64,000 bases of DNA from Bacteroidota bacterium (lineage in GTDB: Bacteria > Bacteroidota > Bacteroidia > Palsa-948): assembly GCA_016195025.1 (NCBI GenBank), contig JACQAL010000018.1, positions 62,001 to 126,000 on the forward strand, in the 5' to 3' direction. The position numbers were made by a program, and so were the translations under genes. Positions 1-64,000 of this stretch are shown here, in pieces. Below the pieces are notes generated by a model. That model was given only the letters and a program-made list of their open reading frames with translations, made no database searches and was not told the origin of the DNA. Each line of letters begins with the position of its first letter. Position 1 is the stretch's first letter.

Positions 1-1
1 T

Positions 2-523
2 GATACCATATGCGCAGGCAGTTGCATAAATTTTTCAGACCAGAGCAATAATTCTCCTACTTATTGGAACTGGAATTTTCAGGGGGGAAATCCTTCCTCC
101 TCCGCTCAGCAGAATCCGCAAAATATTTGTTATGCCAATGCAGGCATATATAATGTAACGCTCACTTCCGGTAATGTAAGCGGAAGCACAACAAACTCCA
201 AAACAATTACTGTTTTATCTTGCACAGGAACAAATGAAAAACTTTCTTCCGGAATTTTTTCTTATGCCCAGCCCAATCCGTTTTTTGAATCTTCCCGGAT
301 AATTTTTTCGTTGCCTGTGGCTGCATTCACTTCGGTTGAAATATATAATATGTATGGCGACAAGATGAAAACAATTTTTTCCGGGGGAAAAAATGCAGGC
401 ACTCATTCTGCGGAATGGAATGGAACTAATGATGCAGAACAAAAAGTTTCTGCCGGAATTTATTTCTATAACATACGCGCAATGAATTTTTCTTCGTGCG
501 GGAAAATTCTTTTGTCCAAATAA
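2..523 (+). CDS. T9SS cargo protein, C-terminal part (PKD-like + type A sorting domain)
   Basis: The 5' end lies outside the window, so only about 173 C-terminal residues are visible. They show a PKD-like Ig fold (motif YWNWNFQGGNP, then YANAGIYNVTLTSGN) followed by a type A T9SS C-terminal sorting domain: SYAQPNPFFESSRIIFSLP, then VEIYNMYGDKM and a final AGIYFYNIRA...GKILLSK. Proteins with this tail are exported by the Sec system and then moved across the outer membrane by T9SS, with the tail cleaved. The function of the missing part cannot be read. The stop lies 16 bases before the ATG of the next gene, so the two may be co-transcribed. Confidence 0.85.
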   Translation, partial: DTICAGSCINFSDQSNNSPTYWNWNFQGGNPSSSAQQNPQNICYANAGIYNVTLTSGNVSGSTTNSKTITVLSCTGTNEKLSSGIFSYAQPNPFFESSRIIFSLPVAAFTSVEIYNMYGDKMKTIFSGGKNAGTHSAEWNGTNDAEQKVSAGIYFYNIRAMNFSSCGKILLSK

Positions 524-539
524 TTTTTTGAAGACGAAA

Positions 540-3500
540 ATGAAACCAACTGAAAGCGTCCGGAATATTTTTCTGATTGTAGGAATAATTTGTATTCCCG
601 CGTTTCTTTTTGGGAAAAATTTTTCGGGCGATGAAAAAAAATCTGAATCAAAACAACTGGCTTCGCGGTGGATGAATAATCAGCCCGTACGCTTTGAAGA
701 AAACAACGGGCAGATGAGCGATTTTGAAGGCAAGCCGGTTCCGTTTGTTCTTTTCAGGGCATCTGCGCGCGGAATGGATGTTTACATTACAGAAAAAGGA
801 TTAACCTATGTTTTCCGGAAAACAGAAGAAGAAAAAGATGACGAGGATGAAAATTATTCTTCTTCTTTCCGCGAGAATGAAAAAGTAAATGTGCAGTGGT
901 GCCGCATTGATGCCGAACTAAAAGATGCGGTGATAAAAAAGGAAAATATTGTTACCGTATCTCCTTCTGAAACAAACCTTAATTATTTTCTTGGAAATTG
1001 CCCGCAGGGAATTTTAAGAGTGAAGCAATATGAAAAAATTACCATCAAAGAAATTTATCCGGGAATTGACTGGGTGTTTTACAACTCTTCGTCAAAAGGA
1101 TTTAAATATGATTTTATAGTTCATGCCGGAGCAGATTATTCCAGAATAAAATTTATTTATTCCAGCGCGCAGCCCTTGAAAATAAATCCGGATGGTGCTC
1201 TTGAAATTCCTACTTCGCTCGGAAAACTTAAAGAACAGGCGCCAGTTTCCTATGATAAAAACACATCCATAAAAGTTCCTACGAAATTTGTTTCTCATTT
1301 CCTGGAAGAAAACAAAACCGAAATAACTTTTCAGGTTGCGGAATCGTATAATCATTCTTCCGACCTTGTTATTGACCCGCAGCTTTTCTGGGCAACTTTT
1401 TTCGGAGGCAGCGATTACGATGAAGGCATAATGTCTGCCACCACCGATGCGGGCGGAAATTTATTTGTGGGCGGCTACACACAATCTTCAATCGGATTTC
1501 CAATTCAGAACTCTTCCAATGCGTACAACCAGGGAATAATTGCAGGCGGATGGGATGGGTTTGTTGCTAAGTTTTCAAATGCAGGCGTTCTGCTCTGGTG
1601 CACTTACTTCGGGGGAAACGGAAACGATTTTGGTTTTTCTGTAGCATATGATGGAACGAGCGGAAGTTTATTTTTTTCCGGCATCACGTTGTCAGCTTCA
1701 AATTTTCCTCTTGTAAATCCGGGCGGTGGCGCTTACTTTGTTAATTCTTTTTCCGGTGGAGCACAGTATGGTGACGCTTTTGTGGCGAAGTTTAATTCTT
1801 CTGGCGGACTTGTGTGGTCAACTTATTTTGGCGGAAGCGGAGAAGAATGGTGGGGAAATTCTCTCGCGATAGATGCAAACAGTGATTTATTCATTGTCGG
1901 AAAAACAACTTCTGCAAATTTCCCTTTGCAAAATTCTGCCGGAGCATATTACCAGCCGGCAAATGCAGGTGGCGGAGATATTTTCATTTCCAAATTTTCT
2001 AATGGGGGCGCGCTGTTGTGGTCAACTTATTATGGCGGAGCAGGGGATGAGCAGGGATTTGCGGTGGCAAGTGATGGTGCGAATATTTTTGTAACCGGGT
2101 TCACCACTTCTGCAAGCCCAACTCCGCTTCCCACTTTGAATCCGGGAGGAGGCGCATATTTTCAGGGAACAAACATGGGAAGCAACGATGCCTTCATTCT
2201 GGAATTTTCCAATGCGGGTGTTCGTTCGTGGGCAACTTATTATGGCGGAACTGCCGATGATTATGGATATTCCATCGTTACAGATATTCCGGGAAATATT
2301 TTTGTTTCGGGTGCAACCACTTCAGCAAATTTTCCGCTGCTGAATTCTGCGGGTGCATATTACCAGGCGGCTAATGCCGGAGGAAGCGATGCTTTCATTC
2401 TGAAATTTTCAAACACAGATGTCCGTCAATGGGCTACGTATTATGGCGGGAGTGGAAATGAATATTCCAATTCTGTTTTCTTCGTTCCTTCTTACGATAA
2501 TCTTGCGGTGGATAAATGCAATAATGTGTACATGAGTTTTGAAACTTCTTCCACCAACATTCCCACATTGCAATCGTGCGACAATAATTATTTCGACAAT
2601 TCATTTAACGGTGGAAGTTTGCAGCCCTCCGATAATTTTTTAATAGCATTTTCAAATTCAGGAATTCAGAAATGGGCAACGTATATTGGCGGAAACGGAA
2701 ATGATATTCGCGGAGCGCTGGCGGTAGATGTGAATGATAATTTATTTATTGCCGGTGAATGGGATGAGGTTACAAACTCTGCTTCTTATCCTGTTACAAA
2801 TCCCGGAGGAGGAGCGTATTTCGATGGAACCTATAACGGAGGCGCGCTTCCTTACGACCATGATGCATTCATTATGAAATTTCTGAAATCGCCATGTTTT
2901 TGTTTTACTTCTGCCATTCAGGGACAGTGCACAAAAATGTGTTTGGGCGGATGCCAGACAATTAATGTAACCGTTAGCGGAGGAACTCCTCCTTTTACTT
3001 ATCAATGGTCTCCCAACATCGGTAATGGACCAGGCACTTACACTGTTTGTCCTACTTCAACTACTATTTACACTTGCCAGGTGATGGACTCTAATGGTGA
3101 CACGGCAAATTCCGCACTAAGCGGTGCCTGCCTGGTTACTATTTTTCCGCAATACACAGGAGTGAGCGCAAGCACCATTCAACCTCTTTGTTTTAACGGC
3201 ACGGGAACTGCAACCGTTACAGTAACAGGCGCAACCTCTCCTTTCACTTATAACTGGAACACTTCGCCTGCACAAACTTCGCAGGTTGCAACCGGACTTA
3301 GTGCCGGAAATTATTCGGTTGTTATAACGGATGCGAACGGCTGCACCGACACCGATTCGGTTACCATAGTTAATCCGCCTCCAATTTCTCTGACCACTGC
3401 ATCGGTAAATAATTCCTGTACAACACCGGGAAGTGCAAGCGTGAGTGCAAGCGGAGGAAGTTCGCCTTATTCGTATTCATGGTCAAATGGAAATACAACA

Positions 3501-5399
3501 AGTGCGATTTCCGGATTGGCGGCAGGAAATTATTCGGTGACGGTGCAGGATGCAAATGGATGCACGAATACTGCGAGTGTTACCATTGTAAATTCCGGAA
3601 ATATTCCCGTTGTAACTGTTTCTCCTGCTAATTCCACTATTTGTTCGGGGCAAAGTGTTACGCTTACAGCATCGGGCAGCGGAAATTATTCATGGAGCAC
3701 CAATCAAACAACTGCTTCCATAATTGTTTCGCCTTCTTCTTCTTCTTCTTATCAGGTGCAGTTGGATTCAAGCGGATGCACGAACGTTGCATCGGCAGCC
3801 ATTGTTGTTGTTCCATCGCCAACGGCAACTATTTCTCCGAATGTTTCAGTTTGTGCCGGGCAATCGGCTGTTCTTTCTGCTTCGGGAGGAAATAATTATT
3901 TGTGGAACACTGGTGCAACTTCTTCTTCCATTACTGTTTCTCCGAGTGTAACTGCAACTTATTCGGTTGTTGTTGCGAATGGAAATTGTACGAGTGCTGC
4001 TTCGGTTTCGGTTGCTGTTTTTCCTCTTCCCACTCCAACTATTTCCGGAAACACATTGCTATGTGCCGGAGATATTTCGACACTTACAGCAAGCGGTGGA
4101 AATTTTTATTCGTGGAGCACAGGCGCGACTTCATCTTTTATTGTTGTAAATCCCTCTGCAAGCACAACCTATTCTGTTATCGCATCCAATTCGAATAACT
4201 GCACGGCATCATCTTCTGTAAATGTTGCAGTTCTTTCTCCCCCGGTTGCATTGGCAAGCAGCGCAACCATCTGCAATGGAAATTCCGCAACGCTCACTGC
4301 CAGCGGTGGAGGAAATTATTTATGGTCGAACGGAAACACTTCTTCTTCGATAATAATTTCTCCGACTGTTTCTTCAAATTATTCCGTAATTGTTTCTGCC
4401 GGCTCGTGCAGTGATACAGCGTATTCCTCGGTAACGGTGAATCCGCTTCCTTCGCCAACCATTTTTGGAAACACTACTCTTTGCCTTGGAGATGCGGCTA
4501 CGCTTACGGCAACGGGCGGTGGAAATTATTTATGGAACAATGGCTCCACTTCTGCGAGCATACTAGTTTCGCCAAATTCTTCTACGAATTATTCGCTTAC
4601 GGTAACAAATAATAATTGTTCAGCGACCGACAGCATTTCTGTTTTTGTTTTTCCTCCGCCCACTGCATTTCTTAACGGAAATGCCACGCTTTGTGCCGGA
4701 CAGAGTGTTGTTCTTTTTGCAAGCGGAGGCGGAAATTATTTATGGAGTACAGGTGCAACTTCTTCTTCCATTTTAGTTGCTCCCGCTGCTACAACAAATT
4801 ATTCTGTACTTGTTTCCATAGGAAGTTGCAACGATTCTGCTTTTGCATCGGTGGTGGTGAATCCGAATCCCAATGCAGGTGTTGCATCCAATGTTACAAT
4901 TACTGCCGGGCAATCTGCCACGCTTACTGCAAGCGGTGGGGGCGCATACCAGTGGAGCAACAGTTCAACCGATAATCCGATGGTGGTGAATCCTTCCGCG
5001 ACAACTGTTTATTGCGTAACGGTGAAAGACGCGAACAACTGCAGCGATACTGCCTGCGCAGTGGTGACTGTAATTCCCGAACCCATTGATTGTTCTCATG
5101 CCTTTGGCGAAGATGCATTTGTTCTTCCCAACGCATTTTCTCCGAACGATGATGGCAAGAACGAAAAGTTTCATCTTCTCGATATTGCCTTGCTTACAAG
5201 TTGCGTGAAAGAAGTTTACATTGCTGTTTACAACCGATGGGGTGAAATGATTTTTGAAGACAAGCAGATTAATTTTTCGTGGGATGGAACCTTCAGGGGA
5301 AAGCCGGAAGATGCCGCTGTGTTTGCTTATTATCTGAAAGCGGTTTTAAACAACAACAATGAAGTGAAGAAAAAAGGAAACGTAAGTTTAATGCGATGA
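540..5399 (+). CDS. Giant T9SS adhesin: SBBP propeller, Ig/SprB-like repeats, CHU_C domain
   Basis: About 1,619 residues. The ATG at 540 is preferred over an in-frame TTG at 528; it gives a short N-terminus and a hydrophobic signal segment (IFLIVGIICIPAFLFG). Residues ~45-275 form the beta-rich module usually found before SBBP repeats. Residues ~285-790 are SBBP beta-propeller repeats (WATYYGGSG, DAFILKFSNAG, NIFVSGATTSANFP recur). Residues ~800-1510 are SprB-like and then ~8 near-identical Ig-like repeats (CAGQSVVLFASGGGNYLWSTG type). The last ~90 residues are a gliding-motility-associated CHU_C sorting domain (NAFSPNDDGKNEKF, YNRWGEMIFE, WDGTFRG). It is probably a secreted surface adhesin handled by T9SS. 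It overlaps the following PorP/SprF gene by four bases (ATGA), the usual pairing of cargo and partner. Confidence 0.9.
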   Translation: MKPTESVRNIFLIVGIICIPAFLFGKNFSGDEKKSESKQLASRWMNNQPVRFEENNGQMSDFEGKPVPFVLFRASARGMDVYITEKGLTYVFRKTEEEKDDEDENYSSSFRENEKVNVQWCRIDAELKDAVIKKENIVTVSPSETNLNYFLGNCPQGILRVKQYEKITIKEIYPGIDWVFYNSSSKGFKYDFIVHAGADYSRIKFIYSSAQPLKINPDGALEIPTSLGKLKEQAPVSYDKNTSIKVPTKFVSHFLEENKTEITFQVAESYNHSSDLVIDPQLFWATFFGGSDYDEGIMSATTDAGGNLFVGGYTQSSIGFPIQNSSNAYNQGIIAGGWDGFVAKFSNAGVLLWCTYFGGNGNDFGFSVAYDGTSGSLFFSGITLSASNFPLVNPGGGAYFVNSFSGGAQYGDAFVAKFNSSGGLVWSTYFGGSGEEWWGNSLAIDANSDLFIVGKTTSANFPLQNSAGAYYQPANAGGGDIFISKFSNGGALLWSTYYGGAGDEQGFAVASDGANIFVTGFTTSASPTPLPTLNPGGGAYFQGTNMGSNDAFILEFSNAGVRSWATYYGGTADDYGYSIVTDIPGNIFVSGATTSANFPLLNSAGAYYQAANAGGSDAFILKFSNTDVRQWATYYGGSGNEYSNSVFFVPSYDNLAVDKCNNVYMSFETSSTNIPTLQSCDNNYFDNSFNGGSLQPSDNFLIAFSNSGIQKWATYIGGNGNDIRGALAVDVNDNLFIAGEWDEVTNSASYPVTNPGGGAYFDGTYNGGALPYDHDAFIMKFLKSPCFCFTSAIQGQCTKMCLGGCQTINVTVSGGTPPFTYQWSPNIGNGPGTYTVCPTSTTIYTCQVMDSNGDTANSALSGACLVTIFPQYTGVSASTIQPLCFNGTGTATVTVTGATSPFTYNWNTSPAQTSQVATGLSAGNYSVVITDANGCTDTDSVTIVNPPPISLTTASVNNSCTTPGSASVSASGGSSPYSYSWSNGNTTSAISGLAAGNYSVTVQDANGCTNTASVTIVNSGNIPVVTVSPANSTICSGQSVTLTASGSGNYSWSTNQTTASIIVSPSSSSSYQVQLDSSGCTNVASAAIVVVPSPTATISPNVSVCAGQSAVLSASGGNNYLWNTGATSSSITVSPSVTATYSVVVANGNCTSAASVSVAVFPLPTPTISGNTLLCAGDISTLTASGGNFYSWSTGATSSFIVVNPSASTTYSVIASNSNNCTASSSVNVAVLSPPVALASSATICNGNSATLTASGGGNYLWSNGNTSSSIIISPTVSSNYSVIVSAGSCSDTAYSSVTVNPLPSPTIFGNTTLCLGDAATLTATGGGNYLWNNGSTSASILVSPNSSTNYSLTVTNNNCSATDSISVFVFPPPTAFLNGNATLCAGQSVVLFASGGGNYLWSTGATSSSILVAPAATTNYSVLVSIGSCNDSAFASVVVNPNPNAGVASNVTITAGQSATLTASGGGAYQWSNSSTDNPMVVNPSATTVYCVTVKDANNCSDTACAVVTVIPEPIDCSHAFGEDAFVLPNAFSPNDDGKNEKFHLLDIALLTSCVKEVYIAVYNRWGEMIFEDKQINFSWDGTFRGKPEDAAVFAYYLKAVLNNNNEVKKKGNVSLMR

Positions 5400-6547
5400 A
5401 CAAATCTTCGAAAAATGTTTCATCCCTATGGGACGAAACGGTACGAAAAATACGAAAGAGAAACTTTCGTTATTTCTCATTCATCATTTTTACGTCTGCC
5501 ATCTGCCATTTTACATCTTACATCTACTCGCAGGACATTCACTTTTCGCAATTCACGCAATCGCCTTTAACCGTTAACCCTGCCAATGCGGGCACCACTT
5601 CCTGGGTACGTTCGCAGGTTAATTTCCGCAACCAGTGGAACAACATGGTTCCTTATAATACCATTGCCGCTTCGTTCGACCAGAAAGTTAAAAAGCGCTG
5701 GCAGCAGCGCGAGGGAAAAACAAGAACGCTTCTTTTCAAGTCGGCATCTTCAAGCGGTTTGGGCTGGGGGGTGAATGCGTATAATGATAAAGCGGGTGAC
5801 GGGCGCATAGGCACCTTGCAGGGAAATTTTTCTCTTGCTTACCAGGTGCAACTTGCCAAAGAAAAAATGCTGGCGGGCGGAATGCAGCTCGGGTTTGTTC
5901 AGCGTACCATTAATTACAACAACTTCAACTGGGAAAATCAATACGATGCCGCTTCCGGAAATTTTAATCATGCCCTGAGCGCGCAGGAAAATTTATCGGG
6001 CAGCCATTATATTTATCCCGATGTGGCGGCAGGACTTATTTATACCTACAAAAAAAATGAGCGTTACATGCGCGGCAACGACCAGCGCGATATTCAGGCG
6101 GGCATTTCTGTTTTTCATTTCAACCGCCCCAAGTATTCTTTCTTTGATGAAGGAGAACGGCTGCACAGCAAACTGATTTTTCATGCCAGTGGAATTCTCG
6201 GAATCAAAAATTCAAACATGGCGCTGGTGCCCGGAATTTTATTTACGCAGCAGGTTCGCAACCGCGAAATTCTTTTTGGCTCGCTCATCCGTTATTTGCT
6301 GAAAGAGGATTCAAAATATACCGGCTACGTGAAAGGCGCTGCCATTTCGCTGGGAGGTTATTACCGCAACAACGATGCCTTTGTGGCGGCAGGGTTTCTG
6401 GAGTTTTCCAGTTATGGCATTGGAATAAGTTACGACATTAATGTTTCAAAACTCAGAACCGCCACCAATGGAATTGGCGGTTTTGAAATCACGCTTCGTT
6501 TTCTGAATCCTTCGCCTTTCCTTTTCACTAAGGCGAGTTTCAATTAG
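5396..6547 (+). CDS. PorP/SprF family T9SS outer-membrane protein
   Basis: 383 residues. After an unusually long N-terminus, the family start DIHFSQFTQSPLTVNPANAG is clear, followed by the beta-barrel pattern ending in YGIGISYDINVSKL and GGFEITLRF. PorP/SprF proteins sit in the outer membrane and help anchor or deliver specific T9SS cargo. The four-base overlap with the adhesin gene upstream makes that adhesin the likely partner. The N-terminal region before the signal-peptide core (TVRKIRKRNFRYFSF) is encoded in part by a 25-base repeat that also occurs, inverted, at 24762-24786, so the leader has probably been extended by a mobile repeat. Confidence in family is high; the partner is inferred. 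Confidence 0.9.
   Translation: MNKSSKNVSSLWDETVRKIRKRNFRYFSFIIFTSAICHFTSYIYSQDIHFSQFTQSPLTVNPANAGTTSWVRSQVNFRNQWNNMVPYNTIAASFDQKVKKRWQQREGKTRTLLFKSASSSGLGWGVNAYNDKAGDGRIGTLQGNFSLAYQVQLAKEKMLAGGMQLGFVQRTINYNNFNWENQYDAASGNFNHALSAQENLSGSHYIYPDVAAGLIYTYKKNERYMRGNDQRDIQAGISVFHFNRPKYSFFDEGERLHSKLIFHASGILGIKNSNMALVPGILFTQQVRNREILFGSLIRYLLKEDSKYTGYVKGAAISLGGYYRNNDAFVAAGFLEFSSYGIGISYDINVSKLRTATNGIGGFEITLRFLNPSPFLFTKASFN
5433..5457 (+). repeat. Repeat family C copy inside PorP leader
   Basis: A 25-base stretch starting ACGAAACGGTACG matches 24762-24786 exactly in inverted orientation. Here it is translated in frame within the leader of the PorP/SprF protein; the other copy is intergenic. Similar cgaat/cgaaa-rich sequence lies at 6630-6710, 23400-23460 and 44808-44910. 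Confidence 0.8.
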
Positions 6548-6599
6548 CCATTTCGCATAGTTAACTTTTTGTTAATTGAATTGCTTGTCTTTGCTTCCA

Positions 6600-6752
6600 T
6601 TCCTATTTAATTTCGCGCGCAAATTGTACGAAACGCGAATGTCTACGAATATTCGAATAACAACCGTTCTTGTATTCATTCGGATATTCGTTCTCTTTCG
6701 TTATTCGCACAACTAAATCGGTGTAATCATTTTTAATCTGTGTAATCCAAAA
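6600..6752. repeat. Intergenic repeats before pyruvate carboxylase
   Basis: The gap between the PorP gene and pyc holds cgaat-rich inverted sequence (CGAATATTCGAATAAC and ATATTCG...GTTATTCG, family C-like) followed by an AATCTGTGTAATCC unit (family F, also at 11606-11668). The F unit ends directly at the pyc start codon. I see no clear promoter box here. Confidence 0.6.
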
Positions 6753-9700
6753 ATGGAAATAAAAAAAATCCTCGTTGCCAACCGCGGTGAAATTGCCATT
6801 CGTGTTTTCCGCGCCTGCTTTGAACTCGGGCTGAAAACGGTTGCCATCTATACCTACGAAGACCGCTATTCTCAACACCGCTATAAGGCGGATGAATCTT
6901 ATCAAGTCGGAAGAGATGATGAAGCGTTGAAACCATATTTACACATTGACGAAATCGTCAACATCGCGAAAGAAAAAAACGTGGACGCGATTCATCCCGG
7001 CTATGGTTTCCTCTCGGAGAACGCAGAGTTTGCGCGCAAATGCGCGGAGAACGGAATTATTTTCATCGGCCCGAAACCGGAAGTAATGCTTGCGCTGGGA
7101 GATAAAATTTCCGCAAAGAAAATCGCCCGGCAAAATAATATTCCAATCATTGAAAGCAGTAACAAAGATTTGAGGGATATAAAAGTTGCGCTCGAAGAAG
7201 CAAAGCGAATCGGATATCCGCTCATGCTGAAAGCGACTGCGGGGGGAGGCGGACGTGGAATGCGCGTGGTTCGCAAGTCAGAAGATTTAGAAAAAGTTTT
7301 TGATGAAGCAAGGCGTGAAGCGAAAAATGCCTTTGGCGATGATACTGTTTTCCTCGAAAAATTTGTGGAGAATCCCAAGCACATTGAAGTGCAGATTGCT
7401 GCCGATAATTTCGGGCACATCGTTCATCTCTTCGAGCGCGATTGTTCCGTTCAGCGAAGGTATCAGAAAGTAGTTGAAGTTGCGCCTTCGTTTGGATTGC
7501 CGGAAGAAGTGAAGAAAAAACTCTACAACTATGCTTTGAAAATCTGTCAGGCAGTTAAATATAATAACGTAGGAACAGTTGAATTTCTGCTGGATGAAAA
7601 AAATCATATTTATTTTATCGAAGTCAATCCAAGAATTCAGGTGGAGCATACTGTTACGGAAATGGTAACGGGAATTGATTTGGTGAAGACACAAATTTTC
7701 GTGGCGGGCGGATATAAACTCAGCGACAAGCAGATTAAAATCACTTCGCAGGACGCGATCAAAACAAACGGTTACGCGATTCAGTGTAGAGTTACAACTG
7801 AAGATCCTGAACAGGATTTCAAACCTGATTATGGAACTGTAATCACTTATCGCAGTCCGGGTGGATTTGGAATTCGTCTGGACGCGGGAAGTGTTTACCA
7901 GGGCGCAACGATTTCTCCGTTTTTTGATTCTATGCTCGTGAAAATTTCTGCGTGGTCGCGCACGCTCGATGGCGCCTGCCGGAAAATGCACCGCGCGTTG
8001 CAGGAGTTTCGCATTCGCGGAGTAAAAACAAATATTCCTTTCCTTGAAAATATTATCAATCACAAAGAGTTTCACGATGGAAAAGCAACCGTGGCTTTCA
8101 TCGAAAAACATAAAGGAGAACTTTTTGCTTTCCAGAAAAGATTGGACAGGGCAACGCGCATTGTAAAATTTTTGGGAGATACGATTGTGAATGGAAATCC
8201 GGATGTAAAACTTGTAGACAAGACGAAAAAATTTCCCAAGCCGGTTGTCCCGGAATACAATCACTATTCAAAATATCCCGAAGGCACAAAAGATTTGCTG
8301 ACGAAACTCGGCCCTGATAAATTTTCCGCGTGGCTGAAGAAAGAAAAGAAGATTCATTATACTGATACCACTTTTCGCGATGCACATCAGTCGCTTCTTG
8401 CAACAAGAATGCGTTCGTTTGATATGTTGCGCGTGGCGGAAAGTTTCGCAAAGAATCATGCACAAACTTTCAGCATGGAGGTTTGGGGCGGAGCAACGTT
8501 TGATGTGTGCATGCGTTTCCTCTACGAAAATCCATGGAGGAGATTGATGGACATCCGTAAGGCGGTTCCGAATATTCTTTTGCAAATGCTCATCCGCGGC
8601 TCGAATGCCGTAGGTTACACTGCTTATCCGGATAATCTCGTAGAAAAATTTATTGAAAAATCCTGGGAACACGGCATAGATATTTTCCGTGTGTTCGATT
8701 CGCTGAACTGGCTGAAGGCAATGGAGCCAAGCATTAATACGATTCGCAAAAAGACAAAAGGAATTGCCGAAGTTTCGATGTGCTATACGGGAGAAATTCT
8801 GGATTCATCGCGCACGAAATATAATCTCAAATATTATCTCAAACTCGCGAAGGATATTGAAAACGCAGGCGCCCACATTCTCGCGATAAAAGACATGGCC
8901 GGTTTGCTCAAGCCCTATTCCGCGTATGAATTGATTTCCGAGCTGAAACAGAAAATAAAAATTCCTATTCATCTTCACACGCACGATACTTCTTCGCTTC
9001 AATCGGCAACATATATTAAAGCAGTTGAAGCAGGAGTGGATGTGATTGATTGCGCACTCGGTGGAGTTTCCGGTTTAACTTCTCAGCCGAACTTTAATTC
9101 CATTGTTGAGATGATGAAGTTCCACAAACGCGAAAATAGATTTGATATTGAATCGCTGAATAAATTTTCCAACTACTGGGAAGATGTGCGTGAATATTAT
9201 TATCCGTTCGAATCAGGATTAAAAGCAAGCACTGCGGAAGTTTTCTACCACGAAATGCCGGGCGGACAATATTCCAATCTTGTTCAGCAGGCGAGCGGAC
9301 TTGGAGTAGGAGAGAAGTTTGAGGAAATTAAAAAGACATATCGCGATGTGAATCTTTTGTTCGGAGATATTGTAAAAGTAACTCCGAGTTCGAAAGTGGT
9401 GGGAGATATGACGCTCTTCATGATTTCCAATGGACTTACTGCAAAAGATGTTTTAGAAAAAGGAGAAACGCTTTCGTTCCCTGAATCGGTGCAGGGATTT
9501 TTCAAAGGAGATTTAGGACAACCTCCCGGAGGATTTCCAAAACAATTACAAAAATTAGTTCTGAAAGATAAAAAGCCATTTACCACCCGTCCGAATTCGC
9601 AACTCAAGCCGGTTGACTTTGAAAAAGAGTTTGAAGAATTCAAAATAAAATTTAAAGAAAACGATTTGGGCAGGCCGCTCTACATCACGGATTTTCTTTC

Positions 9701-10211
9701 CTATAAAATGTATCCGAAAGTTTTTGAAGATACTTTCAAAAAATGGACTGAGTTTGGATTCGTGTCGCGCATTCCAACGAAAAACTTTTTCTATGGCATG
9801 GATTTGAACGAAGAAACAATTATTGACTTCGCTCCGGGAAAATCAATCATTGTAAAACTTCTTTCAATCGGTCCGGCAAAAGAAAACGGAATGCGAACTG
9901 TCTTCTTCAAAGTGAACGGGCAAACCCGCAACATCGAAGTGCTTGACCGCTCGCTGAATATTAAAAAAGAAGAAAATCAGAAAGCAGAATCCGGCAATCC
10001 CAAACATTTGGGCGCGCCTTTACAGGGAATGCTTTCAAAAATTTTCGTGAAGAAAGGACAAAAGGTGAAAAAGAACGAACCGCTTTTCGTCATCGAGGCG
10101 ATGAAGATGGAAACAACTGTTACTGCTCCAGTTGAGTTTGAAATCAAAAACATTACTCTGAAAGAAGGAGTCAGAGTAAGTGCGGATGACTTGGTGGTGG
10201 TTGTTAATTAA
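6753..10211 (+). CDS. pyc: Pyruvate carboxylase
   Basis: 1,152 residues, the normal length for single-chain pyruvate carboxylase, which makes oxaloacetate from pyruvate, bicarbonate and ATP. Domains in order: biotin carboxylase (ILVANRGEIAIRVFRA at the N-terminus, ATP-grasp LKATAGGGGRGMRVV near 157, EVNPRIQVEHTVTE), carboxyltransferase of the DRE-TIM type beginning near 533 (YTDTTFRDAHQSLLATRMR, then HLHTHDTSS with metal-binding His), and a C-terminal biotin carboxyl carrier domain with the biotinyl lysine in EAMKMETT near 1118. All key motifs are intact. It lies alone on its strand after the PorP gene. The start ATG is well supported by the conserved N-terminus. It probably has an anaplerotic role. 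Confidence 0.97.
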   Translation: MEIKKILVANRGEIAIRVFRACFELGLKTVAIYTYEDRYSQHRYKADESYQVGRDDEALKPYLHIDEIVNIAKEKNVDAIHPGYGFLSENAEFARKCAENGIIFIGPKPEVMLALGDKISAKKIARQNNIPIIESSNKDLRDIKVALEEAKRIGYPLMLKATAGGGGRGMRVVRKSEDLEKVFDEARREAKNAFGDDTVFLEKFVENPKHIEVQIAADNFGHIVHLFERDCSVQRRYQKVVEVAPSFGLPEEVKKKLYNYALKICQAVKYNNVGTVEFLLDEKNHIYFIEVNPRIQVEHTVTEMVTGIDLVKTQIFVAGGYKLSDKQIKITSQDAIKTNGYAIQCRVTTEDPEQDFKPDYGTVITYRSPGGFGIRLDAGSVYQGATISPFFDSMLVKISAWSRTLDGACRKMHRALQEFRIRGVKTNIPFLENIINHKEFHDGKATVAFIEKHKGELFAFQKRLDRATRIVKFLGDTIVNGNPDVKLVDKTKKFPKPVVPEYNHYSKYPEGTKDLLTKLGPDKFSAWLKKEKKIHYTDTTFRDAHQSLLATRMRSFDMLRVAESFAKNHAQTFSMEVWGGATFDVCMRFLYENPWRRLMDIRKAVPNILLQMLIRGSNAVGYTAYPDNLVEKFIEKSWEHGIDIFRVFDSLNWLKAMEPSINTIRKKTKGIAEVSMCYTGEILDSSRTKYNLKYYLKLAKDIENAGAHILAIKDMAGLLKPYSAYELISELKQKIKIPIHLHTHDTSSLQSATYIKAVEAGVDVIDCALGGVSGLTSQPNFNSIVEMMKFHKRENRFDIESLNKFSNYWEDVREYYYPFESGLKASTAEVFYHEMPGGQYSNLVQQASGLGVGEKFEEIKKTYRDVNLLFGDIVKVTPSSKVVGDMTLFMISNGLTAKDVLEKGETLSFPESVQGFFKGDLGQPPGGFPKQLQKLVLKDKKPFTTRPNSQLKPVDFEKEFEEFKIKFKENDLGRPLYITDFLSYKMYPKVFEDTFKKWTEFGFVSRIPTKNFFYGMDLNEETIIDFAPGKSIIVKLLSIGPAKENGMRTVFFKVNGQTRNIEVLDRSLNIKKEENQKAESGNPKHLGAPLQGMLSKIFVKKGQKVKKNEPLFVIEAMKMETTVTAPVEFEIKNITLKEGVRVSADDLVVVVN

Positions 10212-10215
10212 TTTT

Positions 10216-10223
10216 TACATTTG
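10216..10223 (+). promoter_or_regulatory. -7 box (TACATTTG) for the siaC pair
   Basis: TACATTTG matches the Bacteroidota -7 consensus TAnnTTTG, with a TTG about 22 bases upstream (10191-10193). It lies just after the pyc stop and 20 bases before the ATG at 10244, so the siaC-like pair has its own promoter. Confidence 0.55.
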
Positions 10224-10243
10224 CCCCCTATATGACAAATGTA

Positions 10244-10621
10244 ATGGAGGAATTGATTATAAAAGGCACTGAGTATTCTCCCGAAGTTGTTTTCATTCCT
10301 AAGAATCATCAGTTCAAAATCTCCGGCTGGTCGCGCCCCGAAAGCCCGTTCAAATTTTACGAGCAGGTATTTAAATGGATTGATGAGGAAGGGAATAAAT
10401 ATTTGAACAATGAAACAGTAAATTTCCAGATAGATTACTTCAACACGCCTTCTGCAAAAATGATTCGTCACATGTTTGAAAAGTTTGACGCGCTTTGCAA
10501 CAGCGGCATTAAAATAAATGTGAACTGGTATTATGATGACATTGAATCGAAAGAAGAATTTGAGTACGAGTTTGCGCAGGGATTAAAATTTCCAATCACG
10601 TATATAGCCAACGAACAATAA
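10244..10621 (+). CDS. SiaC-family (DUF1987) regulatory phosphoprotein, copy 1
   Basis: 125 residues from the ATG at 10244; an ATG four codons earlier is possible. I prefer 10244 because it aligns with the start of the neighbouring paralogue and places the conserved Thr of the YFNTPS motif at residue 68, the position phosphorylated in Pseudomonas SiaC. Family motifs: YSPEVVF, FKISGWSRPE, WYYDD, EFEYEFAQGLKFPI. In the Sia system this small protein is switched by a kinase (SiaB) and a PP2C phosphatase (SiaA) and controls a diguanylate cyclase. None of those partners is adjacent here; the SpoIIE phosphatase at 15.8 kb is a possible but unproven partner. Confidence 0.85.
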   Translation: MEELIIKGTEYSPEVVFIPKNHQFKISGWSRPESPFKFYEQVFKWIDEEGNKYLNNETVNFQIDYFNTPSAKMIRHMFEKFDALCNSGIKINVNWYYDDIESKEEFEYEFAQGLKFPITYIANEQ

Positions 10622-10631
10622 TATTATTACT

Positions 10632-11006
10632 ATGGAAGCCATTTTTATTAAAGCCACCGATGTTTCACCCGAAGTTATTTTCAGCCCTGCCGATAAAAAA
10701 TTTTCAATCTCGGGATGGTCGCGCCCTGAAAGCCCGTCAAAGTTTTATGCTCCCATTGCAAAATGGATTGAGGAACATGGAGAAAAACAATTGAACGGTG
10801 CGACAATAAATTTCAAAATAGAATATTTCAATACGCCTTCCGCGCGCGTGCTCCGCGAAATCCTTGACCAATTGGAAAATCTTCATAAGAAAGGAGTGAA
10901 GGTAGGAGTGAATTGGTATTACGATGATGAAAGCTCCAAAGAAGAATTCGAATATGAATTTGCGCAGGGGCTGACAATTCCCATCAATTTCATAGAGAAG
11001 AATTAA
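10632..11006 (+). CDS. SiaC-family (DUF1987) regulatory phosphoprotein, copy 2
   Basis: 124 residues, beginning ten bases after the first copy and plainly a tandem duplicate: VSPEVIF, FSISGWSRPESPSKFY, EYFNTPSA with the conserved Thr again at residue 68, NWYYDDESSKEEFEYEFAQGL. The copies differ most in the helix before the WYYDD motif, so both are probably kept for separate partners or signals. Expected to act in the cytoplasm as a phospho-switch. It is certainly a member of the family; the signalling role is inferred from Pseudomonas. Confidence 0.85.
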   Translation: MEAIFIKATDVSPEVIFSPADKKFSISGWSRPESPSKFYAPIAKWIEEHGEKQLNGATINFKIEYFNTPSARVLREILDQLENLHKKGVKVGVNWYYDDESSKEEFEYEFAQGLTIPINFIEKN

Positions 11007-11060
11007 TTTTTCCATCTTACTTTTCAAGCAATTACACCCGTTTTCAAGCTTATTTTAAAT

Positions 11061-11078
11061 TATATGTATATACATATA
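11061..11078. promoter_or_regulatory. Probable MarR operator 1 (18-bp perfect palindrome)
   Basis: TATATGTATATACATATA is a perfect dyad placed just upstream of the -7 box of the marR gene. An almost identical 18-mer lies in front of yceI at 11567-11584 (three differences). This is the expected arrangement for autoregulation by the MarR protein. Confidence 0.7.
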
Positions 11079-11089
11079 ATATTAATACA

Positions 11090-11097
11090 TACATTTG
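11090..11097 (+). promoter_or_regulatory. -7 box (TACATTTG) for marR
   Basis: TACATTTG fits TAnnTTTG. It ends only four bases before the ATG at 11102, so the transcript is probably leaderless or nearly so. Confidence 0.6.
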
Positions 11098-11101
11098 CTT
11101 T

Positions 11102-11551
11102 ATGAAATTAGAAGAGGAAATAAAGCAAAGTAAGTTTAAGAATGAATACCACAAGTTAGGAGTGAATATTATTTACACTGCCAACTGGCTCTCACATCAT
11201 CACAGCAGGCAGTGTAAAGAGTTTGAAATTACTCCTGAGCAGTTCAACATCCTCAGAATTCTCCGCGGGCAACATCCGAACCCGGCAACGGTGAATCTTT
11301 TAATTGAGCGCATGCTGAATAAAATGTCAAACGCTTCGCGCCTGGTGGAGAAGTTGAGGAAGAAAGGATTGGTGGAAAGAAAAATTTCAAAAGAAGATAG
11401 AAGAGCTTGTGAAGTATTAATTACAAAGAAAGGATTGGACTTGCTGAAGGAAATGGATATTGCAGAAAAGGAAATGATTAAACTGATGTCGCACCTTTCG
11501 GATTCAGATGTAAAGAAAGCAAATAATATTTTAGATAAGTTGAGAAAGTAA
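11102..11551 (+). CDS. MarR-family transcriptional regulator
   Basis: 149 residues with the winged-helix layout of MarR: FEITPEQFNILRILRGQ (recognition scaffold), a helix NLLIERMLNKMSNASRLVEKLRKKGLVERK, and the wing KISKEDRRACEVLITKKGLDLLK. Such dimers repress genes for stress or lipid/aromatic metabolism and are released by ligands or thiol oxidation; no conserved Cys sensor is obvious (one Cys in ACEVL, one in RQCKEF). Matching palindromes lie before this gene and before yceI, so it probably controls itself and the YceI / DOPA-dioxygenase / pirin set downstream. Confidence 0.9.
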   Translation: MKLEEEIKQSKFKNEYHKLGVNIIYTANWLSHHHSRQCKEFEITPEQFNILRILRGQHPNPATVNLLIERMLNKMSNASRLVEKLRKKGLVERKISKEDRRACEVLITKKGLDLLKEMDIAEKEMIKLMSHLSDSDVKKANNILDKLRK

Positions 11552-11566
11552 AAAAATTTAAACTAA

Positions 11567-11584
11567 TGTATGTACGTACATATA
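11567..11584. promoter_or_regulatory. Probable MarR operator 2, upstream of yceI
   Basis: TGTATGTACGTACATATA differs at three positions from the palindrome upstream of marR and contains a perfect 14-bp dyad. It lies 15 bases after the marR stop and 96 bases before the yceI ATG. Confidence 0.7.
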
Positions 11585-11605
11585 ATGTAAAAACAAACAA
11601 TAACT

Positions 11606-11668
11606 GCCACAGATTTCTCTAATGGGCACAGATTTATCTGTGATAATCTGTGCAATCAGTGGCTAAAA
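11606..11668 (+). repeat. Repeat family F (CACAGATT / AATCTGTG units)
   Basis: Several units of CACAGATT and AATCTGTGCAATCAGTGGC lie in the leader of yceI. A closely matching unit (TGTGCAATCAGTGGCT) is found on the minus strand at 33096-33112, overlapping the deoC start, and a partial one at 6735-6752 in front of pyc. Confidence 0.65.
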
Positions 11669-11679
11669 CCAACAACAAA

Positions 11680-12237
11680 ATGAAAAATCAAAATTCAGGA
11701 GAAACAATCTCCACAGCAAAACAAAACGTGTATGATGTCGATGCAAAACTTAGCCGCCTCGAATGGAGGGGCAAAAAGATTGGAGGAGAACATTCAGGAA
11801 TCATTTCTCTTTCCAGCGGAAAAATTTACAGGGAGGACGGAAAAATTTCCGGAATTTTTGAAATTGACATAGCGAGTATTTCCAGCACCGACCTTGCAGG
11901 AGGGTGGAAAGAAAAACTGGATGGGCATTTAAAGTCAGAAGATTTCTTTGGCGTGGAAAAATTTCCCAAAGCAACACTGGAGATTATGGAAGCAGTTCCT
12001 GCAGGGAAAGAGTATCGCGTGAACGCGAACTTAACCATCAAGGGAAAAACACATCCCGTGGAATTCAGCGCAGGAATTAAATTCGAAGAAAATACAATCT
12101 CAGCAGAAGGCGAAGTAATTATTGACCGTTCGAAATACGATGTACGTTACGGCTCTAAATCATTCTTCGCGAACATTGGCGATAAAATGATTCATGATGA
12201 TTTTGCTGTGAAGTTTCATATCATTGCCACGAAATAA
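11680..12237 (+). CDS. YceI-family lipocalin-like protein
   Basis: 185 residues from the ATG at 11680; a GTG at 11650 is in frame but lies within a repeat. The YceI fold is shown by the pattern YDVDAKLSRLEWRGKKIGGEHSGIISL, SISSTDLAGG, LKSEDFFGVEKFPKATLEI, ANLTIKGKTHPVEF and RSKYDVRYGSKSFFANIGD. Members form an extended barrel that binds polyisoprenoid lipids. No signal peptide is visible, so this copy is probably cytoplasmic, unlike periplasmic YceI. It follows a MarR gene and operator and is one base from the next gene, which places it in a stress-type operon. Confidence 0.9.
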   Translation: MKNQNSGETISTAKQNVYDVDAKLSRLEWRGKKIGGEHSGIISLSSGKIYREDGKISGIFEIDIASISSTDLAGGWKEKLDGHLKSEDFFGVEKFPKATLEIMEAVPAGKEYRVNANLTIKGKTHPVEFSAGIKFEENTISAEGEVIIDRSKYDVRYGSKSFFANIGDKMIHDDFAVKFHIIATK

Positions 12238-12238
12238 A

Positions 12239-13102
12239 ATGGACAGAAGAAAATTCATCATCAATTCAGTAATCGGCACAGGCGCTATGGTAACACTCAA
12301 TTCATTCATGAAAGATTTTGCAGACGAAAAATCTGCGGAGAAAATGCCTGTACTTTTTGTCGGGCACGGAAACCCCATGAATGCGATTGAGAAAAATGAG
12401 TATCACAACAAATGGACGGAACTGGGAAAAGCATTACCGAAACCTAAAGCGATTCTTGTTGTGTCGGCTCACTGGCTTACGAAAGGAACAAAAGTTACCG
12501 CGATGGAAAAACCAAAAACCATTCACGACTTTGGTGGATTCCCCGATGAACTTTTCGCGCAGCAATATCCCGTGAAAGGTTCGCCTGAGTTCGCAAAGGA
12601 AACACAGTCGCTTATTACGAAAACAAAAGTGCAATCTGATTTTGAATGGGGGCTCGACCACGGAACATGGAGCGTTTTACTGCCGATGTTTCCGAATGCC
12701 GATATTCCTGTTTTCCAACTGAGCATTGATTATTCGCAACCACCACAGTTTCATTATGAACTCGCCAAAGAACTTTCCGCGCTGAGAAAAAAAGGCGTGC
12801 TCATTATCGGGAGCGGAAACATCGTTCACAATCTCGGAATGATTGACTGGGGCGGGAAACCTTACGACTGGACGATTGAGTTCGATGCGAAGATCAAACA
12901 GTTCATTGACGAACAAAATCATTCTGCCATTATTAATTACGATAAACTCGGTACAATCGCAAAACTTGCGGTGCCCACCAACGACCATTACCTTCCTCTT
13001 CTCTACTCGCTGGCGCTGCAGGAGAAAAATGAAAATGTTTCTTACTTCAATGAAAAATGCGAGATGGGTTCCGTAAGCATGCGTTCACTTTTAATTCAAT
13101 AA
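12239..13102 (+). CDS. ygiD: 4,5-DOPA-extradiol-dioxygenase-like protein (YgiD family)
   Basis: 287 residues from ATG 12239, two bases after the yceI stop. The class III extradiol dioxygenase family is marked by PVLFVGHGNPMNA, ILVVSAHWLT, TIHDFGGFP, WGLDHGTWSVLLPMFP and IIGSGNIVHNLG, with the metal-binding His residues present. The N-terminus MDRRKFIINSVIGTGAMVTL looks like a weak Tat or Sec signal, which is unusual for this enzyme family and suggests export or membrane association. Homologues open catechol-type rings. The natural substrate here is unknown; grouping with pirin and YceI suggests handling of quinones or aromatic stress compounds. Confidence 0.88.
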   Translation: MDRRKFIINSVIGTGAMVTLNSFMKDFADEKSAEKMPVLFVGHGNPMNAIEKNEYHNKWTELGKALPKPKAILVVSAHWLTKGTKVTAMEKPKTIHDFGGFPDELFAQQYPVKGSPEFAKETQSLITKTKVQSDFEWGLDHGTWSVLLPMFPNADIPVFQLSIDYSQPPQFHYELAKELSALRKKGVLIIGSGNIVHNLGMIDWGGKPYDWTIEFDAKIKQFIDEQNHSAIINYDKLGTIAKLAVPTNDHYLPLLYSLALQEKNENVSYFNEKCEMGSVSMRSLLIQ

Positions 13103-13107
13103 AAAAT

Positions 13108-13860
13108 ATGTCAGTCACCATCATTCCAAAAGAACAACAGGCACATGGCGCTTTCGATGGAGGAAAAATTCTCGAGCGCAAGCCCATTGGCTTTCCACAG
13201 GACGGAGGAAAAGTCCGCCCGTATTCAACATTATTTTACTGGGCGCATGCATGGAGTGAAAAAGGCGGATTGATTGGCGAACATCCACACAAAGGTTTTG
13301 AGATAATGTCCTTTGTTCTCACCGGAGAAATTGAGCATTACGACAGCAAACTGAAGGGATGGAAAAAATTAAAAGCAGGTGATGTGCAAATCATTCGTGC
13401 AGGAAGCGGTATTACTCATGCAGAGAAAGTAAACGGCTCAGCATCCATTTTCCAAATCTGGTTCGACCCGGATTTGAACAAAACTCTTTCCCAACCCGCT
13501 TCATACAATGATTACACGGGAGATAGTTTCCCTGTTTTTGAAGATAAAGAATCAAAAGCTAAAGTGATGGTGGGTGGAACACAAGTAATAATGGACAGCA
13601 AAGTAGATTACATCCAGGAAATTACTTTTTATGTTTCCGAAAAAAATTTTCCGCTGAAAGAAGATTCCGTTTATTCTTTTTTTCTTCTCGAAGGTTCGCT
13701 TGAAGTGAACGGACAAAAGATGAGTGAAGGGGATTATGCCATTGCAAAACAGGAAACAGAAATGAAATTTACTTTCATCGAAAAAAATTCCCGCATCTTC
13801 ATTATCAAAACTCCGCTTGAACCGGGCTTTGATACCTATGCGAAAATGATGGGGAATTAA
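13108..13860 (+). CDS. Pirin family protein
   Basis: 250 residues from the ATG at 13108; upstream in-frame codons overlap the previous gene. The bicupin is recognised from GEHPHKGFEIMSFVLTGEIEHYDS, which carries the metal-binding His and Glu, and from VQIIRAGSGITHAEK. Bacterial pirins include quercetinase-like dioxygenases and regulators of pyruvate metabolism. It starts five bases after the DOPA-dioxygenase-like gene, so these four genes (marR, yceI, ygiD, pirin) probably form one stress-responsive unit. Whether this pirin is an enzyme or a redox regulator cannot be told from sequence. Confidence 0.9.
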   Translation: MSVTIIPKEQQAHGAFDGGKILERKPIGFPQDGGKVRPYSTLFYWAHAWSEKGGLIGEHPHKGFEIMSFVLTGEIEHYDSKLKGWKKLKAGDVQIIRAGSGITHAEKVNGSASIFQIWFDPDLNKTLSQPASYNDYTGDSFPVFEDKESKAKVMVGGTQVIMDSKVDYIQEITFYVSEKNFPLKEDSVYSFFLLEGSLEVNGQKMSEGDYAIAKQETEMKFTFIEKNSRIFIIKTPLEPGFDTYAKMMGN

Positions 13861-13890
13861 AAAAGGCATTTCCCTGCATAAGAAATACAA

Positions 13891-14142
13891 ATTCTGCCAT
13901 CAGTTACAAAAATTCTTAGAGCAGAATTTAAAGTTCTTCCTTCCTTTTTTAAAATTCCACCATAAGAAAATAAAATTCTTCCATCAGTTTTTGAAATTCC
14001 ACCTTCTATTTTTTAAATTCTTCTCGTAGAAAAAGATATTCTACCAGTAGGAAATAATATTCTTCCGGTAGAAAAAGAAATTCTACCAGAAGAAAATAAA
14101 ATTCTTCCCCCCTTTTTTGAAATTCTGATGGCTGTTTTTTCT
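13891..14142. repeat. Degenerate tandem array, 12 units of exactly 21 bp
   Basis: The gap after the pirin gene is an array in which ATTCT or a close variant starts at 13891, 13912, 13933, 13954, 13975, 13996, 14017, 14038, 14059, 14080, 14101 and 14122, with no insertion or deletion. Unit consensus is roughly ATTCTWCCANNAGNAAAWAAA. The best units contain the dyad TTCTTCCGGTAGAA. Both strands nearly read through as heptapeptides (ILPVEKE type on plus, GRISFST type on minus), but stops interrupt them, so I treat the array as non-coding. Confidence 0.8.
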
Positions 14143-14175
14143 AAACTGCCTGCTGCCAATTGCCTACTGCCGTTC
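14143..14175. repeat. Repeat family B copy (CTGCC units)
   Basis: CTGCCTGCTGCCAATTGCC and following CTACTGCC units abut the stop of the minus-strand gene at 14175. The same family, in the opposite orientation, is translated inside the SpoIIE gene (17345-17378) and inside metH (21308-21340). Confidence 0.7.
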
Positions 14176-14876
14176 TATTGCTGTGTAAACGGAAAAGGAT
14201 TGCTCGGTTTGCTCTTACCCGCAGCGTTAATGGCATATACGCGCACAAAAATTTTTGCGGTAACATTCGGGATAATCAACTTTGTGCTTGACACTGCCTC
14301 CAAAACTGTTTTCCACGATTCCTCATTGTCGGGAGTGGTGGTGGTTTGAGCGGAATATGTATTTCCTTTCGTAGATTTTTGCGTGGCTTTTTCAGCGGCA
14401 AGGGCTTTTTTCTTTTTGCGGTCTAAAAATATTTTTGCGGTGTGCGCCTCCTTGCCTTCGGTTATTTTTTTAATCACCGGAGAATCGGGCACTGCGCTTT
14501 TCTGCGGCTGCGCGTTGTTGTCGAAGCCCGATTTATTAATAACGGTCAAATCACCATTGGCAATTTGTTTTACATATGGGCGAAGTTTCAGGTTGAGCAT
14601 GTCATACACCGCTTTGCTCTGCGCGTTTCTGTCCTGCACCTTTTGCGAATTGCCTTTTGCCTGCCCTATGAGCAAGCCAAGTAAATCGTTTGCATTTTTA
14701 AAACCCACCACGGTGCTTGGTGGCGGAGGCGAGTTAAGCGGAATGGGCGGTGTTACAAAAATAGTTGCATTCGCATAAACGCCTTGCGTGATTACGCGCG
14801 TGGCTATTTCGTTCACCAATAAAAAATCTTTTGCCGTGCAGTGCATAGCCGGCTCGTTGGGGTGTTTGGATGCCAT
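14175..14876 (-). CDS. Uncharacterised protein, possible C-terminal fibronectin III-like end
   Basis: 233 residues, not recognised. There is no signal peptide. The N-terminal half is helical (LVNEIATRVITQGVYANATIF, a PPPP stretch, then NANDLLGLLIGQAKGN). The middle is charged and lysine-rich (FLDRKKKKALAAEKATQKS). The last ~60 residues (ESWKTVLEAVSSTKLIIPNV, FVRVYAINAAGKSKPSNPF) resemble one fibronectin type III repeat. It is divergent to a second unknown gene at 15023, with a shared 146-base intergenic region containing the dyad ATGTC...GACAT near 14954. It may be a structural or binding protein. Confidence 0.6.
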   Translation of the reverse strand: MASKHPNEPAMHCTAKDFLLVNEIATRVITQGVYANATIFVTPPIPLNSPPPPSTVVGFKNANDLLGLLIGQAKGNSQKVQDRNAQSKAVYDMLNLKLRPYVKQIANGDLTVINKSGFDNNAQPQKSAVPDSPVIKKITEGKEAHTAKIFLDRKKKKALAAEKATQKSTKGNTYSAQTTTTPDNEESWKTVLEAVSSTKLIIPNVTAKIFVRVYAINAAGKSKPSNPFPFTQQ

Positions 14877-15022
14877 AGGTTTGAAGTTAGAATGTGATTG
14901 ATTTAGGTATGTGAAAAAATTTTTACGAATATACTTTTCGGTATAGCATACAATATGTCGTGTTTAAGACATTCTCTATAAATAAAGCCGGCTTGAATGA
15001 CTTTTGTAAGAAACAAAACACC

Positions 15023-15388
15023 ATGAAAAAAAACAAAAGCCGGGCGGTAGATTTAATTTATGCCGAAGTAATTCTACTGAACATGGCGGGAATTGCCGAC
15101 AAAGAAATAGGCGCGCGCATTGTAAAAAAATGCACCGAGCGAAACGTATCGCGCCACAAGAAAGCCATTATGGATATTTATTGCAGAGAAGGTTTTCGGG
15201 ATATGTCGGTGGTGGTGGAAAAAGTTACCTCCAGCGGATTCATTCACACGCTGCTCGAACTTTTTAAAGACAGGCATCCCGATGCCGTTGCCGCCATCAG
15301 CCGCAAATTTACGCACACCAAAAAAGAAGAAAACGGCAAAACAGTTTTTTATGTTTGCGAAGCAGAAGAACAGGTGAAAGGCAATTAA
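15023..15388 (+). CDS. Uncharacterised small basic protein
   Basis: 121 residues from the ATG at 15023; an upstream in-frame ATG at 14960 lies in the probable promoter. It is predicted soluble and mostly helical: AVDLIYAEVILLNMAGIADKEIGARIVKK, then RHKKAIMDIYCREGFRDMSVVVEKV and DRHPDAVAAISRKFTHTKK. The first part has a weak look of a helix-turn-helix (MAGIADKEIGARIV), but I cannot assign a family. Base composition is like the neighbours. It is divergently transcribed from the gene ending at 14175. Confidence 0.55.
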   Translation: MKKNKSRAVDLIYAEVILLNMAGIADKEIGARIVKKCTERNVSRHKKAIMDIYCREGFRDMSVVVEKVTSSGFIHTLLELFKDRHPDAVAAISRKFTHTKKEENGKTVFYVCEAEEQVKGN

Positions 15389-15394
15389 TATTTT

Positions 15395-15424
15395 TTGCTT
15401 GTGTAAAGGGTATCTGTATTTTTG
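15395..15424 (+). promoter_or_regulatory. Consensus promoter with no coding gene behind it
   Basis: TTG at 15395-15397, 19 bases, then TATTTTTG at 15417-15424. This fits TTG-N19-TAnnTTTG exactly, and no convincing gene begins within the next 370 bases. Confidence 0.55.
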
Positions 15425-15429
15425 CGAAT

Positions 15430-15580
15430 ACATCTCACAGAGTCCCGAAGCGGAGACTCTGCTGCGACAGAAAGTAATTAGGCACAATGCAAAAAAAACC
15501 AAAACAACAGGTACAGTTTTTCAACGGCAGACAAAAACTATTTCCGTAAGTAGTTTTTGTCGGGTAATTATATGCCCGAT
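15430..15580 (+). ncRNA. Candidate structured small RNA
   Basis: Downstream of a consensus promoter are three hairpins. The first, at 15438-15461, has stem CAGAGTC/GACTCTG with an inner CCG/CGG. The second, at 15530-15561, has an 11-bp perfect stem GACAAAAACTA/TAGTTTTTGTC. The third is CGGG/CCCG at 15561-15578, followed by a T-rich tail. No good ORF overlaps it; a 70-codon frame at 15399 has no signal or motif. The first hairpin may itself be a repeat. The rest of the gap, 15581-15810, shows only an inverted TTACTTAAT/ATTAAGTAA pair just before the next gene. Confidence 0.4.
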
Positions 15581-15810
15581 TTTACTTTGCATACAATTAC
15601 AAAAATTATAATCAGAGCAAGAATGAAAATTAAATTTTGTGTGTTAAAATTTTTCATGTGATTTTGTTTTTTTGTTATACTTGATTTTGAAGACGCAATG
15701 TACAAATCAAAAACATAAAGACATACATAGCTGAAAAATATATTTTGGATTTGTATTAATTACTTAATACAAAATTTACAAATGTTAATTAAGTAACAAG
15801 AAATTAATAG

Positions 15811-17445
15811 ATGAAACAACTTATTTTATATTTTTTAATGTTTCCCATTGCGGTTACTGCTCAGCAAAACAATAAAATTGATTCTTTGAAAAAAGTTCTT
15901 CTCACCGCAAGTGACGATACGAATAAAGTGAATGCGCTGAATGAACTCAGTAAGGAATTTAAAAGCAATAATCCTGACACCGCAATTTACTTTGCAAAGA
16001 ATGCTGGCTTGTTGGCAGAAAAAATAAATTACAAAAAAGGAATTGCAGAATCTGAACTCTGGCAGGGCACGGCAATTACCAATCTCGGCAAATACGAAGA
16101 GGCATTACAATATCTCCACAAAGCAATTGAAATATTAATTTCTCTTTCTAATAATAAATTGGCTCTTGCGCGAGCTCACAACGGCATCGGAAATATTTAT
16201 ACTCTGCAAGGCAATTATCCCGAAGCCCTGAAAGAACATTTTGCCTCTCTTAAAATAAAAGAAGAAATAGGAGATAAAAAAGGCATTGCCGGTTCTCATG
16301 GCAACATCGGAAATATTTATATGTATCAAGGCAATTACCCGGAAGCCCTGAAAGAACTTTTCGCTGTTTTGAAAACCTTTGAAGAAATTGGAGATAAAAA
16401 TTTCATTGCCATGTCTCACAACAGTATCGGAAATATTTATTACGCCCAAAGCAATTACCCCGGAGTTAACCCTCTAGAGCGTGATTCCTTGTTCAACAGG
16501 GCGCTTAAAGAACATTTTGCTGCGCTGAAAACAAGAGAAGAAATTAAAGATAAGCAGGGCATTGCCACTTCTCACAATAACATCGGAGCTATTTATTATG
16601 ACCAAGGAAATTATCCCGATGCCCTGAGAGAGCATTTTGCTTCCCTGAAAATAATGGAAGAAATTGGAAATAAATATGGCATTGGCTCTTCTCATAAAAA
16701 CATTGGAGAAACATACATAAAGCAAGGCAAAGCAAAAGAAGGAAAAGAAGAACTGGAAAAGAGCTTGGCATTAAGCAAAGAAACAGGCAGCAAAGATGGC
16801 ATTAAAGAAAGTTACGCGGGGCTTGCAAAAGCCGATAGCGCGCTTGACAATTATAAAAGCGCGTATAACAATTATAAACTATATATTATATATAAGGATA
16901 GCTTACTCAACGAAGAGAATACCAAAAAAAGCGTTCGTGCGCAAATGAATTATGATTTTGATAAAAAAGAATCCCTTGCCAAAGCCGAGCAGGAAAAAAA
17001 AGATGCAATAGTTGAAGAAGAAAAGCGCAGGCAAAAAATGTTTTTATTTTCTGTTATTGGCGGCTTGTTATTAGTGGTAGTTTTTTCAGGTTTTCTTTTT
17101 AACCGTTTTAGAGTAACACAAAGGCAAAAGAAAATAATTGAAAAACAAAAACTGCTTACCGATGAGAAAAATAAAATCATTGAAGAAAAAAATAAAGACA
17201 TTACTGATAGCATTAACTACGCGCAGCGCATACAAAGAGCGTTGCTTGCGAGTGATGGTTTGCTAAACAAAAACCTTGGCGAGCATTTTGTTTTATTCAA
17301 GCCAAAAGATATTGTGAGCGGAGATTTTTATTGGGCAACAGAATCAGTTGGCAGTAAGCAGTTGGCAATAGGCAATGAAACAACAAATAGATTCTACTTA
17401 GCAGTTTGTGATTCGACCGGACATGGTGTTCCGGGACTTTCATGA
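15811..17445 (+). CDS. TPR-repeat membrane protein with SpoIIE/PP2C phosphatase, 5' part (frameshifted)
   Basis: 544 residues visible. Order: signal peptide (LILYFLMFPIAVTAQ), six or so near-identical TPR units (AxSHNNIGNIYYDQGNYPEALKEHFASLK), one transmembrane helix (FLFSVIGGLLLVVVFSGFLF) near 410-430, a coiled coil, then the start of a SpoIIE-type PP2C phosphatase (FVLFKPKDIVSGDFYWATE, FYLAVCDSTGHGVPG). The frame then stops at GLS where the family continues GAFMSLLN. Reading ggactttcatg instead of ggagctttcatg would be explained by one lost base, so the gene continues in the next entry. An in-frame family B repeat lies at 17345-17378. It is expected to be a periplasmic TPR sensor linked to a cytoplasmic Ser/Thr phosphatase. 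Confidence 0.85.
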   Translation: MKQLILYFLMFPIAVTAQQNNKIDSLKKVLLTASDDTNKVNALNELSKEFKSNNPDTAIYFAKNAGLLAEKINYKKGIAESELWQGTAITNLGKYEEALQYLHKAIEILISLSNNKLALARAHNGIGNIYTLQGNYPEALKEHFASLKIKEEIGDKKGIAGSHGNIGNIYMYQGNYPEALKELFAVLKTFEEIGDKNFIAMSHNSIGNIYYAQSNYPGVNPLERDSLFNRALKEHFAALKTREEIKDKQGIATSHNNIGAIYYDQGNYPDALREHFASLKIMEEIGNKYGIGSSHKNIGETYIKQGKAKEGKEELEKSLALSKETGSKDGIKESYAGLAKADSALDNYKSAYNNYKLYIIYKDSLLNEENTKKSVRAQMNYDFDKKESLAKAEQEKKDAIVEEEKRRQKMFLFSVIGGLLLVVVFSGFLFNRFRVTQRQKKIIEKQKLLTDEKNKIIEEKNKDITDSINYAQRIQRALLASDGLLNKNLGEHFVLFKPKDIVSGDFYWATESVGSKQLAIGNETTNRFYLAVCDSTGHGVPGLS

Positions 17446-18026
17446 GTTTACTTAACATTTCTTTTCTCAACGAGGCAATCAATGAAGAAGAGTTAGTTCA
17501 GCCGAATGAAGTATTTAATCATGTTCGCCAGCGGTTGATTGAAAATATTTCTCAGGATGGAGGGAAGGATGGAATGGATGGCATCTTGATAAGTCTCAAG
17601 TCACAAGTTTCAAATTCCAAATCCCAAGAAAACAGCCAGGTTCAAATATCCTATGCGGCAGCGCACAATGCGCCTATACTTATTCGCAACGGAGAGTTAA
17701 CTGAATTAGAAGCGGACAAGATGCCTGTTGGCGCAGGAGATAATAAAGATTCTTTCACACATTATTCCCTCCCGCAAACTCCTCCCCTGACGGGGGAGGT
17801 TGGGAGGGGGCAAGGCATTCTGTATCTCTACACCGATGGCTTTGCCGACCAGTTTGGCGGACCTAAAGGAAAGAAGTTCAAATACAAACCGCTCAATGAT
17901 TTATTATCGGTAAACAGTTCCAAACCCATGGCGGAACAAAAACTTATTCTCGAAAAAACATTTGAGGATTGGAAAGGCAACTTAGAACAAGTGGATGATG
18001 TACTTATAATCGGTATAAAAGTTTAA
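17442..18026 (+). CDS. SpoIIE/PP2C phosphatase, 3' part after frameshift
   Basis: 194 residues beginning MSLLNISFLNEAINE, exactly where the SpoIIE domain should continue, and carrying the later motifs YAAAHNAPILIRNGELTELEADKMPVG, LYLYTDGFADQFGG and DDVLIIGIKV. The start overlaps the stop of the 5' part as ATGA, so translational coupling into a two-chain enzyme is conceivable, but a single missing base (real or an assembly error) is simpler. Two repeats are translated in surface loops: family A at 17592-17632 (SQVSNSKSQENSQVQ) and family D at 17780-17811 (TPPLTGEVGRGQG). Confidence 0.8.
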   Translation: MSLLNISFLNEAINEEELVQPNEVFNHVRQRLIENISQDGGKDGMDGILISLKSQVSNSKSQENSQVQISYAAAHNAPILIRNGELTELEADKMPVGAGDNKDSFTHYSLPQTPPLTGEVGRGQGILYLYTDGFADQFGGPKGKKFKYKPLNDLLSVNSSKPMAEQKLILEKTFEDWKGNLEQVDDVLIIGIKV

Positions 18027-18039
18027 ATGGTTGTGCGCT

Positions 18040-21000
18040 CTAATACGCCAGTATCGGGCTGAGCCACTTCTCCGCTTCTTCTACAGAAATATTTTTCCGC
18101 TTCGCGTAATCTTCCACCTGGTCTTTCTGAATTTTCCCTGTTCCGAAATAATAAGATTCAGGATGAGAAAAATATAATCCGCATACAGCAGCTGTCGGAA
18201 ACATCGCCATGCTTTCAGTCAAAATAATCCCTGTATTCTTTTCTGCTTCGAGTAAATCAAAAAGAGTTTTCTTCTCTGTATGATCCGGCTGCGCAGAGTA
18301 ACCCGGTGCAGGACGAATGCCCTGATATTTTTCCCGGATCAAATCTTCGTTGGAAATATTTTCATCTTTCGCGTAGCCCCATAATTCTTTTCTCACTTTC
18401 AAATGCATGAGTTCCGAAAATGCTTCCGCTAATCTGTCTGCAAGTGCCTTCAGCATGATGGAAGAATAATCATCGTGATTTTTTTCAAACTCTTTTAATT
18501 TTTTCTCTATGCCGATTCCGGTTGTAACGGCAAAGGCACCAATGAAATCATTTTCGGGTTTTACAAAATCAGATAGAGCAACATTTTTTTGTCCGCTTGG
18601 CTTTTTTGTCTGCTGACGGATGGTATGAAAAACAGTTTTATTTTTTGTTTCGCTCAAAACAATATCATCTCCCACCGCTTTAGCAGGGTAAAACCCGACA
18701 ACCGCATTTGCCTGAAGCCATTGCCCTTCAATAATTTTTTTCAGCATTGCTTGAGCGTCATTAAAAAGTGTTTTTGCTTCTGCTCCGCGTTCTTTGTCAT
18801 CAAATATCTTCGGGTAAGTTCCTTTCATTTCCCAGCTATGGAAAAACGGAGTCCAGTCAATAAACTTTGCTATTTCTTCGAGCGGATATTTTTTAAATGC
18901 TTTGTTCCCAATGAAACTCGGCTTTATAGAAATGGCAGAGCTATTCAGCGAAAATTTATTTTCTCTTGCCTTTTCAAGTGACAAATAAATATTCTGAGAG
19001 CCGGATTTTTTATTCTGCTCGCGGATTCTATCATATTCATCACGAACATTTTTAACAAAATCTTTTTGCATTGCTTTCGAAACCAGATTTCCTACAACAG
19101 GTACGCTTCGCGAAGCATCGTTCACATGCACCACGGGGAATTTATAGTTCGGTTCTATCTTCACTGCCGTATGAACCTTTGATGTTGTCGCACCGCCAAT
19201 GAGAAGCGGAATATCAAATCCCTGTCGCTCCATTTCTTTGGCAACATGCACCATTTCATCCAGCGATGGAGTGATGAGTCCGCTCAGTCCGATAATGTCT
19301 GCATTTTCTTTTTTTGCTGTCTCTAAAATTTTATCACATGGCACCATCACGCCCAGATCAATAATCTCATAGTTGTTGCAGGCAAGCACAACCCCCACAA
19401 TATTTTTTCCAATGTCGTGCACATCGCCTTTCACCGTAGCGAGAACAATTTTTCCTTTCTTTTCTCCTTTTGTTTTTTCCGCTTCAATGTAAGGAGTGAG
19501 ATGTGCAACGGCTTTTTTCATCACGCGCGCGCTCTTCACAACCTGCGGTAAAAACATTTTCCCGCTGCCAAATAAATCTCCAACCACTCCCATTCCGTTC
19601 ATCAGCGGTCCTTCAATGACTTCAATTGCTTTCGAACAATTTTTTCTCGCTTCTTCGGTATCCAATTCGATGTAATCTGTAATTCCTTTTACGAGTGAAT
19701 GCGTAAGTCGTTCCTGAACATTTCCCTTTCTCCATTCTTCATCCTTCGCGTCTTTTTGTTTTCCTTTTCCTTTTATTGTTTCGGCATACGTAACTAATTT
19801 CTCCGTGGCTTCTTCTTTTCTATCCAGCAAAACATCTTCAACTAACTCCAAAAGTTCTTTCGGAATTTCATCATACACCTGCAACTGTGAAGGATTCACA
19901 ATACCCATATCCATTCCTTCTTTGATAGCGTGATATAAAAACGCGGAGTGAATCGCTTCACGCACCAAATCATTTCCGCGAAACGAAAACGAAACATTGC
20001 TCACGCCTCCGCTGATTTTTGCAAAAGGAAGATTTTGTTTTATCCATTTTGTAGCACGGAAATAATCGAGCGCGTTTTTTCTATGCTCTTCCATTCCGGT
20101 TGCAACAGGAAAAATATTCGGGTCAAAGATTATATCCTGCGGAGGAAACTTCACCTGTTCTGTAAGAATTTTATACGCGCGTTCGCAAATCTGGATTCTC
20201 CGCTCGTAAGAATCGGCTTGCCCTTGTTCGTCAAATGCCATGACGACAGTTGCCGCGCCATACTTCTTAACAATTTTCGCCTGGCGGATAAATTCTTTTT
20301 CGCCTTCCTTCATCGAAATGGAATTCACGATTCCTTTTCCCTGAATGCATTTCAGTCCCGCTTCAATCGCGTGAAACTTGGACGAATCCACCATGATGGG
20401 TACTTTAGAAATATCCGGCTCACTCGCAATGAGGTTACAGAATTTTGTCATCGCTTCAATCGCATCCAGCATACCTTCGTCCATACAAATGTCAATCACC
20501 TGAGCACCGCCTTCGACTTGTTCGCGGGCAACAGTGAGCGCTTCATCATATTTTCCATCAAGAATAAGTTTTGCGAATTTGCGAGAGCCAGTAACATTTG
20601 TCCGTTCACCAACATTCATGAAATTAGAATCAGGGCGATACGTAACTGCTTCCAGTCCACTCAAACGCAAATAGGGTTCCACTTTCGGAATTTTTCTCGG
20701 AGGAGTTTTTTTTGCGTGCTGCGCAATGTGACGAATGTGATCGGGAGTAGTTCCGCAGCAGCCGCCAACAATATTGATAAATCCGCTATGAAGAAAATCA
20801 TCTATCTGATGACACATTGTTTCGGGCGTTTCATCGTATTCGCCAAACTGATTCGGCAATCCTGCATTCGGATAACAGGAAACAAAAAACGGAGCTTTCT
20901 CAGAAAGCTCTTCGAGATACGGTCTCATTTCTTTTGCTCCCAGCGCGCAGTTCAAACCCACGCTCAATAACTTCACATGCGAAACAGAATTCAGAAACGC

Positions 21001-21681
21001 TTCAACCGTTTGTCCTGACAAAGTTCTTCCGCTCGCGTCAGTAATCGTTCCCGAAACCATCACAGGAAGTTCAATATTTTTTTCTTCGAAAATATTTTGA
21101 ATCGCGAAGAGTGCTGCTTTTGCATTAAGCGTATCGAAAATAGTTTCAACTAAAATCAAATCAACTCCGCCATCAATTAAACCTCGTAACTGTTCTGAAT
21201 AGGTTTCAACCACTTCATCAAAAGTCACAGCGCGAAAACCCGGGTCGTTCACATTCGGGGAAAGAGAAAGAGTTTTGTTTGTAGGGCCGAGAGCACCAGC
21301 AACAAAACAGTTGGCAGTTGGCAGTCGGCAGTCGGCAAGAAATTCTGTAACAGCAGCACGTGCGATTTTCGCTGCTTCTAAATTAATTTCATACGCCAAA
21401 CTTTCCATCTTGTAATCTGCGAGAGAAATTTTCTGCGCGTTGAAAGTATTCGTCTCAATAATATCAGCGCCAGCTTTCAAATATTCGAGGTGAATGTTTT
21501 TGATAATATCAGGCTGAGTGAGAACGAGCAAATCGTTGTTACCTTTCAAATCAGATTTCCAATCGGCAAAACGTTTCCCGCGATAATCCGCTTCACTCAA
21601 CTTGTGCTGCTGAATCATCGTTCCCATTGCTCCGTCAATGACGAGAATGCGTTCGGTTAATATTTTTCTTATATCATTCAT
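18040..21681 (-). CDS. metH: Cobalamin-dependent methionine synthase
   Basis: 1,213 residues, the full length for MetH, which transfers methyl from methyl-tetrahydrofolate to homocysteine. ATG at 21681 is used; a TTG two codons earlier is less likely. Modules: homocysteine-binding ([28 protein letters not shown] with the zinc Cys), pterin-binding ([14 protein letters not shown]), cobalamin-binding ([17 protein letters not shown], with the cobalt-ligating His), and the activation domain ([15 protein letters not shown]). All are intact. A family B repeat is translated as [12 protein letters not shown] in the loop just before VAGALGPTN. It is controlled by a SAM-I riboswitch and terminator directly upstream. 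Confidence 0.97.
21308..21340. repeat. Repeat family B copy translated within metH
   Basis: Four TTGGCAGT/TCGGCAGT units lie in frame in the homocysteine-binding domain, in a loop that is variable among MetH proteins. The reading frame and flanking motifs are undisturbed. Confidence 0.75.
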
Positions 21682-21685
21682 GTTC

Positions 21686-21720
21686 AAAAAAAAATCTCCA
21701 CTGGTTTGTCAGAGGAGATT
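21686..21720 (-). terminator. Riboswitch-linked intrinsic terminator
   Basis: On the minus strand, AATCTCC and GGAGATT form a stem followed by a long T-run ending five bases before the metH ATG. It is the expression platform of the upstream SAM-I aptamer. Confidence 0.88.
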
Positions 21721-21746
21721 ATAATATTTTGTTTTATAATTTCTGA

Positions 21747-21839
21747 CTTATCTTTCTACGATTTGGCACCGTTTTCCCGATAAATCGGGACTGGTTGTCA
21801 AGGCTTCATCGGGCGTCTCCCTCTGCCTTTCGTGATAAG
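21747..21839 (-). promoter_or_regulatory. SAM-I (S-box) riboswitch controlling metH
   Basis: Read on the minus strand: CTTATC at the 5' side of P1, GAGGGA, CCCGATGAAGCC (kink-turn region), CAACC, a P3 hairpin, GGTGCCAAATC and AAAGATAAG closing P1. These are the conserved S-box elements in order. With the terminator downstream, it should switch metH off when S-adenosylmethionine is abundant. The P3 extension is the palindrome TCCCGATTTATCGGGA, which resembles repeat family E found elsewhere in the window. P4 is short. Confidence 0.92.
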
Positions 21840-21859
21840 TAATTAAAAAGAAAGTTATG

Positions 21860-21889
21860 CAAATATACACAAGAGAAACGAATGGGCAA
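21860..21889 (-). promoter_or_regulatory. metH promoter (TTG-N19-TATATTTG)
   Basis: On the minus strand a TTG (21889-21887) is followed by 19 bases and TATATTTG (21867-21860), a perfect match to the Bacteroidota sigma consensus. Transcription would start about 15 bases before the riboswitch. Confidence 0.75.
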
Positions 21890-21892
21890 AAA

Positions 21893-22150
21893 TCACTTTT
21901 TTACCCGCATGAATTTGCTTTTCACAAAATCAACAATCTGTTTGCGGAAAAAAAATCCAAGAAGAAGATAAGGCATAGCAAGGAGATAAAGAATTCCTGT
22001 ATTAAGTTTTTTCCCGACAGTTCCTGTATTTGCACCGTCAGTTGCAATTTTTCGGCACATGGAACATTGAGCGATGGAATCATCAGCAAGAATAACTACA
22101 AGAACAATTATGCCAAGTATTATCAGCAGATATGTCCATTTGAATTTCAT
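21893..22150 (-). CDS. Small membrane protein with a CSMC motif
   Basis: 85 residues with two hydrophobic segments (YLLIILGIIVLVVILA and ILYLLAMPYLLLGFFF) separated by DDSIAQCSMCRKIATDGANTG, which would lie in the periplasm. The CxxC pair could bind a metal or undergo thiol chemistry. It follows the SCO and DUF420 genes by 21 bases on the same strand, so a role in cytochrome oxidase assembly is plausible. I do not recognise a named family. Confidence 0.65.
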   Translation of the reverse strand: MKFKWTYLLIILGIIVLVVILADDSIAQCSMCRKIATDGANTGTVGKKLNTGILYLLAMPYLLLGFFFRKQIVDFVKSKFMRVKK

Positions 22151-22171
22151 TAATCAAATATAAGAAGAAAA

Positions 22172-22696
22172 CTATTGAGGATAATACGGTGAAATCATAA
22201 AGTAAACAACCACTCCTGTGATGGTGACATAGAGCCAAATCGGATAACTCCAGCGGACAATTCTTCTGTGCTGCGGAACTTTCATATTCAATCCGAAATA
22301 AAATGACATTAATATGAAAGGAAGAATCAGCGCGGCAAGAAAAATATGTGTGAGCAAAATGAATAAATAAATTGGACGCAAATTATTTTCAGCAGGGAAT
22401 TTTGTTTCTTCAGAAAAGAAATGATAGAGAATGTATGAAACCAAAAACAGACATGAAAGAAAAAATGCTGTGATGTTTATTTTTTTGTGTGTTGAAATTT
22501 TTTTCTGTTTGATAAAATACAATGAAGCAAGAAGAAGGACCGAACAAGTTCCGTTCAGCGTTGCATTCAAGGGAGCAAGATATTTTACAAAGTCAGGGAC
22601 ATAATCCGGTTTTGGAATTATATTGAGGATTACTACGACTGCAAATACGACAAAGGAAATAATTATGCTCAGTATGAAAAATTTTTTGTCATTCAT
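22172..22696 (-). CDS. DUF420 membrane protein (oxidase cluster)
   Basis: 174 residues with about five transmembrane helices. The pattern APLNATLNGTCSVLLLASLYFIKQKK, HKKINITAFFLSCLFLVSYILYH and THIFLAALILPF...HRRIVRWSYPIWLYVTITGVVVYFM is that of DUF420, a family found with cytochrome oxidase and SCO genes. It probably helps assemble the oxidase copper or heme site; biochemical proof is lacking. Two bases separate it from the SCO gene, so they are co-transcribed. Confidence 0.85.
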   Translation of the reverse strand: MNDKKFFILSIIISFVVFAVVVILNIIPKPDYVPDFVKYLAPLNATLNGTCSVLLLASLYFIKQKKISTHKKINITAFFLSCLFLVSYILYHFFSEETKFPAENNLRPIYLFILLTHIFLAALILPFILMSFYFGLNMKVPQHRRIVRWSYPIWLYVTITGVVVYFMISPYYPQ

Positions 22697-22698
22697 AG

Positions 22699-23391
22699 TT
22701 AATGTTTTTGATAAAGTTGAGGTTTCCCGTTTTTCGCTTCGTATTCAGCGCCAAGAATTTTTATATCGTTGATTAATTTATTTACTGCGGTTGTATCTGT
22801 TCCATCATAATAGCCGCGAATTCTTTTTTCTTTATCCACCAGCACAAATAGTTCGCTGTGCAGAAATCCGCCAGGCGCGCGCGGGTCTTCATCTACGGCA
22901 AGTTTATAGCCGTCAACTCCAATATCGTAAATATCTTTTTTATTTCCTGTAACAAGCGACCATTTTTTTGAATCTGCATGAACGAGTTCAGAATATTTTT
23001 TAAGAACCGGAACACTGTCGTGAACCGGATTTACGCTATGAGAAATAATTCTGAAGTCAGAATTTTTCTGCGTAACCACATTTACTTTTTCCAAGTTGAA
23101 CATCATCTTCGGGCAAATGGTGGGACAAGTTGTGAAAAAGAAATCAGCCACATATATTTTATTTTCAAATTTCTTTTCTGTAATAGTATCTCCATCCTGG
23201 TCAATGAATCTGAATGGAGGAATGGTATGATAAACGGTATCTGTTTTTTCTTTTCCGTCAACAACAATTGTCTTTACATCTTCAGGATAAAAAATTGGCA
23301 GGTGCATCATGTGATGTTTTCCGGAGGAGAAAAAAACATAAACCAGCGCGGGAAGCAAAAGAATAACAAGAAGCAAAATAGTTTTTTTCAT
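22699..23391 (-). CDS. SCO1/SenC copper-delivery protein
   Basis: 230 residues with an N-terminal membrane anchor (ILLLVILLLPALVYVFF) and a thioredoxin fold. The copper site is complete: CPTIC (CxxxC) in ADFFFTTCPTICPKMM and the distal His in GGFLHSELFVLVDKEKRI. SCO proteins deliver copper to, or reduce, the CuA site of cytochrome oxidase subunit II. It is the first gene of the SCO / DUF420 / CSMC cluster, with 133 repeat-containing bases separating it from the oxidase subunit genes. Confidence 0.93.
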   Translation of the reverse strand: MKKTILLLVILLLPALVYVFFSSGKHHMMHLPIFYPEDVKTIVVDGKEKTDTVYHTIPPFRFIDQDGDTITEKKFENKIYVADFFFTTCPTICPKMMFNLEKVNVVTQKNSDFRIISHSVNPVHDSVPVLKKYSELVHADSKKWSLVTGNKKDIYDIGVDGYKLAVDEDPRAPGGFLHSELFVLVDKEKRIRGYYDGTDTTAVNKLINDIKILGAEYEAKNGKPQLYQKH

Positions 23392-23399
23392 ACTTCAAA

Positions 23400-23465
23400 T
23401 CAGCGAATCCCGATAGCTACCGGGACGAATCTATACGAATATACGAAAGAGAAATACAGAAAGGA
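23400..23465. repeat. Repeats E and C between SCO and oxidase subunit IV genes
   Basis: CCCGATAGCTACCGGGA (family E-type palindrome) is directly followed by cgaat/cgaaa-rich sequence of family C (CTATACGAATATACGAAAG). Confidence 0.6.
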
Positions 23466-23524
23466 TAGAAAATAAAAATGAAAAATAATTTTCGCAATGT
23501 TCGTAACCTTTTGTTTTTCGAAGA

Positions 23525-23950
23525 TTACTCGTGAGCCGTTTCTTCTGTCTGCTGCATTTGCTTAATAGGGTCAAGCAAATCGCGGAAGCCCTGCGAATAA
23601 CTTCCTTCCGTGATGGCAGTCATATATATAAGGTAGACAACAAACAACGCATACGGGCCAAGAATTGCCCAGCGGAGCCATTTGCTTTCATCGCCAAGAT
23701 GCATGAACGCCATCACGATGTAGCCCGCTTTCACAAGCGTGAATGTGACGAAGAAAATTATCAAGTATGTTTTTGAAATGTGCATGGATTCGTGAATGGA
23801 TTTCCATTTCCAGCCGACAAAAAGTTCGATGAGCGTTACAACCAATAAAAGCCAGAACACCTGCATGAGATGTTTTCTTACGCCAACGCCTGCATCTGCA
23901 TCGTGCTGCGCGATGCGTTCATAATCGGGAAAGCCATCTTGAAATTCCAT
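23525..23950 (-). CDS. Cytochrome c oxidase subunit IV-type protein
   Basis: 141 residues with three transmembrane helices: VFWLLLVVTLIELFVGW, TYLIIFFVTFTLVKAGYIVMAFMHLGDE and WAILGPYALFVVYLIYM. The MAFMHLGDE motif is typical of the prokaryotic caa3-type subunit IV. This small subunit stabilises the heme-copper oxidase. It lies 19 bases after the cox3 gene upstream on the same strand. Confidence 0.9.
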   Translation of the reverse strand: MEFQDGFPDYERIAQHDADAGVGVRKHLMQVFWLLLVVTLIELFVGWKWKSIHESMHISKTYLIIFFVTFTLVKAGYIVMAFMHLGDESKWLRWAILGPYALFVVYLIYMTAITEGSYSQGFRDLLDPIKQMQQTEETAHE

Positions 23951-23969
23951 AAATTATTTTTTATAATGT

Positions 23970-24686
23970 TTAGAGTAAATAAAAAAATGTGAACACGAAC
24001 ACCCAAACCAAATCCACGAAGTGCCAGTACAATCCTGTCTTCTCCACCCATTCATAATGTCCGCGCTTTTCGAAAACACCATTGTATGCCATCAGGAAAG
24101 TAACGATGTTAATCACTACTCCGCTGAAAACGTGAAAGCCGTGAAAGCCCGTCACACCAAAAAAGAAATTTGCGTAGTGTGGTGTTACGGAATATTCATT
24201 GTAGTGAAGATTGGCTCCGCGAAAAACCTGTTCAACCCATTGTCCGTCTACTAACATCCACCTGTAAGCACCGTGTTCGGAGCCATTGATAAAAATTGAC
24301 CACTCCCAAACCTGCGAGAGAAGAAAAATTAATCCGCCAACAATGGTGAGCCCAAGCCAGAGAAGAACTGCTTTTTTATCGCAGCGATGACCGGCTTCCA
24401 CAGCGAGCACCATGGTAACAGAACTTAAAATCAAATCGAAAGTCATCCATCCCACATAGACAAGTGGAAGGTGCGCGTGCGTGAACGGAAAATGCGTGAA
24501 CACATCAGTGGAAGCGGGCCAAATGTCGGCATATTTATGGCGAAAAAATCCGAGCGCAACCAAAAGTCCGGAAAAAGTCAGCGCGTCTGAAATCAAAAAG
24601 AACCACATGAACATTTTTCCCGAACTGATTCCCATCGGAGAAGTTCCACCTCCCCATCCTTGCGGTTTTGCTATTGCATGCGACAT
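23970..24686 (-). CDS. Cytochrome c oxidase subunit III, long form
   Basis: 238 residues, seven-helix subunit III pattern: GKMFMWFFLISDALTFSGLL, DLILSSVTMVLAVEAGHR, LLWLGLTIVGGLIFLLSQVWEW and the C-terminal signature FFFGVTGFHGFHVFSGVV...YWHFVDLVWVFVFTFFYLL. Subunit III supports proton uptake and protects the active-site subunit I. Bacteroidota often carry two tandem cox3 genes, as here. Subunits I and II are not in this window. Confidence 0.93.
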   Translation of the reverse strand: MSHAIAKPQGWGGGTSPMGISSGKMFMWFFLISDALTFSGLLVALGFFRHKYADIWPASTDVFTHFPFTHAHLPLVYVGWMTFDLILSSVTMVLAVEAGHRCDKKAVLLWLGLTIVGGLIFLLSQVWEWSIFINGSEHGAYRWMLVDGQWVEQVFRGANLHYNEYSVTPHYANFFFGVTGFHGFHVFSGVVINIVTFLMAYNGVFEKRGHYEWVEKTGLYWHFVDLVWVFVFTFFYLL

Positions 24687-24818
24687 AAAAAATTTAGAGT
24701 TTAAATATTTTATCTACTAATTTACTAATCGCTACTAATGTACTAATGACAGCCACTTTCATTTCGTATTTTTCGTACCGTTTCGTTTTTCCTCCGAAGG
24801 AGTCCCTTCGGGAGAAGA
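24687..24818. repeat. Three repeat families abutted between the two cox3 genes
   Basis: Within 132 bases are CTACTAAT/TACTAAT units (24713-24747), the inverted 25-base copy of family C (24762-24786), and a CTCCGAAGGAG / TCCCTTCGGGA double hairpin (24791-24812). I see no promoter box of the TAnnTTTG type. Confidence 0.7.
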
Positions 24819-25397
24819 TTACCGAGCAAAGTATAAGAACAAAAACAAATACACCCAGAGCAAATCAAGAAAGTGCCAAAAAATAGAAGCCAGTTGCAAA
24901 CCTAATAAATTTTTTGAATGATATATTTCCCGGAAAGATTTTATACAAACAAATATTAACATACCGATTCCTCCTGTCAAATGTACAAGATGTGCGCCTG
25001 AAATTACATAAAGGAAAGAGCCCGCAGGATTGCTTCCCTGTCCACCGATAAAAATTCCCTGCGCAACCAATGCTTTCCATGCGAGGAACTGGCAAACTAT
25101 AAAAGTGAATCCGAGAAAAAGTGTGAGAAGCATTCCCAGTTTTACTCCGGAGAAATTATCTTTCTTCGCAGATTGATAAGCAAAAATCATGGTGAAACTG
25201 CTTGCAATAATTACAACAGTGCTCACATAAAAAATTTTTGGAAGTTCAAACGTAAGCCACCCCGGATCTCCTCTTCGCACCATGTAAGCGCTCGTGAGTC
25301 CGCCAAAAATCATGCACATGGAGATAATGGCAAGCCACATCATCGGCTTGTAAGAGCGTTGGCGAATAGATTCTTTTTCTTCTGTGGAAATTTCCAT
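24819..25397 (-). CDS. Cytochrome c oxidase subunit III, short form
   Basis: 192 residues, five-helix subunit III: MWLAIISMCMIFGGLTSAYMVRRGDPGW, VSTVVIIASSFTMIFAYQSAKK, GFTFIVCQFLAWKALV, VISGAHLVHLTGGIGMLIF and FWHFLDLLWVYLFLFLYFAR. It pairs with the longer cox3 gene that follows it on the minus strand. The ATG at 25397 follows a 98-base repeat-rich gap from ctaB. Confidence 0.92.
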   Translation of the reverse strand: MEISTEEKESIRQRSYKPMMWLAIISMCMIFGGLTSAYMVRRGDPGWLTFELPKIFYVSTVVIIASSFTMIFAYQSAKKDNFSGVKLGMLLTLFLGFTFIVCQFLAWKALVAQGIFIGGQGSNPAGSFLYVISGAHLVHLTGGIGMLIFVCIKSFREIYHSKNLLGLQLASIFWHFLDLLWVYLFLFLYFAR

Positions 25398-25402
25398 ATA
25401 CT

Positions 25403-25490
25403 ATAAATGGAAGGATAGAAGGGTGGAATAATGGAAGAACATGGGCTGTTGACCAACCTTCCAACTTTCCACTATTCCATTCTTCCTTTC
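25403..25490. repeat. Repeat family H, inverted pair
   Basis: ATGGAAGGATAGAAGGGTGG and GAATAATGGAAGAAC are followed by CCAACCTTCCAACTTTCC and ATTCCATTCTTCC, giving an imperfect inverted repeat that fills the ctaB-cox3 gap. Confidence 0.65.
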
Positions 25491-25495
25491 TTTTT

Positions 25496-26395
25496 TCATC
25501 CTAACAAAATTGCAAGTTGAACAATGGGTAAGTATGCAAACGAGCCGAACATTACTTCACGGGCAGATTTAATGGAACAATCTCTGTACAATTTAATGGA
25601 CTGATAGAAAAAAATAATTCCGCAGATTGAAATAATCAGCGGAGCAAAAAAAGTTGCCGTCATTTTAAACAGCACGGGAATCATGCTGATGAGAAGAAGA
25701 AACAAAGTGTAAATCAAAATCTGGAATGCGCTTGCTTTATCTCTTCCTTTCGAAGGGAGCAAATGAAACCCTGCTTTTTGATAATCATCGTGCATCACCC
25801 ATGCGATTGCCCAGAAGTGCGGGAACTGCCAAACAAACTGAATCGCAAACAAAACTAATCCTGCAAATGGCATGTGCCCGAAATTTTCTGTTGCAGCAAT
25901 GGCTCCAAGCAGCGGAGGAAATGCTCCGGGGAATGCTCCGACCAAAACAGCGAATGCAGTTTTTCTTTTCAGCGGAGTATACGCAAAAACATAAAGTGTA
26001 ATTGAAAGCGCGCTGAGCAAACTGCTGAGCGGATTCAGAAAAAACCAGAGAATAATTAGTCCTGCAATTCCGATTACTGAAGCGAAAATAATTCCTTCGT
26101 TCACCGTCATTCTTTCCTGCGGAAGCGGGCGCATCATCGTGCGCTCCATAATTTTGTCGAAATTTCTTTCGATAATCTGATTGAAACCATTTGCTGAACC
26201 GGTTACTAAAAATCCCGCAAGCGTTAACCATCCCACTTTTGCCCAGTCAATACTTCCGTTTGAAATCAATACAAAACCAATCACTGCGGAAAAAACAACA
26301 AGCGAACTCAAACGCAGTTTGATAAACATAGCGTAATCCGTTATTTTGGAATTGGAAGTTGGCTGAGCGATGGTCTGGGACGAATTACTTTGCAC
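25496..26395 (-). CDS. ctaB: Protoheme IX farnesyltransferase (heme O synthase)
   Basis: 299 residues with about nine transmembrane helices of the UbiA superfamily. The prenyl-diphosphate site is NGFNQIIERNFDKIMERTMMRPLP (the ND/NxxxDxxxD-type motif), followed by FAYTPLKRKTAFAVLVGAFPGAFPPLLGAIAA and FAIQFVWQFPHFWAIAWVMHDDYQKAG. It makes heme O for the oxidase. The likely start is a GTG at 26395; the first ATG, 22 codons later, would also leave the domain nearly intact. Its position before the two cox3 genes fits the usual oxidase assembly cluster. Confidence 0.93.
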   Translation of the reverse strand: MQSNSSQTIAQPTSNSKITDYAMFIKLRLSSLVVFSAVIGFVLISNGSIDWAKVGWLTLAGFLVTGSANGFNQIIERNFDKIMERTMMRPLPQERMTVNEGIIFASVIGIAGLIILWFFLNPLSSLLSALSITLYVFAYTPLKRKTAFAVLVGAFPGAFPPLLGAIAATENFGHMPFAGLVLFAIQFVWQFPHFWAIAWVMHDDYQKAGFHLLPSKGRDKASAFQILIYTLFLLLISMIPVLFKMTATFFAPLIISICGIIFFYQSIKLYRDCSIKSAREVMFGSFAYLPIVQLAILLG

Positions 26396-26457
26396 AAATT
26401 TTTTTTAACGGCTCGAATATACAAAACTTGTTTTATAGAGGAGAGGAAAAGGAAAAT

Positions 26458-27672
26458 CTAAAAATCTTTTTCTTCGAATAATTTTTTCTTTACTTCTTCG
26501 CTCACTTTGCTTTGATTATTACCTTCAGGACTATTGGCTTCCGGCTTGAGCTTTGCTAATTTTTTTGCTTTGAAGAAAAAAGGAAGTTGTGCAAGCGCAA
26601 CGGCTGAAGAAAAAATTATAATAAAGGAAGCGGTAGGAGAAAGATTTCTCAAAATAATTGAAAGTGAAACGATAAAAATAGTTGCTCCGTAAAGAGTGAG
26701 TGAAGCCGAGCGATGATTCATTCCGGTGTCGAGCAGCGCGTGATGAATATGATTCCGGTCTGCTTCGAAAGGCGAAACTCCTTTTACAGTTCTGTAAACA
26801 AAAATCCGCAACGTATCAATCAGCGGGTAAGCAAGAATTGCCATGACAAAAATCGGCCGTGGAATTTCTGAAATAATGGTGTCGCTCACATTCGCATGAG
26901 GAGTTTCAATGGCTTTGATGGCAAGAACCGAAAGCATTAATCCGATAGTGGTTGAACCGGAATCGCCCATAAATAATTGCGCGGGAGAAAAATTGAAAAA
27001 CAAAAATGCAAGCAGTGAACCCGCCAGCGAAAAAGATAAAAGAGACATAACAATATCCTGAGCGAGAAAAAACCAAACTCCAAATATGAAGGAAGCAATA
27101 AAACCGATTCCGGCTGCAAGCCCGTCAATCCCATCTATAAAATTCATTGCATTAATGATGACGATAATGGCGAAGAGTGAAATAAAAATACTCGACCAGA
27201 AAGGAATTTCGTCAATGTCGAAAATTCCCTGCATACTTTTTATGCGAATGTCTGCCATTAGTACAATCATTAGCGCCACCAGCACATGCGCGGCTAATCG
27301 TTTAATAGGTGAAGTGCCGATGATGTCATCTTTTACGCCCACAAAAAATAAAACGAATACGGTTGCGAGAATATATTTGAAATCATTCAGCGCGGATTTT
27401 GTTACTTCAAGCGCCAGCGCATTTTTTAAATAAGTGGAACTTCCTACATCAATGTCGAGTAAATTATCGGAAGGGAACCAAAGGACGAAAGAAAAAAATG
27501 TTCCGGCAAAAATTATAACTCCGCCAATTGTTGGAACAACGCGCTTGTGCAGTTTCCTTTCTTCAGTTGGCTCATCAAACAAGCGTTTTAGTATGGCAAC
27601 TTTTATTAAGGAAGGAGTGCACAGCAAAACCACACCGAAAGCAGTAACAAAAGTGAGAAGAAGAAGTTCCAA
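26458..27672 (-). CDS. MraY/WecA-family undecaprenyl-phosphate sugar-1-P transferase
   Basis: 404 residues, about eleven transmembrane helices. Motifs of the family: RKLHKRVVPTIGGVIIF, FFVGVKDDIIG (catalytic Asp pair), NAMNFIDGIDGLAAGI, LFMGDSGSTTIG and DRNHIHHALLD (the His-rich loop of WecA/TagO types rather than MraY). The enzyme loads a HexNAc-1-phosphate onto the lipid carrier at the inner membrane to start O-antigen or other glycan synthesis. It follows the GDP-fucose genes, which fits surface polysaccharide synthesis. The C-terminal tail (KLKPEANSPEGNNQSKVSEEVKKK) is charged and variable. Confidence 0.9.
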   Translation of the reverse strand: MELLLLTFVTAFGVVLLCTPSLIKVAILKRLFDEPTEERKLHKRVVPTIGGVIIFAGTFFSFVLWFPSDNLLDIDVGSSTYLKNALALEVTKSALNDFKYILATVFVLFFVGVKDDIIGTSPIKRLAAHVLVALMIVLMADIRIKSMQGIFDIDEIPFWSSIFISLFAIIVIINAMNFIDGIDGLAAGIGFIASFIFGVWFFLAQDIVMSLLSFSLAGSLLAFLFFNFSPAQLFMGDSGSTTIGLMLSVLAIKAIETPHANVSDTIISEIPRPIFVMAILAYPLIDTLRIFVYRTVKGVSPFEADRNHIHHALLDTGMNHRSASLTLYGATIFIVSLSIILRNLSPTASFIIIFSSAVALAQLPFFFKAKKLAKLKPEANSPEGNNQSKVSEEVKKKLFEEKDF

Positions 27673-27757
27673 GTGAAAAGTATTTGAGCAAATTTACGGA
27701 AAAGAAGTAAGAAGGTTACAAAGAGTTTTTAGCAGGTGAAAATTAATTCAATTAACG

Positions 27758-28683
27758 CTAAAATTTCTCTTTCACCTCCTCATACACTTTCCGGATTCCT
27801 TCTTCCAAACCAATTTTATACTTCCATCCAAGCTTATTAATCTTTGAAACATCCATAAGTTTGCGGGGAGTTCCATCGGGCTTTGAAGAATCGTATTTTA
27901 ATTCTCCTTCGTAACTGACAATTTTCTTAATCAGAAGAGCAAGGTCTTTAATAGAAATATCATCGCCCATTCCAACATTTATCTGCCCGTCATCATTATA
28001 ATTTTCCATAAGAAAAAAACAAGCATCAGCCACATCATCCGTGTGAAGAAATTCTCTTTTAGGAGTTCCGCTTCCCCAGATTTCTACAAAAGGATTTTTA
28101 TTTTTTTTCGCTTCATGAAATTTTCTAAGCAGAGCAGGAAGCACGTGAGAATTATTTAAATCATAGTTATCATTCGGCCCGAATAAATTTGTCGGCATCA
28201 CGGAAATAAAATTGCAGCCGTACTGTGCACGGTAAGCATCACACATTTTTATTCCAGTGATTTTTGCCACTGCATAAGGCTCATTCGTATGTTCAAGCAA
28301 ACCGGTAAGCAAATATTCTTCTTTCATAGGCTGGAGAGCAAGTTTTGGATAAATGCAGGATGAGCCGAGGAACAAAAGTTTTTTCACCTTATTTTCATAG
28401 GAGGAATGAATCACATTATTCTGAATCATCAGGTTTTGGTAGATAAAATCAGCGCGGTAAGTATTGTTTGCATTGATTCCGCCCACTCTTGCTGCGGCAA
28501 GAAAAACATATTCAGGTTTTTCTTTTAAAAAAAATCCTTCACAGAAGATTGATTTGCTAAATCAAGTTCCTTGGAAGTTCTTGTAATAATATTTGTGAAT
28601 CCTTCTTTCTGAAGTTTCCGCAGGATTGCAGAACCGACCATTCCTCGATGTCCGGCTAAATATATTTTGGATGTTTTTTCCAC
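27758..28683 (-). pseudogene. fcl: GDP-L-fucose synthase, frameshifted at a T8 run
   Basis: Two frames together give a full-length enzyme. The 5' part (from GTG 28683) reads [27 protein letters not shown]...SSVKDFF and stops. The 3' part contains [14 protein letters not shown], the SDR motif [32 protein letters not shown] and [19 protein letters not shown]. They join at 28527-28534, where the coding strand has eight Ts; nine (or six) would restore the frame to [15 protein letters not shown]. The enzyme makes GDP-fucose from the Gmd product. The cause may be slipped-strand phase variation, true loss, or a sequencing error. It follows gmd by 47 bases. Confidence 0.85.
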
Positions 28684-28693
28684 TGGCTGCTTC

Positions 28694-28730
28694 TTGGGAT
28701 TTGGTGCTTGGAGCTTGGAGTTTGGGACTT
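28694..28730. repeat. Repeat family A copy between gmd and fcl
   Basis: GGATTTGGTGCTTGGAGC followed by TTGGAGTTTGGGACTTTT units, read on the plus strand. It fills the gap and abuts the gmd stop codon. Other copies are at 17592, 42816, 50430-50533 and 58349-58432. Confidence 0.7.
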
Positions 28731-29819
28731 TTACTCGTGCTGATTTAAAATATTATGCCCTCCTTCAGCAAGATATTTATCTCGTTCGAAAAGTTTTATG
28801 TCGCTCGACACCATTTCTTTTACCAAATCTGCGACTGTATATTTCGGAGCCCATCCGAGAACTTTTTTTGCCTTCGAGGCATCTCCAACAAGCAGATCTA
28901 CTTCTGAAGGGCGGAAGTATTTTTCGTCAATTTCAACAATTGTTTTTCCGGAAGAAGCATCAATTCCTTTTTCATGTATTCCTTTTCCCTTCCATTCTAT
29001 TTTCGCTCCTGTTTCTGCAAAAGCCATTTCAACAAATTTTCTTACAGATATTTTTTTTCCTGTTGCGAGAACAAAATCATCTGCCTCTTTTTGCTGGAGC
29101 ATCAGATACATTCCTTCCACATAATCTTTCGCATGACCCCAATCGCGCTCGGCATCTAAATTTCCTAGGAAAACTTTTTTCTGAAGGCCGAGAAAAATTT
29201 TTGCAGCAGCACGGGTGATTTTTCTTGTAACAAAAGTTTCACCGCGCACAGGGCTCTCGTGATTAAATAAAATTCCGTTGCAGGCGAACATATTGTATGC
29301 TTCGCGATAATTTTTTGTAATATAAAATGCGTATGCCTTGGCAGCACCATACGGACTTCTCGGATTGAAAGGTGTAGTTTCCTTCTGTGGAATTTCTAAA
29401 ACTTCTCCGTAAAGTTCAGAAGTGGATGCCTGATAGAATTTTGTTTTCTTTTCTAATTTCAGAATTCGGATTGCCTCGAGCAAACGAAGTGCGCCAATCG
29501 CGTCAGCATTCGCGGTATATTCTGGAGTTTCAAAAGAAACACGCACATGCGATTGCGCTGCGAGATTATAAATTTCATCGGGCTGCGTTTCCTGAACAAT
29601 GCGAATCAAATTTGTGCTGTCGGTCAAATCTCCATAGTGAAGAAAAAACTTTACGCCTTTCTCATGCTGATCTTCGTATAAATGGTCGACACGCTGTGTG
29701 TTGAAGAGAGAACTTCTGCGTTTGATGCCGTGAACGGTGTATCCTTTTTTCAAAAGAAGGTCGGCAAGATATGCTCCGTCTTGCCCTGTAATTCCGGTGA
29801 TAAGTGCAACTTTAGACAT
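28731..29819 (-). CDS. gmd: GDP-mannose 4,6-dehydratase
   Basis: 362 residues, normal length. The Rossmann motif [11 protein letters not shown] at the N-terminus, the catalytic STSELYGEV and [19 protein letters not shown], and [17 protein letters not shown] define Gmd, which converts GDP-mannose to GDP-4-keto-6-deoxymannose. The next gene, fcl, completes the route to GDP-L-fucose. It begins 19 bases after the short ALDH gene on the same strand, so it may share a transcript with the deoC-ALDH group. Confidence 0.96.
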
Positions 29820-29838
29820 TTATTTTTTATTTTAATTT

Positions 29839-30720
29839 TTAATAACCCGTTTTTGAACTTCCAATATTTTCTACCGGGTGCCAGGTTGTTTTTATTTCGG
29901 TTGTATCAAGAATGAAATAGGGATTCTGAGAAGATTCGTTCAGCCAGTTTTCTTTTCGGATGAAGCAGCGTTTCACATTCAAGGAAGAATTCTCTTGAAC
30001 TTTTTTTATTTCATCGGAATTTTTTCTGCAGTAAATAATTGCGTTCACATCCATATGATTGGAAAAAGGTTCGAGAAGTTCGGAAGATTTTCCTGTGAGA
30101 ATATTTACAACTCCTGCGGGAACATCGGATGAATTCAAAACCTCTGCAAATGTAACTGCGCAGAGCGGTTTTGTTTCAGAAGCAAGAACCACACAGGTGT
30201 TTCCGCTGGCAATAACAGGTGTGATTACCGAAACCAATCCGATTAAAGAATTTTCTTCCGGAGCGATGAGGGAAACAACTCCTGTCGGCTCGGGAACAGA
30301 AAAATTAAAATGCGAAGATGAAACAGGATTCACTGTTGAAAAAATCTGTGAATATTTATCGCACCATCCGGAATAATAAACCAATCTGTCTATCGAAAGT
30401 GAAACTTCTTTCTCCGCATCTTTTTTGTTTCCGCCCTGCAAAATAATTTCTGAAATGAATTGTGATTTTCTTCCCTCCAGCATTTCCGCAATGCGATAAA
30501 GTATTTGTGAGCGGTTGAAAGCGTTTCTAGCACTCCATCCGGCAAATGCACCTCTTGCTGAGACAACAGCATTCCGAAAGTCTTTTTTAGAAGACAAGCA
30601 AATGTTCGCCAGCGTTTCTCCTTTTTTATTTTTCAAAGGATAAAATCTTCCGCTCTCGGTTCGCGGGAATTGCCCTCCGATATAAATCTTGTATGTTTTC
30701 TGAATGTCTATTCTTTCCAT
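29839..30720 (-). CDS. Non-catalytic ALDH-superfamily protein (ALDH16-like second half)
   Basis: 293 residues that align with the N-terminal two thirds of an aldehyde dehydrogenase: YKIYIGGQFPRTESGRFYPL, AFAGWSARNAFNRSQILYRIAEMLEGR, VYYSGWCDKYSQ-type segment, VIASGNTCVVLASETKPLCAVTFAEVLNSSDVPAGVVNILTG. The segment carrying the catalytic Cys is absent and the usual FTGS and ELGGK motifs are missing. In ALDH16 a catalytic half is fused to such an inactive half; here the two are separate genes three bases apart, so this is probably the partner subunit of the enzyme at 30724-32193. It is not simply a degraded gene, since the frame is clean to the end. Confidence 0.8.
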   Translation of the reverse strand: MERIDIQKTYKIYIGGQFPRTESGRFYPLKNKKGETLANICLSSKKDFRNAVVSARGAFAGWSARNAFNRSQILYRIAEMLEGRKSQFISEIILQGGNKKDAEKEVSLSIDRLVYYSGWCDKYSQIFSTVNPVSSSHFNFSVPEPTGVVSLIAPEENSLIGLVSVITPVIASGNTCVVLASETKPLCAVTFAEVLNSSDVPAGVVNILTGKSSELLEPFSNHMDVNAIIYCRKNSDEIKKVQENSSLNVKRCFIRKENWLNESSQNPYFILDTTEIKTTWHPVENIGSSKTGY

Positions 30721-30723
30721 CTT

Positions 30724-32193
30724 CTAAATATTTAAATATGCCGCAAGTCCGTGCAGTCCACCTTCTCTTCCGAAACCACTTTCTTTAAATCCACCAAAAG
30801 GAGATGTTGGGTCAAACTTATTGTATGTGTTCGCCCACACTACTCCTGCTTTTAATTTGGATGTAAGATTAAAAATCTTCGAACCTTTATCCGTCCATAC
30901 GCCTGCTGAAAGTCCATAGGGAATGTTGTTTGCTTTTTCGATTACTTCTTCAACCGTTCTGAAAGTTTGCACAGCGAGAACGGGACCAAAAATTTCTTCC
31001 TGAACAACTCTGTGTGATTGCGAAGTGTTTAAAAATAAAGTCGGCTTACAGAAAAATCCTTTTGATGGAACACTGCAAGATGACTGATAAAAATCTGCTC
31101 CTTCATTTTTTCCGATGTCAATGAATTTATTTATAGTTTCCAATTGCGATTTGGAATTTATCGCGCCAATGTCAGTGTTTTTATCCAGCGGATTTCCGAC
31201 AATTAACGTTTCCATTCGGTCTTTCAATTTTCGAATCACAATATCAGCAACGCCTTCTTGCACAAACAAACGCGAACCCGCGCAACAAACATGTCCCTGA
31301 TTAAAAAATATTCCGTTGATGATTCCTTCCACCGCCTGATCAATGGGAGCGTCTTCAAAAATTATATTGGCGGCTTTTCCTCCGAGTTCGAGCGTTGCTT
31401 TCTTTTTTGTTCCGGCAATTGCCTTTTGAATAATTTTTCCGACATCAGTTGAGCCGGTGAAAGCAATTTTGTCTATGTCGGGATGATTTACAATCGCAGC
31501 ACCTGTTCTTCCGGCACCGGTGATAATATTCACCACTCCATCGGGTAAGCCGCTTTCAGAAATCAGTTCGGCAAGTTTGAGGGCGGTGAGTGAAGTGGTT
31601 TCGGCAGGCTTCAGCACGACAGTATTTCCACAAGCGAGCGCGGGAGCAATTTTCCATGCAGCCATCAGCAGAGGGAAATTCCAGGGAATAATTTGCCCGG
31701 CTACACCAAGTGGTTTTGGTTTTCTGTTTGGAAAAGCATATTCTAATTTATCCGCCCAACCGGCATAGTAGAAAAAATGATTTGCGGCAAGCGGAATATC
31801 AATGTCGCGCGATTCGCGGATGGGTTTTCCTCCATCCATTGATTCAATCACAGCAAATTCGCGTGCGCGTTCCTGAAGCAGACGGGCAATTCTGTAGATA
31901 TATTTTCCTCTTTCTTTCGCGGAAATTTTGCTCCACTCTTTAAATGCTTTTCGCGCTGACTTCACTGCATTGTCAACATCCTTTTCGTCCGCATCAGCGA
32001 TTTCCGAAATTTTTTCTTCGGTGGCTGGATTTATAGTATCAAAATATTTTTTTGAATTCGGTTTTACAAATTCTCCTCCGATAAACAAATCGTATTGCTT
32101 CTTCAGATTAATGTGCGAAGTGCTTTCTGGCGAAGCAGAATATTCCCAATCTGTTTTAAAATTTATTTTCGATTCTCTTTCTTTTACTTTCAT
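30724..32193 (-). CDS. Aldehyde dehydrogenase, catalytic subunit (ALDH16-like first half)
   Basis: 489 residues, complete ALDH fold. IIPWNFPLLMAAWKIAPALACGNTVVLKPAE, FTGSTDVGK (NAD site), LELGGK with general base Glu269, and FNQGHVCCAGSRLF with catalytic Cys303 or 304. It should oxidise an aldehyde using NAD(P)+. It lies three bases after deoC and three before the inactive ALDH-like gene. Since deoxyribose-phosphate aldolase releases acetaldehyde, oxidation of acetaldehyde or a related short aldehyde is a fair inference for the operon. Confidence 0.93.
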   Translation of the reverse strand: MKVKERESKINFKTDWEYSASPESTSHINLKKQYDLFIGGEFVKPNSKKYFDTINPATEEKISEIADADEKDVDNAVKSARKAFKEWSKISAKERGKYIYRIARLLQERAREFAVIESMDGGKPIRESRDIDIPLAANHFFYYAGWADKLEYAFPNRKPKPLGVAGQIIPWNFPLLMAAWKIAPALACGNTVVLKPAETTSLTALKLAELISESGLPDGVVNIITGAGRTGAAIVNHPDIDKIAFTGSTDVGKIIQKAIAGTKKKATLELGGKAANIIFEDAPIDQAVEGIINGIFFNQGHVCCAGSRLFVQEGVADIVIRKLKDRMETLIVGNPLDKNTDIGAINSKSQLETINKFIDIGKNEGADFYQSSCSVPSKGFFCKPTLFLNTSQSHRVVQEEIFGPVLAVQTFRTVEEVIEKANNIPYGLSAGVWTDKGSKIFNLTSKLKAGVVWANTYNKFDPTSPFGGFKESGFGREGGLHGLAAYLNI

Positions 32194-32196
32194 GAT

Positions 32197-33117
32197 TTAA
32201 TCTTTTGAAAAATATTCTGCACTCTGATAAACTCCCGAAACTTCTTTCTGCAATTGCATAAGTATATCATTGGCTAAACTGCTCGCACCAAAACGAAACC
32301 ATTCGTTACTGAGCCAGGCATTTCCCAGAGTTTCTTTCACCATCACGAGATATTGCAAAGCATTTTTTGCTGTGGAAATTCCGCCTGCGGGTTTCATGCC
32401 TATCATTTTTCCGGTGCTGTAATAAAAATCACGGATGGCTTCGAACATTACTAAAGTCACGGGCATTGTCGCGGCAGGAGAAATTTTTCCGGTAGAAGTT
32501 TTTATGAAATCCGCACCTGCATGCATGGCAATTTCACTTGCCTTGCGGACGTTATCCAAAGTGGAAAGTTCTCCTGTTTCAAGAATAACTTTTAGCCGTG
32601 CATTTCCGCATGCTTCTTTCACTTCAGCAATTTCATCGAATATATAATTATAATTGCCTTCCAGAAATTCTCCGCGGGAAATTACCATGTCCACTTCATC
32701 GGCTCCGCTCTCAACTGCAAATTTTGTATCAGAGATTTTTATTTCAGTAGTTGTTTGTCCGCTGGGAAATCCTGTGGCAACTGAAGCAACTTTAATATTT
32801 GTTCCTTGTAAAGATCGTTTCGCAATTTTCACCATCGTAGGATAAACGCAAACTGCAGCAACGGTGGGAAGGTTTTCAATTTCATCGTGCAGGTGAGCGG
32901 CTTTGTAACACATCTGTTTTACTTTTCCTTCGGTATCTTTTCCTTCTAGCGTTGTCAAATCAATCATGTTCAAGGCCAGTTTCAACCCTTGGACTTTGGA
33001 TTCTTTCTTTATGCTTCTTGAGCAAAATCTCGCAACGCGTTCTTCAACGCCAACTTGGTCGATGCGGGGCAGTTTAGTCAGGTTTGGAAATTCAGCCACT
33101 GATTGCACAATTATCAA
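32197..33117 (-). CDS. deoC: Deoxyribose-phosphate aldolase
   Basis: 306 residues. The class I aldolase is shown by MIDLTTLEGKDTEGKV, VCVYPTMVKIAK, VATGFPSGQT, EVDMVIS, LKVILETGEL and FIKTSTGK, with the Schiff-base Lys in the last motif; GMKPAGGIST follows. It cleaves deoxyribose-5-phosphate to glyceraldehyde-3-phosphate and acetaldehyde. No ATG is available at the N-terminus: candidates are TTG 33117, GTG 33108 and GTG 33099, and these lie in a copy of repeat F (TGTGCAATCAGTGGCT). It is the first gene of an operon with the two ALDH-type genes. Confidence 0.93.
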   Translation of the reverse strand: MIIVQSVAEFPNLTKLPRIDQVGVEERVARFCSRSIKKESKVQGLKLALNMIDLTTLEGKDTEGKVKQMCYKAAHLHDEIENLPTVAAVCVYPTMVKIAKRSLQGTNIKVASVATGFPSGQTTTEIKISDTKFAVESGADEVDMVISRGEFLEGNYNYIFDEIAEVKEACGNARLKVILETGELSTLDNVRKASEIAMHAGADFIKTSTGKISPAATMPVTLVMFEAIRDFYYSTGKMIGMKPAGGISTAKNALQYLVMVKETLGNAWLSNEWFRFGASSLANDILMQLQKEVSGVYQSAEYFSKD

Positions 33118-33133
33118 TGATTAAAATGAGTTT

Positions 33134-33141
33134 CAAAGATA
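33134..33141 (-). promoter_or_regulatory. -7 box (TATCTTTG) for deoC operon
   Basis: On the minus strand TATCTTTG fits TAnnTTTG and ends 16 bases before the TTG candidate start of deoC. No TTG is seen at the ideal distance upstream. Confidence 0.5.
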
Positions 33142-33177
33142 GCCATATTTCGTACTTTCGTTCATTCATTTTACGAT

Positions 33178-34236
33178 ATGCTTGAAGATAAAACATCCGC
33201 CCGTACTGAACTTTCTTCCCTTGGAGAGTTCGGTTTGATAAAACATATTTCAAAACATGTGCTACTCAATAATGAATCATCCATAGCGGGAATTGGTGAC
33301 GATGCAGCTGTGATAAAATATGCGGAAGGGAAACAGACGGTTGTCACAACAGACATGCTGATGGAAGGAGTTCATTTTGATTTGACATACTGCCCGCTAA
33401 AACATCTCGGTTATAAAGCAGTTTCTGTAAATGTTTCTGACATTTATGCGATGAATGCTTTGCCAAAACAGATTTTAGTTTCCATTGCGATATCTAACCG
33501 TTTTTCTCTTGAAGCGATTGAAGAATTGTATGCCGGAATGCTTCTTGCCTGCAAAAACTTTCATGTGGATTTGGTTGGAGGCGATACAAATTCTTCGCGA
33601 ACGGGAATGGTGATAAATATTACTGCAATTGGTGAAGCAGATAAAAATGAAATTGTTTATAGAAATGGAGCAAAGCCAACCAATCTGCTTTGTGTTTCCG
33701 GTGATTTGGGTTCAGCGTATTTGGGTTTGCAGATTTTAGAACGCGAGAAAAAAATCTTTCAGGAAAATCCAAACATCCAGCCGGACTTAAGCGGAAATGA
33801 TTATCTCATCGAAAGGCAATTAAAACCTGAAGCAAGGAAAGATATTATCAAGCAACTGAAAGAAATAGGAGTCAAGCCGACTTCGATGATTGATATTTCT
33901 GACGGGCTTGCTTCTGAAACGCTTCACCTCTGCACCGAATCAAATGTCGGTTGCCGGTTGTATGAAAATAAAATTCCGATTGATGATACTGCTATTGAAC
34001 GCGCAAAGGAATTTAATCTTAATCCAACTGTTTGCGCTTTGAATGGAGGAGAAGATTACGAATTACTTTTTACGATTGATATTAAAGACCACGAGAAAAT
34101 AAAAAAACTTTCTCAGGATATAACTGTCATCGGGCACATCACCGAAAAAGCGGAAGGAACTAATTTAGTTTTAACAGGAACAGAAATGCTTACTCCGCTC
34201 ACAGCGCAAGGTTGGAATCACTTGAAAACCAAATAG
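33178..34236 (+). CDS. thiL: Thiamine-monophosphate kinase
   Basis: 352 residues. Family motifs: LGEFGLIKHISK, GIGDDAAVI, TTDMLMEGVHFDL, LGYKAVSVNVSDIYAMNA, LVGGDTNSS, MIDISDGLASE and LNGGEDYELLFT. It phosphorylates thiamine phosphate to the active diphosphate in the cytoplasm, the last step of thiamine cofactor synthesis. It is divergent from deoC with a 60-base gap. The ATG at 33178 is a few codons upstream of the conserved core (ELSSLGEFGL), as usual in Bacteroidota. Confidence 0.95.
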   Translation: MLEDKTSARTELSSLGEFGLIKHISKHVLLNNESSIAGIGDDAAVIKYAEGKQTVVTTDMLMEGVHFDLTYCPLKHLGYKAVSVNVSDIYAMNALPKQILVSIAISNRFSLEAIEELYAGMLLACKNFHVDLVGGDTNSSRTGMVINITAIGEADKNEIVYRNGAKPTNLLCVSGDLGSAYLGLQILEREKKIFQENPNIQPDLSGNDYLIERQLKPEARKDIIKQLKEIGVKPTSMIDISDGLASETLHLCTESNVGCRLYENKIPIDDTAIERAKEFNLNPTVCALNGGEDYELLFTIDIKDHEKIKKLSQDITVIGHITEKAEGTNLVLTGTEMLTPLTAQGWNHLKTK

Positions 34237-34356
34237 CATTTTCTCCCCGCAAAATTCGTCTAAGAAATTACCTCATTGGTCGAAAAAGTTTTTTATTATT
34301 GACTCAAATGCGAGAGTCGATATATATTCGTTCAAAATTTTTAAAACAAAATCTTT

Positions 34357-34653
34357 ATGACAAAATATGAATTATCGCAAATGATTGCGGAAAAAACAGG
34401 AAAGAAAACTTCAGACATCATTCCCATTGTGGAAACATTTATGAAAGTGGCAAAAGATTCCATTTGCTCGGGAAAAAATATTTACCTGCGCGGATTCGGA
34501 ACTTTTCTCATTCATAAGCGCGCAGCAAAACCTGCCCGCGTAATTTCCCGTAACGAAGCAATCATTGTTCCTGCACATAATATTGTAAAGTTTAAACCGG
34601 CAAAAACTTTCAAGAAAAAGTTAATGAAGGCGCAGCCGGTGAAGGAAAAATAA
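34357..34653 (+). CDS. HU-family DNA-binding protein
   Basis: 98 residues. TKYELSQMIAEKTGKKTSDIIPIVETFMKVAKDSICSGKNIYLRGFGTF matches the HU/IHF helical body, and the arm region (LIHKRAAKPARVISRNEAIIVPAHNIVKFKPAKTFK) is longer and without the RNP core of typical HU, closer to the IHF-like group of Bacteroidota. It bends and packs DNA. It stands alone 120 bases after thiL; an imperfect GACTC/GAGTC dyad lies upstream at 34301-34320. Confidence 0.92.
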   Translation: MTKYELSQMIAEKTGKKTSDIIPIVETFMKVAKDSICSGKNIYLRGFGTFLIHKRAAKPARVISRNEAIIVPAHNIVKFKPAKTFKKKLMKAQPVKEK

Positions 34654-34705
34654 TTTTTAAGGAAAGTTTTTCTTGCTTTGAAGAAAGAGCAGCAAAAGCA
34701 AAAAT

Positions 34706-36820
34706 TTATTTCGGAACAATCGCTTTCTCCTCTATGATTCTGAAAGCGGTTCTGCGGTTTTTCTGGTGGCCGGCTTCTTTTTCTTCTTCGGTGGGCATTG
34801 CATTTATTTCTTCATCATTCACAATGAGTTTAGTTTCACCGTAACCTTTCGGCTGTAATCTGTCCTTTGCAATTCCTTTCGTGATAAGATAGTTGACGCA
34901 GGATTTTGCGCGCTCATCGGAAAGCCGGAAATTGTAATCATCATTTCCCCGTGAATCGGTGTGCGAACTTAATTCAACAACTAAATTATCATTCAACTTC
35001 AGCATATCGGCAAGCGTATCGAGAATAAGTTTTGAGCGCGGGCGAAGCGTTGCTTTGTCAAAATCATATTCAATTCCGGGAATCACAATATCACCCGAAG
35101 GAATTTTTTCCAGATAAAAATCCTGCGTAAGCAAAGTTGTTTTCTTAATTCCTATTGTTGAAACATCCGCCTTATCGCTGAAATATTTATTCTTCTGCGC
35201 TTTTGTGTTGTAAAGCATTTCTTCGGGTATCATGGTGGAATATTTTCCGCTGTCATCGGTGATAATAAAAATTGATTCTGATTTCTCGGAAGCATCTTTG
35301 AGCGTGACCAGCGAATTTACAACGGGCTTTTTGGTTTTCTTTTCGTAAACAGTTCCTTTCAACGTGATGATGAACGGAACAGGATTCACAGAATAAATTT
35401 TATAGCACGCACCGCTTCCGCATTCTTCGCAGGGCTTGCGGTCGGAAGCAAAGTATCCGATGCTCTGGTCGGGATACGCGATGAAGTATGCATCATCACG
35501 GCTGGAGTTGATAGGAGATTTCAGGTTGAGCGGTTTTGACCAGGTGGTATCGCCTTGTTCGTCATTCAATGCCGATTTAAAAATATCCTGCCCGCCAAGC
35601 CCCTGGTGTTCATCGGAACTGAAGTAGAGCGTTCGTGTTGCGTAATCGTAAAAAGGTGTTATCTCATCTCCTTCGGTATTTACCGGTGCGCCAAGATTAA
35701 CAGCTGTTCCCGCTTTTCCGAATTCATCAACGGGCGCATACCAGATATCCATTTTTCCTTTTCCGCCCGGGCGGTCGGAAGAAAAAAATAAAATGTTTCC
35801 CTGCTCATTCAGCGATGGGCTCATGGATTTATATCCTTCCACATTCACGTTGCTGTTGAGTTTCATCGGGCGAAGCCATTGCTTATTCATAAACCGGCTG
35901 AGGTAAACAGCGCATTCTTTTTTTTCGGCATTGACAGAAGTCCATCGCGTGAAAAAAAACTTATCGCCTTCCCGTGAAAAAACTCCTGCTGCTTCGTGGT
36001 CGGTTGTATTTACGGGCATGCCAAAATTTTTTGCTCCGGAAAAATTGAAACTGTCTTTTTTAGAAGCGAAAAAAATATCGGAGAGATAAATCGGGTTCTG
36101 TCCTTCTCCGGCAAAACTTTGTTTGCGGGAAGAAGCAAAGGCGAGCGAATCCTTCGTTTTGAAAAAAGCGGGAGAAAAACTTGCAGTGCCTCCGTTTATT
36201 GCCGTATCAAGTTCGCGGAGGATAGAAAGGGAATTTACGCTGACGGATGTGCCGGCAAAATAATCGCATGACATACTTTTCTTCTGCGCGCTTTTGTAGA
36301 GCGGAGAATTCTTATCGGTATTTACCTGGAAATATTTTTCAAATTCTTCCGATGCTTTTTCATATTTGCCATTGAGCATTAAATTGTTTGCGTACCAGTA
36401 ATGTTCATCGGGATAAATTTTCGGGTCGTTCTGCAACGCTTTTTCACTCCAGTTTTCCGCATTGATATAATCATGATTTTTTCGATACGACACAGCAAGA
36501 TTATGTACGATACGCTGGTCGGCAATTCCGTAAGCAGTATTTTTTTCTTCGTGCGTGACAACCGGCTTGAAGTTTTTTGACGTATCCAGCGAAGATGTTT
36601 CTGCGGATTTTTTTACCGGAAGCATAACCTGGTTCACTTCATAGGGATAAGAAACAATGTCTCCATCGGCAGAACTTTCGAGCGCTTTCAGATAATAAAA
36701 TGCAGCGGTGGAATAATCCTGATTCCGGAATGCTTCATCGGCAGTTTGCAAAAATTCTTTCCGGCTCTGCGAAAAAGCGAAGAAGGGAACGAGTGAAAGA
36801 AATACTATTCCTTTTCTCAT
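34706..36820 (-). CDS. OmpA-family protein with TPR and WD40-like propeller (T9SS-associated)
   Basis: 704 residues from ATG 36820; a TTG five codons earlier overlaps the PorP gene further. Order: signal peptide (GIVFLSLVPFFAFSQ), N-terminal TPR (DEAFRNQDYSTAAFYYLKALE, ALQNDPKIYPDEHYWYANNLMLNGKYEKASEEFEKYF), a PD40/WD40-like propeller (ILFFSSDRPGGKGKMDIWY, TLYFSSDEHQGLGGQDIF), a carboxypeptidase-regulatory-like beta domain, and a C-terminal OmpA peptidoglycan-binding domain (HTDSRGNDDYNFRLSDERAKSCVNYLI). This layout is that of PorE/SprE-related proteins linking T9SS to peptidoglycan. Its start overlaps the PorP stop by four bases (ATGA). Confidence 0.9.
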   Translation of the reverse strand: MRKGIVFLSLVPFFAFSQSRKEFLQTADEAFRNQDYSTAAFYYLKALESSADGDIVSYPYEVNQVMLPVKKSAETSSLDTSKNFKPVVTHEEKNTAYGIADQRIVHNLAVSYRKNHDYINAENWSEKALQNDPKIYPDEHYWYANNLMLNGKYEKASEEFEKYFQVNTDKNSPLYKSAQKKSMSCDYFAGTSVSVNSLSILRELDTAINGGTASFSPAFFKTKDSLAFASSRKQSFAGEGQNPIYLSDIFFASKKDSFNFSGAKNFGMPVNTTDHEAAGVFSREGDKFFFTRWTSVNAEKKECAVYLSRFMNKQWLRPMKLNSNVNVEGYKSMSPSLNEQGNILFFSSDRPGGKGKMDIWYAPVDEFGKAGTAVNLGAPVNTEGDEITPFYDYATRTLYFSSDEHQGLGGQDIFKSALNDEQGDTTWSKPLNLKSPINSSRDDAYFIAYPDQSIGYFASDRKPCEECGSGACYKIYSVNPVPFIITLKGTVYEKKTKKPVVNSLVTLKDASEKSESIFIITDDSGKYSTMIPEEMLYNTKAQKNKYFSDKADVSTIGIKKTTLLTQDFYLEKIPSGDIVIPGIEYDFDKATLRPRSKLILDTLADMLKLNDNLVVELSSHTDSRGNDDYNFRLSDERAKSCVNYLITKGIAKDRLQPKGYGETKLIVNDEEINAMPTEEEKEAGHQKNRRTAFRIIEEKAIVPK

Positions 36821-37836
36821 ATCGGGCGCGGGCAATTTGGAATGGGAGTTGGTTTGTACCTGCTTCCGATTACGGTGAATGAAATTTCAAAACCGCCTCT
36901 GCCCATGGTGGCGGGCGAGAGCGATGAATTATTTATGTCGTAACTTACTTTATAGGTGGCGCGCCCGTATTTCAATCCCGCAAAATAAATTATGGCATCC
37001 TTATTCCGGTAGGAAGCACCGAGAATGAGAAACGAAACAGTGTTCGGCAGAGCGTAATTCACATCCATGCCAGCGACCATCTCGTAGTCATTTATTTGTT
37101 TCATCAAAAGAAATTTCGGAACGAATTGAATTCTGTCGGCAATATTTATTTTGCAGCCGCCATGAATTAAATAGCGCAGCGGAAGTTTGTTGCTTTCAGA
37201 AAAAAAAGATTCTTTCGGATTTGTCAGGTGGAAAGCAGTTGCTCCCAGAAAAGGATTGATGCGCGATTTGTTTTTTGCATAGTAATACATTAACCCGAAA
37301 TTAATATCGGGTAGAAAAATTTGTTGCCCGATGTTCGGCTCACCGTTTGAAAGCGTGTTATCAAACCCTCCTCCGTTTGTACCCACATACTGGCTTTCAA
37401 AAATGAGTTTGGAAAGATTCACGCTCTTGTATTCAAACCCCGCCTGAATGCCTGCCGAAATGCGATGTGTTTTTTTATAGTTAAGGGGTTTGTCGTAGGC
37501 AGCGGAAAGTTGCAAACTGAAAACCGAATAATCACCCGCGCCTGCGCGTTCATCTGCAATCTGCGCGCCCAAAGAAATTTTTTTCAGGTGCTGTTCTCCC
37601 GAAAGCAACGTGGTGGTGAACGGATGATTGGCAATTGAATTCCACTGCGTGCGGTAGTGCGAGTGAATCCGGAACGTTCCGTTGTAAAAACCGGTAAGCG
37701 CAGGATTCAGGTTCAAAGGCGCTTCATCGTATTGCGAGAGGTGAAAATCCTGGGAGAATGCTTCACTCCCAACTTCTCTCCAAAGAAGAGAGAAGAACAC
37801 TGCAATAAAAGCAACTAGGGAAAAATAATTTCTCAT
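36817..37836 (-). CDS. PorP/SprF family T9SS outer-membrane protein
   Basis: 339 residues. Family start DFHLSQYDEAPLNLNPALTGFYNGTFRIHSHYRTQW, barrel strands, and the typical end YKVSYDINNSSLSPATMGRGGFEISFTVI. It is coupled at both ends: the adhesin stop lies one base before its ATG, and its own stop overlaps the OmpA-TPR start. The leader MRNYFSLVAFIAVFFSLLWREVGSEAFSQ contains a translated repeat (37760-37795; WREVGSEA) between hydrophobic core and cleavage site. Expected role: outer-membrane partner of the upstream PKD adhesin. Confidence 0.92.
   Translation of the reverse strand: MRNYFSLVAFIAVFFSLLWREVGSEAFSQDFHLSQYDEAPLNLNPALTGFYNGTFRIHSHYRTQWNSIANHPFTTTLLSGEQHLKKISLGAQIADERAGAGDYSVFSLQLSAAYDKPLNYKKTHRISAGIQAGFEYKSVNLSKLIFESQYVGTNGGGFDNTLSNGEPNIGQQIFLPDINFGLMYYYAKNKSRINPFLGATAFHLTNPKESFFSESNKLPLRYLIHGGCKINIADRIQFVPKFLLMKQINDYEMVAGMDVNYALPNTVSFLILGASYRNKDAIIYFAGLKYGRATYKVSYDINNSSLSPATMGRGGFEISFTVIGSRYKPTPIPNCPRPI
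37760..37795. repeat. Repeat family D variant inside PorP signal peptide
   Basis: On the minus strand, TCTCTTTGGAGAGAAG and TTGGGAGTGAAGC form the typical GGAG-AG-GTTGGGAGTG pattern of family D. It is in frame within the leader peptide. Confidence 0.6.
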
Positions 37837-37837
37837 T

Positions 37838-40800
37838 TTACCTGAGCAATGTTACATCTCCTTTTATGAAATGTTCTTTTTTATCTTCGGTGGTTGCGTT
37901 GATTATATATATATAAACTCCGATGGGTTGTTTGATTCCGTTTCGCGTTCCGTCCCATCCGAATTTCTGGTCGGTAGAAATAAAAATTAATTCTCCCCAG
38001 TTATTATAAATTCTGAATTCCAATTTTATATAGGGACCACCGAGCACGTAAAGAATATCATTATGCCCGTCACCGTTCGGAGTAAATCCGGTGGGAATGT
38101 TGGGCGGATTATTTACAATCACTTCGTGCCAGATGGTATCGGTGCAGCCAAACTGGTTGGTAACAACTTCCCATACAGAATAAATTCCGCCTACCGAATA
38201 ACTATGCGTGGGATTTTGTAATACGGAAGAACTGCCATCGCCAAAATTCCAGTACCATAAAACAATTCCGCTCTGCGACTGGTCGGTGAAAGTTACATTC
38301 TGATTCAGGAAAACAATAGTTGGATTTTCTGTGAATGCCGCAGTGGGAGAAGGGCTGACTCCGATAACCTGAGCAATGGTATCCGAACATCCGAAGTTGG
38401 AAGTTACAATGAGCGTGACTCCGTAATTTCCTGACGAAGGAAAATAATGAATTGGATTTTGCAGCGTAGAATTATTTCCATCGCCAAAATCCCAGAACCA
38501 TTGCACAATGCTGTCGGGCGGAAGAATGGTGGAGCCGTCATAAAAAATTGTTCCGTCAGCAACACAAAATCCCGATGAAGTAATTACAGCATTCGGCAGC
38601 GGATGAACAATCACTTGTTTTGTAATGGTGTCGGTGCAGCCCAAATCGGAAGTAACAAGCAGCGTTACATTGTAAGTTCCGGGCGAAGAATAATTATGCG
38701 AAGGATTTTGCGCGCTGCCGAAAGTTGCATCGCCAAAGTTCCAGTTCCACGAAACAATATTTCCATAGGGAATAAAAGAAGAATCATTGAAGAAAGTTTG
38801 GTTTCCGAGGCAAACATCCATGGAGCCAAAATTGGCAAGCGGGCCGGGCGCAACAAAAATAGTTTGCGTGAGTGTATCGGTGCAGCCGAAACCCGAAGTA
38901 ACCACAAGCGTTACCGTATAATTGCCCGATGCCCCATAGTAATGCGGAGGATTTTGCAGGTTGGAAAAATTATTTCCGCCCGATGCCGGGTCACCGAAAT
39001 TCCAACTCCAGCCGTTAATATTTCCGCTGCTGATGGAAGAATTGTCAGTGAAGAAAACCGAATCAATAAAACACTGCGCGGTGTTTGAAAATGCCGCTGT
39101 GGGAGTGGGATTAACGGTGATGATTTGTGAAATGGTGTCCGAACATCCGAAACTTGTTCCGACAATAAGCGTAACCGTATATGTTCCCGCTGAAGCATAA
39201 TTATGAGAAGGGTTTTGCAGTGCGCTGGTGGTTGCATCACCAAAATTCCAACTCCATGAAGTTGGATTGCCTGTGGAAAGGTCGGTGAAAGTTGTTGCGC
39301 TGCCGGCACAAACAGTGCCCGCGCTGAAATTGGCTATGGGAAGAGCATTCACAATTACAGGAAGAAGAATAGTATCGGTGCAGCCCGTGTTTGAAGTTAC
39401 AATCAGCGTAACCGTAAAAGTTCCTGCCGAAGTAAAATTATGCGAAGGGTTCTGAAGCGAAGAAGTATTGTTAGGAGCCGAAAGCGGGTCACCGAAATTC
39501 CAACTCCAGCCGGTAATTGTTCCCGATGAAATGGAAGATGAATCGCTGAAGAAGGTGGTGTTGCCGAAACAAACCTGCGTGGCGCTGAAATTTGCCAGCG
39601 GAGAGGGCTGAACAGTTATTACCTGCGAAATGGTATCCGCGCATCCTGAACTTGAATTCACAATAAGCGTAACCGTAAAAGTTCCGGCAGAAGTATACCC
39701 GTGCGAAGGATTCTGAAGCGAAGAAGTATTGTTGGGAGCCGAAAGCGGGTCACCGAAATTCCAACTCCACCCGGTAATATTTCCGCTGCTGATGGTGGAA
39801 TTATCGGTGAAGTAAACCGAATCAATAAAACATTGCGCGGTGCTTGTGAATGCTGCCGTTGGCGCAGGATTTACAACCACTGTTTTCTGAATGGTATCTA
39901 TGCATCCGTAACTTGTTCCGACAATAAGTGAAGCGGTATACGTTCCCGAAGCCGTATAGGTGTGTGAAGGATTTTGCAGCGAAGAAGAATTTCCGTCACC
40001 GAAATTCCATGTCCATCCGGTAATGCTTCCGAAGGGAACGGTGGAGTTATCGGTGAACTGGGTTGGATTTCCGAAGCAAACGGTAGTGTTTGAAAATGCC
40101 GCAGCAGGCGGAGGAGCAATGACAAGCACCAGCGTATCTGAATCGGGCGGACATCCTCCGGTGTAGGTGGTAATAAGAATTAAAGTTACTGTGCCGTTTG
40201 AAATTTCCCCCGCGCTCGGAGTGTAGGTTGAATTCAAAACCGTATCGGAAGGATTGTACGTTCCGTTTCCGTTTGTCCAGATTCCTGTGGTAACTCCTGT
40301 TACATTTCCGTTCAGATTGAAAACAGGATTGTAAACACAAACCGTATCATCGGGTCCGGCACTGGCAGTGATGTTTGCAGTATAACTTGTAACGGTTACC
40401 GTATCATACACAGGCGGGCAATTGGTGGTATCGGAAATCTGAACCCAGTAGGTTCCCACTCCCACAACAATGCTCTGCGTGGTTGCGCCCGTACTCCATA
40501 CATAAGAATAAGGCGGAGCGCCTCCTGAACCCACTGCGGTGATGGTGGCGGGCGGACCGCCAAAACATATTGTAGGATTCTGCGGAATAATGGTTGCGCC
40601 TTTGTTCGAAACAAAATCAACCTGCACCGTATCGCAAATGAGCATGAGGCCGCATCCGCCAATGGGGTAGCCGCAAACCTGGTAAAGCACATAAGGAGGA
40701 TAACCGGGCTGAGCGGTTACAATCACGGTGTCGCAGGCGGTGTCGCAACTCAGATATAAATTATACGCTCCCACCGGACCGGGAAAAACCGAAGTCCATG

Positions 40801-41296
40801 ATAAACTTGATTCATTATATCCGGAGGCGAAAATCATTCCCGTGCATCCCTGGCTCACCACAGTGGGTGGTCCTGCGCTGGGAGCGGCAATGGAAGTTAT
40901 TTCATAGGTGTTATTATTATTTCCGGGTTTGCAAAAAGTGATGTGATGCGGTCCAATGCCATTCAAACACATGGTATCTCCCACGGCAGTTGGGTTTTTG
41001 CAGTTCACTTCGTAATAAAGCGCGCCCGGAGGAATGGCGCCCGAGGCAATGCTGAAAGTTATTCCCTGCGCGGCAGGGTCAAGTATCACCCAGAATTCTA
41101 CGCAGCGGTCGGGAGCAGTTGCACCGCAGCAGGTATCCTGCCTTACCACCACGGGACTTATCCACGAGCCGCTGGGATTTCCGGTAAGATTAACAGTGAA
41201 ACTCGGAGTAGTGGGACCGCACGTTTGTGAAAACCCTTCCGCAGAAATTAAAACAAAGAGAAAAGAAAAAAATAATATGCGTATAGATTTTGCCAA
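37838..41296 (-). CDS. PKD-repeat T9SS adhesin with CHU_C domain
   Basis: 1,152 residues. The start must be non-ATG: TTG at 41296 gives AKSIRILFFSFLFVLISAEGFSQ, a clear signal peptide, and no ATG precedes the cleavage site. A Cys-rich N-terminal region (TCGPTTPSF, VVRQDTCCGATAPDRCVEF) is followed by an SprB-like unit (PPYSYVWSTGATTQSIV), then eight PKD domains (WNFGDGNSSSLQNPSHTY pattern), and a CHU_C sorting domain (IPTGFTPNGDGHNDILY, IYNNWGELIF, WDGTRNG). It is probably a surface adhesin or gliding-related protein. Stop and next ATG are one base apart, so cargo and PorP partner are translated together. Confidence 0.92.
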   Translation of the reverse strand: MAKSIRILFFSFLFVLISAEGFSQTCGPTTPSFTVNLTGNPSGSWISPVVVRQDTCCGATAPDRCVEFWVILDPAAQGITFSIASGAIPPGALYYEVNCKNPTAVGDTMCLNGIGPHHITFCKPGNNNNTYEITSIAAPSAGPPTVVSQGCTGMIFASGYNESSLSWTSVFPGPVGAYNLYLSCDTACDTVIVTAQPGYPPYVLYQVCGYPIGGCGLMLICDTVQVDFVSNKGATIIPQNPTICFGGPPATITAVGSGGAPPYSYVWSTGATTQSIVVGVGTYWVQISDTTNCPPVYDTVTVTSYTANITASAGPDDTVCVYNPVFNLNGNVTGVTTGIWTNGNGTYNPSDTVLNSTYTPSAGEISNGTVTLILITTYTGGCPPDSDTLVLVIAPPPAAAFSNTTVCFGNPTQFTDNSTVPFGSITGWTWNFGDGNSSSLQNPSHTYTASGTYTASLIVGTSYGCIDTIQKTVVVNPAPTAAFTSTAQCFIDSVYFTDNSTISSGNITGWSWNFGDPLSAPNNTSSLQNPSHGYTSAGTFTVTLIVNSSSGCADTISQVITVQPSPLANFSATQVCFGNTTFFSDSSSISSGTITGWSWNFGDPLSAPNNTSSLQNPSHNFTSAGTFTVTLIVTSNTGCTDTILLPVIVNALPIANFSAGTVCAGSATTFTDLSTGNPTSWSWNFGDATTSALQNPSHNYASAGTYTVTLIVGTSFGCSDTISQIITVNPTPTAAFSNTAQCFIDSVFFTDNSSISSGNINGWSWNFGDPASGGNNFSNLQNPPHYYGASGNYTVTLVVTSGFGCTDTLTQTIFVAPGPLANFGSMDVCLGNQTFFNDSSFIPYGNIVSWNWNFGDATFGSAQNPSHNYSSPGTYNVTLLVTSDLGCTDTITKQVIVHPLPNAVITSSGFCVADGTIFYDGSTILPPDSIVQWFWDFGDGNNSTLQNPIHYFPSSGNYGVTLIVTSNFGCSDTIAQVIGVSPSPTAAFTENPTIVFLNQNVTFTDQSQSGIVLWYWNFGDGSSSVLQNPTHSYSVGGIYSVWEVVTNQFGCTDTIWHEVIVNNPPNIPTGFTPNGDGHNDILYVLGGPYIKLEFRIYNNWGELIFISTDQKFGWDGTRNGIKQPIGVYIYIINATTEDKKEHFIKGDVTLLR

Positions 41297-41317
41297 TAAG
41301 AAAAAATTAAGATTCTA

Positions 41318-41325
41318 CAAAAGTA
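41318..41325 (-). promoter_or_regulatory. -7 box (TACTTTTG) for the adhesin operon
   Basis: TACTTTTG on the minus strand fits TAnnTTTG and lies 22 bases before the TTG start at 41296, which supports that start and a short leader. Confidence 0.6.
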
Positions 41326-41399
41326 AGAAAGAAAAAATGAATATGAAAAATTAAAAGAAAGACATAATCAAGAGCGTATTGTTGAGAACAAATGATGAT

Positions 41400-41620
41400 T
41401 TAAAAAGACCTTTAAGGTTTTCAAAAACCTTGAAGGTTTTGATAACCGGGTGAGAAAACAGGACTCACCCCTCTTTCCCCTCTTTGCTTGGCAGAGAGGG
41501 GATGAAAGGGGAGAGTTATTTATCGGTGATTACTAATTTATTTGTAAAGACCTCACCCCAGCCCTCTCCTGACATCCCCCTTAATCCCCCTTCATAAAGG
41601 GGGACAGTCAGCCGAATGAA
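41400..41620. repeat. Repeat-rich gene-free region
   Basis: Part of an 867-base gap (41297-42163). It holds a palindromic run GACCTTTAAGGTTTTC...AAAACCTTGAAGGTTTTG (41408-41445), then several family D units (ACTCACCCCTCTTTCCCC, GCAGAGAGGGGATGAAAGGG, CCTCACCCCAGCCCTCTCC, AATCCCCCTTCATAAAGGGG). No gene or promoter is evident. The rest of the gap holds the 21-bp array at 41802-42032 and nothing else I recognise. Confidence 0.7.
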
Positions 41621-41801
41621 ATACAGTTCGCTTGCAAGAATCGCTGTAGAAGGTTGCATTGTTGTAAAGATATAAAGTTACTGTCAAAAGTCAAGTTGTT
41701 GTCCGGGCTGTTGGGTGTTTTTGCTCATTATATCCGCAACAAAGGTATTGATTATTTTCAGCGCATAAGCGGGGCTCGCATTCGCATTATCGTAAACAGC
41801 A

Positions 41802-42032
41802 GTCAACTTACGCTGCTTTGATGTCAACTTACGCTACTCTGATGTCAACTTACGCTACTCTGATGTCAACTTACGCTACTCTGAGGTCAACTTACGCTAC
41901 TCTGAGGTCAACTTACGCTACTCTGATGTCAACTTACGCTACTCTGAGGTCAACTTACGCTACTCTGATGTCAACTTACGCTACTCTGAGGTCAACTTAC
42001 GCTACTTTGAGGTCAACTTACGCTGCTATGAT
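41802..42032. repeat. Tandem array of 11 units of 21 bp
   Basis: Eleven perfect-length units, consensus GTCAACTTACGCTACTCTGA followed by T or G. Units 1 and 11 differ from the rest in having GCTGCT instead of GCTACT, so the two ends mark old outer copies. Units end in T, T, T, G, G, T, G, T, G, G, T. A plus-strand frame reads MSTYATL/RSTYATL but has no start context, no flanking domain and ends soon after; another plus frame (VNLRYSD/E) is also open. All minus frames have stops in every unit. Confidence 0.95.
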
Positions 42033-42163
42033 AGACCTCTTTCATAATTCACAATGAACTGTTGAATAAAAATTTGCAGAGAGGGGATAAATTGAGGGAA
42101 TAAAAAGGAATGTTGCCGTACGATGACCGCAAAACGTTTCGCAAAATACTGAACTTGTTTGGT

Positions 42164-43000
42164 TTAGTTATTCACTGAAATAGTTTTGGCGCACTCTAAA
42201 AATTTGCTGATTGCCTTGCGCCCGGTTCTTCCAAGTGAAATTGAAAAATCATTCACATAAAGTCCAATGTGCTGTTTAATTACCTTATCATCCATTTCCT
42301 GCGAATGTTTTTTTACAAACGCTTTGCTTGAATAAGGATTTGCAAAAGCAAATTCAACGCTTCTTCTTATTACACGTTCCACTTTCTTTTGAATTTCCTT
42401 CGGAAAAGTTTTCTTGATGAAAATTCCTCCCAGCGCAATGGGAAGATGGGTTTGCGCTTCCCACACACCTCCTAAATCTGTATAGCAAACAAGTCCTTTT
42501 TTCTCATAGGTGAAACGGCTTTCGTGAATAACCACTCCTGCTGAAACTTTTTCTTTTACTACCGCATCTATTATTTTTGAGAAATGAAATACTTTTTTTC
42601 TTTTGAACACGGGAAACAAAAAAGAAAGAAGAAAATTTGCTGTCGTATTTTCTCCCGGAATGGCAGTGGTTCCAAGCAGCATGGTTCGCACTGTAGTTCC
42701 CGGCTTTATTACTAATACGGGACCTGTTCCAAAGCCAAGCGCGCTTCCTGAATCGAGCAGAGAATATTTTTTTTGCAATTTGGAGTAAGCGAAGAAACTT
42801 AGTTTGGTTATATCTAAACTTGGAACTTGGAACTTGGAACTTGGAACTTCAACCGCCCTGCGGTTGAGCGCTTCCACATCTTCCATCACGGGTTTGAACT
42901 GCAATCCTTCCGTATCAATTTTTCCGTGAAGCAGTGCATCAAAGATGAAACAATCATTGGGGCAGGGAGAAAAGCCGAGCGTGAGAATTTTATTTTTCAT
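42164..43000 (-). CDS. mqnD: 1,4-dihydroxy-6-naphthoate synthase
   Basis: 278 residues. TLGFSPCPNDCFIFDALLHGKI at the N-terminus, LDITKLSFFAY, SGSALGFGTGPVLV, AIPGENTTA and GVVIHESRFTYEKKGL, DLGGVWE identify MqnD, the periplasmic-binding-protein-like enzyme of the futalosine route to menaquinone. Residues ~51-61 (EVPSSKFQVPS) come from repeat family A (42816-42850), inserted between DVEALNRRAV and LDITKL. The gene follows the porin gene by three bases. Other mqn genes are not in the window. Confidence 0.93.
   Translation of the reverse strand: MKNKILTLGFSPCPNDCFIFDALLHGKIDTEGLQFKPVMEDVEALNRRAVEVPSSKFQVPSLDITKLSFFAYSKLQKKYSLLDSGSALGFGTGPVLVIKPGTTVRTMLLGTTAIPGENTTANFLLSFLFPVFKRKKVFHFSKIIDAVVKEKVSAGVVIHESRFTYEKKGLVCYTDLGGVWEAQTHLPIALGGIFIKKTFPKEIQKKVERVIRRSVEFAFANPYSSKAFVKKHSQEMDDKVIKQHIGLYVNDFSISLGRTGRKAISKFLECAKTISVNN
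42816..42850. repeat. Repeat family A copy translated within mqnD
   Basis: Four and a half units of TTGGAAC on the plus strand (minus: GTTCCAA). It is in frame, in a surface loop position, and both flanking family motifs are intact. Confidence 0.85.
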
Positions 43001-43003
43001 TTT

Positions 43004-44371
43004 TTAAATTTCAACGTGCGCGCGAACGGAGTAAACATCTACGGGACCTCTGTCTTTATTGTAGCCCGGATTAATTACGTGCTGGTAAGCCGCGCTGAGA
43101 GAAATTTTATGTTGAGGCAGCGCGAATGAATAATAAACTTCCAGAAGTTTTTCCATGCCGTAATTTAAATTTCCATCGCCCAGCATAAATCCTTTTCCGC
43201 CTGCCTGTAAATAATCTCTGTGAGCGGAAGAAATTCCCGAAGCAACTCCTGCAATTCCGAGCGCATCGTCTTCGCGTTTCCATTTTTTTCCTTTGAAAAC
43301 AATTCCCGCGCTGGCGGTTTGGTCAATCTCCGTGTACATCCATGTTTCATTTGTTCCGTCATTCCATCCTGTGCGAAAAAATCCGCCAACCTGTTTTGAG
43401 CGTGATTCCAATTCTCCGTTAAGGGTGAAACCATATTTGCTTCTTCCGTATTTCCGTGTAGAAATAATATTCGGTGTCTCTGAATTTGCAAGTGCGAGCA
43501 CAATGCTTTCGCGGTAGTTTCCCATGTTGGCGGTATTGTAAAATCCAAGAATGCGAATGGCTCCTTGGTTTTGTTTCAAAGAAAAATTATAGGTGTACTC
43601 AAGTGAATGACCGCTTGCCTGAGTAATATCATAATTCATGTCATTGCTGTTTGCAGATTTCGTAACAACTGAAACATGGTAGCGCAGTTCGTGTTTCGGA
43701 GAAATAAGTTCAAGAACTAAACTTGGCGTGTAGCCCTTCACATTCGCGGGATAATCCCACGAACCGTTTTCCATTAATCCCCAACTCATAAATTGTGTGC
43801 GAGGGTCATGGCTGAAAGAATTCGCGTCAAAAAAATCTGCCACGCTGATTTTTCCTATGGTAACAGCAAAATATTTTGTCGGACATATTCCTCCGAGTTG
43901 ATTCTGGTCGGGTTCAATATATTTTGAATGCAACTCTTTCATTTTAGTTTGCGCTTTGCACGAAGAATCTTTGCTCAGGGAAAAAACCTGGTGAAAGAAA
44001 AGCCGCGCGAGCGCGATGGTGGGTGTTGGATTTCCTACGCGATAGGTTTCTCCGTTAGTGGAAGCGGCAACGCCAAGCGCACCGCTTAACCCGGAACCGC
44101 CTGCAATTTCAGGATTCAGATAAGCGCTGGCTCCTTTCCACAAACGTGTGCCGAGAAAAAGCGTGGAGGTGATGGATGTTTGAGTTTCTTCAGCCGAAGT
44201 TAAACTATTATCTCCGGAATATTTTGTTTTAAAATAGGGTTTGTATTGCGTAATGACAGTAGTTTGCGCATGAACAGAAACAATTTCATTTTTTGCAGAA
44301 TCATTTTGACTGAATGTTTGAAAAGAAAATAAAGTGAAAACGAAAAAAGAAATCTTCTCTTTTTGTTTCAT
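43004..44371 (-). CDS. Outer-membrane carbohydrate-selective porin-like protein (OprB type)
   Basis: 455 residues with a signal peptide (ISFFVFTLFSFQTFSQ). The start VHAQTTVITQYKPYFKTKYSGDNSL and GTRLWKGASAYLNPEIAGGSGLSG, ARLFFHQVFSL and the C-terminal HKISLSAAYQHVINPGYNKDRGPVDVYSVRAHVEI are the pattern of the OprB-like carbohydrate porins in Bacteroidota. It is predicted to be a 16-stranded barrel that passes small solutes through the outer membrane. The substrate cannot be inferred from its neighbours (thioesterase, mqnD), although spacings of three bases on both sides show one transcript. Confidence 0.85.
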   Translation of the reverse strand: MKQKEKISFFVFTLFSFQTFSQNDSAKNEIVSVHAQTTVITQYKPYFKTKYSGDNSLTSAEETQTSITSTLFLGTRLWKGASAYLNPEIAGGSGLSGALGVAASTNGETYRVGNPTPTIALARLFFHQVFSLSKDSSCKAQTKMKELHSKYIEPDQNQLGGICPTKYFAVTIGKISVADFFDANSFSHDPRTQFMSWGLMENGSWDYPANVKGYTPSLVLELISPKHELRYHVSVVTKSANSNDMNYDITQASGHSLEYTYNFSLKQNQGAIRILGFYNTANMGNYRESIVLALANSETPNIISTRKYGRSKYGFTLNGELESRSKQVGGFFRTGWNDGTNETWMYTEIDQTASAGIVFKGKKWKREDDALGIAGVASGISSAHRDYLQAGGKGFMLGDGNLNYGMEKLLEVYYSFALPQHKISLSAAYQHVINPGYNKDRGPVDVYSVRAHVEI

Positions 44372-44374
44372 AAA

Positions 44375-44791
44375 TTATTTTTCGAAAGCATTTATTTTCT
44401 TTTTCCATTCTTCCGGCATGGGAATGCTTGCGCCCTTTTCGTAATCGTAGCAAACGAGAACGGTAGATGCTTCTGCAAGAATAATTTCTTTTCGGTTTTC
44501 TTCCTTTATAATAAGGTAGGATAAATCAAAACTTTTATTGCCGATGCGCGAACATTTCGTATAAACAAAAATTTTATCCTTGAAAAGAATCGGGAGTTTA
44601 TAATCCACCACCGCTTTGGCGAGAATGATTCCCTGCTTTGACCAGTTCATTTCTTCGCCTGCCACATCGTCAAAATACTTTACGCGCGCTGACTCAAGAT
44701 AAGTGAAATGATTGGCGTTGTTCACGTGCTTGAACGCATCCACATCCTTGAAGCGAATCTGAATCGGAGTTTTATGCTTATAATTATTCAT
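44375..44791 (-). CDS. Acyl-CoA thioesterase, 4HBT (hotdog) family
   Basis: 138 residues, single hotdog domain: IQIRFKDVDAFKHVNNANHFTYLESARVKYFDD contains the catalytic Asp and the HVNNA motif of 4-hydroxybenzoyl-CoA-type thioesterases; VDYKLPILFKDKIFVYTKCSRIGNKSF follows. It hydrolyses an acyl-CoA or aryl-CoA in the cytoplasm; the substrate is unknown. It is the first gene of the thioesterase / porin / mqnD transcript. Confidence 0.9.
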   Translation of the reverse strand: MNNYKHKTPIQIRFKDVDAFKHVNNANHFTYLESARVKYFDDVAGEEMNWSKQGIILAKAVVDYKLPILFKDKIFVYTKCSRIGNKSFDLSYLIIKEENRKEIILAEASTVLVCYDYEKGASIPMPEEWKKKINAFEK

Positions 44792-44807
44792 AGTAACGTA
44801 ATTTTTC

Positions 44808-44910
44808 TGGTAACGAAGTAACGAATCTTCTTTACGAATGTAACGAATGAGCAGCTGTTGATTTTTTTAATTCGTACTATTCGTTATCCTTATTCGTTAC
44901 TTCGTTACCA
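44808..44910. repeat. 103-bp palindromic element (family L)
   Basis: Perfect 19-bp terminal inverted repeats (TGGTAACGAAGTAACGAAT at 44808-44826, its complement at 44892-44910) flank inner ACGAAT/ATTCGT inverted units, so the whole element could fold into one long hairpin. Its right arm overlaps the end of the capD-like gene and supplies that protein's last codons (LVTK) and the TAA stop. Confidence 0.85.
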
Positions 44911-46780
44911 GCAAATCTAATTCTTCATATACAGAATTCTGGCTTTTGAATTCCGGAACAATTTCTTTCATCTTCATTACAATTTCTTTGCTGTCTTGTT
45001 TGTGAAGAAGAGAAATCAATCCGGAAATTTTTTCTGACACATTGCTGTAATCGTGTTCTCTCACTTTGCCCGCCATGATTTGCGGGTTATGTGTGGGAAT
45101 GGAATTTTCTTTTGTGGCGAGAAGTTCTTCGTATAATTTTTCTCCGGGACGAAGCCCGGTGTAAATTATCTGAATGTCTTTTCCCAACGTCAAGCCTGCA
45201 AGCAGCACCATTTTTTTTGCGAGGTCAGAAATTTTTACCGACTGCCCCATGTCGAACAAAAATATTTCTCCTCCGTTTCCCATGGCACCTGCTTCCAACA
45301 CCAATTGACACGCTTCGGGAATGGTCATAAAATATCTTGTAATGTCCGGATGAGTTACCGTAATCGGTCCGCCTTTTTCAATTTGCTGGCGGAAAAGTTG
45401 AATCACCGAGCCATTCGAACCGAGAACATTTCCAAAACGGGTGGTAACAAACTTTGTGGAAGAATTAGTATTTAAAGATTGCACATACATTTCCGCAATT
45501 CTTTTGGAAGCGCCCATCACGTTGGTAGGATTCACGGCTTTGTCGGTGGAAATCATCACAAATTTTTCCACTTCATATTTTACAGCAAGGTCTGATAAAA
45601 TTTTTGTGCCCAGAACATTGGTTTGAATCGCTTCCATGGGATGATATTCCATCATGGGAACGTGCTTGTAAGCGGCAGCATGGTAAACAACTTGCGGAGA
45701 ATATTTTTTGAAAACAGTTTCCATCCGTTCTTTGTTGCGGATGTCGGCAATAATTATTTCGAAGGAGCGGAGATGAAAAATATTTTGCAGCTCAATTTCA
45801 ATTTCGTAAAGAGGCGATTCGGCAATGTCAACCAGAATTAATTTTTTCGGATTGAATTTTGAAAGTTGCCGCACGATTTCGCTTCCGATGGAACCGGCAG
45901 CGCCCGTAATGAGAATTGTTTTATCGGCAGTTTGCTTCTTGATATTTTCCGTGTCGAGTTTGATGGGGGTTCTTTCGAGCAGTTCTTCAATTTTTATTTT
46001 TTTAATTTGCTTGAAACTTAATTCACCGTTTATCCAGCTGCTCACGGGCGGCACATTCAGAATTTTTGTTTTGTATTTCAAACATGTCTCCACAATTTCT
46101 TCTTTGCGCTCAGGAGAAATATTCTGGACAGAAATAATAAGATGAGCAACGTTATTTTCTTTTAATAATTCTTCCAGGTTATTGAAACTATAAATAGTTA
46201 TTCCTTCCAGTTTTTTTCCAGATTTTTTTTCTTCGTCATCAATAAAGGCAAGCACTTTGTATTTCATTCCTGCATCGCGGTCGAGCGTGCGCTTGGTAAT
46301 AATTCCCGATTCGCCCGCGCCAAAAATGATAACCGATGTTTTTGCCCTCGAAGGATTTTTCCATTCAAAATACAGCACTTTGAAAAGAACGCGCATGCTG
46401 ATGAGAAGAAAAGTGGAAGCGAGATAGTCAATAATGACAATGGAAATAGGAATGAAATAAACTTCATTGTGCAGCAGCGAAGTATTGAAAAAGTTTGCCG
46501 TAATCATAAAAAGAGTGCCCGAAGTTGTAACAATAAAAATCCGCTGCGCATCTTTTGAACTGGTGTAGCGCACGATGCCCGTATATGTTTTTGCGAGAAA
46601 AAAACTTAACGCCCTTACTGCTATGAGAAACGAATAAGCGGTATAAAACCGCTCCATCTCATCGGGCGGAATTGAAAAATTAAAACGAAGAAGATACGCA
46701 AGCGTAAGAGAAAAAACACAAATGCAAATATCAATAATGAAAATTATCCAGCGGGGAGTGGTTCGTTCAAATAGAAACAT
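44897..46780 (-). CDS. CapD/PglF-family membrane nucleotide-sugar 4,6-dehydratase
   Basis: 627 residues. Four N-terminal transmembrane helices (IIFIDICICVFSLTLAYLLRF and following), a CoA-binding-like Rossmann domain (VIIFGAGESGIITKR), and a C-terminal SDR domain (ILITGAAGSIGSEIVRQL, YHAAAYKHVPMMEYHP, MISTDKAVNPTNVMGASKRIAEM). In this family the usual Tyr of YxxxK is Met (MGASK), as seen. It converts UDP-GlcNAc to a 4-keto-6-deoxy sugar for surface glycans. The last four residues and the stop come from the palindromic element. It is divergent from a glycosyltransferase gene, consistent with polysaccharide synthesis. Confidence 0.93.
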   Translation of the reverse strand: MFLFERTTPRWIIFIIDICICVFSLTLAYLLRFNFSIPPDEMERFYTAYSFLIAVRALSFFLAKTYTGIVRYTSSKDAQRIFIVTTSGTLFMITANFFNTSLLHNEVYFIPISIVIIDYLASTFLLISMRVLFKVLYFEWKNPSRAKTSVIIFGAGESGIITKRTLDRDAGMKYKVLAFIDDEEKKSGKKLEGITIYSFNNLEELLKENNVAHLIISVQNISPERKEEIVETCLKYKTKILNVPPVSSWINGELSFKQIKKIKIEELLERTPIKLDTENIKKQTADKTILITGAAGSIGSEIVRQLSKFNPKKLILVDIAESPLYEIEIELQNIFHLRSFEIIIADIRNKERMETVFKKYSPQVVYHAAAYKHVPMMEYHPMEAIQTNVLGTKILSDLAVKYEVEKFVMISTDKAVNPTNVMGASKRIAEMYVQSLNTNSSTKFVTTRFGNVLGSNGSVIQLFRQQIEKGGPITVTHPDITRYFMTIPEACQLVLEAGAMGNGGEIFLFDMGQSVKISDLAKKMVLLAGLTLGKDIQIIYTGLRPGEKLYEELLATKENSIPTHNPQIMAGKVREHDYSNVSEKISGLISLLHKQDSKEIVMKMKEIVPEFKSQNSVYEELDLLVTK

Positions 46781-46849
46781 GCGCTAAGATAAAACAAATA
46801 GAGTAAGGATTCTGAAGGAAGGAGGAATGATTTGAAAACAGCATTATGT

Positions 46850-46857
46850 TAATTTTG
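46850..46857 (+). promoter_or_regulatory. -7 box (TAATTTTG) for the glycosyltransferase gene
   Basis: TAATTTTG fits TAnnTTTG and ends ten bases before the ATG at 46868; no well-placed TTG. Confidence 0.45.
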
Positions 46858-46867
46858 TAACTTCTTT

Positions 46868-47947
46868 ATGTTGAAAATACTTTTCATAGCGGCTCACCGG
46901 CTGAATCGTTCGCCCAGCCAGCGTTTTCGGTTTGAACAATATTTTTCTTTTCTGAAGCAAAATGATTTCGATTGCAAACTTTCTCCGCTGCTCGATGAAG
47001 CCGATGATAAAATATTTTACAGCGAAGGAAATTTTTTCAGCAAGGTGCGCATTGTAATTCAAAGTTATTTCAAACGAAAAAAAGATTTGAAAGAAGCGGG
47101 CAACTACGATATTATTTTCATTCAGCGCGAAGCATTCATGACCGGTTCCACATTTTTTGAAAAAGGACTGAAGAAAAGAAAAGTGAAAATTGTTTTTGAT
47201 TTCGATGATGCTATCTGGCTTCCGAATGTTTCAGAGGAAAATAAAAAATTCGAACGGCTGAAAAATCCCGAAAAAACTTCAGAAATAATTTCTCTTTCTG
47301 ATTTGATAATTGCAGGAAATAATTACCTGGCAGAGTACGCGAAGCAATTCAATAAAAATGTTTACATAATTCCTACCACCATTGATACGGAGTATCATAA
47401 AAAGCAAATTGTAAAAAAAGATGAACGCATTTGCATTGGCTGGACGGGAAGCCACACCACCATTCAGCATTTTGAACACGCAGTTCCCATGCTTAAAAAA
47501 TTAAAGGAGAAATACGGAGATAAAATTTATTTCAAAGTGATTGGCGATGAAAATTATTTTAACGATGAATTAAACATTCGCGGAGTGAAGTGGAGTTTCC
47601 CCGATGAAATCGAACAACTTTCGGAAATTGATATTGGCATTATGCCGCTTCCCGATGACGAATGGGCAAAAGGAAAATGCGCCTGCAAAGCATTGCAGTA
47701 TATGTCGCTTGAAATTCCCAGCGTGATGTCGGCAATGGGAATGAATTGCGAAATAGTTTCAGAGGGAGTTAACGGATTTTTGGCAAAAGAGGATGACGAG
47801 TGGCTGGAAAAAATTTCTTTGCTGGCAGAAGATTCCGAACTGCGAAAAAAAATTGGAGCGGATGCCAGAAAAACTGTGGAAGCAAACTATTCGGTGAATT
47901 CGCAGAAAGAAAAATATCTGGACGTGCTGAAAAAATCATTGCGTTAA
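46868..47947 (+). CDS. Glycosyltransferase, GT4-like
   Basis: 359 residues, GT-B fold. N-terminal ILFIAAHRLNRSPSQRFRFEQYFSFLKQ, then DIIFIQREAF, VFDFDDAIWLPN, and the C-terminal domain with GWTGSHTTIQHFEHAVPMLKKL, IDIGIMPLPDDEWAKGKCACKALQYMSLEIPSV (the E/K-rich nucleotide-sugar site in altered form) and GVNGFLA. No signal peptide. It probably adds a sugar to a lipid-linked surface glycan. It is divergent from the capD-like gene and overlaps the 3' end of the opposite-strand gene at 47936 by 12 bases. Confidence 0.9.
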   Translation: MLKILFIAAHRLNRSPSQRFRFEQYFSFLKQNDFDCKLSPLLDEADDKIFYSEGNFFSKVRIVIQSYFKRKKDLKEAGNYDIIFIQREAFMTGSTFFEKGLKKRKVKIVFDFDDAIWLPNVSEENKKFERLKNPEKTSEIISLSDLIIAGNNYLAEYAKQFNKNVYIIPTTIDTEYHKKQIVKKDERICIGWTGSHTTIQHFEHAVPMLKKLKEKYGDKIYFKVIGDENYFNDELNIRGVKWSFPDEIEQLSEIDIGIMPLPDDEWAKGKCACKALQYMSLEIPSVMSAMGMNCEIVSEGVNGFLAKEDDEWLEKISLLAEDSELRKKIGADARKTVEANYSVNSQKEKYLDVLKKSLR

Positions 47948-48436
47948 ACAACTTCTGCAAATTTCTATTTTCCATTCTCCGCCAAAACCAATGGTTAATT
48001 CTCCAAGATTAATTTGATACGGCAAATAACCCAGCGCAAATATGCCCGCGCCAACTAAAAAAAACTTCACTCCGTTTTCCGAGTTGCGGCTGGAATAAAA
48101 ATCTATTGCGCCTTCACCCATAACAATGCTTCCTATGAACATCAAAGGCATTCCCGCAGCGCGCGCAATTTTGTGAAGCGGATTTCTTTTCCGGATGCCG
48201 GCAATTTCTTTCAGTAATACCGTATCACTTCCCAAAATAACAGCTGTGTCAGAAAGAAGTTGATTTAATTTTCCTGTGCTGTATTCATCCTCCTTAAATT
48301 TTATATACGTTATTCGTGTTCCATTTTCATAGAACCATGCTTTTCCGTTTTGACTGTTTCTGATTATGAGTCCGTCTTGTCCTGACGCATTCAGCGAAAT
48401 AATAATAATGGGAAATATGAAAATGATTTTTCTCAA
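47936..48436 (-). CDS. Small exported protein of unknown function
   Basis: 166 residues with a signal peptide (IIFIFPIIIISLNASGQ). The mature part is SNQNGKAWFYENGTRITYIKF-like, with DTVLLKEIAGIRKRN and a hydrophobic hairpin (AAGMPLMFIGSIVMGEGAIDFY, FFLVGAGIFALGYLPYQ). This is a pattern seen in many Bacteroidota exported proteins that lack a known role; I cannot name a family. It converges with the glycosyltransferase gene, overlapping it by 12 bases. Confidence 0.7.
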   Translation of the reverse strand: MRKIIFIFPIIIISLNASGQDGLIIRNSQNGKAWFYENGTRITYIKFKEDEYSTGKLNQLLSDTAVILGSDTVLLKEIAGIRKRNPLHKIARAAGMPLMFIGSIVMGEGAIDFYSSRNSENGVKFFLVGAGIFALGYLPYQINLGELTIGFGGEWKIEICRSCLTQ

Positions 48437-48491
48437 GAAAATTTTTTATCAAATATAAAGATGTTCCTCAAGTTTGTTGCTTGAATAATTT

Positions 48492-48499
48492 TACTTTTG
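48492..48499 (+). promoter_or_regulatory. -7 box (TACTTTTG) for gcvT
   Basis: TACTTTTG fits TAnnTTTG, 22 bases before the ATG at 48521; it also overlaps an in-frame TTG that would otherwise extend the protein. Confidence 0.6.
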
Positions 48500-48520
48500 C
48501 ATGCAACTTATTTTTTACCT

Positions 48521-49630
48521 ATGGAAACTCTCACCGACCAATTGAAAAACACAGCCATCACGCAAAAACACATAGCGCTCGGTGCGAAAATGGTCCCGTT
48601 CGCAGGATACAACATGCCGGTTTCCTATTCCGGTTTGAATGATGAACATCTTACGGTGAGAAATGCTGTGGGAATTTTTGACGTGAGCCACATGGGAGAA
48701 TTTTTGTTGAAAGGAGAAAAAGCGCTCGACCTGATTCAACTCGTTACTTCCAACGATGCATCCAAACTCACCGATAAAAAAGTTCAGTACACCTGTTTGC
48801 CGAATGACAAAGGCGGAATTGTAGATGATTTGCTCGTGTACCGTTGGAACGCGAATGAATATTATCTGGTGGTGAACGCTTCCAACATTGAAAAGGACTG
48901 GAACTGGATTGCAAAGCACAATACGTTTGGAGTGGAGATGAAAAATATGAGCGATGATTTGAGTTTGTTCGCGGTGCAGGGACCGAAAGCAATTTTTACT
49001 TTGCAAAAACTCACCGACATTGATTTGTCTAAAATGGAATATTATTCTTTTGATGCAGGAAAAATTGCAGGCATTGATGATGTGATTATTTCCAACACCG
49101 GCTACACTGGTGCGGGCGGTTTTGAAATTTATGTTTGGAATAAAGACGCAGCAAAAATGTGGGATGCGATTATGGCAGCAGGAAAAGAATTTGGAATAAA
49201 ACCCATCGGGCTTGGCGCGCGTGACACATTGCGTTTGGAAATGGGTTTCTGCCTCTATGGAAATGATATTGACGATACCACTTCTCACATTGAAGCCGGG
49301 CTCGGATGGATTACCAAATTCACAAAAGAGTTTACCAATTCAAAAAATTTAAAAGAGCAAAAAGAAAAAGGAACTGCGAGAAAACTCGTGGGCTTTGAAA
49401 TGCTCGAGAGAGGAATTCCCCGCCACAATTATGAAATTGCAGATGCAAACGGAAATAAAATCGGCAAAGTAACTTCGGGCACCCAATCTCCTTCATTGAA
49501 CAAAGGAATCGGAATGGGTTATGTGAAAACAGAATTTTCAAAACCTGATTCGGAAATTTTTATAAAGATTCGGGATAAAAATTTAAAAGCAAAAGTGGTG
49601 AAGATTCCGTTCTTGAAGCCCCAACCCTAA
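48521..49630 (+). CDS. gcvT: Aminomethyltransferase, glycine cleavage T protein
   Basis: 369 residues from ATG 48521. Motifs: [86 protein letters not shown] and [18 protein letters not shown]. The protein transfers the aminomethyl carbon of glycine to tetrahydrofolate within the glycine cleavage system; the P, H and L proteins are elsewhere. The last residues (LKPQP) and the stop come from a family D repeat (49612-49636). Confidence 0.96.
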
Positions 49631-49712
49631 AGGGAGTAAAGACAAAAAGAAAATGGATAGCGAAAAAAATAAACAAGATTCTTCTAAGCCCCCTTTAGGG
49701 CGGGGGGCGAAT
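49612..49712. repeat. Two family D copies flanking the comB start
   Basis: GAAGCCCCAACCCTAAAGGG (49613-49635) ends gcvT, and TAAGCCCCCTTTAGGGCGGG (49689-49710) is translated near the N-terminus of comB as SKPPLGRGANQ. Confidence 0.7.
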
Positions 49713-50426
49713 CAATTAAAAATAGACGCCTGCTTCTCCCCTTATTTATATCCGGTTTACAAGGATAATTCAAGTGTTGTTGTAATCATTGATGTTCTTC
49801 GCGCAACTTCTGCCATTTGCACTGCGTTTGAAAATGGCGCTGAAAAAATTATTCCTGTCGCAACATTGGAAGAAGCAAAGAAATACAAAGTGAACGGAAC
49901 TCTTGTTGGCGCAGAGCGGAATGGTTTGCCGGTGGATGGTTTTGATTTCGGCAATTCACCTTTTCATTATATAGGAAATCATGTGAAAGGAAAAACCATT
50001 GTGCTCACCACCACCAACGGCACGCAGGCAATTGAAGCGGCAAAAGACGCTTATAAAATTGTGATTGGTTCTTTTCTGAATATAGATGCGCTATGCGGAT
50101 TTTTAATTAATGAAAAAAGAAATATTCTTCTTCTTTGTTCCGGATGGAAAAATAAATTCAATTTAGAAGATGCCGTTTTCGCAGGCGCAGTAACAGATGA
50201 AATTTCAAAACGCAGCAGCAATTATAATTTTGGTGATGCTTGCCTTGCGCTGAAATATCTTTACGAGATGGCGAAAAAAAATCCGAACAAGTTTCTGAAT
50301 TATTCTTCCCATAAAGAAAGATTGGCTGCGCTCAATCTGAAAAAAGATATTAAGTATTGCCTCACGCCCAACCAGACGAAAGTTATTCCTGTATATAAGG
50401 AAGGAGCGCTGATACCTCATCCCTGA
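49653..50426 (+). CDS. comB: 2-phosphosulfolactate phosphatase-like protein
   Basis: 257 residues. IIDVLRATSAICTAFENGAEKIIPVATLEEA, GTLVGAERNGLPVDGFDFGNSP, VLTTTNGTQAIEAA, LLLCSGWKNKFNLEDAVFAGAV and FGDACLAL define the ComB family, whose founding member removes phosphate from 2-phosphosulfolactate in coenzyme M synthesis. Bacteroidota make no coenzyme M, so the true role may be sulfolactate or sulfonolipid-related metabolism; that is inference. The N-terminal ~22 residues (KQDSSKPPLGRGANQ) are repeat-derived and precede the conserved core. It follows gcvT by 22 bases. Confidence 0.88.
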   Translation: MDSEKNKQDSSKPPLGRGANQLKIDACFSPYLYPVYKDNSSVVVIIDVLRATSAICTAFENGAEKIIPVATLEEAKKYKVNGTLVGAERNGLPVDGFDFGNSPFHYIGNHVKGKTIVLTTTNGTQAIEAAKDAYKIVIGSFLNIDALCGFLINEKRNILLLCSGWKNKFNLEDAVFAGAVTDEISKRSSNYNFGDACLALKYLYEMAKKNPNKFLNYSSHKERLAALNLKKDIKYCLTPNQTKVIPVYKEGALIPHP

Positions 50427-50429
50427 GAT

Positions 50430-50533
50430 TAAAGCTCCAAGTTTCAAATTTCAAATCCCAAGTCCCAATAAAAAGATATGTGTATTTGTGGTTTTCTTGA
50501 AACCTGGAATTTGGGACTTGATACTTGGGACTT
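50430..50533. repeat. Repeat family A inverted pair at the comB-hydrolase junction
   Basis: CCAAGTTTCAAATTTCAAAT and CCCAAGTCCC (left) face GGAATTTGGGACTTG and ATACTTGGGACTTT (right), forming an imperfect hairpin between two converging genes. It may act as a two-way terminator. Confidence 0.65.
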
Positions 50534-52098
50534 TATTCTTTGACGAATTCATACTCCATCATATCCACAAAATCATTCACACGGATAATCACGCTTTTCA
50601 CTTTTCCGTTCACCACATTGAAATGAATTTTTTTAATTCCGTAAGTCGCCAAGCTGTAGGTGCAGAGAAAATCATTATCGCCCAGCGGCAGAAGATTTCC
50701 TTTCAGAAAAGGATGATGTGTAAATAATATTGTCAGCGAATGCTCCTGCGGCTTGGGTGCCGGTTTCCCAAACGAAATGGGAGGCAAAGGACCGATGATT
50801 GCAATTTTTCCATACACTTCGTTTGTGTAAGAGCCGGCATACTCTTCCATTTTCATAGAGGGAATTGGTTTTTTCGAAGCGGCTTCCCGCAGTTTGTTTA
50901 TTTCGGCATTTTCCATTTTAGTGTTCGCAGAAAAATTCCTGTAAAACTTTTCGCTCATGTTTTGATAGGGAAGATTCATGTAAGCGTCAATAATCTGAGA
51001 GCGAAGCGCGGCATAAAAAGAATTTGCATCGGTGTTTGTCAGCACAACAATTCCAAGATTCAGCGAGGGAATAAAACAAGTGGTGGTTACAAATCCATCT
51101 GCGCCTCCGTCATGCCGAATCATTTTTTTTCCATTGTAGTCAAGAAGAAACCAACCGAGCCCGTAGTTCTGAAAGTTTGCGCCCGAACTTGCAGGCATAT
51201 CGCGCACAATCATGTTTGAAGTTTGAGTGGTTTGCAAAACTTCATAGGGGAAAATCCGTTTACCTTCAAACTTTCCGCTGTCCAATTGCATCAGCAGCCA
51301 GTTTGCCAAATCTTTCACGCAGGAATTGATTGAAGCAGCAGGACCGAGATTATCCACGTTCGCATAGGGGAGAAGAACAAGTTTATCGTCAACCAATGTA
51401 TAGGGCTTGCAGGCATTGTTGTCAGCCGTAATTGTTTTGTACGTGGTGGAAGTTCGGTTCATTTTCAGCGGAAGAAAAAAATGAAACCTGAGAAAATCAT
51501 CCCACGAAGTATCTGTTGCTGCAGGAATGATTTCTCCTGCGGTGAGAAATGCCGCGTTGCAATAACCATAGTGCGAACGAAAACTAAAAACCGGTTTTAC
51601 ATTGCGCATGTTGTGAATTAATTCTTTCCGTGAAAGATTGCAATTCCAGTTCAGCAAATCGCTCTGGAAAGTTTGAAAGCCGATGCGGTGGCAGAGCAAA
51701 TCGCGCACAGTTACTTCGCGTGTAGCGAGTTCATCGTGCAACTTGAAATCCGGAATCCACTTCGTTACTTTATCATCGAGCGAAATTCTTTTTTGCTCAT
51801 CTAAAAGTGCGAGAGAGGTTGCGGTAAATGCTTTTGTATTGGAAGCAATCTGGAACAACGTGTTCTCATCCACTTTATTTGTCGCGCTGAGCGGAGCCGA
51901 AGCATCTTTTATTCCATAACCCTTTGCAACAACCACGTTTCCATCCTTCACAACAGCCACGGCCATGCCAGGAACATTCCAGCGTTTCATTTCGCGCTCC
52001 GCATATTTGTCAAGGGAATCTTTGATGAATGTGGGCTGGGAGAAAGACCCTTCGACTACGCTCAGGGTGACAAGAAAAAAAAGAAAAAGTTTTTTCAT
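50533..52098 (-). CDS. Serine hydrolase of the beta-lactamase class C family with DUF3471
   Basis: 521 residues. Catalytic SNTK (Ser86, Lys89), the second-motif Tyr in HYGYCNAAF, and RHDGGADGF in place of KTG. A C-terminal barrel of the DUF3471 type (EYAGSYTNEVYGKIAI) follows. Such enzymes act as periplasmic esterases or peptidases more often than as lactamases. The leader MKKLFLFFLVTLSVVEGSFSQ includes LSVVEGS, the translation of a short repeat (52046-52071; CCCTTCGACTACGCTCAGGG) that sits in the signal peptide in frame. No obvious operon partner. Confidence 0.9.
   Translation of the reverse strand: MKKLFLFFLVTLSVVEGSFSQPTFIKDSLDKYAEREMKRWNVPGMAVAVVKDGNVVVAKGYGIKDASAPLSATNKVDENTLFQIASNTKAFTATSLALLDEQKRISLDDKVTKWIPDFKLHDELATREVTVRDLLCHRIGFQTFQSDLLNWNCNLSRKELIHNMRNVKPVFSFRSHYGYCNAAFLTAGEIIPAATDTSWDDFLRFHFFLPLKMNRTSTTYKTITADNNACKPYTLVDDKLVLLPYANVDNLGPAASINSCVKDLANWLLMQLDSGKFEGKRIFPYEVLQTTQTSNMIVRDMPASSGANFQNYGLGWFLLDYNGKKMIRHDGGADGFVTTTCFIPSLNLGIVVLTNTDANSFYAALRSQIIDAYMNLPYQNMSEKFYRNFSANTKMENAEINKLREAASKKPIPSMKMEEYAGSYTNEVYGKIAIIGPLPPISFGKPAPKPQEHSLTILFTHHPFLKGNLLPLGDNDFLCTYSLATYGIKKIHFNVVNGKVKSVIIRVNDFVDMMEYEFVKE
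52046..52071. repeat. Repeat family G inside a signal peptide
   Basis: CCCTTCGACTACGCTCAGGG, a partly palindromic sequence, is translated as LSVVEGS between the hydrophobic core and the cleavage site of the hydrolase leader. Confidence 0.75.
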
Positions 52099-52157
52099 AA
52101 TAAATTAATTTGGGTAAAAGTAATAATTCTCTTTGCAGAGATATTTGTGTAAAAAAT

Positions 52158-52175
52158 CCTACATCTTTATGTAGG
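52158..52175. promoter_or_regulatory. Probable operator of the LuxR-type regulator, site 1
   Basis: The perfect palindrome CCTACATCTTTATGTAGG is centred 31.5 bases before the first base of the -7 box at 52198. The same relation holds at 58446. It could also act as a plus-strand hairpin terminator because Ts follow, but no plus-strand gene lies upstream. Confidence 0.6.
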
Positions 52176-52197
52176 TTTTTTTCATTTCATGATTAGA

Positions 52198-52205
52198 TAG
52201 TTTTG
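52198..52205 (+). promoter_or_regulatory. -7 box (TAGTTTTG) for the T9SS cargo gene
   Basis: TAGTTTTG matches TAnnTTTG, 26 bases before the ATG at 52232. No TTG is well placed at -33; the palindrome occupies that region, as expected for an activator-dependent promoter. Confidence 0.6.
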
Positions 52206-52231
52206 TTTTCACAAACCAAAAACTTTTTATC

Positions 52232-53395
52232 ATGAAAAAAATCTTACTCCTATCTTTTTTGATTTTGCAAATAGCAATTTCAAATGCGCAGCCGAACATT
52301 GTAATAAATGCTAATCCGGCTTCATCGTCTCCGTGCGACACTTGTTTTATTTTTTCTGCAAACCTGAATGGCTGGGGAACTGCTCCTTTCGCGTATGAAT
52401 GGAACATTAACAATCCGCCCGTGGCAACCGGCACCAGTGCAACCATCAGTCATTGCTTTAATCATATTCCCAATGCTGGCGATACAATTTATTTAAAAGT
52501 TACGGATGCTTTCGGGCAGATTGGCTACGGTTTTATGATAATGAATTCCATTTATCCGATTTTAAATGCAGTGCATTCTATTTGCATCGTTACTGTGGAC
52601 AGCGCATCGGGAAAAAATATAGTCGTATGGGAACAATCAACCGATACAACGGTGGCTTCCTATAATCTTTTCAAAGAAACCACTATGTCAGGTGTGTATG
52701 CGCTCGTTGGAAATATTCTTAGAAATAGTTTCAGCATTTTTCTCGATACATCCTCTCATCCCGAACAGGTTGCAGCGCGATATAAAATTTCCATGCTTGA
52801 TCATTGCGGTTTTGAATCACAGGAAAGCAGTGCAGTAAAAACAATTCATCTTACTGTGAGCGCGGGCTTGCCCGGCACATGGAATTTAAATTGGGATAAT
52901 GCGGAAGGATTTCCCGTGGTGAAATTCAGAATCTGGAGAAAGCATGCTTCGCAAAACCCAATGCTGATTGACAGCGTTCAAAGTTCTCTCAATTCTTATT
53001 CGGATGTGAATGCTCCTGCCGGTTTGATTCATTATTTTCTCGAAGCAATTTCCACGAACGTTTGCTATCCTTCCATGAAAGGATTTTTTTCTTCGTTTTC
53101 AAATTTTGTAGATAATTCCGCTTTTCTCGGAGTGAATGAAGAAGATATTTCAAAAAATATTTCTGTTAACCCGAACCCGTTTTCAACTTCTGCCATATTT
53201 ACGATAGATTCTGGAGTGAGAGTTCAGAATTCAAGATTTGAACTATTTGATGTATTCGGAAAGCAAGTTAAAAGTTTTCAAGTTACAAGCCAAAGGTTTG
53301 AAATTGTAAGAGGAAACTTTCCGAGCGGAATTTATTTTTATAAGCTTTGTGATGAAAATAAAATAATCAGCTCAGGAAAAATCATTATTCAATAA
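52232..53395 (+). CDS. T9SS cargo protein with fibronectin-like repeats
   Basis: 387 residues. Signal peptide (ILLLSFLILQIAISNAQ), a PKD-like module (CDTCFIFSANLNGWGTAPFAYEWNI), two fibronectin III-like domains (VVWEQSTDTTVASYNLFKETTMSGVYALVG; NLNWDNAEGFPVVKFRIWRK), and a type A T9SS sorting tail (SVNPNPFSTSAIFTI ... FELFDVFGKQVKSF ... SGIYFYKLCDENKIISSGKIIIQ). Probably secreted or surface-bound; ligand unknown. Promoter and operator suggest control by the regulator encoded at 57701. The next gene begins seven bases after the stop. Confidence 0.85.
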   Translation: MKKILLLSFLILQIAISNAQPNIVINANPASSSPCDTCFIFSANLNGWGTAPFAYEWNINNPPVATGTSATISHCFNHIPNAGDTIYLKVTDAFGQIGYGFMIMNSIYPILNAVHSICIVTVDSASGKNIVVWEQSTDTTVASYNLFKETTMSGVYALVGNILRNSFSIFLDTSSHPEQVAARYKISMLDHCGFESQESSAVKTIHLTVSAGLPGTWNLNWDNAEGFPVVKFRIWRKHASQNPMLIDSVQSSLNSYSDVNAPAGLIHYFLEAISTNVCYPSMKGFFSSFSNFVDNSAFLGVNEEDISKNISVNPNPFSTSAIFTIDSGVRVQNSRFELFDVFGKQVKSFQVTSQRFEIVRGNFPSGIYFYKLCDENKIISSGKIIIQ

Positions 53396-53402
53396 ATTGC
53401 CC

Positions 53403-54527
53403 GTGAAAAAAATTTACTTATTCATTCTGCCCACTCTGATTTGTTTTAAAATGCAGGCGCAATTGCCTGTAACGCTTCTTACAAATCTTGAATATCCTAA
53501 AGCTCTGTGGATTCAAGGGGGCAATGTTTATCTGACAGAAACGGCAGGACGGAATACAATTTACGGAGGAAAAATTTCTCTTGACAGGTATCGTATTTCC
53601 AACGGGCAGAAAACCGTTATGGTTAACAATCCTGAGAATTCAGATGCCTTAGTTTCGGCAAGTGACGGCAAAGTTTATTTATCATCTTACCAAAATTCTA
53701 TTCCCGGACAGTACGGAAAATTCAGCGTTGTTGATACGGGAACTTTTGTTGAAACACATCTGATGGACATTGCCATTGCATCAGATGATATGTTCATAGA
53801 AGCGAATGACAATATCAGCATTGCCGGCATGAGTGATCTTTCTTCAGCGAACAGTATTTATTATCTCACAGCAGGAAATTATACTTCTGCTGCCATTTTG
53901 CAGAACGGACTCGGAAGAGTATGGTGTATTTCAAAAAAAGGAAGCGATACGTATTTTTCCGATTTACATACGACATACTATTTTGGCCCGAACGGAATCA
54001 TACATACGTTCATGAATAAAAGTGTTATCTCAATCACGTTCAGTTCCAATTATCTGTTTTACGCAGATTATTTTTCGGGAACAGTGGGAAGAGTAAATCT
54101 TCAAACGATGGCTGACCAAATCCTTTTGTCGGGCTTGAATGCACCCATCAATGTCAGGTACGATGCGGGAACGAATAGTTTGTTTTTTTTAGAATCAGGA
54201 ACTGACGGTGCTCAGTACAAAGACGGAACGCTGAAAGTTCTGCGGAATGTGGACAGTTCGATAGCAGGTGTAGCATCTGAGGAAAATAATAATGCTGTGA
54301 AAATATTTCCCAACCCGTTTACTTCTTCAGCATCAGTTGAATTAAATTTTCCTGTTCAGGAAATGATTTTCGAACTATATGATGAATTTGGAAACATAGT
54401 AAAAAGCATTCGAGCCGCAAAAGAAAAGTTTGAAATTGAAAGACAATATCTTGCCGCAGGAATTTATTTCTACAAAATTTCTGACGTAGAAAAAATTATC
54501 GCAACTGGAAAATTAATTATTCAATAA
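53403..54527 (+). CDS. T9SS cargo protein, propeller-like
   Basis: 374 residues from GTG 53403 (a TTG two codons earlier is also possible), with signal peptide (KKIYLFILPTLICFKMQAQ). The body has repeated short strands with Trp/Tyr (YPKALWIQGGNVYLTE, DALVSASDGKVYLSSY, NSIYYLTAG, VISITFSSNYLFYADY), a beta-propeller pattern that I cannot assign to a named family. A type A T9SS tail ends the protein (IFPNPFTSSASVELNF ... FELYDEFGNIVKSI ... AGIYFYKISDVEKIIATGKLIIQ). The gene probably belongs to the transcript starting at 52232. Confidence 0.82.
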   Translation: MKKIYLFILPTLICFKMQAQLPVTLLTNLEYPKALWIQGGNVYLTETAGRNTIYGGKISLDRYRISNGQKTVMVNNPENSDALVSASDGKVYLSSYQNSIPGQYGKFSVVDTGTFVETHLMDIAIASDDMFIEANDNISIAGMSDLSSANSIYYLTAGNYTSAAILQNGLGRVWCISKKGSDTYFSDLHTTYYFGPNGIIHTFMNKSVISITFSSNYLFYADYFSGTVGRVNLQTMADQILLSGLNAPINVRYDAGTNSLFFLESGTDGAQYKDGTLKVLRNVDSSIAGVASEENNNAVKIFPNPFTSSASVELNFPVQEMIFELYDEFGNIVKSIRAAKEKFEIERQYLAAGIYFYKISDVEKIIATGKLIIQ

Positions 54528-54566
54528 ATCACGATGCAAAACATTAACTACATTCGTCACACTATC

Positions 54567-57500
54567 ATGCGGGCAAAAATTTTCTTAGCAATTATTTTTC
54601 TTTTCACAGGAAAATTATTTTCTCAGAACGATACACTTTTCTTCCGTCACTACAATCTGGAGCACGGGCTTTCCAACCGAAATGTTACTTCGGTGATTCA
54701 GGATAGTTTGGGTTTTATGTGGTATGGCACGCACGAAGGCATCAACAAATTTGACGGTTATAAATTTATTCCTTTCAAGCACGACCCGAAAAATCCAAAC
54801 TCGCTGGTGAGCGATGATGTGACTTGTCTTGCCGTGGAAAAAAACGGAATGATTTGGATTGGAACGAAAATGAAAGGCGTGAATCTTTTCAGTCCTTACT
54901 CGCACGAGTTTAAAATTTTTCATCACGATGAAAAAAATCCTTCTTCGCTGAGCGATGACCGAATTTCTTCTCTCTATGTGGACAGCATTCATCAGGTCAT
55001 CTGGATTGGAACTATGAACGGTTTAAATGCGCTTGATATAAAAACAAAAAAGATTTCTGTTTACAAGCACGATGAAAAAAATAATTTCAGCCAACGGACT
55101 GATTCCGACAATGTCGGGACATTGAGCAATGATAAAGTTACAGCAGTGAAAGTGGATAAAAAAGGAATTGTTTGGATTGGAACGGATGGGGGAGGGCTGA
55201 ACGTTTTTGATTATGACGCGAAAAAAATCTCATCTTATCAGCACGATGAAAAGAAAAATTCCGTCAGCACAAATATCATCAGAGATGTTTTTGTGGACAA
55301 GCAGCACACCGTTTGGATTGCAACTCCTAATTCTTTGAACTCACTGAATCCTGAAACAGGCGAATTCAAAATTTACAGGCACGATGAAAAAGATGAACAC
55401 TCGATTTGCAGCGATGACATCACGAGTGTTTACCAGGATAAATTTGGAAAAATATGGGCGGGAACCGCGCGCGAAGGATTATGCGTGTATTATCCGAACT
55501 CGGGAAAATTTTTTCTTTACTCGCACGAAAAAGAAGTACCGAATTCTTTAAGCAGTAATAAAATCAATACCCTTTCGCAGGGAAGGAGCGGAATGTTCTG
55601 GGCGGCAACGAGCGATGGAGGTCTCAATGCTTTCAGTCCGAAGACACTCAAGTTTAATTTATTTTCTCCCATTCCGAAAGGAGAAGATGAAAGTGTGTAT
55701 GAAAAAATTTCCTGCATGCTGACGGATAAAAATAAAAATCTTTTCATCGGTACAAAAGAAAACGGGATTTATGTCATAGGAGAAAATCACAAAGTGAAAA
55801 ATTTCAGGAAAGAAAAATCAAATGCTAATTCCATTTCCGATAATAATGTGAATTGCATTTTTCAGGATAAGGATGGAAAAATATTTACAGGAACAGATGC
55901 CGGTCTGAATGAATTTAATTCTTCTTCAGAAAAGTTCAGAAAAATTATTTTCGATAAAAATTATTCTGATGGCGAAATTTCCGCAGTGTATGAAGACCGC
56001 GACAATATGCTTTGGATTGGAACGAAGGACGGAAGTTTATTTTCCTTCGATGAAGCAAGCAATGTTTCTTCGGCTTACTCGAATAATAATAATTCTGGCG
56101 GGCAGTTGAGCGAAAATAATATTACGTGCATCACGCAATCGCAAAATGGAATCATCTGGATTGGAACGTACGGAAGCGGCTTGAAAAAATTTGACCGCAA
56201 GACAGGAAAATTTTTTATGTACCGCAGCGATGATAAAGTTGCTCATCCCATCGGTGGAAATTTCATTAACAAAATTTACGAGGGAAAAGACGGAGTTCTT
56301 TGGATTAGTACGCAAGGCGGAGGATTGAACGTGCTTCACCCGAACACAAATGATTTTACGGTTTACACAATGCTCGATGGCTTGCCGAATAATTCTCTCG
56401 GTTCAATTTTTCAAGATGATAGTTTGAAACTTTGGATTGGAACAGACAATGGAATTTGCAGATTAAGTTTTGACGGAGAAAAAATTCAGCAGTGCAGAAT
56501 GTTTGATATGATTGACGGTTTGCCCACAACAGAATTTTATGACGGAGCAATTTGCAGGAATCAGAATGGAAGAGTTCTTCTCTCCTGCAAAAAAGGTTTA
56601 ATCACTTTTCATCCCGACAGTTTGAAAAATAATCCGTACAAGCCGCCCGTCATCATTACAGATTTCATGCTCTTCAATAAAATCATTCAGCCGAATGATT
56701 CATCGGGCATTCTGAAAAATTCTATTTCAATTACGAAAGAATTATTTCTGAATCATAATCAAAATTCTTTTTCGTTTGAGTTCACCGCTATCAGTTTCAT
56801 CAACCCGATGAAAAATAAATACGCGTTTATGCTCGAAGGTTTTGACAAGGACTGGATTTTTCACAACGCGCAAAACCGCACGGCAACTTATACAAACCTT
56901 GACCCCGGAGAATATATTTTCAAAGTGAAGGCAAGCAACAACGATGGAATCTGGAATGAAGAAGGAACTTCTGTGAAAATTTTTATCGCGAGCCCGTATT
57001 ATAAAAAATGGTGGTTTGTTTTGCTTTGCGTTTTTTTCACTGCCTCAATCTGCTATACGATTTACTGGATTCGCCTGCAAAGAATTCTTGAGATGGAAAA
57101 AGTCCGCACGAACATTGCCCGCGATTTGCACGATGATATGGGTTCTGCGCTCAGCAGTATTTCCATTTACAACGAAGTGGCGAAAAAAATGACGGAAGAA
57201 AAAGTTCCTGAAGTTGCTTCTGTGCTTTCGAATATGGGCGATACTGCGCGCGAATCCATGGACAACATGAGCGACATCGTGTGGGCTATCAATCCGAAGA
57301 ATGATAAGTTCTCTGCGATTATGGAACGCCTGAGAATTTTTGCGAATCCAATTCTCGAAGCAAAAGAAATTCAACTTCATTTACAATTTTCAGAATCTCT
57401 CGGAGATTTGCAATTGCTGATGCAACACAGAAAAAATATTTATCTCATCCTGAAAGAAAGCATCAACAACATTGCAAAATATTCCGAAGCGAAAAATTGT

Positions 57501-57701
57501 TTTATCATAGTGGAAAAAAAGGAAAAGCGAATGAACATTCAAATCAAAGATGACGGAAAAGGTTTTGAAAAAACAGAACTCACGCTCGGAGGAAACGGAT
57601 TAATCAATATGAAAAATCGCGCGGAAGAATTAAATGGCTCGCTGAATATTTCTTCTGAAATTGTAAAAGGAACGATTGTGAATTTTCAATTTGAAATCTG
57701 A
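54567..57701 (+). CDS. Propeller-type sensor histidine kinase (Reg_prop, Y_Y_Y, HisKA_3)
   Basis: 1,044 residues from ATG 54567, which starts a good signal peptide (AKIFLAIIFLFTGKLFSQ); ATG 54534 is possible. A periplasmic sensor of two seven-bladed propellers made of Reg_prop repeats (VWIGTDGGGLNVFD pattern, about 12), then a Y_Y_Y domain (YAFMLEGFDKDWIFHNAQNRTATYTNLDPGEY), one transmembrane helix (WWFVLLCVFFTASICYTIYWI), and a cytoplasmic HisKA_3 kinase with phosphoacceptor His855 (ARDLHDDMGSALSSI) and ATPase motifs NNIAKYSEAKN, DDGKGF, GLINMKNRAEEL. No receiver or DNA-binding domain is fused, unlike typical hybrid systems. Its stop overlaps the regulator ATG by one base (TGATG). Confidence 0.92.
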   Translation: MRAKIFLAIIFLFTGKLFSQNDTLFFRHYNLEHGLSNRNVTSVIQDSLGFMWYGTHEGINKFDGYKFIPFKHDPKNPNSLVSDDVTCLAVEKNGMIWIGTKMKGVNLFSPYSHEFKIFHHDEKNPSSLSDDRISSLYVDSIHQVIWIGTMNGLNALDIKTKKISVYKHDEKNNFSQRTDSDNVGTLSNDKVTAVKVDKKGIVWIGTDGGGLNVFDYDAKKISSYQHDEKKNSVSTNIIRDVFVDKQHTVWIATPNSLNSLNPETGEFKIYRHDEKDEHSICSDDITSVYQDKFGKIWAGTAREGLCVYYPNSGKFFLYSHEKEVPNSLSSNKINTLSQGRSGMFWAATSDGGLNAFSPKTLKFNLFSPIPKGEDESVYEKISCMLTDKNKNLFIGTKENGIYVIGENHKVKNFRKEKSNANSISDNNVNCIFQDKDGKIFTGTDAGLNEFNSSSEKFRKIIFDKNYSDGEISAVYEDRDNMLWIGTKDGSLFSFDEASNVSSAYSNNNNSGGQLSENNITCITQSQNGIIWIGTYGSGLKKFDRKTGKFFMYRSDDKVAHPIGGNFINKIYEGKDGVLWISTQGGGLNVLHPNTNDFTVYTMLDGLPNNSLGSIFQDDSLKLWIGTDNGICRLSFDGEKIQQCRMFDMIDGLPTTEFYDGAICRNQNGRVLLSCKKGLITFHPDSLKNNPYKPPVIITDFMLFNKIIQPNDSSGILKNSISITKELFLNHNQNSFSFEFTAISFINPMKNKYAFMLEGFDKDWIFHNAQNRTATYTNLDPGEYIFKVKASNNDGIWNEEGTSVKIFIASPYYKKWWFVLLCVFFTASICYTIYWIRLQRILEMEKVRTNIARDLHDDMGSALSSISIYNEVAKKMTEEKVPEVASVLSNMGDTARESMDNMSDIVWAINPKNDKFSAIMERLRIFANPILEAKEIQLHLQFSESLGDLQLLMQHRKNIYLILKESINNIAKYSEAKNCFIIVEKKEKRMNIQIKDDGKGFEKTELTLGGNGLINMKNRAEELNGSLNISSEIVKGTIVNFQFEI

Positions 57702-58348
57702 TGGCAAAAAAAATAAAAGTTACACTGTATGACGATAACAACTCGCTGCGGAAAAGTTTGGAGCAATTGATTCAAACCTATCCCGATTTTGAATTGGCGG
57801 GAAGTTTTCCGAATCCGCTGCACATTCTTGACAACACAAAAGAAAAAACTCCCGATGTAATCCTGATGGATATTGATATGCCGGGAATGACGGGTATTGA
57901 AGCAGTGGAACTCGTTCATAAAAATTTTCCCGAAGTAAAAGTAGTGATGCAAACAGTTTTCGATGAAGACGAAAAAATTTTTCAATCCATCTGCAATGGA
58001 GCGGTAGGATATATTCTGAAAAAAACTCCGCCATTGCAAATTCTTGATTCAATCAAGCAGGCAAAAGATGGCGGTGCGCCAATGACTCCTTCCATTGCAA
58101 TAAAAATTCTGAAAATGTTCCGGCAGCAACCACCGCCACCCGAAGAAAAAGATAAAGTGGATTTAAGTTCGCGCGAGCAGGAAATTCTTTCAGCGCTCAC
58201 AAAAGGCATGAGCTATAAAATGATTGCCGAAGAAATTAAAATCGGAATTGATACCGTTCGCTTCCACATAAAAAATATTTATGAGAAACTACACGTTCAT
58301 TCAAATACCGAAGCGGTTTCGCGCGCGTTGAAAGAAGGACTAATCTAA
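57701..58348 (+). CDS. NarL/LuxR-family response regulator
   Basis: 215 residues. Receiver domain with Asp57 (VILMDIDMPGMTG), the conserved acidic pair DD11-12 and Lys in YILKKTP, then a LuxR-type helix-turn-helix (LSSREQEILSALTKGMSYKMIAEEIKIGIDTVRFHIKNIYEKL). It is the cognate regulator of the sensor kinase just upstream. The same palindrome is found before the genes at 52232 and 58532, and the regulator probably binds there. A hairpin of family A repeats follows and may end the transcript. Confidence 0.93.
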   Translation: MAKKIKVTLYDDNNSLRKSLEQLIQTYPDFELAGSFPNPLHILDNTKEKTPDVILMDIDMPGMTGIEAVELVHKNFPEVKVVMQTVFDEDEKIFQSICNGAVGYILKKTPPLQILDSIKQAKDGGAPMTPSIAIKILKMFRQQPPPPEEKDKVDLSSREQEILSALTKGMSYKMIAEEIKIGIDTVRFHIKNIYEKLHVHSNTEAVSRALKEGLI

Positions 58349-58432
58349 AATTCCAAAATACAAATCCCAAATAACAAACATTTTTTCATTCTTGGAATTT
58401 GTTTTTTGGGATTTGTTGGTTGAATTTCTTTG
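58349..58432. repeat. Repeat family A hairpin after the regulator gene
   Basis: CAAATCCCAAATAACAAA and TTTGTTTTTTGGGATTTG are inverted copies with one mismatch, preceded by AATTCCAAAATA and its counterpart TTGGAATT. It can work as a terminator of the sensor-regulator transcript. Confidence 0.65.
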
Positions 58433-58445
58433 AAATTTCGCCTAC

Positions 58446-58461
58446 CTACATTAAGATGTAG
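58446..58461. promoter_or_regulatory. Probable operator of the LuxR-type regulator, site 2
   Basis: CTACATTAAGATGTAG is a near-copy of the palindrome at 52158-52175 (CTACAT-N4-ATGTAG). Its centre is 31.5 bases before the first base of the -7 box at 58485, exactly as at the first site. Confidence 0.6.
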
Positions 58462-58484
58462 TTGATGACGCCTCGCGGTTGATA

Positions 58485-58492
58485 TACATTTG
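58485..58492 (+). promoter_or_regulatory. -7 box (TACATTTG) for the small propeller gene
   Basis: TACATTTG fits TAnnTTTG, 39 bases before the ATG at 58532, with the palindrome centred at about -42 of the expected start of transcription. Confidence 0.6.
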
Positions 58493-58531
58493 TTTTAAGA
58501 AACAAAAAAATCAACCACAAAAATCAAAACA

Positions 58532-59284
58532 ATGAAAACTATCATCTACGCTCCGCTCGCTGTAAACAGCAATTCAAATTCAATGGCGCTCAACTTAACC
58601 AAAGTTCCGTTCGCCATCGAAAACAAAATTGAGTTCAACATGGTTTCCATAAATATGTGGAACCGCATTTACAGAAAACAGGAAACTGCTGCTTATAATA
58701 AGGAAGCAAGCATCTGGTCACTGAACTTTATCAGCGCTGCACTTTTCAAAAAACTCAGCATGACAGTTGTGTTAGTGCTGCTCTCAATTTTTTCTTTCGG
58801 AAAAATTACTATCAATGATGCAGAAAAATTTGTTAACGCGAATTCAAAAATCACTGCCGTTGCTGAAACAGAAAAATTTCTCTGGATTGGAACGAATAAC
58901 GGAGTGGTTCGTGTGAACAAGAAAAATGAAAAAGCAGTTTATCTCACTGTTTCAAATTCAAAACTGCCTTCCAATAATGTTACTTCCATCTGTGTTCGTA
59001 AAGACGGCAATGTTTGGATAGGAACTGCAAATGGAATTTTGCGCTATGATAAATTTGCATACATCGTTGTAAATTCTGATAATTCACCTCTTGCAGAAAA
59101 CAAAATCACTTCAATAGTGGAAGACAAGAAGAATGATTTGTGGATTGGAACTTCGCATAGCGGATTAATGAAAGTTCATAATCTTTCTTACCAAATTTAC
59201 AACCCAAAAAAATCTCCGTTGAAAAGCGATAACATTGCTTCACTTACTACCGATGAACAAGGAAATGTATTTGTGAATAGGTAG
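58532..59284 (+). CDS. Small Reg_prop-repeat protein with internal signal anchor
   Basis: 250 residues. About 72 polar residues come first (NSNSMALNLTKVPFAIENK), then one hydrophobic segment (MTVVLVLLSIFSF), then four Reg_prop units (KFLWIGTNNGVVRVNKK, NVWIGTANGILRYDK, DLWIGTSHSGLMKVHN, and a final partial one), fewer than a full propeller. The repeats are those of the sensor kinase upstream, so it may be a decoy or accessory sensor, or it may pair with another half propeller. An internal ATG before the hydrophobic segment (58760) would give a normal signal peptide, and the start choice is therefore uncertain. Confidence 0.65.
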   Translation: MKTIIYAPLAVNSNSNSMALNLTKVPFAIENKIEFNMVSINMWNRIYRKQETAAYNKEASIWSLNFISAALFKKLSMTVVLVLLSIFSFGKITINDAEKFVNANSKITAVAETEKFLWIGTNNGVVRVNKKNEKAVYLTVSNSKLPSNNVTSICVRKDGNVWIGTANGILRYDKFAYIVVNSDNSPLAENKITSIVEDKKNDLWIGTSHSGLMKVHNLSYQIYNPKKSPLKSDNIASLTTDEQGNVFVNR

Positions 59285-59306
59285 AAATTAATAAATGTGG
59301 TTGTGT

Positions 59307-59338
59307 AAAGCGCTCTTCACCGGGCGCTTTATTTTTTT
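59307..59338. terminator. Intrinsic terminator between converging genes
   Basis: AAAGCGC and GCGCTTT form a stem with a T-run on the plus strand (ATTTTTTT); it can end the gene at 58532 and, with weaker context, the SPOR gene coming from the other side. Confidence 0.75.
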
Positions 59339-59777
59339 ACAGCGGAGGCAGTTCAATATCATCCTGCACAATGAACGCTCCCGGAAAATCATCTGAGATT
59401 TCCTGCAGAAGTTTATACGCTTCAAGTTTGGTTCGGAAATTTCCCACCCTGATTTTGAAATACGGCTGCTGGTAATCTAAGTAAGCCGGAATATCTTTAT
59501 ACTGCGAAGTGAATTTTGATTTTGTATCGAGCGCTTTTGCTTTCTCCGCGCCAAAATGAATTTGCACGCGGTAGCCCTTCATGGTTCCGCGCTTGGCTTC
59601 GTTAATCAAAACATGTTTCAGGATAAGTTCATTCACGCGTTTATCCTGAATGATTCCGCTGTCGGCAGCGAAAGCGCGGAGAGAATCGGATTGGCAATAA
59701 GAATTCAGAAAGAAGAAAAAAGAAATCAGAAGAAGTCCCGATTTTATCGGGATGCAAAGCCAATTTTTTTTTTTCAT
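59337..59777 (-). CDS. SPOR-domain exported protein
   Basis: 146 residues. Signal peptide (IKSGLLLISFFFFLNSYCQ), a linker, then a SPOR domain: GYRVQIHFGAEKAKALDTKSKF, YLDYQQPYFKIRVGNFRTKLEAYKLLQEISDDFPGAFIVQDDIELPPL. SPOR domains bind denuded glycan strands of peptidoglycan. A family E palindrome (59739-59757) is translated in the leader as CIPIKSGL. A -7 box TATTTTTG (59790-59783 on the minus strand) ends five bases before the ATG, so the mRNA is probably leaderless. Confidence 0.85.
   Translation of the reverse strand: MKKKNWLCIPIKSGLLLISFFFFLNSYCQSDSLRAFAADSGIIQDKRVNELILKHVLINEAKRGTMKGYRVQIHFGAEKAKALDTKSKFTSQYKDIPAYLDYQQPYFKIRVGNFRTKLEAYKLLQEISDDFPGAFIVQDDIELPPL
59739..59757. repeat. Repeat family E inside the SPOR signal peptide
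   Basis: TCCCGATTTTATCGGGAT palindrome; family also at 23407 and in the P3 stem of the SAM riboswitch. Confidence 0.6.
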
Positions 59778-59873
59778 TGAAACAAAAATAATAATTTCGA
59801 TGCTTGAACTTTATTCGGCAAAGTAATGATATTCGTCATGCTGTTAATAACTCTTTAACAAAAGAAAAAATTC

Positions 59874-59905
59874 TTGTTCAGGATATAAGAAAACTTTTAC
59901 TTTTG
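59874..59905 (+). promoter_or_regulatory. actA promoter (TTG-N21-TACTTTTG)
   Basis: TTG at 59874-59876 and TACTTTTG at 59898-59905, 21 bases apart. Transcription would begin near 59911, before the ATG at 59957 and after the more distant in-frame ATG at 59804, which decides the start. Confidence 0.7.
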
Positions 59906-59956
59906 TCACGCAATTGTCATAGAAATTTGCTCTTTTACAATGACCAAACTTATTTT

Positions 59957-61204
59957 ATGATTTGTTTCTACTCCCGCTTCTCTGAATTTCTTTTAAAATC
60001 TTTTTTTCTCTTCGTTTTTATCTGCCCGTCAGTAAGCATTAGCTTGTCTGCCGAAGACGGAGGAAAACTTTTTAAGCAAAACTGTTCGCGCTGCCATACG
60101 ATTGGCAAAGGCAAACTCACCGGACCGGATTTGCAAGGCGTTTTAACACGTGTTCCTTCTGAAACGTGGATGCATGCATGGATTAAAAATAACAAAGCTG
60201 TTTTGAAATCGGGCGATGCGTACGCGAATAAAATTTTCAATGAGAACGGAAAACAAAACATGGATGTGTTTGACGGAGTTCTCAGCGATGAACAGATTGA
60301 TGCGGTGATTGCCTACGTGAAAAATCCTCCGGCTGAGAAAAAAGAAAATGCTCCCACTGCTGCCGGTGAAAATGCAGCGCAGCCGCAGGAAAAAGGACTT
60401 CCCGCATTTACCATTCTTCTCATTGCCGCAATTGCTCTTCTGATTCTCGTAAGCGTTCTCGGAAGTGTAAAAAAACATCTTCAGGATAGCGTGAACGCTA
60501 AAAAAGGTTTGCCTCCTTCCGAACCGCAAAGCGCCTATCAGTGGGTGAGACATCATAAACGCATTACTGCGCTTATCGTAATTATTCTCGGAGGATTTTG
60601 TGTGCGATGGATTTATATTGGCGTGATGAACATCGGAGTTTACGATACGTACAAACCAACTCAGCCAATAAAATTTTCTCACCAGGTTCATGCAGGAAAA
60701 CTTTCTATCAATTGTGTTTACTGTCATAGCGGTGCAGAGAAAGGAAAAACTGCCGGAGTTCCTTCCGCGAATGTTTGTATGAATTGCCACAAAGCAATTT
60801 CTGAAGGGCCGCTTACAGGAAAAGTTGAGATCGCAAAAATTTATGACGCTGTCGGATGGGATCCTGCGAAAGGCGCTTACACAAAACCGCAGCACCCTTT
60901 GAAATGGAACCGCGTTCATGCGCTTCCTGATTTCGCTTACTTCAATCACTCACAGCACGTGGTGGTTGGAAAACAGGATTGTAAAAACTGTCACGGAGAT
61001 ATTGCTTCAATGGATGTAGCGCAGCAAATTTCTCCGCTCACAATGGGTTGGTGCATTGACTGCCATCGTAAAACAGAAGTTCCGGGAATGGCATCCAATC
61101 CTTACTATGCTGATTTGCATGCTAAACTGAAAGAAAAATATAAAGGTGAACCCATCACAGTAGAAAAAATGGGCGGACTGGATTGTATCAAGTGTCATTA
61201 TTAA
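59957..61204 (+). CDS. actA: Alternative complex III subunit A, six-heme c-type cytochrome
   Basis: 415 residues from ATG 59957. A signal peptide (FLLKSFFLFVFICPSVSISLSAE), a monoheme cytochrome c domain (CSRCH at 43-47, GPDLQGVLTRVPSETW), an Ala/Glu linker, a transmembrane helix (FTILLIAAIALLILVSVLG), a second one (ITALIVIILGGFCVRWIYIG), and a pentaheme module with CVYCH, CMNCH, CKNCH, CIDCH and CIKCH. Total six CxxCH motifs. In ACIII, ActA receives electrons from the quinol-oxidising core for delivery to the oxidase. The extra N-terminal heme domain looks like a fused ActE-type cytochrome. actB follows by 21 bases. Confidence 0.93.
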   Translation: MICFYSRFSEFLLKSFFLFVFICPSVSISLSAEDGGKLFKQNCSRCHTIGKGKLTGPDLQGVLTRVPSETWMHAWIKNNKAVLKSGDAYANKIFNENGKQNMDVFDGVLSDEQIDAVIAYVKNPPAEKKENAPTAAGENAAQPQEKGLPAFTILLIAAIALLILVSVLGSVKKHLQDSVNAKKGLPPSEPQSAYQWVRHHKRITALIVIILGGFCVRWIYIGVMNIGVYDTYKPTQPIKFSHQVHAGKLSINCVYCHSGAEKGKTAGVPSANVCMNCHKAISEGPLTGKVEIAKIYDAVGWDPAKGAYTKPQHPLKWNRVHALPDFAYFNHSQHVVVGKQDCKNCHGDIASMDVAQQISPLTMGWCIDCHRKTEVPGMASNPYYADLHAKLKEKYKGEPITVEKMGGLDCIKCHY

Positions 61205-61225
61205 TATATAATAAGGAAGAAGTTT

Positions 61226-64000
61226 ATGAAAAAATACTGGCAATCGCTTGACCAACTCAACGGAACTCCTGAGTTTCTTGATTCCGCTAAGAATGAATTT
61301 GCAGAAGATGTGCCAACAGCGGTACTTGGAAGAAAAGGTGTTCCTGCCGTAAAGGGAGAAGAAAGTTCAAATGATTTTTCCCGCAGAGATTTTTTGAAGA
61401 TGATGGGATTCACTGTTGGAGCCGTAACACTTGCTGCCTGTGAAACCCCGGTGAACAAAACCATTCCTTATGTTATCAAACCGGAAGAAATCACTCCCGG
61501 CATTGCCAACTATTATGCTTCCACTTATTTTGACGGACATGATTACTGTTCGGTTCTTGTAAAAACCCGCGAAGGCAGACCAATCAAAATAGAAGGAAAT
61601 AAAAAATCTCCCATCACGCATGGCGGAACCAGCGCGCGCGTGCAGGCATCGGTACTTTCTCTTTATGATTCTCACCGTTTGAAAGGACCTATGATGAAAG
61701 GAGAAACTGTTTCATGGGATAAAATTGACAGCGAAATTGGTTCTAAACTTTCCGGCAACGTTCGCATTCTTTCTTCCACCATCATTAGTCCTTCTACAAA
61801 AAATGTAATTGCGAATTTCTCTGCTAAATATCCGAACACGCGTCATGTGACTTACGATGCGGTTTCTTATCACGCGCTCGCGAAAGCAAATGACGGAATC
61901 ATTCCTTCTTATAATTTCGACAAAGCAAATGTGATTGTAAGTTTTGCGGCTGACTTTTTAGTGAACTGGCTTTCTCCCGTTGAATACGCCTGGCAATATG
62001 CGCAAGGCAGAAAATTAAATAATGGAAAGAAAACTTTATCAAAACACGTTCAGTTTGAAAGCATGCTTTCTCTTACAGGAAGCAACGCAGATGTTCGAGT
62101 TCCGGTGAAACCATCGCAAATCGGAACGGCAGTGGTGAATCTTTACAATGCGCTTGCTTCCATGTCTGGTGGAAATACGGTTTCTTCTTCGGGAAAGGTT
62201 GCTGAAAAAGAAATTGCCGATTGTGCCAAATGGTTGTGGGCGAACAAAGGAAAATCATTGGTGGTTTGCGGTGTGAATGATTTGGCAATTCAAACGGTGG
62301 TGAAATGGATGAACGATATTCTCGGCAACAACGGGCAGACGGTTGACACGGAAAATTATTCCAATTGCCACCAGGGAAATGACGAACAGTTCGCCAACCT
62401 GATGGAGGAAATGAAGAATGGAAAAGTGGATGCCCTCATTATATATAATAGTAACCCTGCTTACACGGCTCCGGGTTTTGCGGATGCGATGAAAAAAGTT
62501 GCAACGAAAATTTCTTTCGCAACTTCAATGGATGAAACCGCATCGCTCTGCAATTATGTTTGCCCCGATAATCATTACCTCGAATCATGGAATGATGCCG
62601 AGCCGAAGAAAAATAAATTCTCTCTTGCGCAACCCACCATCGCTCCTATCTATAACACGCGCTGCGCGCAGGAAACGCTTTTGAAATGGAGCGGAAATAA
62701 TTCCGATTACTATTCTTTCATTCAATCTACGTGGGAAAAACTTTTGTTCCCTGCGGACAAAGGTTTCACCGAGCACTGGAATGAATCTCTTCACAACGGT
62801 ATTGCAGAAATTGTTCCCATGCCGGTTGACGAGAAAACCAAAAAGGAAGACGAAAAGAAAAAGGAAGAAGCGAAAAAGAATGAGAAGCCGGAAGAAAAAG
62901 AAAAAGATGTAAAAGATTTTGCGAATGCAACAGCGCTTGTTGCAATGATTGGTCGCGAGGAAAAAAAGGATGGATGGGAACTCATCTGCTATGAAAAAAC
63001 CGGAATAGGAATCGGCAACCAGGCAAACAATCCTTGGTTACAAGAACTTCCTGACCCGATTTCAAAATGCACCTGGGATAATTACATCACCATGAATCCT
63101 TCCGAGATGAAAGGAAAATATTCTCAACTCGAAAGAGGAGATTATATGGGAGATATTGTTAAACTCACAGCCCCCTCTAACTCCCCCGAAGGGGGAGAAT
63201 TGGCGCACGATTCCCCCCTTCGGGGGAAGGGGGGGCTTTTAGTCCCTGTCTTTCCTTCTCCCGGTCAGGCGCTCGGAACAATCGGTCTCGCGCTTGGCTA
63301 CGGAAGAACCCATGCCGGCAAAGTTGCCAATGGAGTAGGGGCGGATGCGTATCAATTTCTTCAGTGGAAAAACGGAACTATTCAGAATTCTGTTTCAGGT
63401 GTGAAAGTGAGTGATGCAACAGGAGAGAAACACGAGTTCGCCTGCACGCAAACGCATCACACCATCATGGGAAGAGACACCATTGTGCGCGAAACAAATC
63501 TTGAAACCTATCTCAACAAGCCCAAAGAAGAATGGAACCCGATGGTGGGTGTTGCCATGCACGATGAGCACGCAAATTATCACGAAGAAGGAACCTTAAA
63601 AGCAAACCTTTGGGATGCGCACGATAAACCCGGTCACCGCTGGGGATTGGCAATTGATTTGCAGTCATGCATTGGCTGCGGTGCCTGCGTGATAGGATGT
63701 TCCGCAGAAAATAATGTTCCCGTTGTGGGCAAAACAGAAATAAGAAAGACACGCGAGATGCACTGGATTCGCATTGACAGATATTATTCCACCGATTTGA
63801 AATATGCCCAGGAAGGAGCCAAAGAAAATAAAGGGCTCATTGCTTCCTACCGCGAAATGGAACATCCTTCAGAAAATCCAAGAGTGGTTTTTCAGCCCAT
63901 CATGTGCCAGCATTGCAACCACGCGCCCTGCGAAACAGTTTGTCCGGTGCTTGCAACCACTCACAGCACGGAAGGAATCAACCAGATGATTTATAACCGC
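61226..64000 (+). CDS. actB: Alternative complex III subunit B (molybdopterin-oxidoreductase-like / Fe-S), 5' part
   Basis: The frame is open from ATG 61226 to the window end (925 codons). A Tat-type motif SRRDFLKMMGFTVGAVTLAAC (residues ~52-72), then a catalytically silent molybdopterin-like domain (EGNKKSPITHGG, IYNSNPAYTAPGFADAM) and, after residue ~810, the Fe-S domain with CIGCGACVIGC and CQHCNHAPCETVCPV. ActB is the large peripheral subunit of ACIII on the periplasmic side. Two in-frame oddities: a Lys/Glu-rich segment (near 62840-62910) and a family D double hairpin at 63170-63238, translated as ~23 residues of SNSPEGGELAHDSPLRGKGG between DIVKLTA and PVFPSPGQALGTIG. The actual function is otherwise intact. 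Confidence 0.95.
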   Translation, partial: MKKYWQSLDQLNGTPEFLDSAKNEFAEDVPTAVLGRKGVPAVKGEESSNDFSRRDFLKMMGFTVGAVTLAACETPVNKTIPYVIKPEEITPGIANYYASTYFDGHDYCSVLVKTREGRPIKIEGNKKSPITHGGTSARVQASVLSLYDSHRLKGPMMKGETVSWDKIDSEIGSKLSGNVRILSSTIISPSTKNVIANFSAKYPNTRHVTYDAVSYHALAKANDGIIPSYNFDKANVIVSFAADFLVNWLSPVEYAWQYAQGRKLNNGKKTLSKHVQFESMLSLTGSNADVRVPVKPSQIGTAVVNLYNALASMSGGNTVSSSGKVAEKEIADCAKWLWANKGKSLVVCGVNDLAIQTVVKWMNDILGNNGQTVDTENYSNCHQGNDEQFANLMEEMKNGKVDALIIYNSNPAYTAPGFADAMKKVATKISFATSMDETASLCNYVCPDNHYLESWNDAEPKKNKFSLAQPTIAPIYNTRCAQETLLKWSGNNSDYYSFIQSTWEKLLFPADKGFTEHWNESLHNGIAEIVPMPVDEKTKKEDEKKKEEAKKNEKPEEKEKDVKDFANATALVAMIGREEKKDGWELICYEKTGIGIGNQANNPWLQELPDPISKCTWDNYITMNPSEMKGKYSQLERGDYMGDIVKLTAPSNSPEGGELAHDSPLRGKGGLLVPVFPSPGQALGTIGLALGYGRTHAGKVANGVGADAYQFLQWKNGTIQNSVSGVKVSDATGEKHEFACTQTHHTIMGRDTIVRETNLETYLNKPKEEWNPMVGVAMHDEHANYHEEGTLKANLWDAHDKPGHRWGLAIDLQSCIGCGACVIGCSAENNVPVVGKTEIRKTREMHWIRIDRYYSTDLKYAQEGAKENKGLIASYREMEHPSENPRVVFQPIMCQHCNHAPCETVCPVLATTHSTEGINQMIYNR
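63170..63238. repeat. Family D double hairpin translated within actB
   Basis: Two consecutive palindromes (CTCCCCCGAAGGGGGAG and CCCCCCTTCGGGGGAAGGGG) lie in frame. They make a surface insertion before the conserved PGQALGTIG motif. Confidence 0.85.

Follow-up and report, generated by a model that had tools for sequence, protein, structure and literature searches.

A recurring palindrome at a fixed distance from the Bacteroidota -7 box as the probable operator of a LuxR-type regulator encoded beside a propeller sensor kinase

We analysed a 64,000-nucleotide stretch of a Bacteroidota genome (hereafter the window; contig JACQAL010000018.1), in which two copies of the palindrome CTACAT-N4-ATGTAG flank the genes of a sensor-regulator pair and very probably serve as its binding sites on the DNA. 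In the reading that we favor, to which we assign a probability of roughly 85%, the regulator at 57701-58348 would bind CTACAT-N4-ATGTAG and activate, in a class II manner, the promoters of its own operon and of a small propeller gene, using a layout that would extend across its family. The identification of the palindromes as operators is strongly supported by phyletic co-occurrence, conserved spacing, association with relatives of the regulator, and covariation with the recognition helix. Mechanistically, a phosphorylated regulator dimer would bind the dyad, whose center lies at about -43.5 and whose downstream edge borders the -33 element, and would activate two sigma-ABfr promoters, the first driving both cargo genes, the kinase, and the regulator, which would amount to positive autoregulation, and the second driving a small propeller protein built of the sensor's repeats. 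For LuxR-type regulators of this group, the corresponding Bacteroidota-wide layout would be a 6-4-6 inverted repeat centered 30.5-31.5 bp before TAnnTTTG, with a half-site that the recognition helix would set: residue 188 its two outermost bases, residues 183 and 187 those further in, and residue 191 base 4.

Results

Two palindromes at the same distance from two -7 boxes

The sequence-only reading of this DNA had reported CTACAT-N4-ATGTAG before the genes starting at 52232 and 58532, with the dyad center 31.5 bases before a TAnnTTTG box in both cases, and both observations were reproduced (Table 1), as was the claim that the sites flank the genes for a sensor kinase and a LuxR-type regulator. 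The palindrome has two copies in the 3.5-Mb genome, both in the window, while its reversed control has none, and 100 shuffles of the window yielded no match. The genome scan that had been proposed, run on the compound site (palindrome, 23 bp, TAnnTTTG) with up to three mismatches, found sites 1 and 2 and no further site, versus 4 matches for the control. Since the genome holds no further site, the predicted regulon is two promoters, that of the operon and that of the small propeller gene. A candidate third target, a one-mismatch palindrome at C17:34541, was rejected, as neither direction offers a -7 box at the required distance.

Table 1 Features of the regulator locus and its sister-genome operators (positions in the window unless a locus is given)
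Feature	Position	Strand	Remarks
Operator 1 (predicted), CTACAT-CTTT-ATGTAG (CTACATctttATGTAG)	52159-52174	.	Center 52166.5
-7 box TAGTTTTG, operon promoter	52198-52205	+	TAnnTTTG consensus per PMC6847099
First operon gene, secreted protein with Por_Secre_tail (T9SS cargo)	52232-53395	+	Pfam 1e-8; ortholog in L018
Second T9SS cargo gene, Por_Secre_tail	53397-54527	+	Pfam 1.3e-7
Sensor kinase: Reg_prop propeller, Y_Y_Y, membrane span, HisKA_3, HATPase_c	54534-57701	+	Pfam
LuxR/NarL-type response regulator, receiver and GerE	57701-58348	+	Overlaps kinase stop codon
Recognition helix GIDTVRFHIKNIYEKL, residues 182-197 of the regulator	58244-58291	+	
Strong hairpin, probable operon terminator	58353-58419	+	-25.6 kcal/mol for 58349-58440, z -4.3
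Operator 2 (predicted), CTACAT-TAAG-ATGTAG (CTACATtaagATGTAG)	58446-58461	.	Center 58453.5
TTG (-33 element) abutting operator 2	58462-58464	+	20 nt before TA
-7 box TACATTTG, small propeller gene promoter	58485-58492	+	TAnnTTTG
Small propeller protein (Reg_prop repeats)	58532-59284	+	Pfam 3.8e-20
Sister-genome operator 1	L018:4975-4990		Spacing conserved
Sister-genome operator 2	L018:10090-10105		Spacing conserved

Because the T of TAnnTTTG is at -12, with the -7 element spanning -12 to -5 (PMC6847099), the dyad center falls at -43.5 and not near -42 as first proposed; the class II geometry itself stands, the center lying close to -41.5 and the dyad abutting the -33 (elsewhere -35) element, and this geometry is enriched across the family. 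The earlier statement that no good -33 TTG is present holds for site 1, whose promoter lacks TTG at -33 and carries an unfavorable G at -10 relative to the published consensus (PMC6847099), but fails for site 2, where a TTG follows the dyad; both sister-genome sites have a TTG at the site-2-like position. Around site 1 (52150-52185), A6...T7 runs lengthen the dyad and are missing in the sister genome. Site 1 lies between divergent genes, and the beta-lactamase-like gene at 50533-52098 might be a further target of it.

The operon and its regulator

Successive gaps between the first cargo, second cargo, kinase, and regulator genes are 1, 6, and -1 bases, and the four genes therefore form one operon, with site 1 in its promoter. 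The targets named in the sequence-only reading thus stand as the operon led by the 52232 cargo gene and as the propeller gene, whereas the 52232 gene is not a separate target, since it belongs to the regulator's own operon. As this gene heads an operon that contains the kinase and the regulator, site 1 would mainly serve autoregulation. The second cargo gene is absent from the sister genome's operon. Directly 3' of the regulator gene, the hairpin in Table 1 probably separates the operon from site 2.

The regulator carries a receiver domain (PF00072, 1.1e-20) followed by a GerE domain (PF00196, 9.1e-17), the NarL/FixJ arrangement, and the cognate kinase of this family is found in the adjacent overlapping gene, with HisKA_3 (2.9e-10) and HATPase_c. 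Its best solved relatives are VraR and NarL, and its residues R187, F188, and K191 align with NarL TV-K-V-HV-K, in which the counterparts K188, V189, and K192 contact bases. A multihaem cytochrome c gene (59804-61204), whose product may be akin to the leading subunit encoded in alternative complex III operons, adjoins the regulon and is adjacent in the sister genome too.

Conservation in the genus and class

An ortholog of the regulator occurs in one of six congeners (G005, the sister genome, 95% identical), the next-best match in the genus being 43%, and the motif follows the same distribution: it is found in G005 only, the other five congeners being without both regulator ortholog and motif. 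In G005, two motif copies lie 5.1 kb apart in orthologous places, both with 31.5-bp spacing; the gene upstream of site 1 differs there, yet the site and its spacing are kept. The 43% regulator, from G001, was rejected as a counterpart of the system, for its partner is a TPR kinase and no such site accompanies it. Of 395 genomes examined in the class, this one and G005 are the only two with the exact compound site, and one-mismatch compound matches are near control level, with those in G040 (C2) and G368 (C3) placed 9 and 114 bp downstream of relatives of the regulator. The regulator of G145 (65% identical, L169) lacks a site of this kind in the surrounding 250 bp; directly after it comes a secreted T9SS-like gene, apparently in the same operon.

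The small propeller gene as a probable target

The product of 58532-59284 has repeats related to the sensor's propeller, lacks a T9SS sorting domain, and is predicted to be an exported or membrane propeller. A small propeller gene with the palindrome lies near the regulator in this genome, G005, L057, and L058. In the genome of L056, a 199-aa propeller gene that starts 25 bp after its TTTG box sits on another contig from the regulator and has an exact site (L142), and because this site is kept when unlinked, the propeller is tied to the regulator independently of linkage. Speculatively, the propeller protein could be a modifier of the sensor or bind the same ligand. Its N-terminal extension of ~70 residues (58532-58760), which precedes a hydrophobic segment (FNMVS.NMWNRIY), is conserved in the sister genome and absent from L057 and L058.

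The same geometry beside related regulators

A GTDB genome scan provided 79 loci with related regulators (44-95% identical). At these loci, CTACAT-N4-ATGTAG with at most one mismatch has 15 intergenic matches, versus an average of 0.97 across 89 permuted half-sites, a figure that is inflated by the 27 matches of TCACAT, the next-highest count being 4. When the spacer was varied, spacer 4 alone yielded more than one intergenic match, and an unbiased census of inverted repeats ranked TCACAT-N4-ATGTGA first (13 loci), with CTACAT among the next. Relative to the dyad, TTTG peaks at offset 23 (22 sites versus ~1 elsewhere), and YYACAT-N4-ATGTRR-N27-TTTG has 45 matches versus 2 for the reversed pattern in 51 whole genomes (50 relatives plus this one), with the cultivable Hymenobacter guriensis contributing 7 strand-matches, of which two overlap. 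A sequence-agnostic test took the 250-bp surroundings of 202 regulators and counted perfect dyads of two 6-bp arms four bases apart: 40 had a -7 box 22-24 bp downstream, versus ~3 per three-position bin elsewhere. Beside ~200 relatives, perfect dyads thus cluster with their centers 30-32 bp upstream of the -7 box; only ~1/5 of the ~200 regulators examined have one in the predicted spot, and the remainder may have imperfect sites, different sites, or sites elsewhere. Genes downstream of the relatives' sites encode the regulator itself, T9SS cargo, lipoproteins, and small propeller proteins.

The family sites also bear on the sign of regulation. An unlikely alternative, if the best placed of those weighed here, keeps the same operator and regulator but makes the dimer an obstacle to RNA polymerase at -33, and hence a repressor, or a regulator whose sign changes with phosphorylation. 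The dyad does abut the -33 element, and TTG directly abuts the dyad in 13/26 family sites with TTTG, so that some of these promoters could work without an activator. However, the dyad stops just before the TTG without covering it, its helical phase to the -7 box is tightly kept, and many family -7 boxes are weak (T at -12 in 9/26, G at -10 in 10/26), as expected of activated promoters. From this geometry we infer activation rather than repression.

Recognition helix and half-site

Residue 188 is F, Y, or H in 12/12 regulators with CTACAT and S, T, or A in 27/27 with TCACAT. Operator type hence tracks residue 188 in 39/39 regulators (Fisher p 2.6e-10), a count that includes a second, independently drawn regulator set in which all called sites agreed, and that overstates independence because the regulators are related. 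On a receiver-domain tree both traits need five changes, and shuffle p values overstate the evidence because one contrast alone lies on strongly supported branches. The residue-base pairs with the highest mutual information are 183 with N6, 188 with N1N2, and 187 with N6; the signal for 191 with N4 is weaker.

Other helices pair with other half-sites at the same geometry: Y-DTVRAH with TTACCA (L110, L123, and L199, and L069 with one mismatch), SYNTVNSH with TCACTA (L187, L193, L201), VN[ST]H[IV][ST] with TCATTG (L173, L238, L269, L200), VNNH with TAGCAA (L083, L093, L112), VKFH or IKFH with CTACCC (L076, L092), and YETVRSHM with a TCCCC-type operator. The alternative palindromes TAGCAA, TTACCA, TCATTG, and TCACTA keep the same distance to the -7 box and adjoin the regulator gene. 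The CTACCC site was also looked for at L075 and L086, which have VKFH/IKFH helices, and was not found at either.

A blind search for CTACCC-N4-GGGTAG plus box gave 6 matches in 395 genomes versus 1 for the control. One of these, at L301, lies 28 bp after a TPR-membrane-LuxR gene (helix NTVKFHLKN) and before a T9SS cargo gene, and it counts for the code because a VKFH helix predicts CTACCC. The prediction was only a partial success, since the other 5/6 matches have no LuxR gene within 1.5 kb. The gene at L301:1531-2941 fuses a LuxR-type domain to TPR repeats and a membrane segment, has no receiver, and looks like a one-protein version of the same logic. We consider it somewhat probable that Bacteroidota LuxR-type regulators follow such a code, in which residues 183, 187, 188, and 191 would set the half-site, as laid out above, at a fixed promoter position. 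Operators and regulons would then be predictable from the protein, and this might extend to LuxR proteins that are not part of two-component systems.

This covariation weighs as well against reading the palindromes as RNA hairpins (terminator or attenuator) with a coincidental shared spacing, which we regard as very improbable. The site 1 dyad does lie within the arms of a longer, terminator-like inverted repeat on both strands, a 7-bp stem with A and T runs at -10 kcal/mol on either strand, but at site 2 and at the two sister-genome sites there is no T run and folding is weak (~-4.4 kcal/mol). The terminator/attenuator reading was rejected because the T run, present only at site 1 of this genome, is not conserved; a GC-rich stem plus T run of the kind that marks an intrinsic terminator is not found across the orthologous sites. 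Moreover, the sites are not transcribed by these promoters, as they are upstream of the -7 boxes; constant arms with variable spacers are the reverse of a conserved hairpin; and the arm sequence tracks a protein's recognition helix. Scarcely credible, too, is a chance role of another transcription factor (e.g., a CRP-like one) at these operons, for the TCACA/TGTGA words resemble CRP half-sites but in the opposite orientation (TCACA-N6-TGTGA), the sites within the genus are confined to members having this regulator, and half-site changes follow the regulator's own recognition residues.

Discussion

Inverted-repeat operators and recognition-helix base contacts are known for the NarL/FixJ (LuxR-type) family, and LuxR-type regulators that combine such operators with class II activation are of an established kind. 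Our regulator shares the receiver and GerE domains with NarL, VraR, DesR, and DevR; it differs from NarL/FixJ systems in the 6-4-6 dyad at a fixed place before the Bacteroidota -7 box. In NarL's 7-2-7 site, TAC and GTA lie ten bases apart, whereas the distance here is eight bases. For DegU of Listeria, recognition-helix contacts have been described in a model (PMC9263151). The dyad near -43.5, its abutting of the -33 element, and its strict phase to the -7 box liken the arrangement to class II activation, which here would act on the sigma-ABfr promoter (TTG / TAnnTTTG); literature searches found no class II example of this regulator family on such a promoter.

Bacteroides hybrid two-component systems combine Reg_prop, Y_Y_Y, kinase, and AraC-type regulator in one protein. 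The propeller plus Y_Y_Y sensor architecture is shared with our system, which in contrast has a HisKA_3 kinase and a separate LuxR-type regulator. In P. gingivalis, PorXY-SigP controls secretion machinery genes and is not known to involve a LuxR-type regulator. Here, by contrast, cargo genes share the regulator's operon. PorXY-SigP is an example of two-component control linked to the T9SS (PMC4800418, PMC5005315). The sequence-only reading had concluded that the regulator activates secretion of propeller or cargo proteins; what survives is a probable operator of the neighboring LuxR-type regulator in activator position, which co-occurrence, spacing, and covariation support, and not control of secretion as such. 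In the literature searched, which was thin on subscription papers, we found neither a published operator for this Bacteroidota group nor a published residue-to-base code tied to TAnnTTTG promoters.

Conclusions

LuxR-type regulators that partner with propeller or TPR sensors are numerous in Bacteroidota genomes. The layout described here would show how an activator is positioned at the atypical promoter of Bacteroidota, and the code would give cleanly testable specificity swaps. The recurrence of the regulator itself, propeller proteins, T9SS cargo, and lipoproteins as targets suggests that these systems control surface proteins, and a fixed operator position together with a residue-to-base code would make their regulons readable from sequence in environmental genomes.
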